Below, piece after piece: positions 1-64,000 of a stretch of 64,000 nt of DNA; the stretch's first letter is position 1; the number at the start of each line of letters is the position of its first letter. The notes under the pieces are model-generated. The model did not search any database. It was not told where the DNA came from and was given only the letters and a program-made list of their open reading frames with translations. Source of the stretch: Macrophomina tecta (Eukaryota; Ascomycota; Dothideomycetes; Botryosphaeriales; Botryosphaeriaceae); contig JAKSGN010000038.1 of NCBI GenBank assembly GCA_024180945.1, positions 1,488,001 to 1,552,000 on the forward strand, in the 5' to 3' direction. The translations under genes and the position numbers were made by a program.

Positions 1-246
1 GAGCAAATCCATCCTTATCCTCTTGAAAGATCTGGCCTGCCCGAAGAGTGTGACGAGTGGGCGACTTCGGGCGTCAGGAGGCACAGAGCGGGGCTGCAGA
101 GCTCCGTTGGACCCTTGCGGGGTAGTTCTCATCCCCCCTCCCGCCTACATTTCTTCTTGTCCTCTACACATCATCTAATCCCGACCACTGCATCACATCA
201 CTTACACAAGAGCCAATTGCACCGCACGTCCCTCAACACTGCCCAG

Positions 247-274
247 CACCACCACCACCACCACCACCACCACC
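247..274 (+). repeat. (CAC)n microsatellite abutting a start codon
   Basis: Nine CAC units plus one base run directly into the ATG of the OsmC-family gene at 275. The tract would lie in the 5' leader and puts an A at -3 and C residues around the start, a favourable context. A milder version of the same arrangement precedes the start at 62730. Length variation here would alter only the leader, not the protein. Confidence 0.85.
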
Positions 275-883
275 ATGGCCGACGCCGCAACCGCCCTGCG
301 CGCCAAGCAAGCGCCGCTCAAAGAATCCTACCGCGCCGACCCCTCCGCCGCAATCGTCACCCTCAAGTCTTCCGGCACGCTCGACAGCTCCTCCATAACC
401 TGCAAGCTGGATACCGGCCGCGCCATCGCCCAAGCCCAGTCCAAGATTGCCGGCCTGCACCCGCGCGCCGGCGGCGATGATCCCACCATCTCCGGCGAGC
501 TGTGCAGCGGCGACATGCTGCTCGAGGCACTCGTCGCCTGCGCCGGCGTCACCCTCAAGGCCGTCGCCACCGCGCTCGCTATCCCGCTGAAGGGCGGCAC
601 CGTCTTCGCCGAGGGCGATCTCGACTTCCGCGGCACCATGGGCGTTGATCGCGAGGCCCCCGTCGGCTTCAAGGCCATCCGGCTGGGCTTTGATCTGAAG
701 TTGGATGGCGAGCTGGGCGAGGATGGCGACGCCAGAATAGAGAAGCTGGGAAAGCTGACAGAGCGGTACTGCGTCGTGTTGCAGACCATTGTCAAGAAGC
801 CTGAAGTCAGCGTTAAGGTGATGGGTAACAGTGAGACGGAGGACGGCGTTGAGAAAGGGTATGCGTGGGGTCAGAAACTGTAA
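275..883 (+). CDS. OsmC-family protein (putative peroxiredoxin-like)
   Basis: This is a single-exon gene of 202 aa. Bacterial OsmC/Ohr proteins reduce organic hydroperoxides through two cysteines on facing helices. Here one cysteine (Cys89) lies in a hydrophobic helix, LEALVACAGVTLKAVA, and the second (Cys166) in ERYCVVLQTIVKKPEV, the two places where the family carries its reactive pair. The length fits fungal OsmC-like proteins, which have an N-terminal extension of about 50 residues. I see no clear targeting signal. The start at 275 follows a CAC repeat and is the first ATG of the open frame. Peroxidase activity is inferred from the family only. Many fungal members are uncharacterised, so a role in peroxide detoxification is likely but not shown. 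Confidence 0.85.
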   Translation: MADAATALRAKQAPLKESYRADPSAAIVTLKSSGTLDSSSITCKLDTGRAIAQAQSKIAGLHPRAGGDDPTISGELCSGDMLLEALVACAGVTLKAVATALAIPLKGGTVFAEGDLDFRGTMGVDREAPVGFKAIRLGFDLKLDGELGEDGDARIEKLGKLTERYCVVLQTIVKKPEVSVKVMGNSETEDGVEKGYAWGQKL

Positions 884-1741
884 ATATCCTCCAACTCATA
901 GATGCAAGTAACATACATACATCCACACTGAAACTCGCCGGAGAATCCCCTGTACGACACGGACCCTTGCAGCATATCGGATCCGCTAACAACGCTACAC
1001 AATGATGGCCTACATCAAAAGTATCCAAACTAGCATTTCCCACGCTCCTCTCATTCTTGTATCTCTCAAGGCTCACGATCCCACCCAAGGAAATACACCC
1101 CCGCCGCCCGCAGAGTCAACGGCACCCTGGAATGCCGTTTGAGTACCACAAACCAACATTTCCCTGTTGCACTCGTTCTACCCTGGCCGTCCCGTCTCCG
1201 CTTTTCCAGCTACGGTCTTGAAGCCTCAGCCTCTAGCAGGATAGCGAGAGCAAAAGAATCCACAATGTCCCAGCCGTCACATCCGCCCGTGATGCAGGAA
1301 CGCTACGAGAAGTCTGCGGTGCTCAAGGAGCTTGATGAAGACGAAGATATTCGGAGATAAGGTTGTATTCAAGAGCAAAAGCCAACGTACGAGGCACGGA
1401 AGATAGCGATGGAAACGGAAGGAGAATGAAAATCAACTAAGAAAGATCTAGCGTGCATGGCCTGCCTCTGAATGCCAATGGCGGTATCAAGCACTCACCC
1501 TCCGTGGTACCTGCTCGTGAAAATTCGGCTACGTGATAGTCCAACCCTACCCTAAGACTTGGGTTCTCTTCTTTGACCTCGGCCACTGTTTATGTCTGCC
1601 TCCGCTAAGGGACACACTCCAGATATCCCTGAGGCAGAAGTACAGCGGCAATCCACAGCCATACACGAGAGGCGGTATATCAATACCGCGCCACGGACAG
1701 CCCACTATGTCTATCAACTTCCTTCCACAATTTTGCCACAG

Positions 1742-2169
1742 CGTGTTCTGATTCCACCTACGCTTCCACCCTCAAGACCCTCTCCTCGAGCTTCAACCCA
1801 ACGCAGGCTCAACATCCCCAGCACTTCCAGAACCGCTACTCCCCAGGCACCGGCGCCCGCAACCATGAAGTCATGGAGGTCGTCAACGATTTGCGCAACA
1901 AAATCTCTACCCTGCGCACCGAAGTAACTCTACTGCGCCAGGACTTCCCTCGTCCCAATGAGGCGAACAAGGGCCTCGAAGTCGCGTGCGTGGCTAGCCG
2001 ACATCCTATGTCTTCCCACCAACCGGATCGTAAAGAGTGCAACGCTCGCGCTCGTGCCCACAACTCAAAAATCAACGCTAAGAGTAGAAAGAAGAAGACT
2101 TTGGCGCCTCTCTTCTCCGCACGCGCGCATGCGCGGGCCGATCAGGGGTTTCCGGCTGCTAGTGTATGA
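1742..2169 (+). pseudogene. Possible exon of an unknown coiled-coil protein or remnant
   Basis: A frame opens after an AG acceptor-like site (gccacag, ending 1741). It encodes a Ser-rich stretch and then an amphipathic helix, MEVVNDLRNKISTLRTEV, with regular leucine spacing, followed by a basic tail. No upstream exon joins in frame: the obvious ATG at 1592 with a GTATAT donor at 1675 gives the wrong phase. That mismatch makes a decayed gene as likely as an expressed one. The helix resembles one at about 4700 in pattern, suggesting a shared origin. I do not recognise the family. Confidence 0.2.
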
Positions 2170-4579
2170 CTTCTTCGAGCTTGCGCCGTCGCGGCATGCT
2201 GATATATTGTGGGAGCTCGGCTACGAGGATTTGAATCCGGGCTGGGCGAATTTCATATGCAGGATGGCTATCTGATTGCCTGCTGGACTGAGCGATCGGG
2301 TTTAGCGCGCGGGCCGGAGGATTACAAACATTCGCGCGGTCATTCATGGACACTCGTTTCCGGAGCGGAGAAATGCGTTAGGGATTGGGACAGGCGTCCT
2401 CGAAGACACATTTTCAATGACCTTTTTCTTCGGTGCACAAGAAAGATGTGGCAAGTTCAAGGGATAAAAAGGAGTCAGTAGGGGGAGCAAGTTACGTAGC
2501 AAGGTGGTACAGGTGCAGAACAATAAGAGACAGCCGGAAGCTATGCGGTTGACGGTTCTCCAGCAGTCACTTAGACGCACTTTACTGCTCTTGGCTCCAT
2601 ATGAGCTGAGTATTCTCAGCTTAGCATGATGCAAAATGGAAGATGGGAAGAGTCTTTGGCGAGCTGGGTTGCGGTATTCCGGGTAAAGAATGGCAAGGCC
2701 GTGGAACGTTCAATACTGTTATTTGAGTGCATGCGCTCAGGCTGTAAGGGTACTGCTCCGCTCAGTAAATGAATACTGGTATGAAGCGCATCGTGAGAAA
2801 CTTTTATTTAGTAGTGACAAACCTGCCCGAAAAATTGTTAAAAATGCAGGCTTCTCTTGATCCCTGTGCTCCCCTTTCCCAACCACCTCCGTCCGCCCTT
2901 GGTCAAATCGCAGATTGCTGACAGAGCTCGTCTCGGCATAAGTCAGTATATGTCCACGAACGGATGACTCTTTCAAATATTAGTGATTTGACGCTGTTAA
3001 ACAGAGATGCCGCCGCTTCTCTAATCACGAAAAGCTAGGATACTGGAAGAAAGCCTGGGGGCATACGAGCCCGGTAATTCACCTCCCCCTTCGCCTACGG
3101 GCATTCAACATCAGTCCTTGTGGTCCAGTTGTATGCGCATCATAAAATCACTGGAAATTCTGCTAATTTTGGCAGCAGCCTTCTTTAAACCTCACTAAGG
3201 GTGAACAGGCCCGAGCAAATAATAAAAATTCCAATAAGTTTAAGTTTCTTCGCCCGTCTGGAGCAGAAGGTTGTATTTTGCTTTCCTGCGAGTCTGGGCC
3301 TTGCTCTTCCTTTACCTGTACCGCTAAGCATGAGGGCTGTAGTGAATTTGAAGGTATACTGAAGAGCAGATGCCTTCTATCCGGCTTGCAGCGCTTTGCG
3401 AAGGTGGTGATTGTACATAGTACATGGCCGGGGGCAGTCATGGGGTACTGCCTTTACCGTCCATATGTGAGCAAAGAAGATATGGCTGGGTATATAGACC
3501 TCAGCATCGGCGGCACACACTAACTCAAAACCACTCCGATTCACTTCACGTTCAGAGCAATGTCTTGCCATGGCACCAAAGACCATGGAAGACAGCGATC
3601 TGCGGTCCACTATGGCCGGTATGTCCAAGCTGTCCACTGAGCAACACTTTTGATCCTTTACTCTGCGTCAAATGTGACCCCTCCTATCCGAAGAGTAGCA
3701 ATTCCATGTGTCAAGGCGAGCCACAGCCGCCCAACTTCGCCAAAATTGCGTCAGCGTCCGAAGACACGATGGGTGCAGCCCTTCACCTACACAACGTTGC
3801 AGGGTCTTCAAACGTCACTCAGAACGAGATTCTGAGCGCCATCGACAAAACTTTGCTCTCCGTGCGGACGAACAAGATCCACCCGAGCTTAGACGGACGG
3901 TTCCCGGTGTCATGTGCCCCATCGGTTAGTAGAAGGTAGGTATGCTCAAAGGGTTGGGAGAGATTCCTGAGAATGATACGGCGTCTGGCAAAATAGGTCA
4001 GCTCAAGGTGGCCGTCGGACTTGTGCGGATCCCACTGCTCTAAAAAAAAAAAAGGTCGCATATGATTCGAACAGCCGCCAGCAGCTTTTCGGTAGGATCA
4101 TTCAAGAAGAGAATCTTTCTGACACTTGAAACTCACTAATTCATGGTTGTGTGGCCAGCCATTAAACGAAGGCGCCAATTCTGGAATAGTTTCTATTGCA
4201 CAAAGTCAGAGTGCCTGTCGTCTTGCGCATAGGTGAGGAGGTGCTGAAAGATAGAACGAAGAACAGACATATGGCCTTAGAGGAAGTGAGCGGAACCATA
4301 AGCTAATAAATGAAGGGGCCTTACGCGACCGTCGGCAGCTCAGTTCATTATTCGCAAACTCTCATCCACGCGCGACTCACCACCCACCTCAACACCTTGT
4401 CTCCGCACGAAGAGGCACTTTTCTACATGCGACACAAACACAAGTGCCACGACTTACGGCAGTCTTCCACCATGGGATGGTACGTACACCGAGCCCACTG
4501 TTCGTCTCTTCGCCCTCATCCACTCCGGCCCACCTACCTCACCACACCTGTCCGCAAAATAACTGAGCTAAGCCTTCAG

Positions 4580-4897
4580 ACAAAGTGGCAGCTTGACTTC
4601 GACAATATCGCCTTTACCTTCGACACCCTGGCGCAAGAGGTCGAGTGCTTCCGGAGCGCCAATGCGCCGGACGCTCGCGAACTGAGGACCATAGACGCTA
4701 TCGGCAGTCTGCGCACCAGCATCATGACCATGCAGACTGACTTCACAATGACGCGCTCTGACGTGGCTGTGCTCTGCTGTGGAGTTGATGCTCTGCACAA
4801 CAGCACGTCCCGTAACACCGAACGCGACAGGCGCTTCCGCACGATGAAGGAACGATCCTCGTCGGGCACGCTCTCTTGCGCTCTGCTCACGAATTGA
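4580..4897 (+). pseudogene. Possible exon of an unknown coiled-coil protein or remnant
   Basis: Following a good intron-like segment (GTACGT at 4480, CTGAG-type branch region, CAG ending 4579; 100 bp), the frame encodes about 105 aa. It includes LRTIDAIGSLRTSIMTMQTD, an amphipathic helix resembling the one in the candidate exon near 1880. The upstream frame in the matching phase has an ATG directly against the donor but no convincing first exon. It could be a real but diverged orphan gene or a remnant. Confidence 0.22.
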
Positions 4898-5658
4898 ATT
4901 ATGAGTGCAATCTTGAAGCATGCGAGAGAAATGGCAGTATGACCGCAGAGAGCATTCCCTTTGTCTCAATGGGTCCCGCGACGGTCAACGCGCGCCCACA
5001 CCCTCATCCCGGACCCTCCTCTTAGAGTCGAAGATATAAATACGCTTAGCGCTGCTCGACTAGAGAAATTCTAGGAGAATTGAACTTCAGGCTACTAGTA
5101 GTGAGGATGAAATGCGGTCGAGGTTCGACAAGGCCATTCGTGTGCCGGACATCTGAGATCATTGGCCACTTCTTTCTGAGCGGAGAGAACCCTAGGATAT
5201 ATGTACCACTAAATCAATCCGATAGGGATCTTCCAAAGACAGAATCTTAACTTTTATTTTCTTCTGACTCGCCCAAGACCCTTACGCCGCGCCCACAAGC
5301 ACAAAAGTAAATACAAATCACCCAAGTGACACCTGGCCACCAACTGTCAACAGCCTTCCCTTCCTTCCATTCTATCGAAGAAAGTTCATGTCAGCATTTC
5401 CCCCGCTCCAACGTCGCTCTTATCCAGCCTTTCTACTCTTAATAAAACCCCCACCTCGGCCTTACTTTTTGTCCGCCCTCTCAACAAAGTAAAGCCCAGC
5501 CAAGCGCATCCAACCACTCGACCTGGTATCTCTTTACTCCCAGCCCCAGGCACGTCCAACTCTGCTTGCGTACCCACGAGACGAAAGTCCCAAGACGCCA
5601 ACTCCTCCCTGCACTTTCTCACCCCAACTGAACCACAATTATGCTTCTCTGCGCACGA

Positions 5659-8600
5659 TTATGTTCCGCCATGTCTCTGAACGCAATCCCACTCAAACTG
5701 CATTTGCTCTAGTTAACACGTCACCGGGCCTTTTTAACCTTATTTCGAGAAGAGAGGAGAAAAACTTACAACTTTCCCGTCGTCATCACCCGTATATACC
5801 GTCTGCGCCATGGGCAAAATACACGTAACCGCACCAGGATAATTGCCGCCATCCTCACGGCTCGGATCGACATGATTCAGACGCTTAATCAGCTCCAGAA
5901 TCCACTCGCCCGTACCCGGCTCGAGCGTCTTATGCCAGACATTGACGACGCCCCTGCGATGGCCGGTGAGGATGAGTTCTTTCTCGAGCCACTCATTGCC
6001 GACGCCCTCGTAGAAGGCGCACGAATAGACGGTGTCGTCCGGGTCGATCGAGTCGCACACGTCCTGGTCGAGCAGCAGGCGGCCATTGAGCGTGTACAGC
6101 AGCATGCGCGGGCCTGTGCAGAGCATGATGTGGCCGTTGACGTTGTTAATGCGCGCGCAGTTGATTGAGGCGCCGGGCTTTCCGATCTTGCGGACGAACT
6201 CGGAACGGTTGAGGTCCCAGAGGAAGACTTCTCCGCTCGTGTCGGCGGAGAGGAAGGTGCTAAACGCACGTGATGTGGCGAGGATTCTGACGGGATTGCG
6301 GTGCCCAAAAAAGCTGACTCTGGGTACGAGATCTACGGCCTTGGAGTGAAGAACGACATTCCAGACAGCCACGGTGCAGTCGGTGCCTGCGGTGATGAGG
6401 GTCCTGCCATCCACAAAAGTAGCACAGGAGATTTGGCCTTGGTGCAGATGCTCCCACAGGCCGATAAGCTTCTTGCTATCGGTGGCGTAAAATCTTACAC
6501 TGCCATCAGTGAAGCCCCACTCCATGTAACGGTCATAGCTCGGAGGAATGTTGATCCTGAACGCTGCGGAGCATAGAATGCGCTCCTGCTTCGGATGATA
6601 CGTCAAGCTTGCAACGGATTCATGCGCATCAAGGAGGGTGAAAGGAAGCCTTGTCAGAGACTCAGCCCCACTATCGAGTCTCTTCGGCTTCTGGGGGTCG
6701 CCACGAGGAGGATGAGGTTTCTGGAAGACCTGATGAGGGGTCTGCCCGAAGTTGTGGATGATACCAATGGTCGCCAGACGCTCAACCGGATCGTCAATAT
6801 TGTCCAGGTCCTTGGCGCCGTGATAAGAAAGGTAGTGGAACACGTTGGTGGCCTCCACTGCAGCATCACCTTGCTGCTTATATCCGAACACCAGGTCAAT
6901 CCACTTGTGGAGGTTCCTGGTGACATACGGGCTCTCCAAGGCTTCTCTATGCTTGGAAATGAAGATTTCAGGATCACCCTTGGCCCAGGGCGGAAGAACC
7001 ACGTCGTTGATCTTCTCGCCCGTCACTTGCTTGGTGCCAAAGTTGTAGCCGTTCATGTTCTTGAGGAATTCAGGCAGATAGAAGAATTCCGGAATAAGCT
7101 CACGAACATCTGTCATGTTGTCGCGAGACGCAGAATTCCATGCCTTTTCAATGGAATCGAATAGACGGTCTGCGTGGTCGAAGCTGCCTCCCTGAAGGAG
7201 AAGGTACGACTGCACGAAAGGTTGTAGGCGAATCAAGTATGAAGTGACAATCATAGCAGAGGAATAATGTGTACCATAATGGAAGACGGGGTTGGTGCCG
7301 TCGCTCATCTCCGCGAAGGTCTGATAACGCTCCTTGAAGTCGGCCTCTCTCTGTCGTGTCTGAGCACCCATGGGTTTGGAAAGATCTCTGAAAGTCTTCG
7401 GGTCGTTGAGATCCAGTTCTTCACTCGTATAGTCGGCAAGGACCCACGGGAATACCGGGTACTGGGTCAAATCGTTGAAAGTCCTGCCGGCCATAGTATT
7501 GACGAGCATTAAGTAATGGAAGTTGGAGATCTCTCCCTTCAACCATTTTTTCGTTGCAGGGTTCTGGGCCATAGGGTTGAAAGCGTTGACCCATTTCGAG
7601 GCCATCGATGGCGGTGCCTCCTCCGGAGTGCGAAGAGATTCCAACCGCCAAGCGTCCTCTGATTGCAATGCAGACGGACTTGTCACTTGAGGCGCCCTGG
7701 ATATAAGTTTCGCATGGAGTTCGTCTCGCAGCTTTGGTGCGATTGCTGTTAGAAGGTAGCTTCGTCCATCGGTGAAGAAAATTTCGATTGCGACATCGCG
7801 GAACAAGAAGCGCCTCTTTGAGATACTGATGACCTCTGGCCATTTCCAGTGGCGTGTGGTCTGCTCGCCGTCAACAATTTGAGGTCTTCTCTCGGTGGCC
7901 TTTTTCCCTGAAATCATCTGGACGTAACTGTCTCGCTCCTCAGGAGGGGCCTGCCATACACGGATGATTTCCCCATCGGATCTCTGGAAAAAGTTATCCA
8001 AAAGATAAAGTGAATCTTTTCCCAGGATTAGTAGGCCCTCACAAGCCTCCAACCCGACGATTCGGGAAACATTGAAGACGTGCTGGACTTGGTCGCCTGA
8101 TTGGAGTGAGCGCATGACCTTGCGATTCTTGTCCTCGAAGCCATCTTCGCCTTCGTTCGGATCAGCAACGAATTCGAAATCATCCTCTGCGGTCGAGTTG
8201 ACGGACGACTGGCTGACAGATCGATTTCTTCCGTTCTGACCATTACTTGTTGGGTGCGCGCTGTTGGGGGTGGCACTCGCAGCATCCGGGGTCGCTATTT
8301 GAGGTATGTTCGTCATCAGGCTGAGCTTCGTTTTAGGCACAGCTTCAGAGTCTCGCCGCTTTGGCTGATAATCGTCTTTTCGAGCAACGGTCTTGTCTGG
8401 TAGAATTCGCAGTCTCATTCTGTTTCTTCCTTCGGTTTCATCCAGCTGCCATTTCGTGATCTCCTCAGACTCAAAAAGCGCGCAGGGTTCACGCAACGAA
8501 CGATCGAGCTTTTCCAGAGCAGAAGCTAGGAACGTCAAGTTATCTTGTTGGTCCTGTTGTGCTCGCTGGTGCTTCAGGCGCTCTGCGGCGAAGATGTTGG

Positions 8601-11600
8601 CTCGCCAATGTGTGGTTGACACCTCGTGACGGTGCCAGGTATTATCAGCAGCAGCCTCTTCGGACTGCCATTGCTTCAAACGGTCGCGTCTCTTGCTGAC
8701 TCTGTTCTTCGCGCTTTCTTTTGTCTTGCGGTTTTCTTCTGTGACGAATTCCTTCCACGACTTGGACATCGCACCAAAGAACAAGCTGTCGAGATCGCCG
8801 CGATGATCATCGAGCCAGGCCAAAAATGCTTCGTTGTCCAGTTCTGTCAGCTTCATAAACTCGCCGAAAAGCTTCCTATGGTTGTTAGATGTTGTCTGGT
8901 TTAGTATCTGGGACGTTTCTGCGGGCTTTTGCACAAGCATCAACCTCCAAAAATCCGCGGCAGCGGCTCTCACACGAATATCTCCAGACACCAATTTTCT
9001 GTAGAGAAGGTAGCAAAGCAGCCTAAGATAGTCACCGTCCAGGTTTTCCGGGTGAAGAATAATAGTCTGCCAGTAAGCCATCTTATGGAGGAAAGCAACA
9101 GCCTCGGATTCGCCGTCAGGTTCATCTAAGTCAGAGAGACGAAGGAACGCTACGCGAAAGAAGACGGTGCGAATCGTGGAGATAGCTTGTGTACAGAGAC
9201 GGACTCCTTTCAGCTGAGCGACATCCGGGCGGTGTAGATAGTCAAGGATGGTTCCGATGAAGTCCAGAAGCGCCTCGGCCCCGTTCATGAACCATCCCTC
9301 AAAGACAGCTTCAGCCATGTGAAGTGTGTATCGAGCAAGATTAGTCAACACTCTTGGTTCGGACAGGAGGTCCTGGCGCAACTGCACCTCATTGGCGATA
9401 CTCTGCATGGTATGTAGGAGCACGTAGGATTCGAAGTAAGCCTGATGCTCCTGAAACCCTGGCGGTACTTTCAGGAAGAGCCCAAACCCGGTGAAATCTT
9501 TCTTGTGGAGTAATTGGTCAAGGAAGACGCCCACAACAAGCTCGAGCAAGGCTTGAACCACTGCATTGCCAACTTTCAGGTCCACGGGTCCCGACTTTTT
9601 CGGTGATAAAACGGTATGAAGCCGCGCTGAAGCAGCGGGATCTTTGGCTTTGTCGGAACTTATTAAGATGAAAGAGTTCCCTCGTCTGAGAGGTGTGGCA
9701 TCGGAAGCAGACGGACTGCGGGGTGCCTCAATTGGAGTAGTTCGAACTATGGAAGGCTGCCCGTCCCAAACACCTGCGTGCGGATTTATGAGTACGTCGT
9801 GCCCCTCGAATGTAAGAGCGGATCCGCGGGAATGAAGTTCGGTTTCCGCAGACACACTGTCGGAGGTGACGATGACCGGGTAGAGCACGAATAGGAGATC
9901 TTGGACGTAGTTTGAGGCGATTGCAAACTCCCGGAAATGAGACGACTTCATGTGGACATCAGCAAGGAACTGGATAATAGTATGCAATATTGCTGCATAG
10001 TCCACAAGTCTCTGTCTTGAGGAAGGCTGCTGGGGTTCTGCTGTTCGCTATTAGGATTAACGCTGCGACGTAAGAGTAAGAATACATACCTCTTGACGCG
10101 AGCTCACTTTCCAGTGACATGGATCGCTTCCTTCCAGTAGCTTTTGGTGGCGAAGGAGTAGGCCCTTTGGCGTCGGTTCCATTCTCTCCCTGGCTCGTGG
10201 CCGGCCGTTCGAGTGCTTCCTGCTGCTTCACAACTACCCGAAGGCCAGTTTCCAACATTGCCGTCATGGCCGGGAAGATGTCTGGATAAGCTATTGTGAT
10301 TTGGCCATTTGAAGAGAAGGCATCCATCAAGTTGTAGAGATCGAAATCCCTTTCAAAATTAATCTTTCCGACGTCGGCACCGAAAAGAATAGCAAAGCAA
10401 ATGGTCCAGACCGGTGGTGTATTCCACCAAGCCTTTAGCCTATGCTTAAGATTGGTGAAGCCGCCATCCCTGGTGAATTTCTTGACGAAGTGTGGGCCTT
10501 GTATGACCAAAAGACGTGCCAGAATCCGCATCGTGGGGACGATTACCCGAGCATCATTCTCGGCGAGAAGGTAAACCAGCCACTGGCCCAAATCAGCCAT
10601 CTCATCCGATAGATCGAAGCAGTGCCCTACCTTGTTGGTGACAGTCTTCGCAAAGCGTCGAATTTCCGTCGCACTTGCATCATCACACAAGAAATCTGCG
10701 TATGCTTCCAACACTCTGACGCCAAGCTCCTTCTTGGATAGCTTCTCTGACTCGTTCTGGAGATTGGGTGTCATGGGCCTGAAGGACGGGCTGGAATGCG
10801 GTAATAACGGTTGCGTTGGCGCTCTCTTCAATTGTCGGGCACTACTGCTGGAGCGTAGCGGGCGATTAACCAGTGTCCTGCTCTCTTGCAGCGCAAACGT
10901 GATGAAAAGAGCAAGTGATCTAAGTATATCCGAAGATACGCTGCATTTAAGGAGAGCTTTAAATGCATTTAGAAAATGGGGAAAGACGTCATGGGTAAAT
11001 GACTCTCCTTTCAGCGCATCCAGGAGTCGTTTTATGATGCCTGCATTTATATTAGTTATCTTCCTAGAAGGCTTCTGAGAATCGGGAACGTACGCATACG
11101 GGTAAGACGTTTAGCGTTGAATACATGGTACTTGCTGTCTTTAGCAAAACACTCGAATTGCCGATAGTACAGCTTTTGGGTGTCAGCCGAGCATTTCCGC
11201 CAAATGTCAAAGTCTATCAAGAGAGCCCGATACGCAAGGGGGTTGATGATCTTGGACTCTTGTGGTCTATTCTCTTCAAACCCAACGAATCGGAGAATGA
11301 GTTGCAGTAGTTCGTAGGACAACGTCTCGTGATCGGGATCTTCAATCTGCCCAGTTGTCGATGTGCCAGAAACTGAACCTAACCCGAGCTTGTCACGAAG
11401 TAGAGCAGCCAGGACGGCAAATCCATGTTCTCTCTCCATGGCCTCACTATTTCGCCAATTCTCATGAACAGATTCGAACATGATCTGAACGGCTGTCATC
11501 AAGGCGTTCCTGGTAGTTGCCAGTTCAACGAGCTTCAATCCGATTGCTGTAGTGCCACCGACTCTCCAGCTCGCATCGTCCAGTGACTGAGGCACGACGA

Positions 11601-13731
11601 CCACTGGGTCACCGGCAAGAATAGCAACTCCATTGACCTGGCACAGAGCATCATTGATCGACGGTACTGCAGCGTTGATGGCAATACGGTGGCCCGAGAG
11701 ACGCGTGTAATAGCGAAGATTTTTTGCAGCGGCCTTGGACAAAGACTTGACCAACTGAGACTCGTCGATGTGATTACGGTCATCGTCGTCCATCACTGCA
11801 GTCGGGAAGATGCTTAGGAGGATGCGACTTTCGGGAAGTATTGCGCCAGCCTTGTGACGCATTGCAGACAGAATTTCTGAACGCTCTTCCTTGGCGGGAT
11901 GGAGCAGCTCGTTGTAAAGATTCAAGTCCGCAGATGCGTGATAGGTCAAAAAGGAGCCAAGACAGTCTTGGAAATTGCCGTTGTACCTCGGACCGAGTTT
12001 GTGGTATACGGCAACCAGTTCATCAGATAAAGCCTCCGAAAACAGGTGGAACGATGCAATGGAAAGTTTAGTGGTCACAACATTCCGTCCTAGACGTGGA
12101 GATATGTTGTGAGGTGTTCCAAGAAAAGCTTCGATCGGTGAATAAGTGCGCTGGTTTGAACTGAACGCGGTGAAGCTCTCAGTGCTGCTACTGAAGCTCG
12201 GTGAGTTCGAGGGAAAGTTGCATTTCACTTGCTCAGCGAATTCTCCGTTGATGAACAAGTTTGCGCGGCTAAGACCGGCCACCTTCGGTCTGCGATGGAC
12301 GATAGCAATATGGTACCAGACACCTTCGTTGAATACTGCGGACTTGAAGCGGACACTGGGCCTAGAAGAGGTCGTTGAGGTCTGAAGAATGAGATAATGA
12401 GAGCCTTTCTCCAAATACACCAGAACAAAACAGGTCTGCGTGGCGTCGTAAGCCCCGAATATCGTAGTATGGAAATTGTCGTCGTACTTGTCGACTCGGA
12501 GCCAGGCACTGATCGTGTAGCCACCGTTTGCCGAAGTGGGAGGAAATGTTCTACCTAGGTCTCGCAGCTCGACCGAGGTGTAGCCATGCAGAGACATGTC
12601 CAGCTGTATGAAAGGGGACTGTCTCGACGACTTGATCGCCGACAAAAGAAAGCTAGCAGCTTTCTCGGACTGAGCTGCGAGCCGGTACAAATATCTTGCA
12701 TCTTCCAAATCATTGATGCCGTAAGAAATGAGATCTTCGGTGAGCTTGTGAAGCAGCACATATTCTGAAGAGGCTTCGTTTGCCTCGAACATCAATGGCA
12801 ACAGCGTCCTCAAAATACCGGTTCCATGTGCTGCAAGCTTGTTATGAGCAGACATGGCAATGATATTCTGCAAAACCAAAAGGACTGAGGTGGACAACAG
12901 TGGCGACCTTGAGCCACTCGTCCCAGCTTGGAAGAGCATTAACCATGCATTGACGATCACTGGGAGGATCTCTGGATTCTGAAGAACTTCATTCCCACTG
13001 AAGAAGCCGCCCAGATGCTTCTGGAGGATCCCAATGGCAGGGTCCTGAAGCCGGTCGGCCGCTCCTTTGGCATCTCCGGGCAAAGCGAGGGTCATCTCAC
13101 TGGCGACAGGCTTCTGGCCCCCAATTGCGGTGTCCGGCGAGAGGCTTCTTACATCACGGAAAATCCGCGTCATGTTCTCCTCAGCCAGAGCAAACGCCAC
13201 CAGACAGCCAAAGAGCTGTTCCTGCCCAGCATCGTCAAACGTGTCTTTATCCTGAAAGCCACCACCAACGCCAGTGCTTATGAGCGCCTGCTCCAACGCC
13301 CTCCAGCCATCCCCCTCCACCTTCTTCAGGAAAAACCTGCGATTGCCGGGATGATCATTCAAAGCCTCGGAAAGCACGGCTAGGACGGCCTTGAGAAGCT
13401 CAAAGAACTCGGTGTGTTCGTCCTTCGAGAGTTGTGAGGGGTTGTAGAAGCCCGAGACGGAACGGAGCGTGTCGATCAGGGCCGTGAAGCCCTTGGCCTG
13501 GCGTAATGCATCTTTGAGCTGGCGGGAGTCGGGCGAGTCTATCAGAAGCTGGCGTATGCGGCGGAGACAATCGCATTGTGCTTGTATGGTGTTGGCGGTG
13601 GACGAGGTAGAGCTCTGCGGAAGAGCGGCGATAAGGTTATCAACAAGGGTGTAGAGCTCCTTGAGGGTTGGGCTGTTTGCGCGAGAGGCCACGGAGGCTG
13701 CGGCGGAGGGGCGGCGGGCAGGTTCGTCCAT
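5659..13731 (-). CDS. BPH1: BEACH-WD40 giant protein (Beige/LYST/Bph1 family)
   Basis: Four exons join cleanly in phase: 13731-11094, 11040-10090, 10040-5770 and 5697-5659 (introns 53, 49 and 72 bp). They give 2632 aa. The first half is helical and armadillo-like, with a concanavalin-like LamG region near residues 370-500 (GYTISAWLRVDKYDDNFHT). A PH-BEACH domain follows at about 1860-1990. The BEACH core is at about 2010-2305, with the family signatures FNDLTQYPVFPWVLADY and FHYGTHYSSAMIV. WD40 repeats run to the end. The last exon supplies only 12 residues plus stop; it restores the usual FEWDCVQRHG-type terminus, whereas reading through the intron gives a false end. Family members are large scaffolds in vesicle and membrane traffic (S. 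cerevisiae Bph1, S. pombe Lvs1, human LYST). The start at 13731 is the first ATG of the frame. The gene shares a roughly 1-kb divergent promoter region with the protease gene. Confidence 0.95.
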
Positions 13732-14763
13732 GATGATGGCGCCTCCGGCTCAGCGCGGTCTAGGGTCGGAGGGAAAGGCGGGAGTGGTACTCGGCGGGCA
13801 TCTCACCCCGGCAGAGTGATCGCCGGCGGGAGTCTCGAGTCGGCGAAAATGTCGCAAGGCGGGATCGTCATCTGAGGGCGCGGCCGGGCATGGAGCTGTT
13901 CGCAGCAGGCGTCGACCGCGGTGCTGTGGAGCGTGTAGTGACAAAGGCTGTTGCAAGTGATACGGCGCCGGGGTGGGCGAGGCGGGGCGTAGCGGCGCGG
14001 GAGGAGCGGGCGGCCTGAGCAGCGTTGGCTTGAGCTGTGGCAGAACACCCTCAGAACTGGCCGTAAGCCCGCCCGGTGCAGTGGTGGAGGTCAGGTGTGG
14101 GTTGCACGCGGGAGCCGGCAAAAACGAGCGCAGTAGCTATGGAAGGTAGGTACGGGAGCTCCGCGCGTTGTTCCCCAGCCAGCAGCACGCGTTGTCCACC
14201 TCTGCACCCACAACCACCTGAGACAGCGCGCCAGAGTACTGAGCCACAGGCTAGCGAGCCATGACGCTGCACCTCCGCCTCAGGGACACTCGGCGCGTAG
14301 CAGCCCCAGGCCCGGCGCTGCCGCCAGCCTGCCAGCCTACCATGGCAACAGTTCGCCGCACCAGAGGTCTGCGCAAAGCTGCACGCGACCGCTAATGGGG
14401 GGCGACTCACAGTCTGCGGAGAACAAAAGGCCGCAGTTCGCATGTCCCGCCGCGGCCGCACCAGCGAGCAGCACCAGCCCGCAGCGTACCGGGATTGCAG
14501 CCTTGACTCCGGAGCCGTCACGCGTGACTGATTGATGGGGCGCTAGGCCCGACGCGTGCTAGACCCTGCACCAGCCTCCGTCCCCAGCTCCTCTTCGTCA
14601 TCCACGCCGCTCGCCCATTGATAAGAGCTCCAGCTCCAGCACCCCTCGGCTTCCACCTCCCATCCATCCTCATCCTCCCTATTCTCTCCCTCTTGTCGCT
14701 CCATCAACCAGTTTACTTTCGCTCTCTCTTTTCTTCGACAGAATCCGGGCGACATCTGCAACC
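13732..14763. promoter_or_regulatory. Bidirectional promoter region, BEACH gene / vacuolar protease
   Basis: About 1.0 kb separates the divergent starts at 13731 (-) and 14764 (+). The stretch is GC-rich with pyrimidine-rich runs close to the protease start, as is common in fungal promoters. Frames here on both strands (up to about 156 codons) look like GC-rich noise: they are rich in Arg, Pro and Ala and show no domain. I see no clear TATA box. Confidence 0.5.
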
Positions 14764-16629
14764 ATGAAGGCTGCCGCCTGCTTATCGCTGCTGCCCGTGC
14801 TGGCGTCAGCTTCCCCGGTCTTCAACACCGGCTCCATCCACAACGACGCCGCCCCCGTCATCTCCTCGGTCAACGCCAAGGAGGTTCCTAACTCGTACAT
14901 CATCAAGTTCAAGAGCCACGTCAAGCACGAGGATGCCTCGGCCCATCACTCGTGGGTCCAGGAGATCCACGCCTCGAAGGAGAACGAGAGGACCGAGCTG
15001 CGCAAGCGCTCGCAGTTTCCCTTCGCCGACGAGGTCTTCGAGGGCTTGAGGCACACCTACAACGTCGCTGGCGGCTTCTTGGGCTACTCTGGCCACTTCG
15101 ACGAGGACGTCATCGAGCTCATTCGGAGACACCCTGATGTAAGTCCACTGTAACATGCGACCGCCCGACACCAGACGGCGAGCCGGGCAAGCCCGTAATG
15201 CCACCACCGACACCAGCACCCTCCCTTCCATCCATCCATCTCCCGCGAGCTTGTTGAGCGACAATCATGTCATTTAACGCCCCTTTCATATACACGTGAC
15301 TCGGTTTGTTACGTCTCATCACGCCATACTGACGAGCTCGGTCGTTAGGTCGAGTACGTGGAGAAGGATTCCGAGGTCCACACCATGAAGGATGACTACG
15401 AGGTCGAGAAGAACGCCCCCTGGGGTCTCGCCCGTATCTCCCACCGCGAGAGCTTGAGCTTCGGTACCTTCAGCAAATACTTGTATACTGCCGACGGCGG
15501 AGAGGGTGTCGACGTCTACGTTATCGACACGGGCACCAACACTGAGCACGTCGACTTCGAAGGCCGTGCTCACTGGGGCAAGACCATCCCTCAGGGCGAT
15601 GTTGATGAGGACGGCAACGGCCACGGCACTCACTGCTCCGGCACGGTTGCCGGCAAGAAGTACGGTGTTGCCAAGAAGGCCAACGTCTACGCCGTCAAGG
15701 TCCTCCGCTCCAACGGCTCTGGTACCATGTCGGATGTTGTCAAGGGCGTTGAGTACGCTGCTGAGCAACACGCCGCCCAGGTTGCCGCTGCTAAGTCTGG
15801 CAAAGGCAAGAAGGGCTTCAAGGGTTCCGCTGCCAACATGAGTCTGGGTGGTGGCAAGTCCACCACTCTCGACCTCGCTGTCAACGCTGCTGTCGACGCC
15901 GGCATTCACTTTGCTGTCGCTGCTGGTAACGACAACGCCGACTCTTGCCGCTACTCTCCTGCCGGTGCCGAGAAGGCCGTCACCGTCGGTGCCTCTACTC
16001 TCGCTGACGAGCGTGCCTACTTCTCCAACTACGGCAAGTGCAACGACATCTTTGCCCCTGGCCTGAACATTCTCTCCACCTGGATTGGCAGCAAGTACGC
16101 TACCAACAAGATCTCGGGTACCTCCATGGCCTCTCCCCACATTGCTGGTCTACTTGCCTACTTCCTCTCTCTCCAGCCTGCCTCTGACTCGGCCTACTCT
16201 GTTGCCGAGATCACCCCGGCCAAGCTCAAGAAGCAGCTCATCAACGTTGCCACCGAGGGCGCTCTCACCGATGTTCCCAGTGACACCACCAACGTAAGTA
16301 CATCCCAGCTTGTCTTGCCTCGCCCAGATGCTAACAAAAACACGTAGGTCCTCGCCTGGAACGGTGGTGGCAAGTCCAACTACAGCGAGATCGTCGCCGA
16401 TGGTGGCTACAAGGTCGCTAGCAAGTCTATTGATATCTCCCTCCCCTCGATGGAAGATGTCGAGGAGGAGGTTGAGACTGTTGGTCGCAAGTTCCACGCC
16501 GGCACCGAGAAGCTCGAGTCCAAGATCGAGAAGCTCGCGGAGAAGTTCGAGGACTTCGTTGCCGATGAGATGGAGGAGTTCTTCGAGGAGTTCAAGCACC
16601 ACCGCGCTGCTCAGCGCGCCTCCATGTAA
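14764..16629 (+). CDS. pepC: Vacuolar subtilisin-like serine protease (cerevisin/PepC type)
   Basis: Exons 14764-15138, 15349-16293 and 16348-16629 (introns 210 and 54 bp) give 533 aa, the size typical of fungal PepC/Alp2 proteases. The order is a signal peptide (residues 1-17), an inhibitor I9-type propeptide around SYIIKFKSHV, then a peptidase S8 domain. The catalytic residues are visible: Asp185 in VIDTGTN, His217 in GHGTHCSGT and Ser384 in GTSMASPHIAG. The tail after the last intron is acidic and charged (EEVETVGRKF...), as in vacuolar homologues. These enzymes mature by autocatalytic removal of the propeptide and act in vacuolar protein turnover during starvation and autophagy. Close homologues are known as fungal allergens. 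The first intron is long for this locus, but its borders (GTAAGT and TTAG) keep phase. Confidence 0.95.
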
Positions 16630-18051
16630 ATCGTAGCGGGATTGATTCCGCATCATGTAACACGGATAGGTAGGGTGTCTCAGGGGCACCTCAACAGACG
16701 TATTCGGGAACTCGGTTACGGAGCAAACATGTTTTCATCTAGGATCAACGGGAGAGGGTCTCACGGATACGGTTATGGGTCATGGCATTATTTGGCATAG
16801 ATTGGGAAGCCCGGTCGCACATGCTATATAGGTTTCGCAATGCAAGCTTCGAAATTCAGAGGACGAGCGGCGGCGCTCCAGCTGCTCAACGATTTGTGTC
16901 GCGCGCACATAATGGTGGCGAGGCGAAAGCGTTATTCTTGGCCTGATAAGGGGCTAGCCCGACACCAATCATGACGGCAGGGGGGAGCTGTCGTGTGGCC
17001 ACGAAGGTGCATCTTACGGAGAAACAGCATGGGAGCTCCCTGAAGCTTGGACCCTTATCAGTATGCAGATCATCGCTCTTGGCCACTCAGATGAGCTTGA
17101 CTCAACGAACGCTCTTTCACGTGCCCGCCGATCTCGCGAACCGAAAATGCCGCCAAAAAGGTCATCTGTACATCTCTCTGCAAGGAACACTGTCACGCAC
17201 TACTCTCCGTTCATTGCTACGGTGTCGCAGCCGCTTTTGCTGCAACTTTCATTGCTTTTTACTCGTGCCCTGACTTGTGTGAAGGCGGGCGAGGCGGTGT
17301 GAGGAAAGAACAGAGTTTTTTGCGGAGGCGCGGTTATGGTGGTGGTCGTGGTAGTGGTGGTTCGCGCCTCAACGCCACCACGGAGACGGCGCGCAGACGC
17401 GTCTCTCGCCAGCTTATCCGGCTCAATTGCTCCCGGCACGCATCTGGCCTCCGCATGGCGTGTTCCCAGGGTTGAGGGTTCCAGTTCCAATGGCACGAAT
17501 ATCAGCCCCAGCATTTCATCATGAATATGCCCTCTCGGAGTAAATGCTCCTACCGGCGTTCATTCTTGTCATAAAGCAGCATATCATGGACTTCGTAAGA
17601 GTTGGCCAACAGCTTTGTCTTCGTCGTCGCATACACGGGTTTCAGTAGCCACTGAAACCCACCGTGTTCATATTGTAGACATCCCGCTTCTTCGCAAGCC
17701 AAGTGTAGCATGTGCTGTCAACCAGAACGGTAGGTTCGCCTTTCGCTTAGCTGTCTCCTCACCTTCACTTTCCACTTCAATCCGACATCTTGAAAGCCAA
17801 GTTTCCTCCCAATCGGGCGGGTAAAGCAAGTGCCGCCGCCACGCAGGGCTCTTCTTGCCTCCACGACGATACAAGCTTGCCATCTTTCGCGCCTCATGCG
17901 TCGGCCATCACCCCGCTTCTTCATTGCATGATACCACTGTTTGTTCTCCACCGTTGGATCCACATAACTCATTTGAGCCCCTCATTTTGGATACCGTTGG
18001 CATACTCGATACAACTGCGCCGCTAGTCTCCCATCCAGACCTCGCTGGCAG
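16630..18051. other. Intergenic: protease 3' end and promoter of the next gene
   Basis: About 1.4 kb lies between two genes on the same strand. The part near 17330-17370 has GGT/GTG simple repeats. No frame with domain-like content is seen on either strand. The part near 17900-18050 is pyrimidine-rich and probably carries the promoter and leader of the gene starting at 18052. Confidence 0.5.
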
Positions 18052-21000
18052 ATGCTTCCGCGTGCCTCTACTGACGCCGGCACCCGGCTACGCCACACCA
18101 AGTCCACATCTTCGGTCCGCTCACGACGCAATCCCACCACAGTGGCTGAGCCTTCCGATCCGTTCATCGTCCGAGAGCATGCGACAGCTGCTGCTGTGCA
18201 GGCCTTCGAGCGAGCATATGCATTAGACCGCACCAGATCCAGGGCTGAACAAAGCCTGGAGCTAGCAAGGCGCATGAGCACCGCGAGCAGAGGATCGCAG
18301 GGATCACACTTTCCCCCACGCGGGTCTAGCCTTCGGCAGGCTGGGGAGGAAAGTGCAGTCAAGAGTCGAAAGTCGGTGCAGTATCATAGATACAGCACGG
18401 AGAAGCACCAGAACAATTCACCTCGTACTGCAGCGGCACCGGTTGCCACTCCTCAGCATCAACTAAGGAAACATATGCTTACGTCGTCGGTCGCCTCCGC
18501 TCCCTCACTCCCTAAGGAAAATGTTCCGAATGTGTCGCCATCAACCACTGCAACCGCCTCCGCCTCGAAGCAGATCCGTAAATCACGCTCAATGTACACT
18601 TCGTGGAATCTTGGGTTTGGCACTTCTCGTGACGCTCCTCAGGATGCTACGGTGGAATCAGTGCACTTCACCAGTCAAAGATTGAAGGACGTTGAGATAC
18701 GGTCAGTCGTTGACGCCAGTTTTAAGGACAATCTTGCATCTCAGCGCATTTCAGAAGCGCCGTCGGCGGAAGAGGTCACCGCTGCTCGGGATAGGGCATT
18801 GCAGGACTTCCAGAAGAACAGGCTGAGGACGCGACCTTCTTTCGCTTTCACTCCTTTCAGAAAGCGTCAAGGAGATCAGCAACATATACCAAGTGCAACT
18901 TATGAAGTCACCTTATCTCCACATGAAACATCACCTCTTGGGGTTACAGTACCCGCAGCTATCCCCGCTAAAGGGGAGGAAAAACGTTCTTTCTCAGGCT
19001 CTTTGAAGACCCGGCTCAAGAAAGTCTTCCGCAAGACATCGAAGCCAGTAATACAATTACCGGCCCAACAAGTTGATGCAACACGTGCCTACTTTGGCAA
19101 TTCGATTAGCACGGCCCCCACAGACGCTACGTCATGCGCAGCTACAGGCACACCGCCAGACTATTTCACTTATGGTGATATGTCGAGGCCTTCCTCTCGC
19201 CAAAGGGTCTCCTCGGATATCTCCAACCATTTGCGAAAGTCAACAGAGGATCACGACATGTCCGACATCAGCAAGTCTCGGGTGACTAGCTGGACGAACT
19301 CTTCAGTGACGAATAGCACCAACAGTCGTGATCCGAAGAGGCTATCCATTATTCCAGAAATAGACCCAGCATCTGAGAAGAAGAGAAGTAACTCTATTCT
19401 CAGCCGGAGTCCGTTCAGAAAGCCTCTTCATACATCTCCTCCGGGTGTCACGAAAGGACCTGACAGCTTTGATGTCTTCTCAGCGCTGAAGACCAGACTT
19501 GAGAAGGCAGGACTGGACAGCAACCTTGATCCAGACTTGCCAATCTCGGGTACTCGTTTGCTGCACGAGCAGACAGAACGAGCCATGCTACCTTCCCAAA
19601 CCCGCAACAGCTCTAATACTTCAAAACTCAGCCGCGCAACCAAGGCTACAATACGCACTGTTACGCCTCAGGCTTTCGTAAGCACTCGATTCAAGGATAG
19701 GGCAGATGGAGGCCACCAGCAGTTTGAAGATGATGAAGGTCCAAGGCACGGCTCCCCAGACAATGAGGACCGTGGCCTTATCCTCCCCCGTATCCGCCTT
19801 CAGCGTGCTGCCAAAGCCACAATTCCTACCCCAGAACAGATCCCCACTCGGAAGAAGAGGTCAGGGTACTGTTGGCAGCCTCAGCTTGGACAGTGCAATT
19901 CTCCTGTGTACTCAAAAAATACCAGAAAGGCTATGGTGAGTGATACCTCGTACGAGCGGGCACCACTTGATCAAACTCCAAGCCCTCCCAAAAGGGCCGA
20001 CGCTCCACCACGTACATCCAGCCGCAAGCTACAAGAATCAGTCGATATGCTCAGCCCAAATTGGCCATCCCGAGCAGATATTATGTCTCCTAGTGTCTAT
20101 TCACGGGACTCAAGTGGTGAATCTCCAGTCCGGAAAGAGAGCAGTGGATCGGACTGTCCTCTCGGGACTGTCGTCATTGTTTCCAGTCACTCGGCTAAGA
20201 GCTATACGCTGGAATCTTCTCCCAAAAAAGGGATCGACTCGCGATCCGTCCATAACAGTAAGGATTGGAAGAACTGGTTATCAAAAGAGGTGTCAGAGCT
20301 AGACCTCAGCCAAAACTTCGATATGAGTATGATGGAGGAGTGGTTACTGAAGCCTGCTGGCCACCAACGGGAACATGCGGAGATTATTGGTGTGGGAGAG
20401 GATGAGGACGAAGTCGTCGTCTTCAAGTCGCGGCCGGCTTCGAACGACTTCTCAAACCGACCTGAGCGGCTCACCTTGATTGATTCTCTAGGAGGAGGTG
20501 CCGGAGGACAAGCTGTATCAACCTCCGAGGAAGGAGTCCCTGGCGTCGGTACTTCTACGCGATCAGGTGAAGCTGTCGCCGCCGACACTGAAAGAAAAGC
20601 CAGTGAGCAAAACCAGAAGAGCAATGGCAGCGGCAGCGGAGGCGAAGCGCAAGTGCGACATGGAAGTGAGCGATCTAAGTCGAGCAGGGGCGGCAACAGC
20701 ATGCAGGAGTCACCAAGTGATGACAGCAACAAGGTTCCGGAGCCGGCTCCAGCCTCACCTCCCGAGTCGGAAGAGAAGATACCGCTCATCATACTCACAG
20801 ATAAGGTTGTCCACCATACTCCGTCCTATCGATCCATTAATCAGTCGGCCAGCCTTAGCCATTCCAGCCTGGCTCAGTATACTACCTCGGTAGAAGACCC
20901 TGATATGCAGTGCCAAAGCGGCGCCGCGCTCCTCCGCGCCTCCCCCTCCCTCTACACGGCCCCCGTCGCTAACCCGACCTTCCGATTCCGCCCCGCCGAT

Positions 21001-21918
21001 CCGTGTTCCTCGACTTCCGCCATCAGGTCCTCCCCCTTCTCCCGCCCCCGCTCCGCCTTCGACCTCCGCAACCAATACAGCTGCGCCGGCCTCCGCTCCG
21101 CCGCCGCAACTGCTGGCGCCCCTCCAAGCAACACCAGCTCCGCAGCAACTCTGATCGCCACGGGACCAACGCTGCTGCTCCCGCCGCCGCCACACCACAC
21201 GCACCACCTGCGCCGCAAGCCCGTCACCGTGGGCGCCCGCCACGGCGGCAACAGCCATCTCGCGCCCAGTCCGTCGCCCGCGCCCAGCCTCGAGGGTGAC
21301 ACAATGCAGATGATCATGCAGGGACCGTACTCATCCTCATCCTCCTCCCCCGCAGACGCCGGCCGCGGCATCCCGGAATCTGTTGCGATCTCAGCATCCC
21401 AGGGGGTTCATCCTCCCCTAGCGCTGTCGACTTCCTCCAGGTTTCAGCCCCCCCCGTTGGCGAGTGCTCATCACCACTGGAACAAGGGCGGCGCACCGAC
21501 CGGGCACCATCTGCAGCCGGCGCTACTCGCGAGCAGGCAGAGCACGCCGGCGTTGAGGGTCACGCCCAGACGAGGATCTGTGAGGCGGTTGGCGGGCGTG
21601 GGGGTTATAGGGCAGCAGCAGCAGCAGCAGCAGGGGGCGAAGGAGAATGCGGTGCCGGTTCCGACAGTGGCGGTGAATAACAACGGTGTTGCTTCGCCGC
21701 ATGCTAAGACGTATGCAGTAGGGGGCGAGGACGTCATCGGGGGCGGCAGGGCGGAAATGCAGCAGCAGCAATGGAATCAGCGGGAAAGGGGAACGCCAAG
21801 TCCGGGTCAGTTGTTGGCGGAGAGGTGGTTGTGCGCGAGGGGGCAGCAGAAGGGTGATGCAGCTGGTGGTGGCGGTGCGGTGGTCGACGGTGGCGAGGTG
21901 AGTCCGGCATTCTTGTGA
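18052..21918 (+). CDS. Conserved fungal low-complexity protein of unknown function
   Basis: This is one uninterrupted frame of 1288 aa, rich in Ser, Thr, Pro, Arg and Lys and probably mostly disordered. The N-terminus (MLPRASTDAGTRLRHTKS, then a helix around HATAAAVQAFERAYALDR and the motif GSHFPPR) looks like the start of a widespread Pezizomycotina protein of unknown function, which supports this ATG. Short conserved-looking patches follow, such as RKSRSMYTSWNLG and a helical patch at NWLSKEVSELDLSQNF. From about residue 950 the base composition and amino-acid make-up change: His/Pro, Ala and Gly runs, and a Gln run near 21614-21635. The ATG is preceded by GGCAG, so a non-coding 5' exon with an intron is possible. 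Many RxxS sites suggest a phosphorylated regulator or scaffold, but I infer no specific function. Confidence 0.75.
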   Translation: MLPRASTDAGTRLRHTKSTSSVRSRRNPTTVAEPSDPFIVREHATAAAVQAFERAYALDRTRSRAEQSLELARRMSTASRGSQGSHFPPRGSSLRQAGEESAVKSRKSVQYHRYSTEKHQNNSPRTAAAPVATPQHQLRKHMLTSSVASAPSLPKENVPNVSPSTTATASASKQIRKSRSMYTSWNLGFGTSRDAPQDATVESVHFTSQRLKDVEIRSVVDASFKDNLASQRISEAPSAEEVTAARDRALQDFQKNRLRTRPSFAFTPFRKRQGDQQHIPSATYEVTLSPHETSPLGVTVPAAIPAKGEEKRSFSGSLKTRLKKVFRKTSKPVIQLPAQQVDATRAYFGNSISTAPTDATSCAATGTPPDYFTYGDMSRPSSRQRVSSDISNHLRKSTEDHDMSDISKSRVTSWTNSSVTNSTNSRDPKRLSIIPEIDPASEKKRSNSILSRSPFRKPLHTSPPGVTKGPDSFDVFSALKTRLEKAGLDSNLDPDLPISGTRLLHEQTERAMLPSQTRNSSNTSKLSRATKATIRTVTPQAFVSTRFKDRADGGHQQFEDDEGPRHGSPDNEDRGLILPRIRLQRAAKATIPTPEQIPTRKKRSGYCWQPQLGQCNSPVYSKNTRKAMVSDTSYERAPLDQTPSPPKRADAPPRTSSRKLQESVDMLSPNWPSRADIMSPSVYSRDSSGESPVRKESSGSDCPLGTVVIVSSHSAKSYTLESSPKKGIDSRSVHNSKDWKNWLSKEVSELDLSQNFDMSMMEEWLLKPAGHQREHAEIIGVGEDEDEVVVFKSRPASNDFSNRPERLTLIDSLGGGAGGQAVSTSEEGVPGVGTSTRSGEAVAADTERKASEQNQKSNGSGSGGEAQVRHGSERSKSSRGGNSMQESPSDDSNKVPEPAPASPPESEEKIPLIILTDKVVHHTPSYRSINQSASLSHSSLAQYTTSVEDPDMQCQSGAALLRASPSLYTAPVANPTFRFRPADPCSSTSAIRSSPFSRPRSAFDLRNQYSCAGLRSAAATAGAPPSNTSSAATLIATGPTLLLPPPPHHTHHLRRKPVTVGARHGGNSHLAPSPSPAPSLEGDTMQMIMQGPYSSSSSSPADAGRGIPESVAISASQGVHPPLALSTSSRFQPPPLASAHHHWNKGGAPTGHHLQPALLASRQSTPALRVTPRRGSVRRLAGVGVIGQQQQQQQGAKENAVPVPTVAVNNNGVASPHAKTYAVGGEDVIGGGRAEMQQQQWNQRERGTPSPGQLLAERWLCARGQQKGDAAGGGGAVVDGGEVSPAFL

Positions 21919-22029
21919 GTGGTTTGTGTGGGTGGAATGGACGGATGGGTCATGGGTTCTATTGGGGCGGGAGTGGAGTAGGACTTGGTCTTTTTGAAGT
22001 GAGACTGGACGAATTGGGATCGGACTAGA

Positions 22030-22063
22030 TTCGCTGCCGGGTGAGGTTCGCTGCCGGGTGAGG
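22030..22063 (+). repeat. 17-bp tandem direct repeat, two copies
   Basis: The unit TTCGCTGCCGGGTGAGG occurs twice head to tail (22030-22046 and 22047-22063), and a third copy starts with TTCGG. It lies just downstream of the 1288-aa gene. It looks like a small replication-slippage duplication. Confidence 0.8.
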
Positions 22064-23319
22064 TTCGGCGTCCGGTGTTTTGCTGGTCTTGCTTCTGGTT
22101 TTCTTTCCCTTTTCCGCTTACGGAGGCAGGTCACTGCATGGTGTCTCGGATATGCTTGACCACGGGCATGTCTTACGCTGTGTATGTTTGGTTTGGATTG
22201 GATTGCCTTCTCTCTTAGCCGGCTTCTTTTTTCTTCTCTTTAGGTTTTTCTCTTCGTGCTTCTTCGTACTTGGCGTACCCTTTTTTCTTTTATTTTCCTT
22301 TTCTCACAGCACATACGCTTACCAGCCTTCGGGCCGACGCGCGAAGGCAAAGGAGAATCTTAAGTCAGTATTTCCATTTACAAGCTGCGCGCCTTAGAGA
22401 CAATCGGGGTAAATTCAATGTCACCCGACATGGGCATTGAGCCAACGAAAAAGCATATGTCCAACCATGCAAACCATGTCAAGTTTTCGTCAGCCCGTCC
22501 CTCCCCGTAACAACTTCGAACGTCTGGAAGCGCCACATCCAAAAGGCATTGCAGACGGATTGGGTTGCCATTGATTTCTTCTCCTCGCCATCCGGCCTTA
22601 CCGCCGCGCTTGTCGACCACTGTCGTCGCAAATTCCTATACTGACCGAACGTGGTTAGCTCTCCGGGTCCCCACATCTATCGCATCACGTGGAAAATGGG
22701 CATTGTTATGTCAGCTGCAGATCGACTCGGCTGCCGCCGCCACCGCCGGCGGCGGGGTTGCCTCCGCGGGGCTGCTGTGGTAGGGCTGGTTTATTGGGTT
22801 GGTGCTGTCGCGTGTGTGGCTTGCGAACAAATGCCGATGTCGTCTGTACTGGGGAAGGACGGGATGGAAAGGCAGGAGGGCAGATATGCGGAGGAGGTGG
22901 TGCGGCACCCGCGAGTGGGTCCGTTTGTTGCGCGGAAGTATGAGAGAGTGAGCGAGCAGCACGGCGTTGCTGCATGTAGCTGGTGCGGCTGTCCATTTTG
23001 GACGGAAGGCCTGCCGGCCGGCGCGTGTGGCAGGAGAAGGAAGGATATGCATCGACGAGCGCGGGAAGATGGACGGGTAGGCCTTCGACAACGGGCAGCG
23101 CGGCAAAGCGCTTGTTGTTTCTTCAACCCACCGTCTTTTGTTAACTGATTGACCAGAAAAGAGACGGGGGCGAGATACTAGCTGTGCTGTTGCTGCACAC
23201 ACGTGTCTCAGCACGAACCTCTGCTGATGGCCGGTCCCTCAAATTCCCATCCATTCATCCCATCTATCCGTCTGTTCAGACATGGAGAATGCGTGTGTGG
23301 CTAGCTGACCTGCAAAATG

Positions 23320-23339
23320 CTCTCTCTCTCTCTCTCTCT
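23320..23339 (+). repeat. (CT)n microsatellite
   Basis: About ten CT units lie in the non-coding stretch between convergent genes. No gene is attached to it. Confidence 0.85.
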
Positions 23340-26300
23340 GCATGCATTTTTTACTATGGCCGGCGGAATCAGAGACATACAACGCACAGCAATCAGCCAG
23401 CCGGCTTGCTCCGCGCCAATGGAATGCGAACACACAAGAGTATGGTTGCCTTTTCTCCCTGGTTTTCGTATCCAACGAGCGTGAGGTGAGATCTGCGGCT
23501 ACGATACTACGATACTAGATGCGGAGGCGCCTGCGTGATCGGGGGTGGGGTGTGCGAGGTATGTCTCTCTGTATACCCTTGCGCTTTCTGTTTCCTGGCT
23601 TACACTTGCCCGCGCCCGCATTTCACAGGGCAGATCTCGCGCGGAAGGCGGGAGCGGTTGTGAGTGGCCGCGAAGGAGGAAGACGTGGGGTGGGTATGGC
23701 CAAAAACGACCGGGGTCGGTGGTTGGCGAGTTGGAGACCAATGGGAGGAGGCAAGGTGGAGCGATTTGGTGGATTGAGGGGAGGAGAGCGAGACGAAAAA
23801 TGGCAGAAACAGAGCAGTGCGCATCAGAGGCATGGCAAGGGTCGGGTTTACGGGTTCTTTCCGCTGCAAGCCACGCTGCAATGCAGCGGCGCGGCGCGGC
23901 GCGGTAGTAGCAGTCGTGGCGGTGTCGGTTCTACTGCTTACCACGCCTTGGCTCCCACGTTCTTTCCGACCGGGTGAAGACTGTTGCTGCTCGATGCATG
24001 ATCTCTCGCGCGAGTTTCGGGTAAGTTCAGACAAAGCAACGAGAGACGAAGCCGGAGAAAGTGGGTAAGAACGGCTAGCCTCCCCTAACGGACCGAACAA
24101 CGTCGTAAACTCTGGTCCCAGGCTCCCGCTGCTACCCGTCCCGGGTATGTGTGCACTGCGCTTTAGGATGACGACTCCAGAAGGTTAAAAAAGAAAAAAA
24201 AAAAAAGGTGCTTAGGCCACCCGCTTGCACTGCTCTCTGTTGGCGTTACGGGGAGTGACCCGAATCATTCCTCAATGTCCCGTATATACCGGCGAAAAAG
24301 CAACCTTTCCTCTCCACTTTTGTTCGTGAGTGCAAGATCACCGAGCGTTGATTCGCTCCTTAGCCGGCCTTCGAGAAGAAACGGGGGCGGGCGTCGCGCT
24401 TGGCTTTCCGGTAGTGCATGCAGCTTTTCTTGGAGAGTGCCGGATCTGCTCGGGACATGGCGGCGCTTCTGTCTCCCCTTCTCTCTACTAGGGCAACGTC
24501 CTTTTCCCGGTGTTCAAGTAAGGGCGGCATTGGCGGCGCTCTGATCGTCGCCGCCCCTCTGTCCCATACCAATCATTGTAGCACAGTATGGAGCATGGAA
24601 ATGATGCTTGGCCGAGTGCTCGCTTCCAACACTCAATAATATGAAGCTGACGTCCCACTACGCACGCGAATCCATGCTGTAGGCTTCGACAAGGGGCACA
24701 GCGTACGTAACTCTAATTACTGCAATCGAGTCGTGACGCGAATGGAATTGGTTCCAGGCCAAGGGTATGAAGGAAGGTGGAAAAAAGCCGCGCTCCCGCA
24801 TTGACGCGCACCTATGACGACAATTATCCCGCAGCACGGGATGAGGGCAAGAATTAAACCAGGGTGGAGGCACGCAGCGGAGCGGAAATAACCTTGCCGG
24901 CAAGTAGGCAAGGCTGCAGATAAGGGGGGCCGAACGATATGGGCGGAGAGGAGAGGAGAGAGGAGCGGTAAGGAAGAAGCGAACAGGCAAAGGGTCTGAG
25001 ACCTTTCAGGGTCCCGCACGCACTCTTTCGCTGATGCTACTGCAAGGTACGAGCTTACCGGGTCTCCTGTAGGGAAAAGGGACGATCGGGGCAAAGCAAA
25101 GAGTCGCGGCAAGCGGGGCGAGGCGAAGCGAAGGTGGTGAGGCTAGAGGGCCTGGGTGTTGCTGCTAAAGAGAGCCTGGAGCGTGGGACGGCGTCTACGT
25201 TGCATTCGGTCCTGAGCAGAGGCGTGTCCAGACGCGGGCCTGATTAATCGGAATCGAAGGAGGACGAGCACAAAGATGGGCGCCTGCGTGAGGTGTTTTG
25301 GGCATAGTGTGCTGCTTAGTGGGATACCGGCTATGGAGAACTAAGCAGGTGCTCGCCATCCAACGGCTATCTGCGGGTGGCGGAAGATTGAGGAAGGGAG
25401 GGTGGGAGCGGAGGGACGAATGGCGCTGGCGCAGATGGTCCCACCCAGGAACACTTGAGGTTGGCGCGCGCGAGCTTGGCTTCTGCCAGGGCTCGAGCAA
25501 GCGGAGAAGGACTGGGATGCAGTAATAGTCAGCCGGTGCTGGGCTGGGCAGGGGTCCCGAACGCCTGTGGGAGAGGCGGTGGCCTGATTTGCGGCCAGGC
25601 GGTGACGCGCGCCGGGCCTTGGGTCGAGCAACAAGGCTGACTAGCGAGCGAGGTGCAAGAGCCAGGCGGCGAGGCAAGGCCAGCAGAAGCGAGAGATCTA
25701 CCATTTCCCAAAAGCCGGGCCTGGCGCAGACGGGTAAAGGGGATGGAGAAGAGCAAGCAGGCGCTGGGTCCGACGCGGTGGATTCCCAGAGCACCAGCCG
25801 GACCCAGGGGTGCGAGGCAAAGAAGCATCGCGATTCGCGCCGCCCCCCGAAAAAGACAGCATGGCAAATATCGCGATTCAGTGCCCGCGCAACCCCAAGC
25901 CTCAACGCTTTCTCCTGGGACCCTGACCGGTAGACGGGCACGCATACGCCATTTCTGCAATATGAATAGTGAAACTGTTTCAGATCCGCGGGCGGCTCGG
26001 AGCCCGAAGTCGTTGGTTGTGGAGTGGCCTTTCCTTGCCCCTCGTGTATTCACTGTTGTGGTGATGTCAATCTGTATCAAGTCAGGCAGACGTTGGGCGT
26101 CCATAGTCCCACTGAGAATCCCAAGCAAACCCGCTTCGGAATCGAGGCTGATCAATGTACAGCGGCATTTACGGCAAGAGGTGATGCGGATCTCGGCACC
26201 ATAGGGATCGGTATCATGTTACTAGCATTAACGTTGGACAGTATACGTACGACGCATACATAGAAAAACCCGAAAGGCGGATGCGCTAGCTTGCTCTCAA

Positions 26301-27393
26301 AGCACAAACACACACATAGTAACTCATCCCCGACTCCACAATTCGCAGGCTATGCAATACGGGAGCCAGAAGCTGCGTCGGTAACGGAAACCAGGCGATT
26401 GAGGGAACAGGAAGAGTCCGAGAAGGCCAGGTCGCAGAACAAGTGAACGAGGTCGCATAGGCAGGCGGAAGCTATGTACAGAGAAGGCCAGAAAAGTCGT
26501 GGCACAGTTGTTGGACGGATGGTCGCTGGCATTGGTTTGTTTTTTTTTTTTTTCTTTTCTTTTCTTCGCTGCTTTAAAAACTACGGAGTGTTCCAGCATC
26601 TTTCCACCAGGAAAGAACAGGGCCTTGGAGTTGAATGTGTCTGGCACACATGGACAGGAAAGCATCGTTTTCCAGAGTACGGCAACGCAATCAATGCGAA
26701 TGCCAAACTACAATCCACAGAGCTGGTGATGGTCCTCCTGGCGGGCTGAGAGCAAGCAGCAGAAGTGGATATCGTCGAAAGCTGGTGGAGCGCGGGAGAA
26801 GCAAACGAGCAACAGCCGGAAACGGTAGTATGTCCTGGACAGAAGCAAGGCGTTCCTCCCTCACGAGACGCCGGACGCTAGTAATCGCCATATAAACGGT
26901 ATGACTAGATGATAAAGAAAAGGCAAAAGAACGCAGATGCACCTAAATGAGAAAGCATTAAGTCATGTAGCCATCACTCCGACCCTGTGCGCGCCATGCG
27001 GTAAAAGATATGGTCCACGGAACCTCAAACGGTAGGACGAGACAGGAGGGACAAACAATCCGGGTGGCTGACCAGGTCTAATTCCGGCTTCTTAATGGCT
27101 TCCAAGGAGATTGAACCCGCGAGAACTCAGGCAAGGAACGAGCAACTGGGACGGTGCAAGCACCGTGCAACTTTTTGCGCCTCTCGAACCTGGCTTGGCG
27201 AGAGGCGTCCAGAATGATGGCCAGTCTCCAGGATAACGGGCGGGACAGATGTGGAATGATATCTTCAGGCTGAATCCGTGGAACAACCCTAGACCAGGCA
27301 AAGGGCCGGCAAAAGGAAGGCAAGACTCTACAAAGCCACAGGGTATGGTATAAGAAACATCATTTTAGACAGGCAGCAGAACATGACTGCAGG

Positions 27394-28460
27394 CTACTGC
27401 CGGCGACGACGATCGTTAGCTTGGGGAGGAGGCTGCGTTGCGGCTACAAGAGGGAGGTGTTAGTACGGTCTCTCGGCGCGCCCCGTCCATCCAGCGCAGT
27501 GTGTTAGGCAAGCTCAAACTTACCACTTCTGCTGTCGGCATAGTAGTACTGTTGGGTTGTACTACAGGGAAACTTAGCCAAATCCAAAACATCCGTGGGA
27601 ATATGTTCTTCCATGAAATACCTTGGTTGCGGCGGGGCGTACACGCGTTCTGGCGGCGCCGACGTTGATGGAGGGTAGCCGTATCTGGGCGATTCCTGGT
27701 GACTTGAGTAGTGCGAGGAATGCGACTCTGGTTCCCTGCCGGACGGCTGGCTGTATCCGTAGGACGGGGCTGTCCTCACTTGGCCTTGTCCATATCCAGG
27801 GGCGGGCACGTAGTGGGCTCCTTGCTGGGCATATCCTGTCTGGGGCTGGGCATAGGTGTAGTCTCCTCCTCCATAGGCACTTTGGGCGGGCGCCCGGTAT
27901 CCTGAAGACGGCGGGTGGTCCGCGTAAACCTGGGCAGCGGAAGGCGGGGCATACGACTGCTCCGGGGCAGGTGTAGTGGGTCCGTAATACTGCCTGGACT
28001 GGTGCGTCCTAGAGTCTTGATAGGCAACTGCAGCTTTGTCAGGAGGCTTGGCCATCATCTTCGAATCTCTCGCAAGTGGGCTACCTCGTCCCTGCTGGAC
28101 TTCAGCACGCCACCGCTGAGAGTCCAACTTCAAGTCTTGCACCATTTGCTGTGGGTACGGCGTGTCAGCAGACGGTCCTCGGCAGTGATGAGGGGCAGCG
28201 CAGCGGCGCGACTCACCGAAGTCAAGGTGCGATAAGCAGTGATCCAATATCCTTCAACGCCCTGCAGAGCGGGTTAGAATGCGACGCTCGAGATGGAAGA
28301 GCGGGGTCCTGTGATGACTGACCTCGAACTCTCCGGATCCGATGCCCGGCTTGACAAGGGCATCCGGGCCCAGGTAGCGCTGGATGTCAGCGGTGATGAC
28401 CTCGCGAGCGATGCCCTCGCCGGGCTGAAACCACTGGCGGGTGGGTGTTGAGCGCGACAT
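27394..28460 (-). CDS. rfeG: RfeG-like fungal protein (putative transcription regulator)
   Basis: Exons 28460-28323, 28261-28217, 28148-27524 and 27443-27394 join in phase and give 285 aa. The N-terminal 60 residues (IAREVITADIQRYLGPDALV, then GYWITAYRTLTS and MVQDLKLDSQRW across three exons) match the conserved head of Aspergillus proteins annotated as transcription factor RfeG. The rest is a Tyr/Pro/Gln/Ser-rich tail with repeated YAPP, GYG and SSHYSSHQ patches, and it ends in a basic cluster (NDRRRRQ). No classical DNA-binding domain is visible, so the transcription-factor label comes from the family name and not from the sequence. An in-frame ATG lies four codons upstream at 28472. I prefer 28460 because the conserved region starts there. 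The gene faces the 5.5-kb empty stretch at its 3' end. Confidence 0.8.
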
Positions 28461-29948
28461 GGTCGATGGCATTTGCCGGGGGGGATGGCGATGGTGGAGG
28501 AGTGCAACGAGAGAAAAATTCGCACTGATGTCAGCGTCTTGAGGGAAGACGAGTGCGATGGCAAGGCAGAGCGGCCTGGGCTGACAGGGCGGGCGGAGTC
28601 AGGTCCTAACCAAAAACAAGGCAAAGTGGCTCCAGTGACGACCTCGGACGTGAGGCGGCTAGGCGGCGCAGTAGGGTCCCTCCAAAGAAAGCCAAAAGTC
28701 AACGGACGAGGAAGAGGCAGGATGTCAGCGGTGCGGGGCTGAGGAGTGGGCAGGTAATATCGTCGCGGGCTGTCGGTGAGCGGCGCGTGGCGGCGGCAGG
28801 GCTCGCGGCGGACAGGCCAGCTGAAGGTGCGCTGCGCTTTGCGGCTCTGAGCGGGCCTGCAACGGCTGCAATTGGACAAGGCCGGGGCGTCGAGCGAGAC
28901 GGCGGCGGCTCCTCGCAGTAGCAGCACTCTCTGGCGGGCGGATGACAGCGCAGGCTGGTGCCCAATCTCTGGCAGTCGCCGGGGGCTGGGGAAGCTTCGG
29001 AGAGCAGGAAATGGAGGAGAAGAATCGCCCTGCGCGGCCGCAGGCGTGCCTTTTGCTTTATCCTGCCCTCTGCGATGGATCATGGATGCTCGCTGGGCCC
29101 CATTCACATGAGGGTCGAGTGGACCTGGCGGCGGCGCGTTGGGCAGCGAGGCTTGCAGGGCCCAACGCGAGCGCAAACACACACTGACGCCAGCGGCCTG
29201 CACGCTCGCCGCTAGCCCGCCCCCAAGTCTAGAATTCGCGCGTCAACGGGCTGCCGCCAGCGCGGCCTGAGCGAGCCAGCGCCTGTGGCGGTGAGCGCGA
29301 CCACGGACGAGCTCTCCGCTCCGACCAAGACCTGCCCTGGCCTGCCGTCGGGCGGTCGGCCTTGACTTGGGTTTTGGGCACGGCTGCAGGCGAGCACCAC
29401 CGGCCACCGGCCATGGGTTTCCATGCTGCGCTGGCCGCCGCCAATTAGTCGCCCGAGCCCAAGTCCGTCCGTGGCAGAGGGCTGATGGCACCCAGCACGT
29501 GCTCGCGACGCCTCCGGATCTCACCTCACGTCTGCACACCTTCGACCACTACGTCAAGCGCACCGGCAGCCCTCTGTCTGCCTTTCGCGTAGGTAGCACG
29601 CAGCGACGACGGCAACCTGGCCCGGCTCACCCGACGTCGTGCCAGCCGGAAGCGGCATCCATGACATCGCATGCGTCGTCCTAGTACGAGCATGCCCGAC
29701 CTCCTCGAGTCCTGACTAACGCCCGCGTGGGATGCCCTCCTTCAATAATCATAGTCGGATGACAGTCCCGGCTACTTGGGCTGTCTATTGCACTGCTAGC
29801 ACTGCCCTACTTTGCGCTGACCCGCCGCGCCGGAAAGCCCGCTTGATATCACTGCCCGCGTTGCTCCCACAACCGCCCAAAGCAAAACATCCACAGCCGC
29901 CACCAGCGCCAGACGCCAACAGCTTGCCGGGCCTGCTCACGTATTGAA
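28461..29948. other. Intergenic, upstream of RfeG-like gene
   Basis: This 1.5-kb GC-rich stretch lies between two minus-strand genes. A 309-codon minus frame overlapping the first exon of the RfeG-like gene is an out-of-frame extension without domains. It probably contains the RfeG-like promoter and leader and the GST gene's 3' UTR. Confidence 0.5.
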
Positions 29949-31088
29949 TCACAGCTTGGCGGACTTGCCGCGCGCCTTCGCCACTCTGAAACCCCATCGC
30001 GGGAAATGAATATGTACCTCGCTGCCACCGGACTCCGTCCTACTCGCCAGTATGACCTCGTTCGGCGTCAGGCTGACCAGCCTACCCCGGTCATGATGGG
30101 TGAACCCGCTGTCGATCGGCCATACTTCCACCTCCTGACCTTTCTCCAAGCCCAACGGATCAGCCGCATCAAAATGCCCGCCAGATTCCGCAAGGTTGGC
30201 GCCAGAAACGAACAAGACGGCCTGCGCCCCCGAGAGTGTCACTGCCTTGGGCGCCGACACCTCGGCCGCGCGCACCGCCTCGCGGAACCTCTTTATCCAC
30301 GCGTAGACCTTGGGGAACTGCTGTTCTGAGATGACTGAAGCCGGCAGCGCGCCTTTCATCTCGACGAGCCAGTCAAACGGCCATATTGCTAACTCGAGCA
30401 TCAGGCCGGGACTAGTCGCGGACTGGTATCCGTTGCCACCACATGGGACAGGTCGTCACGCACCTTCGATGTCTGCCAGACTGGGACCCGATGTCTTAAG
30501 TATCCACTCGCGCCCGTCGGCTAGCAAGGTGCTCTCCAGCAACTCGAAGGCGTCTCGAATGTGCACCAAACTTTCCGGTCTCACACGCTGCATCGCCTCC
30601 TTGGACCAGTTGCGCCCCGAGAAATCCTCCCTGTCTTTGGCGAATTTGGGATCTTGAAGAGCAGGCATCTCGGGTGGGATCAGCGTGGCCGCGCGTGCGA
30701 AGACACCGCCGTCAATGTTCCAGCGCTCGAGCAGGCGCTCAATGGCTTTCTGGTCGCTGCCCGACGCTCCGAGGGCTCCATCGGGGAATTTTTCCTCAAG
30801 CTTGCGGAGAATCAGCCGAGTGTCACAATAGACGTCGCGGCCGATGGCCATGAGCGGGATCCGGCGGTAGGCGACTCCCAGTTCGCGGAGGTCGGGACGA
30901 GGCAGCGTCACGGGTTGTATCTATTTCGCGCGTCAGCGTTCAGGGATCGTGGTAAGGCACATTTGCGGGAGCGGACGCACACATTGCGCAAAGTCTATGC
31001 CACGAAGGGTCAAGTACCATATGACACGGCGGGCGTATGGAGAGAAAGGGTAGTGGAAGAGGACGATCTCGTTTGGCACCGCCGACAT
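29949..31088 (-). CDS. Glutathione S-transferase-like protein with C-terminal extension
   Basis: Exons 31088-30981, 30920-30464 and 30388-29949 (introns 60 and 75 bp) give 334 aa. Exon 1 carries the start of a thioredoxin-like GST N-domain (IVLFHYPFSPYARRVIWYL). The Ser in the SPYARR motif sits where the catalytic or glutathione-contacting residue lies in this fold. The helical C-domain follows, with SLADIEAIWPFDWLVEM formed across the second splice. This junction fixes the acceptor at 30389: the nearer acceptor-like sites give a stop or the wrong phase. After the GST fold about 110 residues remain (from VTLSGAQAVLFVSGAN to FPRWGFRVAKAR) and look like a small beta-rich domain. Fungal relatives with this architecture are uncharacterised, so the substrate is unknown. 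Detoxification or thiol transfer in the cytosol is inferred. Confidence 0.88.
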
Positions 31089-31549
31089 GACTCGTGCGAA
31101 TTGAGCGGGCAGCAGATACGATGTGCGGCTCTGAAGTTGGGCAGCGGGCCTGCTGGTGGTTAAAAAGCAATGGGTGTTGCTACTCGTTGGAGCTGTGGTA
31201 GCTCCCCCCCTGCGGAGCGGCTACGCAACCAGGCGCTTCCCGGCCGCCAGCCTCGGCTCCCCCACACTCCATCGTCATGCCAGGACGGACGAGTCGATAG
31301 CCACCCAAGGTCTGCCAGTCGCCGCTACTGCGTGCTGCAGGAGATGTCTTTCACAGGTCAACACGCGATCAGCTAAAAGCCAAAGAGACAAGGAAGCCGC
31401 GTGAGGTCCAACTGCCGATTTCGCCATTATCGGCTGCGGATGAGGATTTCCGGTGACTGGAAACACTACTACGAGATTCGCAAAACCCAAATGCCCATTC
31501 CAATCATTTCTCCCGCCCATCACTCTCCAGAATGCGGCGCGCGAGCTCC
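31089..31549. other. Intergenic between two minus-strand genes
   Basis: About 460 bp. It should contain the GST promoter and the 3' UTR of the small membrane-protein gene. I see no gene or clear element, apart from short GC-rich frames. Confidence 0.5.
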
Positions 31550-31870
31550 TTACTGCTGGTATCTTTCCTCGCGATCTCTCTTCGAGTAATAGTCGTCTCT
31601 GGACGAGCGTGAGAATTAGCATGGCGGATCTGTGCCGATCGCCTACATCTTCTTACCGCGATCAGCTTCTCCAGCTCTGCCTTCCAAACGGTCCAATGCC
31701 TCCTCGATCAGCCCGATGTGCCCTCGGAGTGTGCCCTCCAATTCGTCCATGCGGGCCTCGTGCTCTTCCGGGTTGTGCACATGATGCGAGCGCAAGTACA
31801 ATGTTGCACCGCCGATGGCAGAGAGGTTGAGGATCCCGAAAAGAGTTGAGGAGTTACGCAGAAACGACAT
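31550..31870 (-). CDS. Small single-pass membrane protein, unknown function
   Basis: Exon 31870-31657 and exon 31596-31550 join through a 60-bp intron (donor GTAAGA, acceptor CCAGAG) and give 86 aa. Without splicing the frame ends prematurely at GKKM; with it the protein ends DDYYSKRDREERYQQ, a charged tail that looks like a genuine terminus. The N-terminus has a hydrophobic segment (residues about 9-26, LFGILNLSAIGGATLYL) after a short basic head. A helical, acidic region with heptad-like leucines follows (ARMDELEGTLRGHIGLIEE). This layout resembles small mitochondrial or ER membrane proteins of fungi, but I cannot name it. It is divergent from the DNA polymerase eta gene across about 430 bp. 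The start at 31870 is chosen over an in-frame ATG at 31900, because the hydrophobic head begins there. Confidence 0.7.
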
Positions 31871-32301
31871 GTTAGTCGGATTTGCGGCTATGTGCAGCAC
31901 CGTGGATCCGACGTGCGCGGATGTATATATAGTAGCGCATGCTGTGCGAATGTTGGTGTCAATGATGACATGGATTCACACTAGTACCGTTCCTCAGGGA
32001 CGCAACGCGCTCCAGTTGCGGAACGCACAGAGCAGAGATACTTGGAAACAAACAACAAGGAACATGTGGCCTTGCAGGCAAACTAGGAGTTGCATCCATG
32101 CAGCGATGGTGGGGAGTGGTAAAGCGCTGGTTGACATCTGAGTGGCCAGGCTTTTGCGCGTGCGCCAATGAATGACGCGTGCCGCGCGGGAGCGCGTTGT
32201 TCTTTCGCGATCACCACCACAACCACTATTTCGTCAGCTTACCCTCGCCATGCCCTCCGCTCGATGAGGCGCGCCGCCTCGACGACGTCAATGCTCCTAC
32301 C
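31871..32301. promoter_or_regulatory. Divergent promoter region, small membrane protein / Pol eta
   Basis: About 430 bp separate the two starts. A TATATATAG sequence near 31925 lies about 55 bp upstream of the minus-strand start and could be a TATA-like element for that gene. The plus-strand frame stays open upstream of 32302 but becomes His-rich and uninformative. Confidence 0.45.
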
Positions 32302-34473
32302 ATGTCGTCCTCACAGCCTTTCGTCGCGTCCTCGCCCCTCTCCGCCGCCGGCAGCGGCCGTCGTCGGAAATCCAAGTTCACGTTCCGGCACCTCTCGCAG
32401 CTCTCGGCCTTCTCGACCGCTAGCCCGCTGCGCGTGATCGCCCACATCGACCTTGATGCCTTCTATGCGCAGTGCGAGATGGTGCGCCTGGGCGTGTCCG
32501 CTGACAAGCCGCTGGCTGTACAGCAATGGCAGGGTCTTATCGCCATCAACTACCCAGCGCGCGCCTTTGGCTTGAACCGCCACGTCACGGCGTCCGAGGC
32601 GCAGAAGCTCTGCCCAGAGCTGATCTGTCAGCACGTGGCAACGTGGAAGGAGGGTGACGAGCGCTGGGCCTACCACGACGACGCGTTTAAGAACATGGCC
32701 ACGCACAAAGTCAGTCTCGACCCGTACCGCCTCGAGTCGCGCCGCATTCTGGCTTTGATTAAGGGCTCGCTCCCGAGCGAGCTGCAAAGGGTTGAGAAAG
32801 CGAGCATTGATGAGGTCTTCATGGATTTGTCGGCACATGTGCATAGCGTTATGTTGGAGAGATATCCCGAGCTGGCCGGCCCGCCGCCGTATGATGACCT
32901 GATGGAGAACCTGCCGAGGCCGCCAATCACGGCATTGGATTGGCAGACCGACCACTTGGTCGACCTGGATGCTAACCAGACGGGGGATGATGATCCAGAC
33001 TGGGACGATATTGCTATTCTCATTGGGTCCGAGATTGTGCGGGATATCCGGGCAAAGATATTTGAGGAGCTGAAGTATACCTGTTCCGCTGGGGTTGCGC
33101 GGAACAAGATGTTAGCAAAGCTCGGATCCGGTCATCAGAAACCCAATCAGCAGACCGTCATTCGCAACCGCGCTGTGCAGAACTTCCTCAGTGAAATGAA
33201 GTTCACTAAGATCCGAAATTTGGGAGGGAAGTTGGGAGATGAAGTCGTGGCCATGTTTAACACAGAAACTGTCAAGGATCTGCTTGATGTACCCTTAGAG
33301 CAACTCCAACGCCTCGGTGACGGCACTGGCATCTGGCTGTACGATATCATTCGCGGGAACGATACCAGCGAGGTCAATTCTCGGCTAAAGATCAAGAGCA
33401 TGCTCTCAGCCAAGTCTTTCCGTCCGTCTATCAATACCTTCGAGCAAGGCATCCGCTGGCTACGTATCTTCAGCGCAGACATATTCTCCCGTTGCGTGGA
33501 AGAGGGTGTCCTTGAGAACAAGCGCAGACCGAAAACAATCACATTGCACCATCGGCAAGGCGCTCAGACTCGATCCAAGCAATCAGCTATCCCACAAGCT
33601 AAGACTTTCTTTGAGGAGATGTTGTTCGTTCTTGCCAAGGGTCTTCTTGCCCAGGTGGTTGTCGATGGACGGGCCTGGCCGTGTGCCAACCTCTCTTTGA
33701 GTGTTGGCGGTTTCGAGGATGGCATCACTGGTAACAAGGGCATCGGGAGCTTCCTTGTCCGTGGAGAGGAAGCCAAAGCCATGTTTTCTAATGAGAGAGA
33801 CACTCCGACCAATAGGAATGAGGCGCTTCATCCATTGCCGCCTCAGAAGAAACGCAAAGTTGATGAGGGCGGCATCCAAAGATTCTTCGGCCCACGCCGG
33901 AGCAGCCGTGACGGTTCTGGCAATGAGCGTAGCCTACACATGAGCAGGGAGCACAGCAGGACCACATCTGAACAAGCTGATCAGGATACTCCACCTGAGC
34001 TCTCAGACACAGACCACCACATCACCGAGGACGGCTTCGACACCATCGAGCAAGCTTGGGATCACACTTTCCCGTCCGAAATTCCACCGTCTGCCCAACC
34101 TCAACCCCAGAACCCTTCCCACAACGCCATGGCTTCAACCTCAGCCTCTGATCCTCATCTTGCTGCTGCCCAACTTTCTCGTCAAACCACGCTAGATACC
34201 TTCTTCTGCGAGCGCTGCTCTACCCGCCTCCCCGCCTCCCAGCAAGCCGAACACTCGGACTATCACATCGCGAAGGACCTAGCAAAGCAGCTCCAGGCCG
34301 AAGACCGTGCCGCTTCTTCCGCCACACGATCTCCTGCCGCACCCTCGACCTCATTGTCCTCCACCGCGGCACGCGCTAGTAAGCCGCGGGGAAGGGGCAG
34401 ACCAGCCGGGTCAGGGGCCGCGGTTAAGGGTCCGGAGAAGGGGCAAATGAAGCTGGCTTTCGGCAAAGGCTGA
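32302..34473 (+). CDS. RAD30: DNA polymerase eta (Y-family translesion polymerase)
   Basis: Single exon, 723 aa from the ATG at 32302, which has a good context (CTACCATG). The open frame extends 41 codons upstream, but that part is unlike the family. The Y-family palm signatures are present: IDLDAFYAQCE, with metal-binding Asp50 and Asp52, and ASIDEVFMDLS at about residues 168-178. The eta-specific element LAVQQWQGLIAINYPAR follows the first motif. Helix-hairpin and little-finger regions extend to about residue 500. A PCNA-binding-like motif GIQRFFGP lies near 525 beside a basic PPQKKRKVD nuclear signal. A UBZ-type ubiquitin-binding zinc finger (FCERC...H...H) lies near 634-655, and a second PIP-like terminus, QMKLAFGKG, ends the protein. 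The enzyme bypasses UV photoproducts at PCNA-ubiquitin-marked stalled forks in the nucleus. Confidence 0.96.
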   Translation: MSSSQPFVASSPLSAAGSGRRRKSKFTFRHLSQLSAFSTASPLRVIAHIDLDAFYAQCEMVRLGVSADKPLAVQQWQGLIAINYPARAFGLNRHVTASEAQKLCPELICQHVATWKEGDERWAYHDDAFKNMATHKVSLDPYRLESRRILALIKGSLPSELQRVEKASIDEVFMDLSAHVHSVMLERYPELAGPPPYDDLMENLPRPPITALDWQTDHLVDLDANQTGDDDPDWDDIAILIGSEIVRDIRAKIFEELKYTCSAGVARNKMLAKLGSGHQKPNQQTVIRNRAVQNFLSEMKFTKIRNLGGKLGDEVVAMFNTETVKDLLDVPLEQLQRLGDGTGIWLYDIIRGNDTSEVNSRLKIKSMLSAKSFRPSINTFEQGIRWLRIFSADIFSRCVEEGVLENKRRPKTITLHHRQGAQTRSKQSAIPQAKTFFEEMLFVLAKGLLAQVVVDGRAWPCANLSLSVGGFEDGITGNKGIGSFLVRGEEAKAMFSNERDTPTNRNEALHPLPPQKKRKVDEGGIQRFFGPRRSSRDGSGNERSLHMSREHSRTTSEQADQDTPPELSDTDHHITEDGFDTIEQAWDHTFPSEIPPSAQPQPQNPSHNAMASTSASDPHLAAAQLSRQTTLDTFFCERCSTRLPASQQAEHSDYHIAKDLAKQLQAEDRAASSATRSPAAPSTSLSSTAARASKPRGRGRPAGSGAAVKGPEKGQMKLAFGKG

Positions 34474-37400
34474 GGATATCGAAGCCCAGTGCTCTCCTTG
34501 CCTTTCACGCTCCTTGTGGCTTGCCTACCCACTCGGAATGCGGCATGTGAGCATCACGAACAACAATTGGTCCAGTTGGACTTCACGGGAGACTGAAAGT
34601 GGTTGCACTGATCAATGGTGGTCTGGACCCCGTGTCTAACAGCGCTTGGCATGCGTGTGACTCGGGGTGAATTGCAATATCAATTTTCAAGCGGCACCAC
34701 CCGTCGGGGGATTATCATGTCGGCTCCGCCTCCGAAATGCCGCTCGGAGAATTTCATTGGTTTAAAGGCAGTTTTCTGCGCTTGATGGTTTCAAGCGGTT
34801 GGGTTGCACGAGGGTGTGGCTCTTGGGGTGCCTTGCAGTAGCTATTGGCCATGCGCACGTCCGCGCACGCGGCTGGCTGACTGGCTGACTGGCGCAAACG
34901 GGTGTGAGGAATCAATTGCTCGCGCAAAGAATATGCTGGACACGGCTCAGCAGAGGTGTGTAGCTTTTTTTTTTTTTTTTTGGAATTAGTGGGCGGATTC
35001 AGTGGCCCAAGCTGCGCGCGGAGGTAGTGCCCCCTGCAGACGGTGGCTCTTCCTTGATGCTTGGGAAAAAGTGGGCACATGAGGATGGGGGTGATGAATG
35101 AGATGCATGTGTGAGTCTGCGGTGGCGACCATCGCGAGAAATGTACGGACACGCTACGTTTAGTGGAGGTGTGCCACTGTGGCGTGTTGTAGTTAGAGGT
35201 CCAAGAACTAAAGGAGCATTGATCAGCGAAGAATGACGACTGGATCAGCACGAAAAAAGAACGTTAGCTGTCAGGTCAGTTCCGTTGGGCATGAATGGGG
35301 AAATTTGTGAGATCCTCCTGAAGAAAGCGAATTCCCCTTTCTATTCCCCCGATCGACGACGGACCCAACGATGGGTCGAGCCGCGCTCCGGATCAGCAGA
35401 GCTTGGAGTGGTGGACCGCGTGGGATCTAGATCTAGACTGCCTTTTCCGGAAAGGTGTTCTGGCCCCCATTTTCTGTAACTTTTTTCCCCTCTCTCGCAC
35501 ACGCCGAGGCTGTGGATACGGCTGGATCTTGCGCTTTCCGATAGGTGTTGGGGTCAGTGATGTGCTTGGGCCTTTTTTTTTTTTTTTTTTGCCCGCACTT
35601 TGCCTCGCTTGTGATTGCTCGCTCGAGCGTTCATCGTGTCTTACTTTGATCAACGGCCGAGAGGGAAGGAACGGCTGGTTGCTCGTGGTTCAGCCTGTCT
35701 CCGTCTGGGGTTTGACGGCCAGCGGTGGTGTGGATGAGTGGGTCTTTTCTTCTACGTCCTACAGTAACTACACCTCTTTCTAGCCTCTCCTCCGCGCGCG
35801 TTAGCCCCAAACTGCAATTGGTTCGTGTGCTTCCCCATTTCTCTCCTTTTCCTCTTGCCGGGCTCTCTCCGCGGAGACCATCAGCTCCTCGAGATGCCGA
35901 ACTTCTGCCTGTGCGCCCTCCCTTCGTCCCTCTGGCCGGGCGCTAGCGCGCATAACGTGCATTAGCCCCGTCTCGCCCGCAACGAGAAAGAAAAAGTCTC
36001 TTCTCTGGCCGCCTACGCACAGAGTGAGCAGCACCCCGGTAGCATCAGCAGACGAACGATCCCCCCTAGCGCCAGCGCCATGGGGCATCCTTCCCAACGC
36101 CATCGTCACATCACCGTTCTGCTGCGGCATGGCTCTCCGCAACCACGCCCCGGCATCAAGGCATTAGCTCCACCTCTTCCCAAGCCTCCTGGCAGCCATG
36201 AGCCGTAGCCGCGAAGCGGCAAAATTAATTCCGGCCCTCTTGCGCCGATCGGTATGGGCTAGTGCATGCCCTCTTTGGTCCGCCTATGGCGCCCGTGTGT
36301 TTGTGTTGGCTGAAACCGCGGCGACCACGGACGGGGATGGGCTGTGTTCAAGATGGACTGGTCCGGATGCGCTACTTGCCCTGCTTCTGTGTGCGCTGGT
36401 GCGGAGGAATGCGGTGCTGAGATCGGAGTTAGCACCGGCGGGGCCGGTAGGTGGTGGGTGGTGTGCGAGGTATGGAAGCCTGGGCAGGAGGCCGGATGAC
36501 GGTCATTTCTCGCTACTGGATGCTGTGTTGTCGAGTAGGATTCGTGGGGAAGGTGTCGGAAGTTGAAGAGGATTCGAGGAAAGTAAATGGGGTGGTGAAC
36601 TGGCTGATTAGCTTTTCATACGGCTGTTGCTGGCTCGTGATTATTGTCTGTCTGCTCCAAATTTCTTTCAAGTGTAGTATGAGATGGCTGGGAACGGCTG
36701 GTCTTGTGGTGGTGGTTCGTAGTGTGGCCGCCTTTCTCCACACGTCACTTACTTCTCGTGTACCTCTGCACTTGATCCAGCACCATAAGCCTGTGGTTAT
36801 GGCGCTACTACATTATTTTTGGCGTCAGTTATTTTCCGAGATACGTGATTAAAATTGAACCCGCTGTATGTGCCCCATTGGTGCTGAGGTCTACCGTTCG
36901 TTGTGCTCGAAACTGGGCGCACGCCTGTCGATACTGTGTATGGTAGCTGAAATCTGCAGAAAGAGCTGGTGAGCTCTTTTTTAATGACATCCCACGCTAC
37001 TTGTCCGGCGGTGGATGTTGGACGTGCAATTACACACGTGGGCCGTCTCCCTACATGAAAGTACAACAGCTCAATGATGCTCGTTGACATCACGCAATTC
37101 AATTGCCGCGAATAGCCACTGAAAGGCTCCATTGCTTGTATTTTTAGGGACGCTATCATTCACGTGCCATCGGTATTCACTTTCCCCGTCAGGTTTTTGT
37201 TGCTGCAATTGTAAGATCCGACAGATCACCGTACCAGCAGTCTTCCATCAATACTACGCAGCCTCACCCTGAGGCTGCAGTGGCCGCCTCGCTTCAATCT
37301 GTTCCACACATTGGGTGCATTCATCAAAGACAAACCACCGGCTTTTTCCAGCAAGTCATATTGATGCACTGCACCATCGTCCAAGGCCCTTCAGCTCCGA

Positions 37401-40400
37401 CACCCAGGACTTGTCAGCCCGTTCAAGACCACGGCAAATCGGGCCATGCAACAGAGACCAGCACACGAGCCAATGACGGGACTTTAATCGAAGAGATAAT
37501 GCAGGAAAGGAGAAATTGTTCTAAGGTCCTTTAGTGGGATGTACTGTGGATAAATGCCCTTTGTACTGTAATTAAAAAGACGAACCTTGACACAATGGCC
37601 AGTTGTGGACTCGCAGGCACGTGGTTTTCGGCTACCATGGGAAAGCTCTCACTGCATCTCACCTGGCTGGTACTCGAGGTGGTGATATGTACTCAAAAAG
37701 AGCTGTTCATCGTATCTTCGGCGCCGCAGTCTGGCGGAAGAGCCCTTATGAGGCATAGAGAAGCCTAATGTGCGAAGGCGAATCGAATATCCCAGTCGTC
37801 CGGGCATGAATGGCTTAATTTTGGCCTAACTTAACATCTGTGGTGCATGATGTAGAGCGTTAGGGTGTTGGTGAGGGCGTAGCGGAGCATCGTCAGTGTT
37901 CATTGATGCGTCCCAGTAGGCACTAGCGGAATCAGCAGAGTTCAACTCACATGAGTGGATTCAAAGGAAGGTGCGAAAGAAGTGACAGTACTTTCAATTC
38001 CGCCCAGCTCAAAGTTGTGAGTCTCAACACCACTACTCAGTCTGGTATTAGAGACATACCACAAGCGCCTAGCTTATTCTGGCAGTGCAGTCTCGTCTGA
38101 GATGCCTCTGGCCGCGTGATCATTAACCAGGCATCCTGGGAAGTCACGCCAAATGTAGAGGACGCCGCTTGACGGCCAGAGCGAAAAACCCATGCCTTAT
38201 ACTAAGGTGAAGAAAAGGGTTCAGTAACCAAGAATCCTCGACTAATGGCTCAGGCGGTCGGTGTAAGGGTTTGTTTGCGGTGCTCTGGCCGCTTATAGAA
38301 ATACCAAGTGTATCGTGGATTCTCTACCTCTGCCGAGAATGGCTAGGGTTCGGCGATGACTTTAAGATATCTGCTATAAGCTGGTGTAAGACGTTGGACT
38401 CAAGACAATGAAGCCAACAACTGTTTCCAAGCCATGACCAGCAGGCTCACTATAGCGGATGACGATGGGGTGGAATTTCTTAGAGAAAAGGGCCGAAGAC
38501 AAGTAACTTAGAGTCTGTAGTGATTCACTTGATTTTCCAGAGGTAGAGCTTCATGAGCTCACGGACTGAGAGCCATAAGTCAGAGACATGACATACTTCA
38601 AAGAGCGAAGGGCAGTCCTATTATCGATCATGGCGCTTCACGTGGACTGCATAACAAATATGCTAGCCGGAATCCCATGGATCCAAAAGAAGTTACTCTG
38701 TTCAGCGCCGGTTGTTGGATAACAGTTATCTCCGACCCGTACCAAACCCGGACAGCGGCACATGTTGCATGTCAACACCTGATGCGTCTCAGCATCCTTC
38801 TCTGATGATCGTGACCACCAAGGTACCCTGCTGCGGCTAATAAGAATGATGTGATGCGTAAGCGCATGAGGAGCAAAGAGCAAAAGAAAACCCTCAGCTG
38901 GGGCAGAAAGCAGCCTAAACACTTAATTGGATGATAGCATTTTGTTTTGGAGACAAGTTGATCCTCAGGGAGGCTCGAACAAGCCTCCTTTGTTAACTAG
39001 TCAGCGTCTGTACAGCAGTAATATGAGGGCTTACAAGTAGAAAGTAGGCCACAAGGCCGAATGTTTTATGCCCGTGGGCGGAAGGAAAAGTGGAAAGGGG
39101 GGGAAATTGAGCTTTTATGCCGTCAAATTTTCTGACCGGATACTCCATGGTGCATTAGAAATGGGCTTGCTTATAGTGGACGCGAAATGAAGCGTTTGTT
39201 TATATGTGCGGCGTCGCGAGACAAACGTGGATGATGTCAATGAATGATGAGGACAATATGGGGCGGTCATCAATCTCGCCCCATCATGATCAGATTGCAA
39301 AGGGGGGTACTCGAGATTTTCAGTGAAACGCTACCCACTGTTGAAGGTGTTAAGCTTCAACCCTGAGAAGGCGGTGGAGAAGAGCGTCGGCCATGCTCCG
39401 TCAACATCCGCAACTACGCTTGGGGATAATGGTTTCTGCCTATAAGAATATCTAACTGCACCAGTCAGGCACCGCTCTTTCTCTGTGTGTGTTGGACACG
39501 AGTTTCATCCATTATATCTGCCATGATTGATCAGCGTTGCTACCCGATGGTAATTGATGTCACTTTAACATGGTCGCAGAGATGGTTGAGCGTACGGATC
39601 CCTTCCATAGGCGCGCGGCGGAGCGCAAGACTTCTTTTTTTTTCACGAGAAATCTCGACAGTCGTCAATACAGAGCGCTCCGCGGATTGAGCAAAAGTTA
39701 CCATCCCCACTCCGGAAAACCAAACCTCACCCTCTTTAACCACTGGGCTGCCCTCCAATCCGCCCAATGATACCATATACGCATATGTCTGCTGGCACAA
39801 TTCTCCCCCCACGTGCACCCATAGCACCATCAAAGCCCGTCAAAGAAAGCCACCACCCGCCGGCGGTCACATGAGCACGTCCCCAAATTGACACCAACCG
39901 CACTCAAATGACGCCAACGCCCCTCCCCTCGTTGCCTGATAAAAACACTACTTCTGCTACCGGAGCACTTCTGATCTCACATGAAAGAGTAGAGGCGCTT
40001 ATGTAGAAGTTCTAAGGCAGGAGGACGACTAGACTCTTGGTCGGCAGGCAGGATCGACGGCGACAACCAGACTGGAAACCTGGCGTCTGTCAAAACATCA
40101 CTGTGCCGGAGAAGGGTTTGGTGGATTCTCTACCGCTCTGGCTTTACTGATTTCAGTGATACGACAATATCGAGCTACAAGGGTCGGTTCCATGTCTTCT
40201 GCCTCATGCTGTGCCGCGACCATTCCGGTGACGACCTCCAGCACTTCTTGCAGGTGGTCAGCAGCATTGACAGGTAACGATGCGCTCCACTGGCTTGTCC
40301 CGAAAGTGGTCGAGACGCGCTATGTGTTTGTAGAGAAAGGGGGCTGGGGGGCTGCTGGGGGCTGAGGGGAAGAAGCCCAAGCGGGATTGTAATCCGTAAG

Positions 40401-40911
40401 TTTAAAGGTTCCTGATGCAACATGCTCGAGAAAGTTGGGTTGCAGGGACACCTACATACTCTGAACAGCGGAGATTGTGATCAGTCAATGGACGGTTTTA
40501 TAGGTTCTGGGGGAGCGACCACAAGGCAACTGTGCAGTATCTCGTACTGATCGTGGGAACACTTAGCCGCATGGTGGGCATGCAGGAAGCCGCGTTGCCA
40601 GGATAGCCGTACATAGCCAGTGATTCCCGATTCCAAGCGGTCTTTTCCAGAGTCGTTCACCCGAGCACAAAAGCATACCGTGTCACTGGCACGCCCAGCC
40701 CAACCCACCCGACACGCCGAGCTCTTTCACATCACGCCCACACTGCCCAAACCGAGTTGATGCAAACACAAAGTTCCAGGAAAGCCATCAATTGGTCTCC
40801 GCAAATCTTGTCTACGAATCTACCGCGGCAAGCAATTCTCCTTTCCAATCCCAATCCAACGCCAAACATCCAAAGCCAATCAAACATTCTCTTCATCAAC
40901 AAATCCACTCT
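34474..40911. other. Gene-poor interval between convergent genes
   Basis: About 6.4 kb follows the polymerase eta gene. I find no domain-bearing frame on either strand. The part around 36.6-39.9 kb looks less GC-rich than its flanks. Homopolymer T runs occur at about 34965-34981 and 35573-35590. Frames up to about 130 codons are present (36451-36852 on plus, 35801-36142 on minus), but they overlap and have no protein-like pattern. I see no inverted terminal repeats or transposase motifs. A diverged or repeat-mutated element cannot be excluded by eye. Confidence 0.5.
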
Positions 40912-41852
40912 TTATTTGCCGTGAACGAAGACGCGGTCAGACAGCGGCTTCTGGTCCTTGGGGCCAGGCTCGCCGGCGCGGCCGCCGAAGACGAGCTGGG
41001 CGCGCAGGGCCCACTCCTGGGGCACGTTCCACTCCTCCTGGACCTTGCGGTCGACGACGGGGTTGTAGTGCTGGAGGTTGGCGCCGAAGCCCTCGGCCTC
41101 GAGGCCGGTCCACAGCGCGAACTGGTGCATGGCGGAGGTGTGCTCGGACCAGGTGGGGAAGTGCTGGGCGTAGAGGGCGAACTTGGTCTGCAGCTCCTTG
41201 ACGGGCTCGGGGTCCTCGAAGAAGAGGATCTGCAGGAGAGTGTTAGTCTTTGTGTGTTGTGGTGGGAGAAGGGGAAGAGGGGAGTTCGTAGACGTACGGT
41301 GCCGTAGCCGGCCTTGAAGCCGTTCAGCCTGCTCTCGGTGCTGGGGAACTGCTCAGCGGGGACCTGGGGCCTGAGAATCTCCTTGGTGATGTCCCAGAAC
41401 TTCTCGTGCTCCTTCTTGAGCAGGACGACGACGCGGGTGCTCTGGCTGTTGAAGGAGGAGGGGACGGAGAGGACGGTGTCGTTGACGAGCTCAATGATGC
41501 GATCGTCGGAGACGGGGGAGGTGTTGTTGAGCTGGTAGTACGTGCGGCGCTCCTTGACGGCGTCGACGAAGGACTTGCTGGCGGCCATTGTGACGGTGGT
41601 GCTGAAAGTGCGGGGGTGGTTAGCGTGGGGTGGTGGGTGTGCTGAAGCTGGAGCTGGTTGTCTGGAGAACAGCGAAGCGGCAGCGGGGAGGGCGCTTTTG
41701 TATTGTAGGCGCGAGGAGAAGCGGGCAAGGATTGGTAAGGAATTCTTAAGCAGATGTGGGGCTGACATGTTTGGCGTGGTGAAGAGGGTTTCGTGGAGGA
41801 AGACACCGAGCAGAGCAGCCAGCGCGCCGAATAGAAATGCCGTGAAGCGCAT
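40912..41852 (-). CDS. Frm2/Hbn1-like nitroreductase family protein
   Basis: Exons 41852-41298 and 41229-40912 with a 68-bp intron (GTACGT to CTGCAG) give 290 aa. The last 201 residues, from MAASKSFVDAVKERRTYYQL, are a complete nitroreductase domain of the fungal Frm2 type, with the motifs NDTVLSVPSSFNSQSTRVVV and MHQFALWTGLEAEGFGANLQ and the terminus DRVFVHGK. Such flavin enzymes in yeast (Frm2, Hbn1) bind FMN, reduce nitroaromatics and affect lipid and oxidative-stress signalling. The 89 residues before the domain hold a hydrophobic start and then an Arg/Ser-rich, acid-free stretch (ILARFSSRLQYKSALPAAA, RTFSTTVT) typical of a mitochondrial presequence. If instead translation starts at the internal ATG at 41587, the product is the standard cytosolic 201-aa form. 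Both may exist. Confidence 0.88.
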
Positions 41853-43554
41853 GGAAAAAGGCCGTGTAGCGGGAGGGGATCGGGGCAGCGGCCGAGCCCA
41901 CGGCCGGCGCGATCGAGCAATTAACCAATTGCAGGCGGTCGTAAGAGCTCACGCCGGGCGGTCAGAGTCGCGGCCGGGGCGTCATGATTGGCGATTGCTT
42001 AGCTGACGTCGTGTCGGACTTGCGTGATGGAGGGGTTGAGGGGCAGCGGGCGGCTCGATAAATCCGACGGATCGGAGCAGACACCGCGGAATTCTCCCGC
42101 TAACACATCTGCCCCTGCGCCGCCGGCTGCAAGGCACAGGCTACACCTCCACCGGGGGCAGCAGTGCTGACGCTCCACCAACACCAAAGTCACCTCTCCG
42201 CGCTTTTGCGCCTCCGACGCGCCTGGAAATATGTCAGCAGCGTATTGTGCGTAATCCGGATGCGGATGCCGCTCCTCCCGGTGCTGATAAATCCATCCTC
42301 GCTCTTGCACATATGTAGTCGCCTTCCCTCTTTTCCAACAAAGCGTCTAGTTCGGCCGAGAACGGAACCGGAACGTACTGCTTCGATGTACTGTCAGCTA
42401 CTTTGAAATACTGAAGACGCCCGTGGTTTCGAGTGGTCCTTAGCCTCGACCTGGGATTGTGTTCGCCTTGCTCTCCCCCGGACACTTACCTGCGCTGGGT
42501 CTTTGGCGTGCGCCACTGCTTCGCGGCTTCGTATCGGGTGAAGGCTGACTGAGCCAGCAGCCATGGGAGATGCACGCTTGCGGATGTGAAGCCCTTCACC
42601 GAGCACAGTATGAGGCAAGGACCTCAAAAGCTACTGCCGCAGGTGGGACCCCAAGTCTTTTAAACGCTGAGCATCTCGGCGTCGTTCGGCTCCTGCATCG
42701 GCATCTCCGCTCACCGGGTACTGCCCACTGGTCTTCGGCATATGTGGAGACGCGAGCTCACTGCCGCATTTGTAAGACGTCAGTCTCGTCTACATCAGTC
42801 CGGACAGAATAAAGCGGCGGGAAGTGCTTGGAGGTGTAGGTTGAGGCCTTCTTGAGAAGAAACACGACGCCCGTAGAATGGATATGGCCGCGAGGGAAAC
42901 CTTGAGTGGGCGTACCGTTGCTTGGTTCTCCTTGTTTTCTCTGGGGAGGGGGGTTGCGCAATGCACCTGTTTTATTCCGGACTACCCAGCTTCTGAACTT
43001 GCATGCGTTCTGTTTCCTCCCTTTCAGCGATCATACCTCTTGCTTAACGGAAAGAGCAGGCTTAGGGAGGCATGGTTGCTCGGGTGCGTCAATGTACTCA
43101 ATGAGCCGAAGTCGCTTGCCGACTGGCATCCCCGCTCACTGTCATTTTTCGACCAGGCTAGTGTCCTCTTATCATGCGGTGTGCATTCTACACTATGACG
43201 ATGCAGAAGCGTAATTGTTTTGAATGTGTCACGAGAAACCAATTGAGTGTCAGCTCTTGATTGCCCCACTTGCCGAATTTAGCTGTGCCAAAAGCTGACT
43301 GCATACCGTACACAACTCTCAGACGCGTGCCGCTCCGCATTCCGACCCACGTGGAGACGATCCGGCTTCCGTCGGCGGGTCGAGACTAAAGAAGTTACGA
43401 CCTAAACAAATAAGCTACAAGAAATCATCGCGGAAGCTCAAATATTCTCATGTCTGGATTGAAGTAACTATATCACTTCCTTGATGAAGAAGTGAAGCCA
43501 GGAGGCCTATCATCCCGTCTCATTACAGTCGTTACCCAAGCATTTTAGCCCCAC
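41853..43554. other. Intergenic between two minus-strand genes
   Basis: About 1.7 kb. No recognisable gene is seen on either strand. Short frames (up to about 106 codons at 42878-43198) have no domain or consistent splice pattern. It should contain the nitroreductase promoter and the epimerase 3' UTR. Confidence 0.45.
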
Positions 43555-44673
43555 TCAAAGCTTTTGGCCTTCCGCAGATACCTCTACAACCTGATCAAGA
43601 CCCTCATAGGGCGGGATATCGAGGCTGTACTTCTCCGCCATGGACTTGCTCAAAAACCTATCACAGCGCTGTCAATATTTGTGCTCGATAGTCTGAGAGA
43701 GTCATCAAAGATGAAACAAGTTCACTCACCTTCCTCCGAGGAAGTGCCTTCCCTTGAACCATTTTACCAAAGGTTTTGGTGCAGTCAGACTAATCAGCGC
43801 TGGAGGAAAGAAGCCCTTGCCGGGGCCGGAGTCAGGCGGACCGGACTCAATGTTCCAGCTCGAGGGGGCGTCGACGGCCAATACGGGCACCTTGGTGTCG
43901 CGCAGGGCTTCGATGACCTTGGGGAAGGGTTCGCGGACCTCGCCGCTGAAGCTGAAGCCTGGCCGCCGCTCAGTATAATGTGGACCAGACGCGCAAGCAA
44001 ACGAGAAGAATCCGTGACGGGCAAAGGTGCAGGGCCTGGAAACGCTAAAACGCTCACATACCGAAAATAGCGTCAACGACGTGGTCTGCAGCGCCGAGTG
44101 CGGCGTCGAAGTCGTCGGTAAAGGGGACATTCAGGTCTTCGAGTTGCTTCTTAAGGCGCTGCTTGCGGTCAGATATCACAACATTAGCCCGGAAGAGGTA
44201 CGCATCATACCTGGTAGAGCTCGTTCTTGCTTTGCTTCGGGTAGTAAACGGTGGGCTCATAGCCGTAATGCCAAAGATGACGAGCAGCAACGAGGCCATC
44301 GCCGCCTGCACGAAGTGAGCTTCATGAGTTTTGCGGAGTTCTATCGGCGAAGAATACCGTTGTTGCCGGGACCGCAGGCCACCAGAATGCGCTTGCCCTT
44401 GTCCAAAGGATGCAACTTGAACACTACAAATGCTCGGTTAATGCATAACGGAAGGCATGGTCAGCTGAGTGGGTACCAGCTTGAGAGACCGAGAGACCAG
44501 CTAGCTCCATCAACTGATCAATGGAGAAGGCGCCGGTGCTCATGAGCTCCTTGTCGAGCTCCGCAGCATTCTTCACGGAAAGAGTCTGAGGAAAATATCA
44601 GCATTAACCGCGAAAATGAACGAAGCCAGCTTACTCTAAGAGCCATCGTCAACTTCCTGGTGGTGCGAAACAT
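43555..44673 (-). CDS. NNR1: NAD(P)H-hydrate epimerase (YjeF N-terminal family)
   Basis: Seven exons join in phase: 44673-44635, 44585-44477, 44423-44358, 44305-44211, 44158-44062, 43958-43730 and 43657-43555. The introns are 49-103 bp and the product has 245 aa. The enzyme epimerises damaged NADHX and NADPHX so that the paired dehydratase can repair them. Family marks are visible: [37 protein letters not shown], the Rossmann loop [18 protein letters not shown] (joined across a splice), [18 protein letters not shown], and [10 protein letters not shown] in place of the usual IPSGW. The terminus is [17 protein letters not shown]. The start at 44673 gives [13 protein letters not shown], a short basic head fitting mitochondrial import; a second in-frame ATG at 44646 would give a cytosolic form. 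Dual targeting is known for the family in other organisms and is only inferred here. Confidence 0.93.
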
Positions 44674-45096
44674 CTACCAAAGTGAGAGTGGACGAGAGTT
44701 CGTTGGCGTTCCATCTGGAAGCCGGGCGAGGGCGGGCAAGCAAGCACAACGAGCGATTACATCACACCCCATCGCGTTGATCAGGTCAGCCCGCCTCAAA
44801 GGAGCACGGAAACCACGATGATCCAAATTTGCACTCTCATAATCCACCCCACAGCTCGCATAGCCCCCGACCCACCGTTCACCCCTTGATCAGCCCCAAA
44901 TGATTCTGCCCAGGATCCAGAAGCGCTGAAGCGTTGCGCTCATCCCCGATACCGACCGCATTGATCCCTGCACTTTCGGCGAAAAGTTCCGCCGGCGTCG
45001 AGAAATCGGGGCGGGAACTGCGGCGGGCAAGCGTGAGCGCGACGGGCGTGTAGGTAGCAAATCCATCCCGTTGTCGAACATCATCGCCGCCAAACC
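44674..45096. promoter_or_regulatory. Divergent promoter region, NNR1 / bS16m
   Basis: About 420 bp lie between two divergent starts. Both products may act in mitochondria, but I see no shared motif that proves co-regulation. No clear TATA box is present. Confidence 0.4.
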
Positions 45097-45838
45097 ATGG
45101 TCCTCAAGATACGACTCGCGCGCTTCGGCAAGCGCCACGCGCCCTTCTACAATATCGTCGTCGCCCACGCCCGGTACGCAAGCGATTGGACCGCGCAGAG
45201 AAGACGGCCGGAAAGAAGAGCTTCACCGCTGACATTGAATCGCATTGCAGGACGGCGAGAGACAGCAAGCCGCTTGAAGTGCTCGGTACGCATGAATCCC
45301 GTTGCTGGACGTGAATATCCATCCGCATCTTGAATCTGCCCGTACGAGGAAAGCCGCCGTAATGGATGCACAAACTGGATCGGAGCTACACACAGCACAG
45401 AGAGAATAAGGAACAGGGGAGAGCTAATGATGCATTCAAAGGCACATATGACCCCATCCCCAAGCCTGCGAGACCGGGCGACCCCAACGGCCGGCCGTAC
45501 AAGGACATCAAGCTCGACCGTTCGCGCGCGCAGTACTGGCTCGGTGTGGGCGCACAGCCGAGCGATACATGCTGGAGGCTGCTGTCGATGGTACGTCACT
45601 TCATTCTCGCTGGTTTCGGGAGAGCAGACGCTTGGGAGTGCGGTGGATCTGTGATGGTGATCACGACGAGCTCGCGTAGATCTTGGAGGATGGTAGACGC
45701 TGACTAGATTTCGATGTGCAGGCCGGCCTTCTGGAACCGAAGTACCGCGTTGGACAAGTTCAGGAGCAGGTGGCCAAGGCGGATGCGAAGCACAAGAAGA
45801 AGCCTTACAAGGAGCCTACCCCGGCTGAGAGCTCGTAA
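45097..45838 (+). CDS. MRPS16: Mitochondrial ribosomal protein bS16m
   Basis: Exons 45097-45173, 45251-45285, 45442-45590 and 45722-45838 give 125 aa. The head MVLKIRLARFGKRHAPFYNI is diagnostic for S16. The tiny 35-bp second exon encodes TARDSKPLEVL and must be included to reach GTYDPIPKP, the next family motif. LDRSRAQYWLGVGAQPSD completes the core, and the last exon gives a basic tail (KHKKKPYKEPTPAESS) common in fungal mitochondrial forms. It is a small-subunit protein that helps fold 16S-like rRNA in the mitochondrion. No separate presequence is visible; the N-terminus itself is basic and could serve. The gene is divergent from the NAD(P)HX epimerase. Confidence 0.95.
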
Positions 45839-46347
45839 AGAGGTTATAGCCATGGACGGAAAAGTTCTAGTAGGGAAGAATGGAGGATATGTTTCAAGCG
45901 GGAAATGGACTGCATCTGGACTGGCGTTAGGGAAAATCTTGGCTTCACTTGCCTGTAAAGGGTCTTCATGTTGTTTGCCGCATTGGGGTCATGCAGCTGT
46001 ACCAATATCAGTAGAGACAAGAAAGACATAATCTTGCACAGCCAGGCCTTCAAATGTCGCTTTGCCTTTTGTGAAGTTATGGCGAACGGACCCTGTTGTC
46101 TCTCTTGGTCTCAAAGATCACTATTCAGGCTCCAGCATAATAGTATCACTCCATTCGAGTATTCAGGCTTCATGCACTACTCCAGGTCATCAGTCACCGT
46201 CTCTCTGCCGTCTATACAAAATGAATATGAATTCGCAATGAATGCTAAACACGCGCTCTATGCACCTTCCCAAACACCAAGTACAAATGACAGAAGAGTC
46301 CAGTCAGAGGTCTACCATCTTCCCGCAGTCTTACATCAGCAACCCTT
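45839..46347. other. Short convergent intergenic spacer
   Basis: About 500 bp hold the 3' UTRs of bS16m (+) and the amino-acid transporter (-). I see no additional gene. Confidence 0.6.
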
Positions 46348-48205
46348 TTAATGCGCCGCAATCAAAAAGGTATTCGTTCCCAGACAAACAACCATCACAA
46401 ACACGCCGTAAATGGACAATGCTAAACTCAGTTTCCTCAATAATCCCCGCCTGAAGTCTCTCGTCTTCGTCGCCAAAGTCCTCAGGAGAAGTCCCGACTC
46501 CGTCATATTCTCCTCATCTCCGGAGTTGTAGCCATCCTCGTCATCCTCGTCTTTGAGTAGGCGCTGATGATGCGGGCTGTCCGGAGACGAGATCTTGTAG
46601 TAGAAGATGCCCGGCAGGATGAAGCTGATAGCTGTGCTCCCCGTGCTACCAACGTATGCAAGAACCTTCTCGAGGGAGGATACAGTCATGGCCGTGATGT
46701 AACTGAGCACAATGATGATGGTGGTGATGATGGCGAAGCGAAGTTCGCTCATCGGTTCGGCCTTAGGCTGGAGAGGCGCAATCGGTCCATTGTTGGGCTT
46801 GGGCGGTCCGAGCAGAGGGGCGCTGTGCTCACGCGTAGGAGAAGTCTCGGCGGTACTCGAACGTGAGGACTTGGGGGCACGATGCGGCCGCCAGCTGATC
46901 ACTGCATCGACGGAGGCTCGGCAAGGGTGGACCTGGAGCGGATACGAAAACATGACCAGAATAACGATGGCTAGACGGCCGATGGTGGAGGCCGCTGACG
47001 GAGCATCTACGAAGGTGTGAGATGAAGGAATAACCCAAGATCTTTTGGGTACTTACACATGCTGACGATGTTGCCGCCAACCTTGTCACCATAGGAGAGG
47101 TAGCCAGTGATACCAACGAGGATGTAGAGAAAGCAAGCCAGACCAATGCTGGCACCAACTACAGAAGTAGTCCGGAAATGGGAATTGTCGAATATTTCAT
47201 TCAGAATGGAAAACATCTGCATAAGTAAGCATCTGTAAATGTGATCGAGAGGCGAGAATACCTACGTTCTGGTGGCATGTGTAGGCAAAGACAACGACAG
47301 GGAAGACGGAGAGAGCAGCAATGGGGCCGGACCAGTTAATGACATGGACCTCGCCCCGGTCTGCCATGGTATCTCCCTTAAAGAAATGGGCAAGAACAAG
47401 AATGACCAGGTAGCTGATCGAAACCAGAGCTATCATGCTGGTATACTTCAGTGAGTCGAGACGACGAAGGAAAGACAAAGGAATGACAATAAGCCTGTAG
47501 ATTTGTTAGTAAGTCTTCCAGTACTAGACGCGGCCGCACGTGGGTTGTGGCTGAGACGAACGCACATGAATGCGGTGACCCAAAATTGCCGGTCAACCAA
47601 AAATCCAATTTCCCCGGCAGAATCACTGAACCCTCTCACAACTCCAGGCATAAGATCTCCGATAATGATCAGGTAGCTAACCCCAACACCGAAGCACTTG
47701 ATAGCAATAGCAGCATCGAAAACAACAGCGGCATTCGGATAGGTAATTTTTGAGAGCGAGGCAAAGGAAGCGGTTCCACGATCGAGATATTTGGCGCATC
47801 GAGTTTGGAGGTAGAGGCCAAAGCCTGCCGTGAGGCCTGCCCATACGATGACGCAGCAGCCTAATAGAATACCCATTTGCGACAGAGCGTGTGGCATGGC
47901 CAGCAGACCCGCGCCTAGGACTATAGCATAGCACGGGTATCAGTGTTTCTTCCCTTTCCAATCGAAGAGTGTTGGGAGTGAAGCGCACTTGTGTTGACGA
48001 GGTTGATGACGCTGCTGGCCCAGGTCGCCTGCCCAACAAATCCAACGTCTCGTTTGCCATGGCGCAAGCTAGGGAGGCTCATGTCAGCGGAGTCGCAAGC
48101 GCTGTATCGCGGGCATACGAACCGTCTGCCTCGGTGGGAGGCGGCGCTCGCGGGTCTGTCCTCGTGCTCAGAGGGCCCAGCGCTTATCGCCGCATATGTA
48201 GCCAT
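46348..48205 (-). CDS. Vacuolar-type amino-acid transporter (AVT/AAAP family)
   Basis: Exons 48205-47989, 47920-47566, 47494-47266, 47216-47057 and 47006-46348 give 539 aa. The protein has about ten or eleven hydrophobic segments. The family start SSVINLVNTILGAGLLAMPH spans the first splice. PVVVFAYTCHQNMFSILNEI across the third splice is typical of the Avt5/6/7-like branch, which exports neutral or acidic amino acids from the vacuole by proton exchange. A long, disordered and charged loop (about residues 350-400, SSRSSTAETSPTREHSAPLL) precedes the last four helices, and another acidic stretch (KDEDDEDGYNSGDEEN) lies before the final helix. Near the N-terminus an in-frame 54-bp segment (48118-48065 on minus; GTTCGT, CTGAC, CCTAG) looks like an extra intron. 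Removing it gives 521 aa with R-LRHGKRDVGF at the join. The start at 48205 is the first ATG before the conserved part. Confidence 0.9.
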
Positions 48206-48528
48206 ATCGGAATGGGAGTGTCGTGATCCAGGAGATGTCGCGCAGGAGAGGCAGCTTAGCCGGGTGATGCACACCTCATTAACGATCAAGTCATTAAGAA
48301 GGAGAGGCGGTTGGCAGGCGGCGTGGCGATGCCGGGCAGAGCAGCGATGAGTCGCGTTAAGGCTGTAAGATCTGGCGTGCGAGCGGAGGTGTCATCGGGC
48401 AAGCCGGGGCTGGCCGCAACGACGTTGGCGCGGATCATCCCGACGGCCAGGGTTCTCTTGCCCTTTCCGGTGTCTGCACCCAAACATCACATCCCACCCC
48501 GCCGCGTGCTCCGCTCGACAACCCCGCC
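48206..48528. promoter_or_regulatory. Divergent promoter region, amino-acid transporter / RO-10
   Basis: About 320 bp separate the two starts, so regulatory elements are probably shared. No clear core element is recognisable by eye. Confidence 0.4.
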
Positions 48529-49211
48529 ATGGCTGACGACTTGAACGAAGTACTCCTGCAGACGCTCGACATGCTTGAGTGGCGCCTCCGCCGCATCGAG
48601 TTTGTCCTCAACGGAAACGTACCTCCTGAGCGCCAACAAGCCGACGCGCCTGTCGCGTCCCGCCTACAGAAGCTCGAGAGCCGTCTGTCAAGTCTTGCCG
48701 GCAGCTCTCGCACGATCAGCGAGATCCTCCAGCTTCGTAAGCGCGGGTGTAGTCCACCACAGAGTTTTGCTTTGCTTAACATAGGCTAGAATCCAAGCAC
48801 GCCGATATCTTCGCTCCGACCGAACAGCCCGCACGCCCTCTACCAAGCAGCATGGACGATCCCACACCCGAAATCAAACTCGGTACCATCCTTACCGAGG
48901 CTCCAGCCTATCCAGCCACAGCTTCACAATTGACATCACTTCACGACCTCCCGCTGCCACCAACGGAATCCTTTACGTCCCTTGTCGCACTCTCGCCGCG
49001 CATCGCCCAGCTGGAACAGAATCAACTGGCACAAGCACATGATATCTCCGATCTAAGGAAGAGGAGTGGAAAGGCAGTGCTGCGTTGGCATGAAGTGATG
49101 GTTCTGGGGCAGGGCAGGTGCTGGGCAGAATGGGACTCCCGTGTCCGGAAGGCGGAGCGGGATGTCCGCAGGGAGGAGGTTAAGATTGAGCGGGAGGCTG
49201 GTGCTGTATGA
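48529..49211 (+). CDS. ro-10: Dynactin p24-like subunit (nuclear distribution protein RO-10)
   Basis: Exons 48529-48736 and 48790-49211 with a 53-bp intron give 209 aa. The acceptor must be the second AG (GGCTAG): the first, ATAG, would give an immediate stop codon. The N-terminus, LLQTLDMLEWRLRRIEFVLNG, is the signature helix of fungal RO-10 and animal dynactin-3 (p24). A helical, coiled-coil-prone region follows (VASRLQKLESRLSSLAG and, late, LSPRIAQLEQNQLAQAHDIS), ending in a charged helix containing AEWDSRVRKAERDVRREE. In Neurospora crassa, ro-10 mutants have ropy hyphae with clustered nuclei. The protein belongs to the dynactin shoulder, which links dynein to cargo and nuclei. The length suits the family. 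Confidence 0.88.
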
Positions 49212-50869
49212 GATGGTTGGCGACGAATAATGATCAATGATGACGAAGGAATGGACGATCTGTGCGAGGAGCCCAGATCGAGAGGTCGCGTGCCTCATGC
49301 CCGCAGGTACCTACCGAGTGAAACTTGCTTGCGGTTGGAGGCACTTCAAGCATGCAGTATGTGTGGGCCGCGCGGGTGGCAGAAACGGCAAAGCACGGTT
49401 GTGGGGAGGTATCATGGCGGTAAGAGGTGGCGCAGGCAAACACATGGCCCGGCCATTGCTCGTAGTAAGAGGCCCTCGGCACCCTGGCCCGACAGCCGAG
49501 GCATGCGCAGTAGTTCGGAAGCTCCTACAGAGTGGAAATACAGCTCGCGATATCTCACAGGATAGATGCTCACAGTAGGACCAAAATGAAAGGCCACGGA
49601 GCTCCTGACCGGCTTTCCATCCAGGAATTTATGGGATGAACGCGGTTCGCAAATATGCCACACCCTGTTTCCTGGAACTGGGCGGCCGCGGAATCGGCCA
49701 CGCCCGGTGCCGGAACGTATGACGAAATGCACGGGGCGGGAATGTGCGGTTCTTCAGCAGGCCGGTCTGGCGTTGCTGTTACGGGCACAAAAGCCGGGCG
49801 ACAAGCTTTGTGATGGCCGCAGGGAGGGGAGGCTTGAGGCGGCGGACGGCCAGTCAGAGCCCAGTGTCTGGGTGCGGACGAGGTGGTGATGTCGTGTGCA
49901 AGCGGACAGGCCTGGTGGAGCGGGTTTCCAGCACTGGAGCACGGGCGCGGCGGGCAGAGTCGAGACGTTGGAAGCGTTTCATCCGCATTTCATCGACACG
50001 CAGCACTGCCGGATCGGGGAGCGAGGGATCAGCAGCCGTCGCATGGGCCAGCGCCTAACGGCAGCTAGGGAAATGGTGAGGCTGGAGCGGGAGATGACAA
50101 GAAGACGACCAATTTCGGACTCATGGGCGCGGCGCGTTGGGGTGCGACAGCCGGTGCCGGTGCCAGGCTGCGCAGGCTGTCTCAGGCGGATTACGCGACA
50201 GCGACAGGCGGCGGCGCAACGTGTGCTGGCTGAGAGACGGGCGGCCCCAGGACTCGTTTCGGCGGCGTGCGCAGCGCTCTTGTCCATTGCACGACGTGGC
50301 GGTGCAGGAATCTCATACGATCCACCAGTAGAGCAGAGGATCGGGGCAGCAATAAAGACAGAGCCAGCGAGGGCTCCCCGCACACGCTTTATTGCGCGCG
50401 CGTGTCAGGTTAATGAGTGGACGAAAAGCGCTTGATCGCTGCAGCTTTGGCGCCTGTGCTTGGGCCCGTGCGAAACAACGCCGCGCCGCTCTCCTATCGC
50501 TGCGTCCAACCCAGAGACACGCCTCGACCCCGACGATCCGGAGCCTCTCTCACCATCCAACTGAAGCTGCCCTCTCGCCCGCGGCTGCGACCTCCACTCC
50601 CGCAACAAGACGCGCGCCGCGCACCCGCCGTGAACGCTGCTCGGCCCGCCATCGAGGCTCCGCTTTCTCCACTCCCCGTCGCATCTCGTAGGGCCAGGCG
50701 CCTAACCACCCTCATTCGCTATTCTCCTCAAAGCCGCTCTCTTGACCTCCTCCTCTTCTCCCACCCACCGTCGCATCCTGCCAGCAATTCCCTGTTTTCC
50801 CCTCGTCTTCGCGCCCTCCGCGCCCGCTCCGCCGTCCATCCGTCTGCTCCGCCACATCCAGGCACCTAA
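49212..50869. other. Intergenic, upstream of SHO1
   Basis: About 1.7 kb lies between two plus-strand genes. Frames of up to 179 codons (49896-50435 on plus) are Arg/Ala-rich and overlap open frames on the other strand, without domain signals. The last 130 bp before 50870 are strongly pyrimidine-rich, as in many fungal promoters and leaders. It may hold long SHO1 5' regulatory sequence. Confidence 0.5.
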
Positions 50870-51951
50870 ATGCCCTCGCTCGAGTCGCCCAACAGTCTTA
50901 AGAAGATGAATTACGGCGCCCGCAACCGCTTCAGCCTTGACAATATCCTCGGCGACCCCTTCGCCCTGTCGACAGTCTCCATCAGCATTGTGAGTCGCCT
51001 GCCCTGCGCGCCACCCGCGCCCTGCTCGGATGCTGACAGTCGCACAGCTCGCATGGATCATCGCATTCGTCGGCTCCATCATCGGTGCCCTCCATGGCGA
51101 CTTTCCTAACTACACCTGGTGGGCTCTGGTCTACTTCTTCTGCTGCATCATCGGCGTCGTCATCGTAGTCGGCTCTCAGGCCGAGGACACCTACCACGTC
51201 GCGGTATGAAGCCCGCGCACCCAACCGCCCGCTCTCGTTCCCAAGCCTAACACTGCAACAGGTGTCCAGCTACCTCGCCGCAGGCCTCGTTTTCACCAGC
51301 TCCGCAGTCAATGCGACCGTTTACCAGAATGACAGCGCCAAGGAGGCTGCCGCTGCCGGCTACATCCTGCTCTCCATGGTTGCCGTAAGTTCCAGATTGC
51401 TGGGCGCCTGAAGACTTGCGTGCTAACAGCAGCAGATTATCTGGATCTTCTACTTTGGTTCGCAACCCTCGGCCTCACACCGCACTTTTGTCGACTCTTT
51501 CGCGCTGAACAAGGAAGGCCACTCGGCGCGCAACTCTCGCCCGATGTCAAACAACTACAGTGCTCGTCCGCAGACCTCCGTTACCCAGCAGCAGCCCCAG
51601 ATGTACACTTCGGCTCAGCTCAATGGTTTTGAGACCTCCTCTCCCGTGTCGGGCTACCACGGTGGCCCTGCTGGTGCGGCTGATCGCAACTCCACTATGC
51701 CTCGTTTCGGTAATGGCATGAACGGCTCGGTGAACACGAACCCTCAGCCCGAACCCGATGCGCCTACAGAATACCCGTACCGCGCCAAGGCTATCTACAG
51801 CTACGAAGCCAATCCCGAAGATGCGAACGAAATCAGCTTCTCCAAGCATGAAATCCTCGAGGTGTCGGATGTGAGCGGACGTTGGTGGCAGGCGAGAAAG
51901 CAGACTGGTGAGACCGGTATTGCGCCCAGCAACTATCTCATCCTGCTATAG
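50870..51951 (+). CDS. SHO1: High-osmolarity sensor SHO1 (four TM segments plus SH3)
   Basis: Exons 50870-50989, 51048-51203, 51262-51384 and 51436-51951 give 304 aa. All introns fall between codons. Four hydrophobic helices occupy about residues 35-140 ([76 protein letters not shown]). The juxtamembrane segment [15 protein letters not shown] is typical of the family. After a Gln/Asn/Pro-rich linker, the C-terminal SH3 domain (about 246-304) shows [17 protein letters not shown], the ligand-binding RWWQAR and [14 protein letters not shown]1 is a plasma-membrane adaptor that recruits the MAPKK Pbs2 through SH3 in the HOG pathway; in filamentous fungi it also acts in invasive growth. An internal ATG at 50906 (MNYGARN) would give 292 aa and may be the true start. 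Confidence 0.96.
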
Positions 51952-54900
51952 ACGCACAGGATTCACTCACGTTTGGGACGACTGCTTTTCCTTCCTTTCC
52001 TGCACGGATGCCTGGCTTAAGGTTTTATTTTCTGGGACACTCGAGCCCTTCACTTTCTGGAGACCCTATACGCTTCGGCTCGGATCGCCTTCACGATAGA
52101 TTCGGCTCCTGGATTCGTCTTCGGAGAAAACAGTGTTGGTCTATGAGGGACCCTTTTGCGCCGCTAGATACCCGTTCTCTTTTCCTGATATTCCCGCTGG
52201 TTTGGGCTTTTTTTTTAAAAAAAAAGGGTAACAGAAATCGGTTCTAATTATACCGACCACAACCACTCATTCAACACCGTCAACTCGGATTCGGCAACGA
52301 ATATTCCTTACCATGGATACACTATGTCCTCTACGACGAATCATGCCACGCGCTGCACTCGCCGGCGAACGTCGGCCCCCGGGGCCATTCAAGTGTTGCG
52401 GACTTTCCCAACTCCTTATCTAACCTAGATCAAGTTTGTCGCCAGATTCCAACCTGGCAACAGCAGTATTCTCGGTCTTCTTGAGTCGTTGTTTTCCTTT
52501 TCTTGATTTCTGCTGAAGATGTGCGTTCATGGGATGGGTTATATCCGGGATTGAGTTTTGCTGCACGGGTGCCATTGGATGTGGTTGCCTTCCCTTTTTC
52601 TTTACATGTTATTTTGCAATCGCGCTCTTAACATCTGCATGGCGTTGCTGTGACTGAATGCGTCTCAATCCACTTTGGTGTTGAGGGCACGGAGACCCAC
52701 ACCGCTGCGGCTCTGAAACAGCCTTTCTCTGCTGATGTCATCCAACTGCGCCTATCACACAAACCCTCCCTCCAGCAAACCTCGAGTTTTCCTACCTTTA
52801 ACATGTATCTGCTCCAACTTGTCCCCGCGAGACATCTGTCGCGAAGGGAAAGCAAGGGTGAGAGGGTAGTTGTTACCAAAATTTGGCGTAGGCAAGAAGA
52901 ATTGGATACCTGGATTTTCAGTCTGAAAGGGAAAGAGCCCGTTTCTGTTTTCTTAATGTATTTGAAATTCTTGCTGCGAGATCTATCTGATTGCATTGAT
53001 GGTGGAAGAAGGCATTATCCGTGGAAAGGCAAATCTATCGAATTCACTCGTCAGACAGGGTTGAACGACTACTTCTCAGTGCAGATCTCTCTCCTTCCAT
53101 CTCTTCATGCTCCTCTACCCAAGCCTTGAGCTCTTCAAGCGCACTTGTTTTACGTTCCTTCTTCCGGCTCGGCACCGGAGGGCATGATTTTGACCAACCT
53201 TTGCTTCCTACGCTCTCCCATTCCGGATGATGTGCCAGCTCGGCCGGTGACGTCTCCGGTTCTGACCTGACCCCATGCTCCTCATGGGTCTTGCGACTCT
53301 TTTTTTCATCACTCCCTCCCTTCACATATGATACGCGCAACGAACACCGAACCAAGACTCACACGTCCACTTCAGCCAGAAAAAAGAAATTAAAAAAAGA
53401 AGCGGCCCATCGGCCGGCCGACCCACCGTCCGTCCGCCCCGTCAACCAAGGCTCTGGGTCGGATCATCCCATCATCCCATCCCATGGGCGCGCGCGTGTG
53501 AGAGAGGGCAGGCACCCATATGCATCCTTGCCTCAGGTCCGTTTCAGCCCTATGGCAGCACACGCGCCCACCCTGGTCTGCTGCGAGGTCGATCATACCG
53601 GTAGGTAGAGAGAATTGATATAGAGTGCGTACCTGCGTCATGTATGTGGGTGCTGGGGGGTTGGGTGGGGTTTGCTCAGAGGCCGACCTTGCCGGCCACC
53701 CGTGGTGTGGTGTGTGGTGTGCAGACAACCGGAGAGAGGCGGGGGCAATTTCACTGCGGAGGGAAAGCGCTTGGTTAGTGCGGACGGGCGGCCTGGCTGG
53801 CTGACCCGAGCTGATCTGAGAGTGTTTGTTGTTATTGTTGTTGTGGTTGTGGTGGCGGAGCTCGTATGAAGTGTTAGTGGATGGGAGGCTGTGGTGGTTG
53901 ACTACTGTCGTTCGCATACCGCTCTTTCTGCTCACCTTGCCGTTGGGTGGCACAGGGTTCAGGACGAGATTTTCGACTTATCTTTTTCTTTCTTTGGTCG
54001 TGGGGGGTGATGCACTTTGTGGCGGATGAGCGGGTGGTCACAGCTTTTCGACGGAATCGTATCGCTGTTCGCGTTGCGAGAGGTTTCAGCTTCCTCCATG
54101 TCCCGCCGCGCTGCTTCTCGCTTTTTCCGACGGTACGCTAGCTGGGTTGAGGAAGTCTTCACGCCGGCTTTTCGACAGTGTGTCGCGTCGCTGGCACGGA
54201 TGTGGTAGGGAGGATCGTGCTTTTCGCGGACGGCTGCGGGGTGACGATGTGATGGAGCTTGTCCAGGTGCAGTAGCCATACCACCATTTCCACTGCTACG
54301 GGTATCTGATGCTCGAACTCGCAAGCGAAAGAAGCTGTGTGTAAGCATCCAGCCCTCCGCCGTCTGAATCCACAATCCCGTTGCTCTTTCAGCGTAATTC
54401 CTCCACTTCATTCTCAGCTTTCTCAAGTTTAAGTTTTTTTCTTTTTTTTTTTTTTTTTTGGTTATGCTATCGCATACACCACCTGAACACATGTCTCGGC
54501 CTACGGCGCATATATTTGTGCGCGCTCCGCCCATCTCGCTTGACGAGACAGCAACCTTAACCATGGTTCAAAGTGCGTGTCCGCGTGTATGTGTTCGTCA
54601 CACGGCTCCTCAGTCTTCCTCGCGCAATTTATTTTTTGGCTGGAGCCTATTTTGGGGGTGGCGTTGGCGGTCTATTTCAGACACAGTGGCACGTACTGTT
54701 TCAGCTTGTGCTATATCAGGCGGTTGGCTTGAGCGCGACTCAGCCCTACAAGCGGATCAAGCTTTGCGCTTTGTTGGGGTACCCCGTGGGCGTAAAAGGG
54801 GAAAATGCAGGAGAAGGCTCATGTGTGTGATGGAAAAGGCGGAGTACTATCTGGGCGAAGGACTTCTTGTTGTTGGTCTCGGCATTCTACTGTTCCGGAT

Positions 54901-55958
54901 AAAAAATACCCGGTGGTGAACATTAGACTGTCCTTCCCACTACCTTTCTGCAGTTGGCAGATTACAATCAATCATGGTCGCTGGGCTAGTTTGCCCACCT
55001 TCGTGGAAGATGGATCCGTACTCTTCATTTTCTGGAGAGCTTGTCGTCCGCCAGTTGCTTGTACACGAATATGCGGTGTTGCATACATCTTATCCAACAA
55101 TGACCCTGATTGCTGAAATGTAGCAATTGTCGAGAATTATGTAGCCCAGCATATTGTCGATTGATACCTCTACATCGCTTCCAGTCACCAGCTCCGAGAA
55201 TTTCACAACGCGCAAACAACTCCGCCTGCCCCCCCCTAAAAAAAAGAAAAAACTTAGCGCCAGTTGAAGCTAGTGTTTCTTTCGATGCCGGAAGATTGGA
55301 CTGAATGGTCGCGTAGGAGTACGACACCCACATGGCTCCCTCTCGAAGCCAACATGCTAAGATATCCAATAGGCATGATGGTAGGATCCAATGGCTTGCT
55401 GTCACCACCCGTAGCATCAGTTGCCCTTGACTTAAATGCAGGCTAACACGAACTCCACGAACTCCGTCATAGATCGTTCAGTCAGAAGCGCGTGATGAGG
55501 TCCACTTTAGGGCGGTCCGCTGATCCTATGATGCCAGGCTGGGGACAATGGATATAAGAGTACTGGAAGGGAAACGGACGAAACCTCCGAAATTCCCAGC
55601 GAATCTCTTCTTTTGAGGAATCAGATACACCTGCTTGAGTAATGAGAAGAGTAGGGGAGATAGTGGAGTTCGTCTTCATACGCCAAGAGAAGCACTTGCT
55701 CCTAAACAACACTGGTCATGGAAGGAAGAACAGTGAAAGATGGTTACAGAAGCATGAAATTTTAGAGCTTCAGAGCTGATGGTCACCTAATTTCAAGATA
55801 TGGCACGCGATAATGGCGTCCGTGTCCTGAAGGAGCAGAAGCTAATATACAGACGAAGTAGAGATTAGATCGTATCGAAAGCCAGAGAAATCAATACTCA
55901 TCAGTTAAAATAATTAGAAAAGGTCATTATAGCGAGTCATTGACGCGATGTACCTGGT
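51952..55958. other. Gene-poor interval between SHO1 and a secreted protein gene
   Basis: About 4.0 kb between convergent genes. It holds a T/A homopolymer pair near 52208-52226, a T tract at 54436-54460 and an A-rich run near 55238. Candidate frames (52650-53129 and 54458-54919 on plus) have no domain. A short start-plus-donor pattern at 54563 was examined and rejected. SHO1 probably has a long 3' UTR here. Confidence 0.5.
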
Positions 55959-57659
55959 TTATGCAACAAAACTGACGGTAGCACTGGCTGAAAAAAAGGG
56001 ACTAGAGAACGAGCTGGGGTCCACGACAGGCGGATTCGGTCCATTGGGCAACGGAGACACAAACGACGACACAGAGCTGAACTGATCAGAGACGCTAACT
56101 TCAGTTAGAATGGAAAGAGAGGCTGAAGCAACGTCAATCGAAAGAGCGCCGGATCCAAAATCAAATGAAAGAGGATTGGAGGCAACATCAACGGACAGCG
56201 GAGCGGAAGCAAGGTCAGTGGGAAGGAGTGGTTCGATTGAACCAACAGCCGAGATGGCCACGCCAGCTATATCAGAAGAGCTGGCTGCGCCAGAGCTCAC
56301 GTCAATGACTGGCGGATTAGGGAGCACAGGTTTTGGCGTGTGTACCGAAAATGTTGCCAACAAGAGAGCTGATGAGGAGCCTGAGCTGCTAGCGTCGAGG
56401 ACAGGCGAGTTGGACAACACTGGAACCGGCATTTCACTAAATGCCACAGAGGCGAAAGAAGGCGTGGGCAAGACGGCTTCGGGAGATGAGAACGGCACAG
56501 CGTGAGAAATAAAAAAGGGCGAGGGCACTATGCCAATGGAAGGCTGGAGGGGTTGGACGCTTTGCTGAGCCACGGAGGGAATAGCGACGGATGGCCAAAC
56601 GTTGACGGGAGGCGCGGGAAGCCAATAGTATGTATCGTAGTATGGGATGGCGGACCAAACCGGGAACGGCAGGGTCGATGCCTGCGAAGGCGCAGAAAGC
56701 GAAGATGAAGTAGATGAGGATGAAATGGACGTAGACGAAGTGGAAGAGGATGAGGAATAGGAGGGGACCTGTATCGGTTGATCTTGCAGCGGCGGCTCGC
56801 ACGATCCAAATCCTGAGAGGCAACCGTAACCACAAAATGCTGTCTCATTCCCGCAGAAGCCAAAGCGAGAGCAGCATCTACCAAAATTGGCATCACTTTG
56901 TGGGCAGTCTCTCAGCGTAATATCCGGCCAGGCCGGGCCGCAAAGCAAGTTGGTCCTTTCAGGCTGAGTAGAAACAAGGGTGCTTGTGGGAGCGACATCG
57001 GCGTCTGATGACTCAGTCGTAGTTGTTGCTGAAGCATCCTCTGTAGATGACGAAGTTGTCTCGTCAGACTCCGACGAGGTAGACGTTGAGGTCTCTTCAG
57101 ATGCATCGGTTGATGTTGTCGAGTCGTATTCAGCTGTGGAAGTGGTGGAAGAGATGTCCTCCGAGGCGGTAGTACTTAGCAAACCTGAAAGGGAGAGGTT
57201 GGCGAGTGGAATGGACAACGAAGTACTTTCAGGCGCTGGAGCGAAGGAGACGGGTGCCGATATCGAGACCGGAGGAGAACCGTTGATCTTTGCTGCATAA
57301 CACTTGCCACCCGGTGGCGGGGGTGCTTGAGCGAGTGGAACAGCAGTTAAAAGGGTACAGGGGGTGACCCTGGTAATATCCCAGAGGGCGATTTCGCATG
57401 TTTGGCCAAAGCTATCACACAGAGCCATACAAGCATCGATATCCCTGATGTCTGTTGCAAGATGCGTAGTTACGTAAGGTGATAGGGCATTTTGATCCAC
57501 CTGTTCGCATAGAAGGGTGTAGGTGCTGTTCCCAATGGTACGTAAAGCAGAGCCTGGCGTCAGTGGGCTGGATGGGAATGAGGAGGCTTGCTGTCCATAG
57601 CAAGGCCGTATGAAGAGCAGGATGCTCAGGGGAAGCGCTGAAGCAGGTTTGTGAAGCAT
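55959..57659 (-). CDS. Secreted Ser/Thr-rich protein with a hevein-type chitin-binding module (CBM18)
   Basis: One exon, 566 aa. A signal peptide (residues 1-22, ending CYG-Q) is followed by a cysteine-containing module with Cys51, 77, 81, 88, 101 and 120. Its spacing (ACMALCDSFGQTCEIALWD) resembles the PAN/apple-like heads of fungal surface proteins. A Ser/Thr/Glu linker of about 100 residues should be heavily O-glycosylated. A type-1 chitin-binding module follows at about 238-290: CGPAW...C...NFGRCCSRFGFCG...FCGYGC...C. CCSRFGFCG and CGYGC are the hevein core. The remaining 275 residues are Ser/Pro/Val-rich with degenerate repeats of the type PNPPVxDxSS and LSxDxASxxLS. There is no catalytic domain and no clear GPI signal. 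A role in wall binding, or in shielding wall chitin, is plausible for such architectures but inferred. The start at 57659 begins a clean signal peptide. Confidence 0.85.
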   Translation of the reverse strand: MLHKPASALPLSILLFIRPCYGQQASSFPSSPLTPGSALRTIGNSTYTLLCEQVDQNALSPYVTTHLATDIRDIDACMALCDSFGQTCEIALWDITRVTPCTLLTAVPLAQAPPPPGGKCYAAKINGSPPVSISAPVSFAPAPESTSLSIPLANLSLSGLLSTTASEDISSTTSTAEYDSTTSTDASEETSTSTSSESDETTSSSTEDASATTTTESSDADVAPTSTLVSTQPERTNLLCGPAWPDITLRDCPQSDANFGRCCSRFGFCGNETAFCGYGCLSGFGSCEPPLQDQPIQVPSYSSSSSTSSTSISSSSTSSSLSAPSQASTLPFPVWSAIPYYDTYYWLPAPPVNVWPSVAIPSVAQQSVQPLQPSIGIVPSPFFISHAVPFSSPEAVLPTPSFASVAFSEMPVPVLSNSPVLDASSSGSSSALLLATFSVHTPKPVLPNPPVIDVSSGAASSSDIAGVAISAVGSIEPLLPTDLASAPLSVDVASNPLSFDFGSGALSIDVASASLSILTEVSVSDQFSSVSSFVSPLPNGPNPPVVDPSSFSSPFFSASATVSFVA

Positions 57660-58419
57660 GGCTGGGCCAACTTTCCAATCGCGGAAACTCTGGATGCGGG
57701 CTTACACAAAGGGTGCGGGTAGGACAGTTAAATAGAGTGACGAGATGAAGGAATGCTGTTCCAAATGGCATATATGGACTACGAAAGACTGTTATGCAGC
57801 TGAGAATGTCACTTACGGAAGAATTCGAGCATTTCGCATCAGTACCTCGCTTCAAGGACGCTCTGCAAATGTCAAGTTGCGGGATTATTTCCGAACAAGG
57901 AGATACAATAGAACAAGGGAGCTCGTGGAAAATGCCAGGAACTTGCCGATGCGGAATCTCATTAAAGGAATGCCTAATTCGCAACAACGTGCAGACAATG
58001 GAGAATGGTCCGGCAGTCACGAGCCTTAGCGCAACCCAACCGAACGGCGACAGGTTTGCTCCTTTCGTGAGCATGGTGCACATGAGCTATCCCTGCGGAA
58101 GTTGAGGGAAGTGCATGAACAGAGCAGGCACCTTGAATGGGAGCATTGTCAGCGTCACCTCTAGGGCGGTTCAGTGCACTTCTGCTGCAATACGTGACAT
58201 GTGCATCAAACGGGAAAGGAGGAAAGGGAGAAGGTGACGTAAGGGAGGGGCCGGAGATCGGGCCCTTCGGGTGCGGAAGAAGCTCGGCATGTGGAGGTCC
58301 GTGAGGATAAATATTTGCACACTACCTACGCGCGCTCCGAATGATGCCTGGAAAATTTTTGCCGTTCGGTCTGGTTATTTCGTCTTAAGCAACGCAGGAC
58401 GGCGCGGTTTTCACAACAG
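57660..58419. other. Intergenic, promoter of the CBM18 gene and 5' flank of a tRNA
   Basis: About 760 bp. A minus frame of 222 codons overlapping the CBM18 gene start is out of frame with it and has no domain. ATAAATATTT near 58307 lies about 105 bp upstream of the tRNA start. No other gene is seen. Confidence 0.45.
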
Positions 58420-58426
58420 GGGAAGA

Positions 58427-58437
58427 TGGCCGAGCGG
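58427..58437 (+). promoter_or_regulatory. Pol III box A
   Basis: TGGCCGAGCGG matches the TRGYNNAnnGG box A consensus within the D arm of the tRNA gene. It lies 5' of the 55-nt insert, so the A-to-B spacing is enlarged to about 126 bp. Confidence 0.85.
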
Positions 58438-58444
58438 TTATGGC

Positions 58445-58499
58445 GTAAGTTACCACAGTATAACGTCGTCCACCTCAACACCATCTAACAGCATCACAG
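58445..58499 (+). other. mRNA-type (GT-AG) intron candidate inside the tRNA
   Basis: These 55 nt start with GTAAGT, contain CTAAC at 58485-58489 (branch A at 58488, 11 nt before the end) and end with CAG. That is the signal set and size of the protein-gene introns in this window. Exact removal joins D-stem position C25 to G26 and the anticodon stem, giving a normal tRNA-Leu. The position (25/26) is not that of eukaryotic nuclear tRNA introns. Whether the spliceosome, the tRNA endonuclease or neither removes it cannot be read from DNA. Confidence 0.7.
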
Positions 58500-58511
58500 G
58501 CTAGTTTCAGG

Positions 58512-58541
58512 TCTTCTGAAAAGAGTCCCGAAGACAGGGTT
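58512..58541 (+). other. Canonical tRNA intron (after position 37)
   Basis: A 30-nt intron lies one base 3' of the anticodon, the standard site in eukaryotic nuclear tRNAs. Its CTGAA (58516-58520) is the exact complement of the anticodon-loop bases TTCAG (58506-58510), the usual extended pairing that presents the intron to the tRNA endonuclease. Confidence 0.8.
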
Positions 58542-58563
58542 TACTAGTTGGGAAACCTTCGTG

Positions 58564-58574
58564 GGTTCGAGTCC
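58564..58574 (+). promoter_or_regulatory. Pol III box B
   Basis: GGTTCGAGTCC matches the box B consensus GGTTCGANTCC within the T arm of the tRNA-Leu(CAG) gene. Confidence 0.9.
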
Positions 58575-58593
58575 CACTCTTCTCATCATCATC

Positions 58594-58600
58594 TTTTTTT
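58594..58600 (+). terminator. Pol III terminator (T7)
   Basis: A run of seven T residues on the sense strand starts nine bases after the tRNA discriminator base, a standard Pol III termination signal. Confidence 0.85.
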
Positions 58601-60167
58601 GCCCTTGCCAGGCTCCATGCCAGTGGGCCATGCCTGTGCTTGTGCTGACGGCGTTGGCCGGATGGTGTTGGAGTCAAGGTAGCTCCCGTGCGGACGTTGC
58701 CGGTCTTGGCATTTCAGTGTTGTGCACAAACACAAAGTTTTCAGCGTCCTGAACGCCACGGTTGCAGTAGCCCACCAGTAAGTTGAGTGTCAGGCGTGGA
58801 CTTGGAACCAGAGTGATTGTTTCTGGATAGGAGCCCGCGTGCGATCGGCGTAGGGCGAGCTTGACGGCCTTTCAGTGATCATACCATGCCATGCTCCAGG
58901 CAAGAGTTGCGTGGCTTCACTCGCTCCGGGCCCGGTAGGCTTGCTGTACGTGTCATGTCTGAATCGGTTCTCATGCTTGGGCTGTTGGAGCATGTAGCGC
59001 GGTGAAGACAGGAGTGCGCGGGGGATTTCTGAAATGCCTCAAGAAGCCGCTCTGGGGAAAGTCGAGCCTTAAAAGTCGCGCAGCCCCTGGAAGTGAAAGC
59101 CGTCAAGATTAGGCGATGGACCGCACGTTCAAGCGTCGCAAGTCGTGGGTTGTGCCTCGAGACTGGAGTGCCAAGGTGAAACAGATGGAAGACAAGCATT
59201 TGATGGATGGCGTTATGCCTGATCGGTGACTTGGTAAGCGTTGCGCGCAGAACATCGTTCTGGACCTGCATCATGCGATCCGCACCCCATGGTGTGGCAG
59301 CACAGCCGCCGTCAGAGGACTCGGAAACGCGGGCGGCGAGGCGGATGAGAGACGACTTTTGCGGACGCAGAAGAAGGAGGCGGGCCGGAGAGGTAGTGAC
59401 AAGCGCGGGCAATGGCGGCGCAAGCTGGGCCACAGTAGCAGGTCGTGGTTGCCGGTCGGGTGCTTGCCTCTAAACACACCGACTGGGAAGCTCATACCGA
59501 GAGCTGGGAAGTTTGCCGTCTTGGGGGATTGAGATGCGCAGGGCGCCCAGGACACCCGCCCCGGCGTTCCCTGTCAGCACGGCGGGATGCCGGAGAGACG
59601 CAAAGGTTGAGTTTGTTATACACTTTTGGCTTCAGGCCGCAGCGGCGTCCGGCGACAAGGACAAGACCACGCACGCCGGGCTGCACGGAGCACACTGGGG
59701 GAAGCTTGGGCAGTTGACGAATGCCGACCCATCGCAATTTACAGGCGTGCTGTGCAACCGCGCGGCGGGTGGGCGCGGGCGACGCGGGCAGGCGGTTGGC
59801 GGCGGGCTCGAGCAGGCGGCGTGGCGGACAAGCAGCGCGCGATGAAACGCGTGGTGAAACGGCCACCGGGAGAGATTGGGGGGTGGCTGGCCGTCGGCAG
59901 GACTTGGTCGGCGAGCGTGGGCCTGGCCGCCGCTGCATCTGCGCCCGGCCGCCCGCGGCGATCATCCATGACGCGTAGCTTCCTCTCACGTGACTGGGGC
60001 TGAGCAGCCCGCGCGCATAAGGAAGCCGCAGCCCGCCAGCCTTTGTCGGTGCCGTCGCTCGACGCTCTCTTCGAACCACTGCAGCGTTCCCTTCTGTGTT
60101 GTCCACCTGCTATCTGTCTCCGGCTTCTCCTCCCGACTGCTGTGACCCCGCGTTCCTGGGCTCCATC
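58601..60167. other. Intergenic between the tRNA and a membrane-protein gene
   Basis: About 1.6 kb. Long frames from 59492 to 61052 on minus (204 and 437 codons) are antisense or GC-rich noise. The last 170 bp before 60168 are pyrimidine-rich, suiting a promoter and leader. No further RNA gene is seen. Confidence 0.5.
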
Positions 60168-61343
60168 ATGAAGTCCCACGCTTTTGGCCTCGGCGCCGCC
60201 CTGGCCCTCGCTGCGCCTTCCGCCGCCTTCCTGCTTCCCTCGACCGCGGACGGCGTGGTTCCCGACCGTGAATTCAGCCTGGTCGACACCACTTCGCAGC
60301 TGTTGACCCTCGACTGCCCCGGCTGTCCCTTTGCCGGCTCTTCCGACGACGATCTGGTGTGGGTCCAGGGCGTCGAGAATTCCTTGGTCTGTCCCTCTCC
60401 GGTCGCGCTCTCGAAGCACGCGTGCACCTACTAACCGCCGCTCCAGCTGCTCAATTTCTCCGTCGTCGAGGGGCACAGCATCGAGCTGAACGGCGTCAAG
60501 CTCTACCCGCCGTCCTTTGACACCATCCCTCAGCCCATCCCCGTCTACCAGGTCCGCGCCGACATCCCGCTGACCGACATCCGTGCCAACATCGGCAAGT
60601 ACACCGACAAGCCTCTCCGCATCTCTGCGTACGCCCTGGAAATCGACCCCGCCGTGACCGGATCTGCCGGCGATGAGCTGGTGCCCATGACCCTGCAACT
60701 CTCGTCCCTCGAGGCCCACCGCATCGGTGTTCCTGCCCTCTCCGTCAAGCTTATCAAGCACCCCGAGGGCGGCCTCTCCATCCTGCCCATTACTACTGCC
60801 GCTCCCATCCACGGGAGCGAGCCTCAGCAGAATGACGACGAGTGCGAGAGTTGGCCTGTGCTCTGCAAGTGGCGTGCTATGATCACCGACCGCATTCACA
60901 GCATGAAGGGTGGTCTGAACAAGATCAAGGGTGGCTGCATGAAGGGTCGTCCTCACGCTACCGGCAAGCCTGAGGAGCACCAAGAGCGCCCCAACCACCT
61001 GCCTGGCCACCGTCGCCCGCACCACGGCCCTCACGGCATCATGCGCCACCATCGCAGCGGCCCTCTTGCTCGTTTCTTTGCTACCATCGGCCGCGTTATG
61101 ATTCCCATCGCCATCGGTATCTCCATTGGCGCCCTTACCTACGCTATGGGCTGGCTCTTGGGCTGCATCATCGCGTATGCCTGGGTCAAGTACAACCAGA
61201 GGCGCGGCAACGGCTACGAGGTTGTTGCTGCTGATGAAGAGGATGTTCTGGCCAAGGAGGACATCCCGGCCGAAGCGCCCCCGGTCTACACCGAGAAGGA
61301 AGCTGCCTCAGAGGAGGAGGGTATCGAAGACCGACAACTGTAA
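60168..61343 (+). CDS. Conserved fungal secretory-pathway membrane protein, unknown function
   Basis: Exons 60168-60386 and 60447-61343 with a 60-bp intron give 371 aa. The donor is GTCTGT, weaker than usual, but the branch site CTAAC sits 14 bp before the CAG acceptor and the join keeps frame. A signal peptide (about residues 1-20, GLGAALALAAPSAAFLLPS) leads to a luminal domain with a CPGCPF motif. A beta-rich region follows (LLNFSVVEGHSIELNGVKLY; VYQVRADIPLTD; LEAHRIGVPALSVKLI). Then come a His/Arg-rich linker (LPGHRRPHHGPHGIMRHH) and one transmembrane helix at about 292-322 (IPIAIGISIGALTYAMGWLL). The cytosolic tail is acidic, with a PPVY motif (AEAPPVYTEKEA) that could bind WW or ubiquitin-ligase domains. 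The layout is that of type I proteins known only as fungal DUF families. No function is assigned. Confidence 0.82.
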
Positions 61344-62729
61344 GCAGTGCTTCTTCGACTTGGACACGGGTAAAAGATTGGACTCACGGCATTGTATCAC
61401 ACTTGAACTGGTCTAGGACGGCACGGATCCGACAGTATGAAAGGCGTTTGGGAAGGAAATAGGCAGGGCTTCTTTTCTGGGAATTATCTTCTCTATCTTT
61501 GGCTGATCGCAGTTACTCTCAGCTAGATGCTCATGGGTACAATCCATGATGAATGAGATCAAAGCAACATTCTGTGCATGGTTCATGCGACGTAATTGTT
61601 GCTCCATCTGAACCGGAAGGTAGCGGATCAAACAAGTTTGGCAAATGGAAGCCTTGTCCATAATAGTACACCATGTCGCAAGCGAAACAAGGCAAACACA
61701 GTTCCAGGCACAGGCAAGTCGCAATGGTCGGGTCGTGCCAGGCGCTTGGTGTGGGAGGGAACTTGGCAGCCAAGACGCGCATAACCTTCAGGCGCGTGCA
61801 AAAGCAGGGCCTTCACCTCCTGAGATTCAGGAGTGAGAGATTAAAGGTGGACATCCACAGCGTACATCGTGCAGATGATAAATATAGATAAGATTTGCGA
61901 GAGTCGGGCATGTCGTTGGCTAGTAGGATCATCGCGGAACGGGTTGAGCAAGCGAGCACCATCCAGCGGGGAGGACGGGCATCCCTGCGACTGTGGGTCT
62001 GCCTCACGGCACGTCAGTCCCGGCGTTCCCCACGCTGCTGTCGGTGGCGCTTGAGCTTAATTCTGCGAACCTCAGTCGCTCTTCGCTGCCGTTCGAAGCG
62101 AACGTCTGCGATTTGTGGTGGATGCTCTCTTTGTCTCGCTGGAAACCATTCCATTGGTGTTACGATACCGCCTGCCAGGACGAATCCGGAGCAGAGGCAG
62201 TCGCCTGGACGCAAGTGGCCAAAGAAATTGCATGCACTTACGTCCGCACGACCGCCTCTACTCCATGCGTCCCTCTTTTCCGAGCCATATATGCTTGGGC
62301 GGCAACGGCATTTCTCAGCGATCAGCTCGCTAGCGCAGCCATCAAACTCCTGGGTGCCGGAATTCACCATCTGGTAATTCTGGGCTTCCGCATTCGGCGA
62401 TGGTGATAGGAAAGGAAAGATCTTGAGATGGTGGAATTGAGGTTTCGAGTAAGGCAAAAACTCGGGGATTGGCCTAAATGGAGGGGTTGCAAGTGGCCAG
62501 AGGTTAGAGTTCTCCTACTTAGGAAAATGTAATACCTGCGTATTGTGGCTACTGTTTCGTGTGAAAGTGAGGTGCGCACAATGCCTTGGCGCAGCTATTG
62601 TGCGTGCACCAGCAGATAAAGCCTCTTCGCCGTTTGCAGCACCACTATCTTCCTTCCGTTCCTCTACAACGAAGCTTCTTTATTCCTCGACCATACGTTT
62701 TCTTCTCCGAGCTCCCCACCACCACCACC
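61344..62729. other. Intergenic between two plus-strand genes
   Basis: About 1.4 kb. A minus frame at 62014-62457 with several cysteines and a plus frame at 61993-62406 overlap each other. Neither has a supported start, domain or splice pattern. It probably holds the 3' UTR of the membrane-protein gene and the promoter of the coiled-coil gene. Confidence 0.45.
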
Positions 62730-64000
62730 ATGTCGTCCACCTACGACATCGCCGTCGAAGAGCAGCGCGAGCTCGAAATTGTCGGGCTAAAGGAAGAAGT
62801 CCAAACCCTCAACAGGTGGCTCAACCACAGCACAAAGAAGAGTGAGATCGCGGAAAGCGCTCTCAAGAAGTCGCAAGCGGGCTACATCCGGTCCGAAACC
62901 GAGCTCAAGGAGGCCTTGGCCTCAAACATCAAGCTTGTGAGCGAGAAGAAGACGCTCGAGGAGCAGCTGCGTGCTGAGCGCGACCAATCCCAGCTGCTGC
63001 TCGACGAGCGCAACAAGGAGACCAACGAAGCAAAGAAACTTCTTTCTTCTGCCGAGAAGACAATCTTGGACATCCAAGGCCCCGAGGGCAGCCACGGCAA
63101 GCTCGTGTCCAGGCTCCTCGCCTGCCAGCACGCACTAGACATCAGTGACCAGGCGTCCAAGGCGAAGGACGTCGCCATCGAGGGGCTCAACGCCAGGTTG
63201 AGCATCTTCACCAAGGAGTTCGAGAAACTCAACCGTGAGCTCATGACCGTGAGGAACAACATGGCACAAGCCCGACGCCCGCCGCTGCTCCCTCAGCGCC
63301 CGAGTCCGTCCAAGGCAACCTCGCCGCCGAGCTTGCCGACGTCGCCAGCGAGGGTGAGGATGAATCTCACCCGGAGAGCCCCGACACGAACGAACATCCT
63401 CCCATCTCAACTCCTATCGCGCCATTGCCTCTCTCTCTCGCCAACGACTCGACCGATGACGGCACCACAGCTACCAGTCCCTCTAACGCCGCTGACTCCG
63501 CCACGGAGCAGCAACCAGTCACCGGTGGCGGCCATGGTGTTGCCGGCGACATCCAACAGCGTCTGGAGAAGGCCCGCAACGAAGGCCGCGATGAGGTCCG
63601 CCGCGAGTACGAGAGCCTCTTCCGCATGTGCGAGCCGCCCGACGGAGAGCCCGACTTGCGCAACGGCCGCTGGGAACCGATGTTCGACGGCAACCGCAAG
63701 ACCATGCACGAGGCGGCCGGCGGCATCCCGTCGCACCTCAGTTGGATGTACGACCTGCCGGCGGGTACGGAGCTGGCCCCAGAGGTGAAGAAGGAGTGGG
63801 CTACCAAACACTATCCCCTCGCCGGTCCTTACGACGCCAAGCAGGCCGTCCAGATGTTCCCAGAGGAGCGCGCCAAGCGTCTTGCGGCCGTCGACAGGAT
63901 CAAGTATCTCGAGACTCATGGTATGAATGATCTGAAGGAACAGTTGGACAAGCAGACCGTGCAAACAAACATGATCAGCAACGAGTTGAAGCTCGCGTCA
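62730..64000 (+). CDS. Coiled-coil protein of unknown function (cut by the right edge)
   Basis: Exon 62730-63234 and exon 63297 to at least 64000 are joined by a 62-bp intron (GTGAGC to CCTCAG) that switches frame; 403 aa are visible. Without the intron the first frame drifts into meaningless Pro/Arg/Ser sequence, while the joined frame gives coherent helical protein. Residues 10-165 form a strong coiled coil (LKEEVQTLNRWLNHSTKK; LKEALASNIKLVSEKKTLEE). A disordered acidic and Pro/Thr-rich linker follows. A second helical region starts near 260 (IQQRLEKARNEGRDEVRREY), then a patch rich in aromatics (NGRWEPMFDGNRKTMHE; GIPSHLSWMYDLPAG). I do not recognise the family. The start at 62730 follows ACC repeats in a good context; the frame is open upstream to 62586 but that part is not protein-like. 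The 3' end lies beyond the window. Confidence 0.7.

Follow-up and report, generated by a model that had tools for sequence, protein, structure and literature searches.

Ten short inserts in nine nuclear tRNA genes of Macrophomina tecta are, judged from their sequences, very probably U2-type, mRNA-type spliceosomal introns, and they appear to form a class of such introns in the Pol III-read nuclear tRNA genes of this genome. One of them lies in a tRNA-Leu(CAG) gene within the window, by which we mean the whole 64,000-nt stretch of contig that was analyzed; the eight other interrupted genes encode four initiator tRNAs (iMet), two tRNA-Ala(TGC), one tRNA-Arg(TCT), and one tRNA-Pro(TGG), so that tRNAs of five kinds are represented (Table 1). 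The inserts measure 52 to 58 nt and are found at sites 9/10, 10/11, 11/12, 24/25, 25/26, and 55/56.

Table 1. Features of the tRNA-Leu(CAG) gene (window positions) and interrupted tRNA genes elsewhere in the genome (contig positions)
Feature	Position	Strand	Basis or remark
tRNA-Leu(CAG) gene with two introns	58420..58585	+	Sequence and C7 paralogue
Exon 1: acceptor 5' strand, D arm to position 25	58420..58444	+	Same letters in C7 paralogue
A box TGGCCGAGCGG, intact in the Leu gene	58427..58437	+	Sequence
55-nt mRNA-type (GT-AG) intron, positions 25/26	58445..58499	+	Missing from C7:1994279-1994389; splice signals
Branch-site motif CTAAC, A = 58488, 11 nt before insert end	58485..58489	+	Sequence
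Exon 2: G26, anticodon stem 5' strand, CAG 58508-58510, G37	58500..58511	+	Positions by reading
Canonical 37/38 tRNA intron, 30 nt, same in C7 paralogue	58512..58541	+	Borders by reading; ARAGORN puts intron elsewhere
Exon 3: remaining anticodon arm, variable arm, T arm, acceptor 3' strand, discriminator A	58542..58585	+	
B box GGTTCGAGTCC	58564..58574	+	Sequence
T7 run, Pol III terminator-like	58594..58600	+	Sequence
iMet gene	C6:2524775-2524902	+	Insert at 24/25
iMet gene	C18:577510-577639	-	Insert at 24/25
iMet gene	C35:755762-755888	+	Insert at 24/25
iMet gene	C37:855559-855685	-	Insert at 24/25
tRNA-Ala(TGC)	C5:3539296-3539436	+	Insert at 9/10
tRNA-Arg(TCT)	C2:1075105-1075230	-	Insert at 11/12
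tRNA-Ala(TGC), L158	G000:C27:314057-314249	+	GT-AG inserts at 9/10 and 55/56 (T loop) plus 37/38 intron
tRNA-Pro(TGG), L159	G000:C37:1612844-1612985	+	Insert at 10/11

Direct reading of the Leu gene showed an insert that begins with GTAAGT, contains CTAAC, and ends with CAG, in a gene whose A and B boxes agree with the consensus of these elements. No tRNA was called in the window by ARAGORN (bacterial default) or by Rfam at the gathering score; with long introns allowed, ARAGORN called the Leu gene with the wrong anticodon. The signature GTA[AT]G-N32-40-CTRAC-N5-9-YAG occurred five times on the two strands of the window, the Leu insert included, compared with 0.38 occurrences per Markov-shuffled window (maximum, 3; 60 shuffles), and by our own estimate a random 55-nt insert would show it at both exact borders with a chance of less than 1 in 10^6. 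One of the five, a 54-nt segment located where a subtilase frame ends (positions 16294-16347), has the same splice geometry, including the position of the branch site, and this and other single examples of protein-gene introns in the window fit the size range of 49 to 75 bp given in the original prediction. For the mRNA introns of the window we used single examples only; joining of open frames in this G+C-rich sequence gave mostly frames that we took as spurious.

The borders of the Leu insert are fixed by a paralogue. A search of the genome (54.1 Mb, 37 contigs) with window positions 58415-58600 (186 nt) returned four matches: apart from the window's own copy, one gene on contig C7 was hit in two pieces, and a Leu gene on C5 matched more distantly. 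In the C7 gene (G000:C7:1994279-1994389, minus strand), all 111 tRNA-gene letters (25 + 86) are identical to those of the window gene, the 37/38 intron included, and exactly the 55 nt at 58445-58499 are missing. One G is common to both insert borders and the cut can be slid by one base; GT-AG ends result in one register only. The original prediction had placed the borders and signals correctly, as both re-reading and the paralogue indicated, and the Leu stems close as claimed when 58445-58499 is set aside. Its view of the insert as an mRNA-type intron gains support from the exact intron-free paralogue and from the signals shared by 10 inserts in nine genes. When the 300-nt flanks of the two genes were compared, the local scores were 17 and 18, whereas shuffling gave scores as high as 26 and 24 (50 shuffles a side); the flanks are by this measure no more alike than shuffles and are unrelated. 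The insert itself matched nowhere else at E values of up to 10 (186-nt query, 3 candidates scored). A donor or introner family may nevertheless exist in the genome; the shared G at the Leu borders is not accompanied by any longer target duplication, and the 10 insert bodies show no likeness beyond that of shuffled sequences. The simplest route to the Leu copy would be spliceosomal reverse splicing into a tRNA, with the copy then returned to the genome, and the pairing of the window gene with its intron-free C7 twin would illustrate directly the birth of new introns.

A third Leu(CAG) gene (C5:1418039-1418150, minus strand) has no such insert, so that one of the three Leu(CAG) genes found is interrupted. 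Given the two uninterrupted genes on C7 and C5, the supply of Leu(CAG) does not hinge on the window copy, which could be dispensable or silent. The original prediction had named as damaging to it an uninterrupted functional tRNA-Leu(CAG) elsewhere combined with a silent copy here; the first half of that combination is present in these two genes, and the second is no more than allowed for by their existence.

What ARAGORN called "tRNA-Cys" at locus L002 is actually an iMet gene, interrupted after position 24 by GTAAGT...CTAAC...TAG. When the whole genome was searched with a pattern for the iMet anticodon arm, three mismatches being allowed, it matched at four places, all of them exact (reversed control, one match), and all four iMet genes thus found carry a GT-AG insert after position 24: four different sequences at one site. 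A BLAST query that included the iMet exons yielded 11 matches, with iMet at those four loci only; the others were in the Arg and Ala genes and at four places of Lys(CTT) genes. The anticodon-arm pattern is blind to an iMet gene with a 37/38 intron, but the BLAST query should not be. Each of the four genes has A54 in the T loop, described in passages of PMC3978253 as a hallmark of initiators. Since each iMet gene found is interrupted, the supply of start-codon tRNA would depend on the spliceosome, and, if this is true, the start of translation is tied to splicing capacity.

All 10 inserts have the extended 5' splice-site consensus and the terminal AG of U2-type introns: the 5' end is GTAAG in nine and GTATG in one, and the 3' end is YAG throughout. 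A CTRAC branch motif lies near the 3' border in every insert (CTAAC in seven, CTGAC in three), its A 10 to 13 nt from the end. Three inserts were chosen by signal, namely, that of the window, by the original prediction, and the Pro insert and the first insert of the C27 Ala gene, by a pattern demanding GTAAG and CTRAC. The remaining seven came to light by way of the tRNA sequence itself, with ARAGORN or with patterns for the anticodon or the B box, or because they sit in a gene that had already been identified, and the signals are present in all seven. The insert bodies, in contrast, resemble one another only at the level of shuffled sequences (mean identity, 0.55 versus 0.54 shuffled; highest, 0.67 versus 0.75; 45 pairs), and the common signals therefore look as if they were kept by selection. 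Searching for insert-signature patterns near tRNA letters gave no enrichment in counts (19 matches versus 19 in the reversed control and, for a second pattern, 14 versus 24); each case therefore rests on the whole tRNA around it and not on the pattern. The 19 matches comprised the known Ala gene on C5, eight that were inspected as full sequence, and ten that were judged from the matched letters. Six of the eight inspected matches proved to be protein-gene or other DNA, and two were new tRNA genes. The 14 matches of the second pattern, judged from their first 80 letters, held no clear new case.

Other intron classes account poorly for these features. None of the inserts lies at 37/38, the position of canonical nuclear tRNA introns. 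Introns of 52 to 58 nt are too short to be self-splicing introns of group I or II, and the window, which was scanned with Rfam, gave no match to either group at the gathering score. A different reading is that the D- and T-arm inserts are tRNA-type introns removed by a tRNA splicing endonuclease that is less strict about position, in the way known from archaea and from the red alga Cyanidioschyzon merolae. The alga resembles our case in having several introns per nuclear tRNA, with D-, anticodon-, and T-arm introns within a single tRNA according to passages of PMC9602550, and the Ala gene on C27 has that look here; anticodon-loop introns are, moreover, common in this genome, with an intron call in 64 of 83 distinct nuclear ARAGORN calls. 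However, the algal introns are ascribed to cutting by the bulge-helix-bulge endonuclease (PMC3978253, in the portion available), and in our inserts mRNA signals are present and the strict motif is absent. The original prediction had proposed that the fold be checked for a bulge-helix-bulge at both junctions; four pairs of intron letters 2 to 5 with letters 2 to 5 of the next exon, the central helix in its strict form, were found in 0 of 10 inserts, that of the window included (best, three of four pairs). Relaxed endonuclease cutting would also leave unexplained why GTA[AT]G, CTRAC, and YAG recur in all 10 inserts with fixed spacing; no ARAGORN-placed intron both starts with GTRNG within two letters and ends with AG; and passages of PMC4033280 describe the yeast endonuclease as strict for 37/38. 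We therefore consider that reading extremely unlikely and retain spliceosomal introns as the preferred explanation. Both kinds of intron occur together, with a 37/38 intron present in the interrupted Leu (by reading), Ala, and Pro genes, and the inserts differ from the canonical introns of these same genes in site, in signals, and, presumably, in enzyme.

The interrupted genes look capable of giving sound tRNAs. With the inserts left out in silico, ARAGORN folded all nine into a cloverleaf, as expected of introns whose removal restores the product, and the anticodon was right in eight; the Leu form was called Gly(ccc), which its 37/38 intron probably explains, and the Arg form as folded takes in letters of the artificial flank. 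Among the three distinct mature forms of iMet, four stem pairs vary, and another four vary between the Ala copies; all eight are compensated double changes. Four of them (iMet 6:67 and 7:66; Ala 5:68 and 7:66; Sprinzl numbering) join exon 1 to an exon after the insert. These observations bear on whether the interrupted genes could be dead copies or assembly errors, with uninterrupted working genes serving the cell. Uninterrupted Leu(CAG) copies do exist, the control boxes of the C27 Ala gene are split, the T stem of the Pro gene is odd, and our survey can miss copies, as the BLAST search with iMet exons missed the C27 Ala gene. Nevertheless, no single assembly error would place four different inserts at one site in four of four iMet genes, every variable stem pair is compensated, and the splice signals persist while the intron bodies have diverged. 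Taken together, these points make dead copies or misassembly very unlikely. Because the BLAST search missed an Ala gene, the counts of one Arg(TCT) and two Ala(TGC) interrupted genes are lower bounds.

Two features of individual copies were noted. The Ala(TGC) copies L099 and L158 have in common a U6-U67 acceptor mismatch (20 of 21 pairs form), and the neighboring pairs differ by compensated changes. In the T stem of Pro(TGG) L159 (CCGCT/TGCGG), both position 53 and position 61 are U; this gene, whose nearest downstream T run is 50 nt away, is perhaps a decaying copy.

The promoter elements are affected differently from gene to gene. The iMet introns sit between the A and B boxes. In four genes (both Ala genes, Arg, and Pro), an intron cuts the A box, and the second intron of the C27 Ala gene cuts the B box; Pol III recognition should therefore weaken unless something makes up for the loss. 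The inserts of the Ala, Arg, and Pro genes bring their YAG ends near the place of T8-R9-G10, and the T-loop intron of the C27 Ala gene begins GTAAGTTCGAAAC, in which TCGAAAC after GTAAGT creates a B-box-like GTTCGAAAC where the true B box is split. On a post hoc view, the intron letters near T8-R9-G10 and GTTCGAAAC may replace the split boxes. The Arg gene has ATATATAAATTAT upstream at -39. AT runs were found upstream of eight of the nine interrupted genes, compared with 49 of 82 distinct ARAGORN calls; such runs are common here anyway, and as promoter support for the interrupted genes they are weak. A run of at least four T residues starts 2 to 14 nt downstream in seven of the nine genes and 48 to 50 nt downstream in the C37 iMet and Pro genes; among ordinary tRNA genes here, a T run likewise starts within 15 nt in 58 of the 82 distinct calls.

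Spliceosomes normally meet Pol II RNA, and where the A and B boxes are cut, as in the C27 Ala gene, the internal Pol III promoters look damaged. Both facts would fit tRNAs that are parts of Pol II transcripts, with the spliceosome acting in a Pol II setting and the tRNA cut out afterward. We regard this as unlikely: it sits poorly with T runs that start within 14 nt in seven of nine genes and with boxes that are whole in the Leu gene and merely separated by the intron in the iMet genes, and TATA-led, TFIIIC-independent transcription of tRNA genes, described in part of PMC3978253, would offer a Pol III route where the boxes are split. Splicing of Pol III transcripts remains our preferred explanation.

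Pol III would then make the pre-tRNA, as the boxes and T runs suggest, and the spliceosome would remove the GT-AG intron, whose signals are observed, from the nuclear pre-tRNA, as with fission yeast U6. Only after this removal would the D arm (or, in one Ala gene, the T arm) fold, and end trimming would follow; a 37/38 intron, where present, would be cut by the tRNA endonuclease after the spliceosomal step. Both the endonuclease cut at 37/38 and end trimming need folded D and T arms. The D- and T-arm introns of C. merolae are also thought to go first (PMC9602550, in part). Because both kinds of intron occur in the Leu, Ala, and Pro genes, maturation of these tRNAs would couple the spliceosome with the tRNA endonuclease. 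In the textbook division of labor, the spliceosome takes care of mRNA introns and the endonuclease of tRNA introns; here, some tRNAs would need both, and the cell probably needs its mRNA-splicing machine for some of its tRNAs. The wider reading we think likely, with somewhat less confidence than the class assignment itself, is that spliceosomal introns colonized Pol III tRNA genes, that all initiator tRNA passes through the spliceosome, and that one Ala gene calls for mRNA-type splicing twice and for endonuclease cutting once, its split boxes maybe replaced by intron letters. If this is true, Pol III RNAs can be spliceosome substrates even when they are very short, their first exon measuring 9 to 25 nt plus any 5' leader.

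Small mRNA-type introns in U6 genes occur in other fungi besides fission yeast. The fission yeast intron, thought to derive from reverse splicing (passages of PMC10484740), likewise interrupts a short Pol III RNA and is small and of mRNA type; U6, however, belongs to the splicing machine, whereas here the hosts are tRNAs of five kinds, and the one U6 gene found in this genome has no intron. Spliceosomal introns in the nuclear rRNA genes of lichen fungi are a second parallel: they, too, interrupt a structural RNA made by a polymerase other than Pol II, and yeast splices them out of Pol I rRNA transcripts according to passages of PMC8527467; those hosts are large rRNAs made by Pol I, unlike the tRNA genes described here. 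Among the matches listed in the open-access literature, titles and the beginnings of abstracts gave no indication that spliceosomal introns had been described in tRNA genes, and the stem "spliceosom" is absent from the main text, as far as available, of PMC4090602, PMC4033280, and PMC8450103, the first two of which are reviews of tRNA genes or introns. We accordingly rate the intron class as known and the host class, tRNA genes, as new.

Genes of this kind are missed by tRNA finders: ARAGORN, with introns of up to 400 nt allowed, made no call for seven of the nine and gave the wrong anticodon for two, and the only ARAGORN calls that hold the mRNA-type signature are those two, the C6 iMet gene and the window gene. 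About 90 nuclear tRNA genes, nine of them interrupted, were seen in what was a partial survey covering 101 of 113 rows of the B-box pattern and a homology search in which 63 of 1,323 candidates were scored, with 60 matches. Thirteen of the 60 matches fall on contig C17, which we take to be mitochondrial. Eighty stretches were chosen from these lists; the C17 rows, rows whose sequence was already available, a number of repeat-like rows, and a few of the tRNA matches were set aside. Distinct nuclear ARAGORN calls number 83, or 82 by another keying (one possible double count).

The survey also brought up several sequences of separate interest. At G000:C18:567545-567643, CTCCTCCGTGGCGCAATTGGCTAGCGCGTCTGACTGTTATT looks like a tRNA-Asn(GTT), an isoacceptor otherwise missing from the partial survey. 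By our reading, genes for Phe, Tyr, Trp, Ile(AAT), Leu(AAG), Lys(TTT), and elongator Met are also absent from what that survey brought up. In L147 (about 340 to 420), a tRNA-Val gene is closely preceded by ACGACGGTGGCGCAATTGGTTATCACAGCAGCCTGATATT, a fragment resembling a tRNA. Two B-box-like stretches on C12 and C21 of G000 (L116 and L117) recur nearly letter for letter and are perhaps part of a mobile element; L117 also holds a tRNA-like call of doubtful identity. A copy of the rDNA, much of which reads N, begins at G000:C29:3197115 (L166 and L167), and a second copy is found at 3213693, near the contig end. The second copy has four conserved 18S blocks and otherwise reads N, so that the view of rDNA introns covers part of the 18S; the spacing of the four blocks is presumably about that of yeast.
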